The notes beneath the pieces were generated by a model. That model was not told the origin of the DNA, searched no databases, and saw only the letters and a list, made by a program, of their open reading frames with translations. Source: Ignavibacteriaceae bacterium (GTDB taxonomy: Bacteria > Bacteroidota > Ignavibacteria > Ignavibacteriales > Ignavibacteriaceae). From it: a DNA stretch of 5,610 nucleotides. Shown here in pieces: positions 1 through 5,610 of the stretch (positions are counted from its first letter, which is position 1; every line of letters begins with the position of its first letter). The stretch covers positions 1 through 5,610 of the forward strand of contig JALHTS010000338.1 in NCBI GenBank assembly GCA_022865965.1. Direction: 5' to 3'. A program made the position numbers and the translations under genes.

Positions 1-1
1 C

Positions 2-895
2 GGACTTGGGAAATGTGATGAAGAGAAATTCGGTACAGATCCAGAAAATCCAGATACCGATGGAGATGGTTTAAAAGATGGTGAGGAAGTCCTTACATAT
101 ATTACCAACCCGCTGAAAGCGGATACTGATGGTGATGGTCTGAAAGATGGTGAGGAAGTATTGAAGTACAAAACCGATCCTAATATAGCTGATACCGACA
201 GTGATGGCTTGAAAGACGGCGAAGAAGTTCTTACATATAAAACTGATCCATTAGTAGCTGATTCTGATAAAGACGGTTTAAACGATGGTGACGAAGTATT
301 GAAATATAAAACCGATCCATTACAAGTTGATACCGATGGTGATGGCTTAAGCGACGGTAATGAAGTATTGAAATACAAAACTGATCCTTTAAAAGCTGAT
401 ACCGATGGTGATGGTTTAAATGATGATAAAGAAGTAATGACTTACAAAACCGATCCTCTGAAAGTCGATACCGATGGTGGTTCAGTTGGTGATGGTGTTG
501 AAGTTAAACGTGGAACCGATCCGCTTGATCCTAAAGATGATGTAATAAAGATAGATGTTCCTATTGTTCTTGAAGGTATTACATTTGCATTCGATAAATC
601 TGATATTACCCCTGAATCGGATAAAGTTCTGATGGGTGCTCTTAAGACATTACAGATACACTCTGATATTATAGTTGAAATAAGCGGTCATACCGATAAC
701 GTCGGCAGCAATGCATACAACCAAAAATTATCTCAGAGAAGAGCTGATGCTGTTAAAGCATGGCTTGTTGCAAAAGGCATTCCTTTTGAAAGAATAACTT
801 CGGTTGGTTATGGCGAAGAACATCCTCGAGTTCCAAATGATACAGAGGATAACAGAAGATTGAATCGACGAATTGAGTTCAAACGAATTAAGTAA
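2..895 (+). CDS. OmpA-family outer-membrane protein with TSP3 calcium-binding repeats, 5' end missing
   Basis: The reading frame is open from base 2 and the start lies before the window, so only 297 C-terminal residues are visible. A TTG at 161 is in frame but lies inside the repeats and is not a credible start. The first part is a tandem array of Asp-rich TSP3-like repeats (pattern DTDGDGLxDGxEVLxYKTDP), expected to bind calcium and form a stiff rod. From about base 557 an OmpA C-terminal domain follows, with the core ITFAFDKSDI, the GHTDNVGS motif, LSQRRADAV, GYGEEHP and the closing NRRIEF. In known OmpA domains the Asp of GHTD (here 695-697) and the Arg of the LSxxRA motif (here 740-742) bind peptidoglycan diaminopimelate, and both are present. 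The likely role is non-covalent anchoring of the outer membrane to peptidoglycan. Whether a beta-barrel or adhesin domain precedes the repeats cannot be seen. A strong terminator follows the stop. Confidence 0.93.
   Translation, partial: GLGKCDEEKFGTDPENPDTDGDGLKDGEEVLTYITNPLKADTDGDGLKDGEEVLKYKTDPNIADTDSDGLKDGEEVLTYKTDPLVADSDKDGLNDGDEVLKYKTDPLQVDTDGDGLSDGNEVLKYKTDPLKADTDGDGLNDDKEVMTYKTDPLKVDTDGGSVGDGVEVKRGTDPLDPKDDVIKIDVPIVLEGITFAFDKSDITPESDKVLMGALKTLQIHSDIIVEISGHTDNVGSNAYNQKLSQRRADAVKAWLVAKGIPFERITSVGYGEEHPRVPNDTEDNRRLNRRIEFKRIK
53..541 (+). repeat. Tandem 69-bp TSP3-type coding repeats (six full units plus a degenerate last one)
   Basis: Units of 23 codons begin at 53, 122, 191, 260, 329 and 398. 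A seventh, diverged unit begins at 467, where the third acidic position is lost (DTDGGSVGDG) before RGTDPLDPKDD. A different, shorter-spaced unit end (CDEEKFGTDP) precedes them, so the array continues upstream. Each full unit has acidic residues at alternate positions (DTDGDG) followed by DGxEV, the calcium-loop pattern of TSP3 repeats. The residue after EVL/EVM runs T, K, T, K, K, T. This near-alternation suggests that part of the array grew by duplication of two-unit blocks. Synonymous differences between units are numerous, so the array is not freshly expanded. Confidence 0.9.
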
Positions 896-914
896 GTTGT
901 TCTTAATTTCATTT

Positions 915-943
915 AAGGGTGTCTACGGACACCCTTTATTATT
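915..943 (+). terminator. Rho-independent terminator after the OmpA-family gene
   Basis: A perfect 9-bp stem (AAGGGTGTC at 915-923, GACACCCTT at 928-936) closes on the loop TACG. In RNA this is C(UACG)G, an unusually stable UNCG-type tetraloop. A T-rich stretch (TATTATTTT) follows. It begins 19 bases past the stop codon and should insulate the upstream gene from the downstream small gene. Confidence 0.88.
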
Positions 944-1057
944 TTAAAATCCAACAGAATTGCTTTACCCCAGGAGCTAAGGAATACTTTTGCAGAAACA
1001 ATTGAATTCTATGTTGCCTAAAAATTATCTACAAAAGACTATTTATTCTCAACCAAT

Positions 1058-1118
1058 AGGACTAACTCCTTTTTCATCCTTTCGCTCGATTGAACTATCA
1101 TACTTATGTTCTTACCTT
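1058..1118 (+). promoter_or_regulatory. Shared promoter module, copy A (upstream of the lmo0937-family gene)
   Basis: This is the first of three copies of an intergenic module. It contains AGGA (1058-1061) and TCCT (1067-1070) around a 5-base spacer, TTTTTCATCC (1070-1079), TTTCGC and TCGATTGA (1086-1093). The -35-like TTGAAC is at 1090-1095 and a weak -10-like TACCTT at 1113-1118, with 17 bp between them. Bases 1070-1093 are identical to 4471-4494. A start near 1125 would give a leader of about 40 nt before the ATG at 1166. An inverted repeat, TATGTT (1105-1110) and AACATA (1119-1124), straddles the -10 and could be an operator. The promoter reading is inferred from conservation and spacing; the -10 here is the poorest of the three. 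Confidence 0.65.
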
Positions 1119-1165
1119 AACATAGAATCTAAACGAAGAAATACTTAATTGAAAGGCTACTTACT

Positions 1166-1315
1166 ATGTTATATACAATCGCAGTTGTTCTTGTCGTCTT
1201 ATGGCTACTTGGACTAGTCTCATCGTACACTATGGGTGGCGTTATTCACATTCTTTTGGTCATTGCAATAATAATGATCTTAGTTAATTTCATCCGGGGA
1301 CGTCGCGCAGTTTGA
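1166..1315 (+). CDS. lmo0937-family small membrane protein (49 aa)
   Basis: This short gene encodes 49 residues with two hydrophobic helices (about residues 2-18 and 24-43) joined by the turn SSYTMGG and ending in the basic tail RGRRAV. The opening MLYTIAVVL, the central LWLLGLVSSYTMGG, and IHILLVIAI followed by NFIRGRR match my memory of the lmo0937 family, about 50 residues long and common in Bacteroidota and Firmicutes. Its biochemical role is unknown; it is often found with stress-associated small proteins. By the positive-inside rule the basic tail should face the cytoplasm. AAAGG at 1152-1156 lies 9 bases before the ATG. The gene is transcribed alone or first, behind promoter copy A, and no clear terminator separates it from the gene at 1408. 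Confidence 0.88.
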   Translation: MLYTIAVVLVVLWLLGLVSSYTMGGVIHILLVIAIIMILVNFIRGRRAV

Positions 1316-1407
1316 AAACGTTTAGTGTCAAAATATTTTTATAACAAGTAGTAATCATAATTGAGGACAAAGTTTAAATTCTCAATGAATTGTAAGGAAA
1401 AATAACA

Positions 1408-1920
1408 ATGTTATTTAATCAACTTCGTACTCTTAGATTTCCGGACATACTTACTCTTGTTGGTTTATTATGCGTTTCATTTTCAGTTTATTTTTCCTTC
1501 AAAGGGTTTTTAGTAATTGCATACTTTCTTATCCTAACGCAATTCCTCTTAGATTATTTTGATGGGAAGTTAGCAAGAGCAATTGGAGGTGGCGTGCTGG
1601 GTGTTTATCTGGACAGTTTTACAGATTTTATGGCAGTTTCTGCCTCGGTTGTATTTGGCTGGTTTGTTGGGATAAATGGTATTGCTATGCTCATTGCCGG
1701 ATTTTTAAACATTGGAGCAGCATCAATAAGATTGGCATATTTTACGGCATATAAACAAAAGGGCTTCACTGGTATTCCAACAGTATTAGCTGCTTCAGCA
1801 GTCTCTACAATTGCTTTACTTGGATATTTATTTGCCAAAGAATATCTCGTTTGGTTTGTGATTTTTTATTTTGTTTCGGCAGTTGCTATGATATCTGATT
1901 TAAAACTAAAAAAAATATAA
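1408..1920 (+). CDS. CDP-alcohol phosphatidyltransferase family protein, phosphatidylserine synthase-like
   Basis: The 170-residue membrane protein carries the CDP-alcohol phosphatidyltransferase signature: D49-x2-D52-G53-x2-A56-R57, then G65, D69 and D73. The four aspartates bind divalent metal and act in displacing CMP from a CDP-linked lipid such as CDP-diacylglycerol. The N-terminal FPDILTLVGLLC and the later RLAYF...GFTGIPTVLAASA resemble type II phosphatidylserine synthases (PssA), where a GLP-like motif follows RLARF. I therefore favour PS synthase or a close relative, but the acceptor alcohol cannot be fixed from sequence. Five or six hydrophobic segments are visible. The spacing between A-R and the conserved G is 7 residues, not the 8 I expect for the family. 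AAGGA (1394-1398) lies 9 bases before the ATG. A possible weak promoter (TTGAAA 1312-1317, TATTTT 1334-1339) overlaps the end of the previous gene. It leads a three-gene operon. Confidence 0.85.
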   Translation: MLFNQLRTLRFPDILTLVGLLCVSFSVYFSFKGFLVIAYFLILTQFLLDYFDGKLARAIGGGVLGVYLDSFTDFMAVSASVVFGWFVGINGIAMLIAGFLNIGAASIRLAYFTAYKQKGFTGIPTVLAASAVSTIALLGYLFAKEYLVWFVIFYFVSAVAMISDLKLKKI

Positions 1921-1932
1921 TCAAATAATTTT

Positions 1933-3006
1933 ATGACTGAGAAAATTAATTCTTTTCCCGGATTTCGCATTATTGTCGGCGCGGCAGCACTAGTGATAAT
2001 AATCTCAGGGATTTATCTTGCCCAATCAGTTGTGGTATTATTTCTTGTGTCTGTTTTTCTTGCCTCACTTGGAATTCCACCGCTGCTCTGGTTAAAAGAA
2101 AAACACATTCCATCCGTAGTTGCAGTGTTAATCGTTATGGCAGGGATGGTAATTATTATAATTCTGATTGGCGCACAGATTGGCTCATCCTTTAGCAACT
2201 TTTTAGATCAGTTGCCTTTATTTCAGTCAAGTATTCGGGAACAAGTCCTGGAACTTAGCGCATATTTAAGAAGCAAGGGTTTTTCAGGAACTCAAAAATT
2301 ATTACTAGATTATGTTAAACCGGAAGTACTGCTAAAGCTTACTGCCAACTTGCTATCTGGACTGAGTTCTGTGCTTTCCGATCTTGCTCTTATCCTACTT
2401 ATTGTAACCTTTATCATGCTTGAAGTATCAAGCTTTCCTATAAAGCTTCGTGCAGTACTTGGTGATCCAAAACAAAAATTCCCTAAGTTCACAGAGTTCG
2501 TTAATGATATGAAACGTTATATGGTTATTAAAACTCTTATAAGTTTGGCTACAGGTGTTTTGATAGCGTTTTGGTTATACATTCTTGATGTAGATTATCC
2601 AATACTATGGGGGTTTATAGCCTTTCTGCTTAATTATATTCCTAATATAGGATCTATTGTAGCTGCTATCCCAGCGTTGATCTTGTCGTTCATACAGTTT
2701 GGAATTGGTAGTGCTGTGCTGGTTACGGTGGGATATATTGTTGTTAACTTTATAATAGGTAATGTTATTGAACCTCGTTTGATGGGCAGAAAATTTGGGC
2801 TCTCTACGTTGGTTGTTTTTCTTTCTCTTATTTTTTGGGGTGCCTTGCTTGGATTGGTAGGTGCAATTCTTTCTGTTCCGCTAACTATGACATTGAAGTT
2901 TGCATTTGAAAATAATGAAAGCACAAAATGGATTGCTGTTTTGCTCGGATCAGAAAAATCTGATGAACTATCTGTTCCCATATCCAGCAAGAAGAAAAAA
3001 GGATGA
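1933..3006 (+). CDS. AI-2E family transporter (multi-pass membrane permease)
   Basis: This 357-residue protein has the layout and usual length of the AI-2E (TqsA/PerM-type) family. It has an N-terminal hydrophobic pair (about residues 12-50), a third segment near 58-85, and an amphipathic soluble stretch of about 60 residues rich in Leu, Ser and Lys. A second membrane block follows. It contains the family hallmarks LNYIPNIGSIVAAIP (about 233-247) and NVIEPRLMGRKFGLS (277-291), then a hydrophobic hairpin ending in GAILSVPLT. Members were named for autoinducer-2 export, but others are linked to sodium/proton antiport and many have no known substrate, so the name should not be taken as a quorum-sensing role. 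The gene begins 12 bases after the previous stop without a visible Shine-Dalgarno site, suggesting coupled translation. It ends in a lysine-rich tail (KKKKG) and overlaps the next gene by 4 bp. Confidence 0.92.
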   Translation: MTEKINSFPGFRIIVGAAALVIIISGIYLAQSVVVLFLVSVFLASLGIPPLLWLKEKHIPSVVAVLIVMAGMVIIIILIGAQIGSSFSNFLDQLPLFQSSIREQVLELSAYLRSKGFSGTQKLLLDYVKPEVLLKLTANLLSGLSSVLSDLALILLIVTFIMLEVSSFPIKLRAVLGDPKQKFPKFTEFVNDMKRYMVIKTLISLATGVLIAFWLYILDVDYPILWGFIAFLLNYIPNIGSIVAAIPALILSFIQFGIGSAVLVTVGYIVVNFIIGNVIEPRLMGRKFGLSTLVVFLSLIFWGALLGLVGAILSVPLTMTLKFAFENNESTKWIAVLLGSEKSDELSVPISSKKKKG

Positions 3007-4391
3007 TAAAAACAACACACAATAGAAATGAATGGTCTGATTGGAGAAATATATCACCACGAAAATTTGTGAAAACTGTAAGTTTTATTGTTGGCGCAAT
3101 ATTTCTCGTTAGTGTAATAATCTTCGTTTTCTTTCCGGACCCTTTTATTAACGCCTTTGTAAAAAACAAAATTTCAAACGCCTTTACGGAAGCTTATCCA
3201 GAATATTCATTACAGATTGGTGACATCCATTATAGTGTGTGGCAGAATCTTTTGGAATGTGATTCTGTAACACTTAAAACAAAAGACTCAACTTTTTCTT
3301 GCAACGTTGATTCAGTTTCAATTAGTGGAATAAGTTGGATGAGTATTCTTACACAAAATAATTTTAATTCCAAGACACTTTTAAGCTCAGTAATAGATGC
3401 ACAAAATATTGTATTCAGTTTTCATAAGTTACAGAATGAACTTAGCCTTGGGATGCTGCATATATCGGTACCTGATTCTGAAATGGCAACTGATTCAATT
3501 AAATACCATTCTTTAATTAACGATGAGCAATTCTTCGCAAAAAGTCAATTCAGGCAAACCAGGCTTCAGTTTGATATATCTCAAATTAAAATAATAGGTT
3601 TTGATTTTGAGTCCCTGCTTCAGGGGAATACATACACTGCCAGAAAAATTTATATGCAGGATGTGTTTACCGATATTCTGTTGAACAAGGATAAGCCTAA
3701 TGACGAGAACGCCCCATATCCACATATGCCGAATGAAGTACTGCCTTCGATGAAGGAAATAATTAACATAGACAGTTTTGAAATCACAAATGGACGGTTG
3801 AAATATTCTGAAAGATTTGCTGTTAATACTATACCAGGGGTGATTACATTCGATAAATTCAACATTTCAGTAAGTAGATTTGCTAATCATACAGCTCAAC
3901 CCGAAACTACTATTATTCGTGGGAATGGACTTTTTATGAATTCCGCCGAGATGAAAGTGTTTATGGCAATTCCCCTTACATCAAAAGAATTTTCTTTACA
4001 ATACTCAGGTTCACTTAGCAAAATGGATGTGGCTAAGCTAAATGTATTTATTGAACCGGTTGAAAATCGGCATATTGAATCAGGAGTCATTCAATCTGCA
4101 AATTATGATATCAATGTTAATTCAGGCTCTGCAAGCGGTAATTTGCGAGTTGCCTATAATGATCTGGCACTCACTATTTTCAATAAAAACACTGGATTTG
4201 ATTTAGGACTTTTAGATCATATCTCCAATTATATTGGTGATATGTTTATTATCCGAACAACCAATTTGCCGGATGAAAAAGGCTTAATGAAGATTGGTGA
4301 AATAAATTACAAACGAAATCCGACAGACTATTTTCTCCAGTTTCTCTGGATGGCTCTTCGAAGCGGAGTTGGTGATGTTGTTGGATTTTAG
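3003..4391 (+). CDS. AsmA-like membrane-anchored periplasmic protein of unknown function
   Basis: The 462-residue product starts with a basic cytoplasmic end, one membrane helix (about residues 25-45, ending FVFFPDPFIN), and a long beta-rich periplasmic region. After the helix, KNKISNAF...YSLQIGDIHYSVWQNLLECDSVTL has the look of the AsmA/DUF748 N-terminal element, where a polypeptide leaving the membrane opens a repeating beta-groove. The C-terminal part (ERFAVNTIPGVITFDKFNIS, then IESGVIQSANYDINV, then the GSASGNLRVAYNDLAL segment at 375-390) fits the AsmA-like C-terminal pattern. A conserved-looking amphipathic end, DYFLQFLWMALRSGVGDVVG, follows. Several AsmA-like proteins are implicated in moving phospholipids between inner and outer membranes; that role here is inference. 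The start is set by the ATGA overlap with the AI-2E gene, with AAAAAAGG directly before it. It is the last gene of the operon. I see no convincing terminator after the stop. Confidence 0.6.
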   Translation: MIKTTHNRNEWSDWRNISPRKFVKTVSFIVGAIFLVSVIIFVFFPDPFINAFVKNKISNAFTEAYPEYSLQIGDIHYSVWQNLLECDSVTLKTKDSTFSCNVDSVSISGISWMSILTQNNFNSKTLLSSVIDAQNIVFSFHKLQNELSLGMLHISVPDSEMATDSIKYHSLINDEQFFAKSQFRQTRLQFDISQIKIIGFDFESLLQGNTYTARKIYMQDVFTDILLNKDKPNDENAPYPHMPNEVLPSMKEIINIDSFEITNGRLKYSERFAVNTIPGVITFDKFNISVSRFANHTAQPETTIIRGNGLFMNSAEMKVFMAIPLTSKEFSLQYSGSLSKMDVAKLNVFIEPVENRHIESGVIQSANYDINVNSGSASGNLRVAYNDLALTIFNKNTGFDLGLLDHISNYIGDMFIIRTTNLPDEKGLMKIGEINYKRNPTDYFLQFLWMALRSGVGDVVGF

Positions 4392-4458
4392 AAATAATTT
4401 TCTTGATGCTGTCCAAAATAGTAAAATATAATCCTGTCTTTATTTTTTCTCACCTAAT

Positions 4459-4519
4459 AGATGTAGTTCTTTTTTCATCCTTTCGCTCGATTGATTCGCT
4501 ACTCATTAACCTATATCAT
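4459..4519 (+). promoter_or_regulatory. Shared promoter module, copy B (upstream of the secreted-protein gene)
   Basis: This second copy has AGA (4459-4461) and TCT (4468-4470) around TGTAGT, TTTTTCATCC (4471-4480), TTTCGC and TCGATTGA (4487-4494). The -35-like TTGATT is at 4491-4496 and the -10-like TATCAT at 4514-4519, with 17 bp between. Relative to copy C, one G-C pair of the small AGGA/TCCT dyad is replaced by A-T on both sides, so symmetry is kept at that pair. An expected start near 4526 gives a leader of about 125 nt before the ATG at 4651. The module lies 68 bases past the stop of the AsmA-like gene. Confidence 0.72.
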
Positions 4520-4583
4520 TACTTTGTAATAAAAAGATCAACAAAGTGATTAGGAAACAAGATTAGACTCTAACTTGGTTTCC
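4518..4583 (+). other. Two adjacent inverted repeats in the leader of the secreted-protein gene
   Basis: The first repeat pairs 4518-4527 (core ACTTTGT) with 4541-4550 (core ACAAAGT) over 10 positions, including one G-T pair. It overlaps the end of the -10 element, so it is better placed as a DNA operator than as RNA. The second lies wholly in the expected leader. GGAAAC (4553-4558) pairs with GTTTCC (4578-4583), AAG with CTT, and TTAG (4563-4566) with CTAA (4570-4573), with single-base bulges at 4562 and 4577 and a three-base loop. No T-run follows directly, so it does not look like a terminator. It could affect mRNA stability or ribosome access, or belong to a small RNA. Confidence 0.45.
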
Positions 4584-4650
4584 CTTTGGTATTCGGAAGA
4601 AGAATAGTTCTAAGTATTACAAAGAATTTTTACGAGGAAAGAAGAATAAC

Positions 4651-5325
4651 ATGAAAAACAATTTTATTTATATCACTCGGATAATCCTTTTATTTGTAGC
4701 ATTGGGCTATGGTCAATCCGACAAAGAGGAAATCGTTTTAAGTTCAAAATCATATTTCCCCATTAATAATGATCTGACATTAGTTTATGAGTCATCATTT
4801 GGTGAAAGTATGACAAAATATTTTCAGGAAGGTGAATTCACCATCTGTTCAAGTGAAGCTGATAAATTTAAGTATAGACAGGCTTTGCTGATAAAAGAAG
4901 ACGGCGTGTTTGTAAAAGAAACATATCAGTTCTTAAAAATATTTCTATTCATTAAAAAAGAAACAACCTTTACATATGGAAAACCGTTGCTACGATTCCC
5001 TCTCCCTTTGTTACCTGATATGGAATGGAAATGGGAAGGAGACGAATATTCAGACGGTGAAGCGAATAAAGTTACGGTTACAGGAAAGGCTTTTGATAAA
5101 GAATTTATTATGACTAAAGCCGGAAGATTTGAAGCTATAAAATTGGAAACTATTGTGGTGGGTTCTTCCGATTCTAAAAATAGAGTAACTGAATGGTATG
5201 CTGAAGGGATTGGGTTAATAAAAGCAAAAATAGTAATTGAAGGCGGTGGACTGATGGGAGTTCTTAGGGATATTTTAGGATATGGAACCATCGAATTTGA
5301 ATTAAAAGAAATAAGAAAGCAATGA
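4651..5325 (+). CDS. Secreted protein of unknown function with TapB/DUF3108-like C-terminal motif
   Basis: The 224-residue product starts with a Sec-type signal peptide: basic MKNN, the hydrophobic run ITRIILLFVALGYG, and likely cleavage near residue 21 before QSDKEE. There is no lipobox cysteine, so it should be soluble in the periplasm or exported. The mature part is beta-rich. It opens with YFPINNDLTLVYES, which recalls the 'YYPLKEGNTWVYE' start of TapB/DUF3108-like proteins, and has LPDMEWKWEGDE in the middle. It ends with AGRFEAIKLET followed by TEWYAEGIGLIK (W182-L189 core), a spacing seen in that group. The family match is from memory of motifs, and no function is established. GAGGAAA at 4634-4640 precedes the ATG. 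The gene stands alone between two copies of the shared promoter module, and I see no strong terminator behind it. Confidence 0.72.
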   Translation: MKNNFIYITRIILLFVALGYGQSDKEEIVLSSKSYFPINNDLTLVYESSFGESMTKYFQEGEFTICSSEADKFKYRQALLIKEDGVFVKETYQFLKIFLFIKKETTFTYGKPLLRFPLPLLPDMEWKWEGDEYSDGEANKVTVTGKAFDKEFIMTKAGRFEAIKLETIVVGSSDSKNRVTEWYAEGIGLIKAKIVIEGGGLMGVLRDILGYGTIEFELKEIRKQ

Positions 5326-5400
5326 ATAATTATTACTTTCTGAATTTTTTTATCTGCAAATAGTTCACAACCCGGATAGGTATCGAACAAACCCACCTAA

Positions 5401-5462
5401 AGGATGTAGTTCCTTTTTCATCCATTTGGTCGATTGAACAATCCTAAATTACTTTATATCAT
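5401..5462 (+). promoter_or_regulatory. Shared promoter module, copy C (upstream of the gene leaving the window)
   Basis: The third copy has AGGA (5401-5404) and TCCT (5411-5414) around TGTAGT, TTTTTCATCC (5414-5423), a diverged ATTTGG, then TCGATTGA (5430-5437). The -35-like TTGAAC is at 5434-5439 and the -10-like TATCAT at 5457-5462, 17 bp apart. It matches copies A and B at 21 of the 24 positions of their identical core. A GGATG (5402-5406)/CATCC (5419-5423) dyad is complete here, reduced to GATG/CATC in copy B, and absent in copy A. The expected start near 5469 gives a leader of about 130 nt. Confidence 0.72.
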
Positions 5463-5472
5463 ACTATAATAA

Positions 5473-5567
5473 TCATCAAACAGTTTGATGAAATATCTTT
5501 TGCGGGTGAATAAATCAGAAACCGCAAAGAATGATATAAAAATTCCTGATCTCAATTAAAGGAGATC
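5473..5567 (+). other. Structured leader with three inverted repeats after promoter copy C
   Basis: Three repeats follow one another. The first is a perfect 19-base palindrome, TCATCAAAC (5473-5481), A, GTTTGATGA (5483-5491), placed about +5 to +23 from the expected start and well suited to a dimeric repressor. The second pairs TTTGCGG (5499-5505) with CCGCAAA (5522-5528) around a 16-base loop. The third pairs GATCTC (5548-5553) with GAGATC (5562-5567). Its loop and right arm contain AAAGGAG (5558-5564), a Shine-Dalgarno-like sequence with no start codon at the usual distance. None is followed by a T-run, so these are not simple terminators. Function is unknown. Confidence 0.45.
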
Positions 5568-5601
5568 CTGTTAACAAACATATTTTGAAAGGAAAATTGC
5601 T

Positions 5602-5610
5602 GTGTCTTTA
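5602..5610 (+). CDS. Possible 5' end of the next gene (first three codons only)
   Basis: A GTG at 5602 follows AAAGGA (5588-5593) by 8 bases, much like the spacing used at 1166 and 1408. The reading frame then runs off the window after three codons. The alternative is TTG at 5585, which would read KGKLLCL and could begin a signal peptide, but it lacks a well-spaced ribosome site. The gene would be driven by promoter copy C. Nothing can be said about its product. Confidence 0.35.

What the first reader, a model, noticed from the sequence alone, without database searches (positions are those of the whole stretch)
1058..5462. A roughly 60-bp promoter module repeated three times defines a candidate regulon
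Positions 1058-1118, 4459-4519 and 5401-5462 carry the same module in the same orientation. Copies A and B share 24 identical consecutive bases (1070-1093 and 4471-4494); copy C matches 21 of those 24. In all three, CATCC starts exactly 15 bases before the -35-like TTGA, and a -10-like TAxCxT lies exactly 17 bp after it. The sequence upstream of the -35 is more conserved than the spacer. That pattern suggests a bound activator or repressor, not a dispersed mobile repeat. Each copy precedes one gene: an lmo0937-family protein, a secreted protein and the gene leaving the window. The intervening three-gene operon has no copy. I know of no named motif that matches.
Basis: partly seen in the sequence, partly recalled or inferred. 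Interest (0 to 1): 0.8.

Follow-up and report, generated by a model that had tools for sequence, protein, structure and literature searches.

The report
Stress-island promoters of an Ignavibacteria regulator
In Ignavibacteria, about twenty stress-type genes per genome share one nearly identical 46-base promoter-like module that co-occurs with, and often sits right beside, a gene for a NarL-type response regulator, which is therefore likely the protein that binds the module and would switch the whole set on together.

Summary
The three window copies belong to 23 sites in this genome, most likely an ignavibacterium. The module recurs in 76 of 294 genomes of the class. In 763 kb of stretches fetched because they hold sites, a matrix finds 181 sites and none in five shuffles; 156 of 181 lie at most 350 bp upstream of a co-directional gene (8% of random places) and 1 lies inside a called gene (76%). 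The module is 46 bp (about 52 bits), includes a TTGA -35, and is followed by a TAnnnT -10, mostly 19 nt on: a promoter module, not a mobile repeat. Downstream genes are stress-like: CsbD, YtxH, DUF5670, KaiC, ice-binding proteins, single cases of ferritin, PPK2 and a hibernation-factor type. A NarL/VraR-type response regulator occurs in 70 of the 76 module genomes and 12 of the other 218; of 40 regulator-family genes in the fetched stretches, 29 have a site directly before or after. Best explanation: this regulator binds the module and activates the set, its own gene included. Binding, signal and start sites are untested. No published description turned up.

The parts
1052..1093 (+). Copy A of the conserved module (upstream block plus -35 TTGA at 1090-1093)
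   Evidence: matrix score 53.8; profile hit 1053-1118, E 6.1e-14
1113..1118 (+). -10-like TACCTT of copy A
   Evidence: 19 nt after TTGA
1166..1315 (+). DUF5670 / lmo0937-family small membrane protein behind copy A
   Evidence: Pfam PF18919, NCBIfam NF033488
1408..1920 (+). CDP-alcohol phosphatidyltransferase, probably read through from copy A
   Evidence: Pfam PF01066; gene order kept in relatives without a site in between
1933..3006 (+). AI-2E family transporter, same presumed unit
   Evidence: Pfam PF01594; family found in 10 of 22 genomes' fetched stretches
3003..4391 (+). DUF748-like protein, same presumed unit
   Evidence: PF05359 24.8 bits, below the cut-off of 50
4453..4494 (+). Copy B of the module (-35 TTGA at 4491-4494)
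   Evidence: matrix score 60.0; profile hit 4454-4519, E 6.7e-14
4514..4519 (+). -10-like TATCAT of copy B
4651..5325 (+). Secreted DUF3108-like protein behind copy B
   Evidence: PF21347 26.1 bits, cut-off 27; homologues are the first gene behind a site in 6 genomes
5396..5437 (+). Copy C of the module (-35 TTGA at 5434-5437)
   Evidence: matrix score 61.6; profile hit 5397-5462, E 3.2e-17, the best in the genome
5457..5462 (+). -10-like TATCAT of copy C
5463..5601 (+). Leader behind copy C
   Evidence: 5463-5610 matches the leader on contig C15 at 133 of 148 positions
5602..5610 (+). Start (GTG) of the gene leaving the window, probably a small membrane protein like the C15 gene MSLITLVIVL...
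   Evidence: inferred from the C15 copy

Best explanation
The module is a shared promoter-plus-operator that is likely the binding site of an island-encoded NarL/VraR-type response regulator, which would recruit RNA polymerase to about twenty stress-gene promoters at once. Shown from sequence: a 46-bp conserved block that includes the -35 TTGA, a -10 TAnnnT mostly 19 nt further on, placement just upstream of co-directional genes, clustering in islands, and linkage and co-occurrence with the regulator gene. Inferred: a regulator dimer sits on the imperfect inverted repeat centred at -61.5 (AAARGR-N6-TCYTTT), contacts the CATCCYTTTG block abutting the -35, and activates sigma-70-type RNA polymerase. 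It would also activate its own gene, since a module precedes 12 of 40 regulator-family genes. Its input would come from the PAS histidine kinase and the CheB-CheR-PAS protein encoded just upstream of one regulator paralogue in several genomes. The purpose, a general-stress or stationary-phase programme, is inferred from gene content.
For: Placement: 156 of 181 sites co-directional within 350 bp, 1 inside a called gene; random places 8.2% and 76%. Promoter geometry: T-A-N3-T at exactly the -10 place in 126 of 181 sites, at most 25 at any other of the offsets tried. Co-occurrence over 294 class genomes: 70 both, 6 module only, 12 regulator only, 206 neither; repeated inside genera g4, g10, g35 and g37. 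Linkage: 29 of 40 regulator-family genes have a module at most 400 bp before the start or 200 bp behind the stop. Exceptions mostly resolve: in 11 of the 12 regulator-only genomes a weak profile hit lies 19-229 nt behind a regulator-family stretch on the same strand. The regulator is the most widespread family of the fetched stretches (19 of 22 genomes; KaiC next with 15) and none of the other families listed there is an obvious DNA-binding protein (by sequence). KaiC, a frequent target, reaches only 47 of the 76 module genomes. Signalling operon CheB-CheR-PAS, PAS kinase, regulator, module in G009, G038, G057, G253 and, shorter, G240.
Against: No binding or expression data. Four module genomes (G081, G170, G236, G255) show no close regulator, and G069 has a regulator without a neighbouring site. 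Linkage could reflect target genes that merely travel with the regulator; co-occurrence p-values ignore kinship. The inverted repeat is only modestly supported (p 0.026 against permuted columns) and the 11-bp direct repeat is not significant. 52 bits is far more than one dimer would need. The receiver lacks the usual Thr/Ser switch residue. Not all families in the stretches were scanned for DNA-binding domains.
Confidence: 0.68

Rival explanations
1. The module is read by a different, unlinked transcription factor; the NarL-type regulator is only a passenger or a target of the island.
For: Four of 76 module genomes show no close regulator; the regulator gene itself carries a module upstream in 12 of 40 cases, as a mere target would.
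Against: Near one-to-one presence (70 of 76 and 70 of 82), a weak site beside the regulator in 11 of 12 genomes that otherwise lack sites, better coverage than the frequent target KaiC (47 of 76).
Confidence: 0.2
2. The module is read by an alternative sigma factor (ECF or sigma-B-like) as its own promoter, without a separate activator.
For: Fixed spacing of the upstream block, -35 and -10; gene content overlaps the Bacillus sigma-B regulon (csbD, ytxH, dps; PMC7824861, passages); an ECF sigma gene lies behind a module in G088.
Against: The block reaches from -77 to -32 and is strongest at -66 to -41, outside an ordinary sigma footprint (footprint recalled); sites lack the sigma-B elements GTTTaa and GGGWAW quoted in PMC7824861 (read from A1); the ECF gene was seen as first gene in one genome only.
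Confidence: 0.09
3. The module is a dispersed mobile or recombination repeat that happens to carry promoter-like sequence.
For: Near-identical copies, island clustering (16 of 20 sites of G220 within 47 kb), patchy distribution.
Against: 1 of 181 inside called genes against 76% at random and 156 of 181 co-directional; fixed -10 distance; conservation falls away upstream of about -77; the same gene families keep a copy across genera; no exact match in viral contigs.
Confidence: 0.03

Closest known systems
DevR/DosR regulon (Mycobacterium) and OsdR regulon (Streptomyces coelicolor)
   Same: A NarL-family response regulator with tens of stress or dormancy targets and an operator before its own gene; OsdR has 43 predicted sites before 27 transcription units, one at -81 of osdR (PMC5069765, passages).
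   Different: OsdR's operator is a 16-nt palindrome; here a 46-bp block is fixed in place against the -35. Targets differ and cluster in islands; the regulator matches DevR only at family level (E 4e-18).
VraR and NarL response regulators
   Same: Full-length receiver plus GerE match (VraR E 1e-28, NarL 2e-26); Asp56, acidic pair and Lys106 kept.
   Different: Asp84 (Gly in the G088 copies) where VraR has Thr; 129 bits against the NCBIfam NarL cut-off of 250.
Bacillus sigma-B general stress regulon
   Same: Shared target types: CsbD, YtxH, ferritin-like protein (csbD, ytxH, dps in PMC7824861, passages).
   Different: No sigma-B type promoter; control would be by a response regulator; KaiC, ice-binding and T9SS-tailed proteins are added.

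Membership tests
NarL-family response-regulator regulon | Regulator with receiver plus GerE/LuxR helix-turn-helix | tested here: met
   Response_reg and GerE above cut-off; PDB matches VraR, NarL, DevR
NarL-family response-regulator regulon | Canonical phospho-switch residues in the receiver | tested here: inconclusive
   Asp56, Glu10, Asp11 and Lys106 invariant or nearly so; the Thr/Ser position holds Asp or Gly in the rows examined (20 rows)
NarL-family response-regulator regulon | Palindromic operator | tested here: inconclusive
   Best centre -61.5, p 0.026 against permuted columns; paired columns 9/16 do not covary, 11/14 do but not as base complements in the commonest form
NarL-family response-regulator regulon | Operator before the regulator's own gene | tested here: met
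   12 of 40 regulator-family genes; 19 of 40 have it behind the stop instead
NarL-family response-regulator regulon | Direct binding and control of the targets | not testable with these tools
   needs footprinting or expression data
Sigma-B type general stress regulon | Stress gene content (CsbD, YtxH, Dps/ferritin type) | tested here: met
   against the list in PMC7824861; ferritin as first gene in one case only
Sigma-B type general stress regulon | GTTTaa -35 and GGGWAW -10 | tested here: not met
   sites have TTGA and TAnnnT
Dispersed mobile repeat | Copies placed without regard to gene starts and orientation | tested here: not met
   156 of 181 co-directional within 350 bp, 1 inside a called gene
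Known RNA element | Match to an Rfam family | tested here: not met
   0 matches in the window at gathering score

The most novel reading that the evidence does not exclude
Ignavibacteria carry a portable general-stress island: some 15-25 transcription units, each behind the same 46-bp operator-promoter, gained or lost as a set together with a dedicated, self-activating NarL-type regulator whose receiver has an atypical Asp or Gly switch residue and may not work by ordinary phosphorylation. It would be a sigma-factor-free counterpart of the Bacillus sigma-B programme with KaiC and a CheB-CheR-PAS sensor wired in.
Probability: 0.4. Interest if true: 0.75.

Novelty: new variant of a known kind. 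Interest (0 to 1): 0.64.

Why it matters
It would give a class of mostly uncultured bacteria a defined stress regulon with a candidate regulator, an operator and a gene list that can be checked in metatranscriptomes or in a cultured relative carrying the island. The length and rigidity of the operator (about 52 bits, tied to the -35, kept even on a contig of 62% GC) and the atypical receiver raise a direct question: how and why one regulator keeps some twenty promoters so alike across families. It also puts unknown families (DUF5670, DUF6600, DUF3108-like, a basic protein of about 41 residues, DUF4070 radical SAM) and a non-cyanobacterial KaiC in a stress context.

Tried and rejected
Mobile repeat: rejected on placement. 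Known RNA element: no Rfam match in the window; the block lies upstream of the -10 and would not be transcribed from this promoter. Half-site reading as an 11-bp direct repeat of TCCYTTT: best score 2.14, below the 95% point of permuted columns, 3.30. Viral carriage: 0 exact matches in viral contigs with one pattern. Spread beyond the class: 14 of 296 phylum genomes positive, all 14 in the own class (stricter filters). tRNA-bounded island: no tRNA in 12 of the fetched stretches scanned. Transfer against loss was not tested with a tree. No structure was predicted.

Papers: listings only (no hit); none of the listed titles or abstract starts describes this motif or an Ignavibacteria stress regulon. 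Of 81 papers holding one of three typed oligomers only 10 were listed. Passages were read in PMC7824861 and PMC5069765. The library lacks most subscription papers and bioRxiv.

Limits: match counts are capped at 17 scored candidates, so only presence was used. Searches used stricter filters. The 30 stretches were chosen because they hold sites. Genes there come from a simple ORF caller of mine (an earlier, cruder one): of 181 sites, 25 were not co-directional within 350 bp (17 farther, 4 facing another gene, 3 at contig ends, 1 inside). Some of the 17 have a DUF5670 or other small gene between that the caller missed (G038 12584; compare); 3 of the 4 facing cases are on G274 (62% GC), where the caller took antisense ORFs and missed two regulators that one search places there. 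The 20 sites of A1 trained both the profile and the matrix. The E<=1e-55 cut for the regulator is mine, set in the gap between 1.3e-56 and 4.1e-40. For G173 the neighbouring regulator stretch is partial, with a stop (E 2.2e-49), not the strong hit. The window's assembly has 7.84% contamination, so some of its 23 sites may belong to a second close strain; G220 and G253 (about 1%) have 20 and 28 hits at E<=0.01.
Full report
What is in the window. Three copies of one module stand in the same orientation at 1052-1118, 4453-4519 and 5396-5462. Copy A precedes a DUF5670/lmo0937-family gene (1166-1315), copy B a secreted DUF3108-like gene (4651-5325; 26.1 bits, cut-off 27), copy C the gene leaving the window. 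The leader behind copy C matches one on contig C15 at 133 of 148 positions; the gene there starts MSLITLVIVLVVVGVVLWLINSYIPM, so the window probably ends just after its GTG start at 5602.

How many copies. In the genome that holds the window (G000, 3.03 Mb, 741 contigs, 7.84% contamination) the 24-mer at up to 3 mismatches gives 26 hits against 2 for the reversed control. An alignment of 20 sites (A1) made into a sequence-only profile R1 gives 23 hits at E<=4e-6, the next being 0.011. R1, built from G000 sites only, finds multi-site genomes among 59 genomes (own included) with E down to 3e-17. Of 294 genomes of the class 76 have a hit at E<=1e-4; of 296 of the phylum 14 do, all in the own class. 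A named scan with 22 fixed bases gave 40 stretches, from MAGs titled Ignavibacteria, Ignavibacteriae, Ignavibacteriales, Ignavibacteriaceae, Melioribacter, Melioribacteraceae, Stygiobacter, or less specifically Bacteroidetes, Bacteroidia or BMS3Abin03. The organism is therefore most likely an ignavibacterium.

It is a promoter module. I scanned 30 stretches that hold sites (763,131 bases, 22 genomes, G000 included) with a 42-column matrix: 181 sites, none in five shuffles. 156 lay at most 350 bp upstream of a co-directional gene (median 103.5 bp); 17 were farther, 4 faced another gene, 3 were at contig ends and 1 was inside a called ORF. Random places give 8.2% and 76%. The pooled profile has about 52 bits over 46 columns, from -77 to -32 if the -10 hexamer is put at -12 to -7. 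Consensus: CTCACCCAAAAGATGTAGTTCCTTTTTCATCCCTTTGnnCGATTGA. Upstream of it conservation falls to about nothing, the spacer is weak, and the last T of the -10 is 94% conserved. T-A-N3-T occurs at that exact place in 126 of 181 sites, at most 25 at any other offset tried. Two flavours of the upstream half exist, GATGTAGTTC and GGATTAATCC; columns 11 and 14 change together. The AT-rich module is kept even on a contig of 62% GC (G274).

Islands. In G220, 16 of 20 hits at E<=0.01 lie within 47 kb of 3.0 Mb, all 16 on one strand; in G253, 15 of 28 lie within 65 kb of 4.1 Mb, all 15 on one strand. The 166 first genes behind sites form recurrent clusters: ice-binding proteins (18; the representative has Ice_binding and a T9SS tail), KaiC (14), the NarL-type regulator (12), CsbD (11), a DUF4070 radical SAM protein (9), the DUF3108-like family (6), YtxH (6), DUF6600 (6), a hybrid histidine kinase (5), DUF5670 (5 seen by the caller), and single cases of PPK2, ferritin, S30AE, Nramp and an ECF sigma (families).

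The regulator. A 229-residue receiver plus GerE protein, nearest in the PDB to VraR and NarL, is the most widespread family of the fetched stretches: 40 genes in 19 of 22 genomes (one, G088 132338, looks like a more distant NarL-type protein). Of the 40, 12 have a module at most 400 bp before the start, 19 one within 200 bp behind the stop, 29 one or the other. Over 294 genomes a strong homologue (E<=1e-55) occurs in 70 of 76 module genomes and 12 of 218 others. The p-value (2e-47) ignores kinship, but the contrast repeats inside genera: g4 (G004, G288 against G031, G282, G309), g10 (G010 against G035), g35 (G043 against G303), g37 (G045, G220, G253, G306 against G052).

Exceptions. For the 12 genomes with regulator but no strong site, a looser search finds a hit 19-229 nt behind a regulator-family stretch on its strand in 11, all but G069; these hits are weak (E 2.8e-4 to 0.37) and count only through their place. 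Of the six with sites but no strong regulator, G048 has a regulator stretch with stop codons 66 nt before a site, G062 a 66%-identical fragment at a contig edge, and G081, G170, G236, G255 nothing close. KaiC occurs in 47 genomes, all of them module genomes, but misses 29 of the 76, so the regulator is the more constant companion. In G009, G038, G057 and G253 the order CheB-CheR-PAS, PAS histidine kinase, regulator, module is kept; G240 shows the same with shorter calls; on G000 contig C219 the kinase pieces run into a module at the contig end.

Mechanism. I propose that the regulator binds the module beside RNA polymerase and activates. The geometry is inferred from position only: an imperfect inverted repeat AAARGR-N6-TCYTTT centred at -61.5 (p 0.026) and the CATCCYTTTG block ending at -41 against the -35. 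The receiver keeps Asp56, the acidic pair and Lys106 but has Asp84 (Gly in the G088 copies) where VraR has Thr, so how the signal acts is open. Repression cannot be excluded. Sigma-factor control alone is less likely because the strongest conservation lies at -66 to -41.

Comparison. It works like the DevR/DosR and OsdR regulons (NarL-type regulator, operator before its own gene, tens of targets; PMC5069765) and shares target types with the Bacillus sigma-B regulon (csbD, ytxH, dps; PMC7824861). It is filed under neither: the operator is longer and tied to the promoter, and the promoters are not of sigma-B type. Searches showed no description in print, within the limits of that library.

Verdict. 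Observation confirmed; interpretation supported and extended to a class-restricted, island-borne, stress-type regulon with a candidate regulator. Confidence 0.68 concerns that regulator as binder and activator; the promoter-module reading is firmer.

Noticed in passing
window 2-895: OmpA protein with TSP3 repeats at the left edge clusters with a family found in fetched stretches of 9 of 22 genomes, so the window's left gene also belongs to the island; no module is seen before it because its start lies outside the window.
   Followed up: partly
window 5463-5601 and L031:141-279 (minus strand): The leader behind copy C and the one on contig C15 match at 133 of 148 positions (with the first codons), including a GATCTC-AATTAAAG-GAGATC inverted repeat; a conserved leader or a copy from a second strain.
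   Followed up: partly
L027:6662-7972: PAS part and ATPase part of a histidine kinase lie in two ORFs that are one gene in relatives; assembly error or broken gene, left as it is.
   Followed up: no
alignment A2 column 84: The regulator family has Asp (Gly in G088) where VraR has the conserved Thr of the receiver; phospho-Asp is kept.
   Followed up: partly
L132:6107-6232 and relatives: A basic protein of about 41 residues (MSKGQ..KKGSKKEP..) with no Pfam or NCBIfam match is found in 14 of 22 genomes' stretches, often behind a module.
   Followed up: no
L167:8508-9137 (minus strand): An ECF sigma gene lies 76 nt behind a module that itself follows a regulator gene in G088, a possible cascade.
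   Followed up: no
L028:3419-3460, L137:3689, L139:18813 and other KaiC promoters: Modules before KaiC genes mostly read GGACTATTGT or a close form at the -35 end instead of GnnCGATTGA, a gene-specific variant kept across genera.
   Followed up: no
G048:C132:232-780: A regulator stretch with several stop codons still sits 66 nt before a module, as if the regulator were being lost.
   Followed up: no
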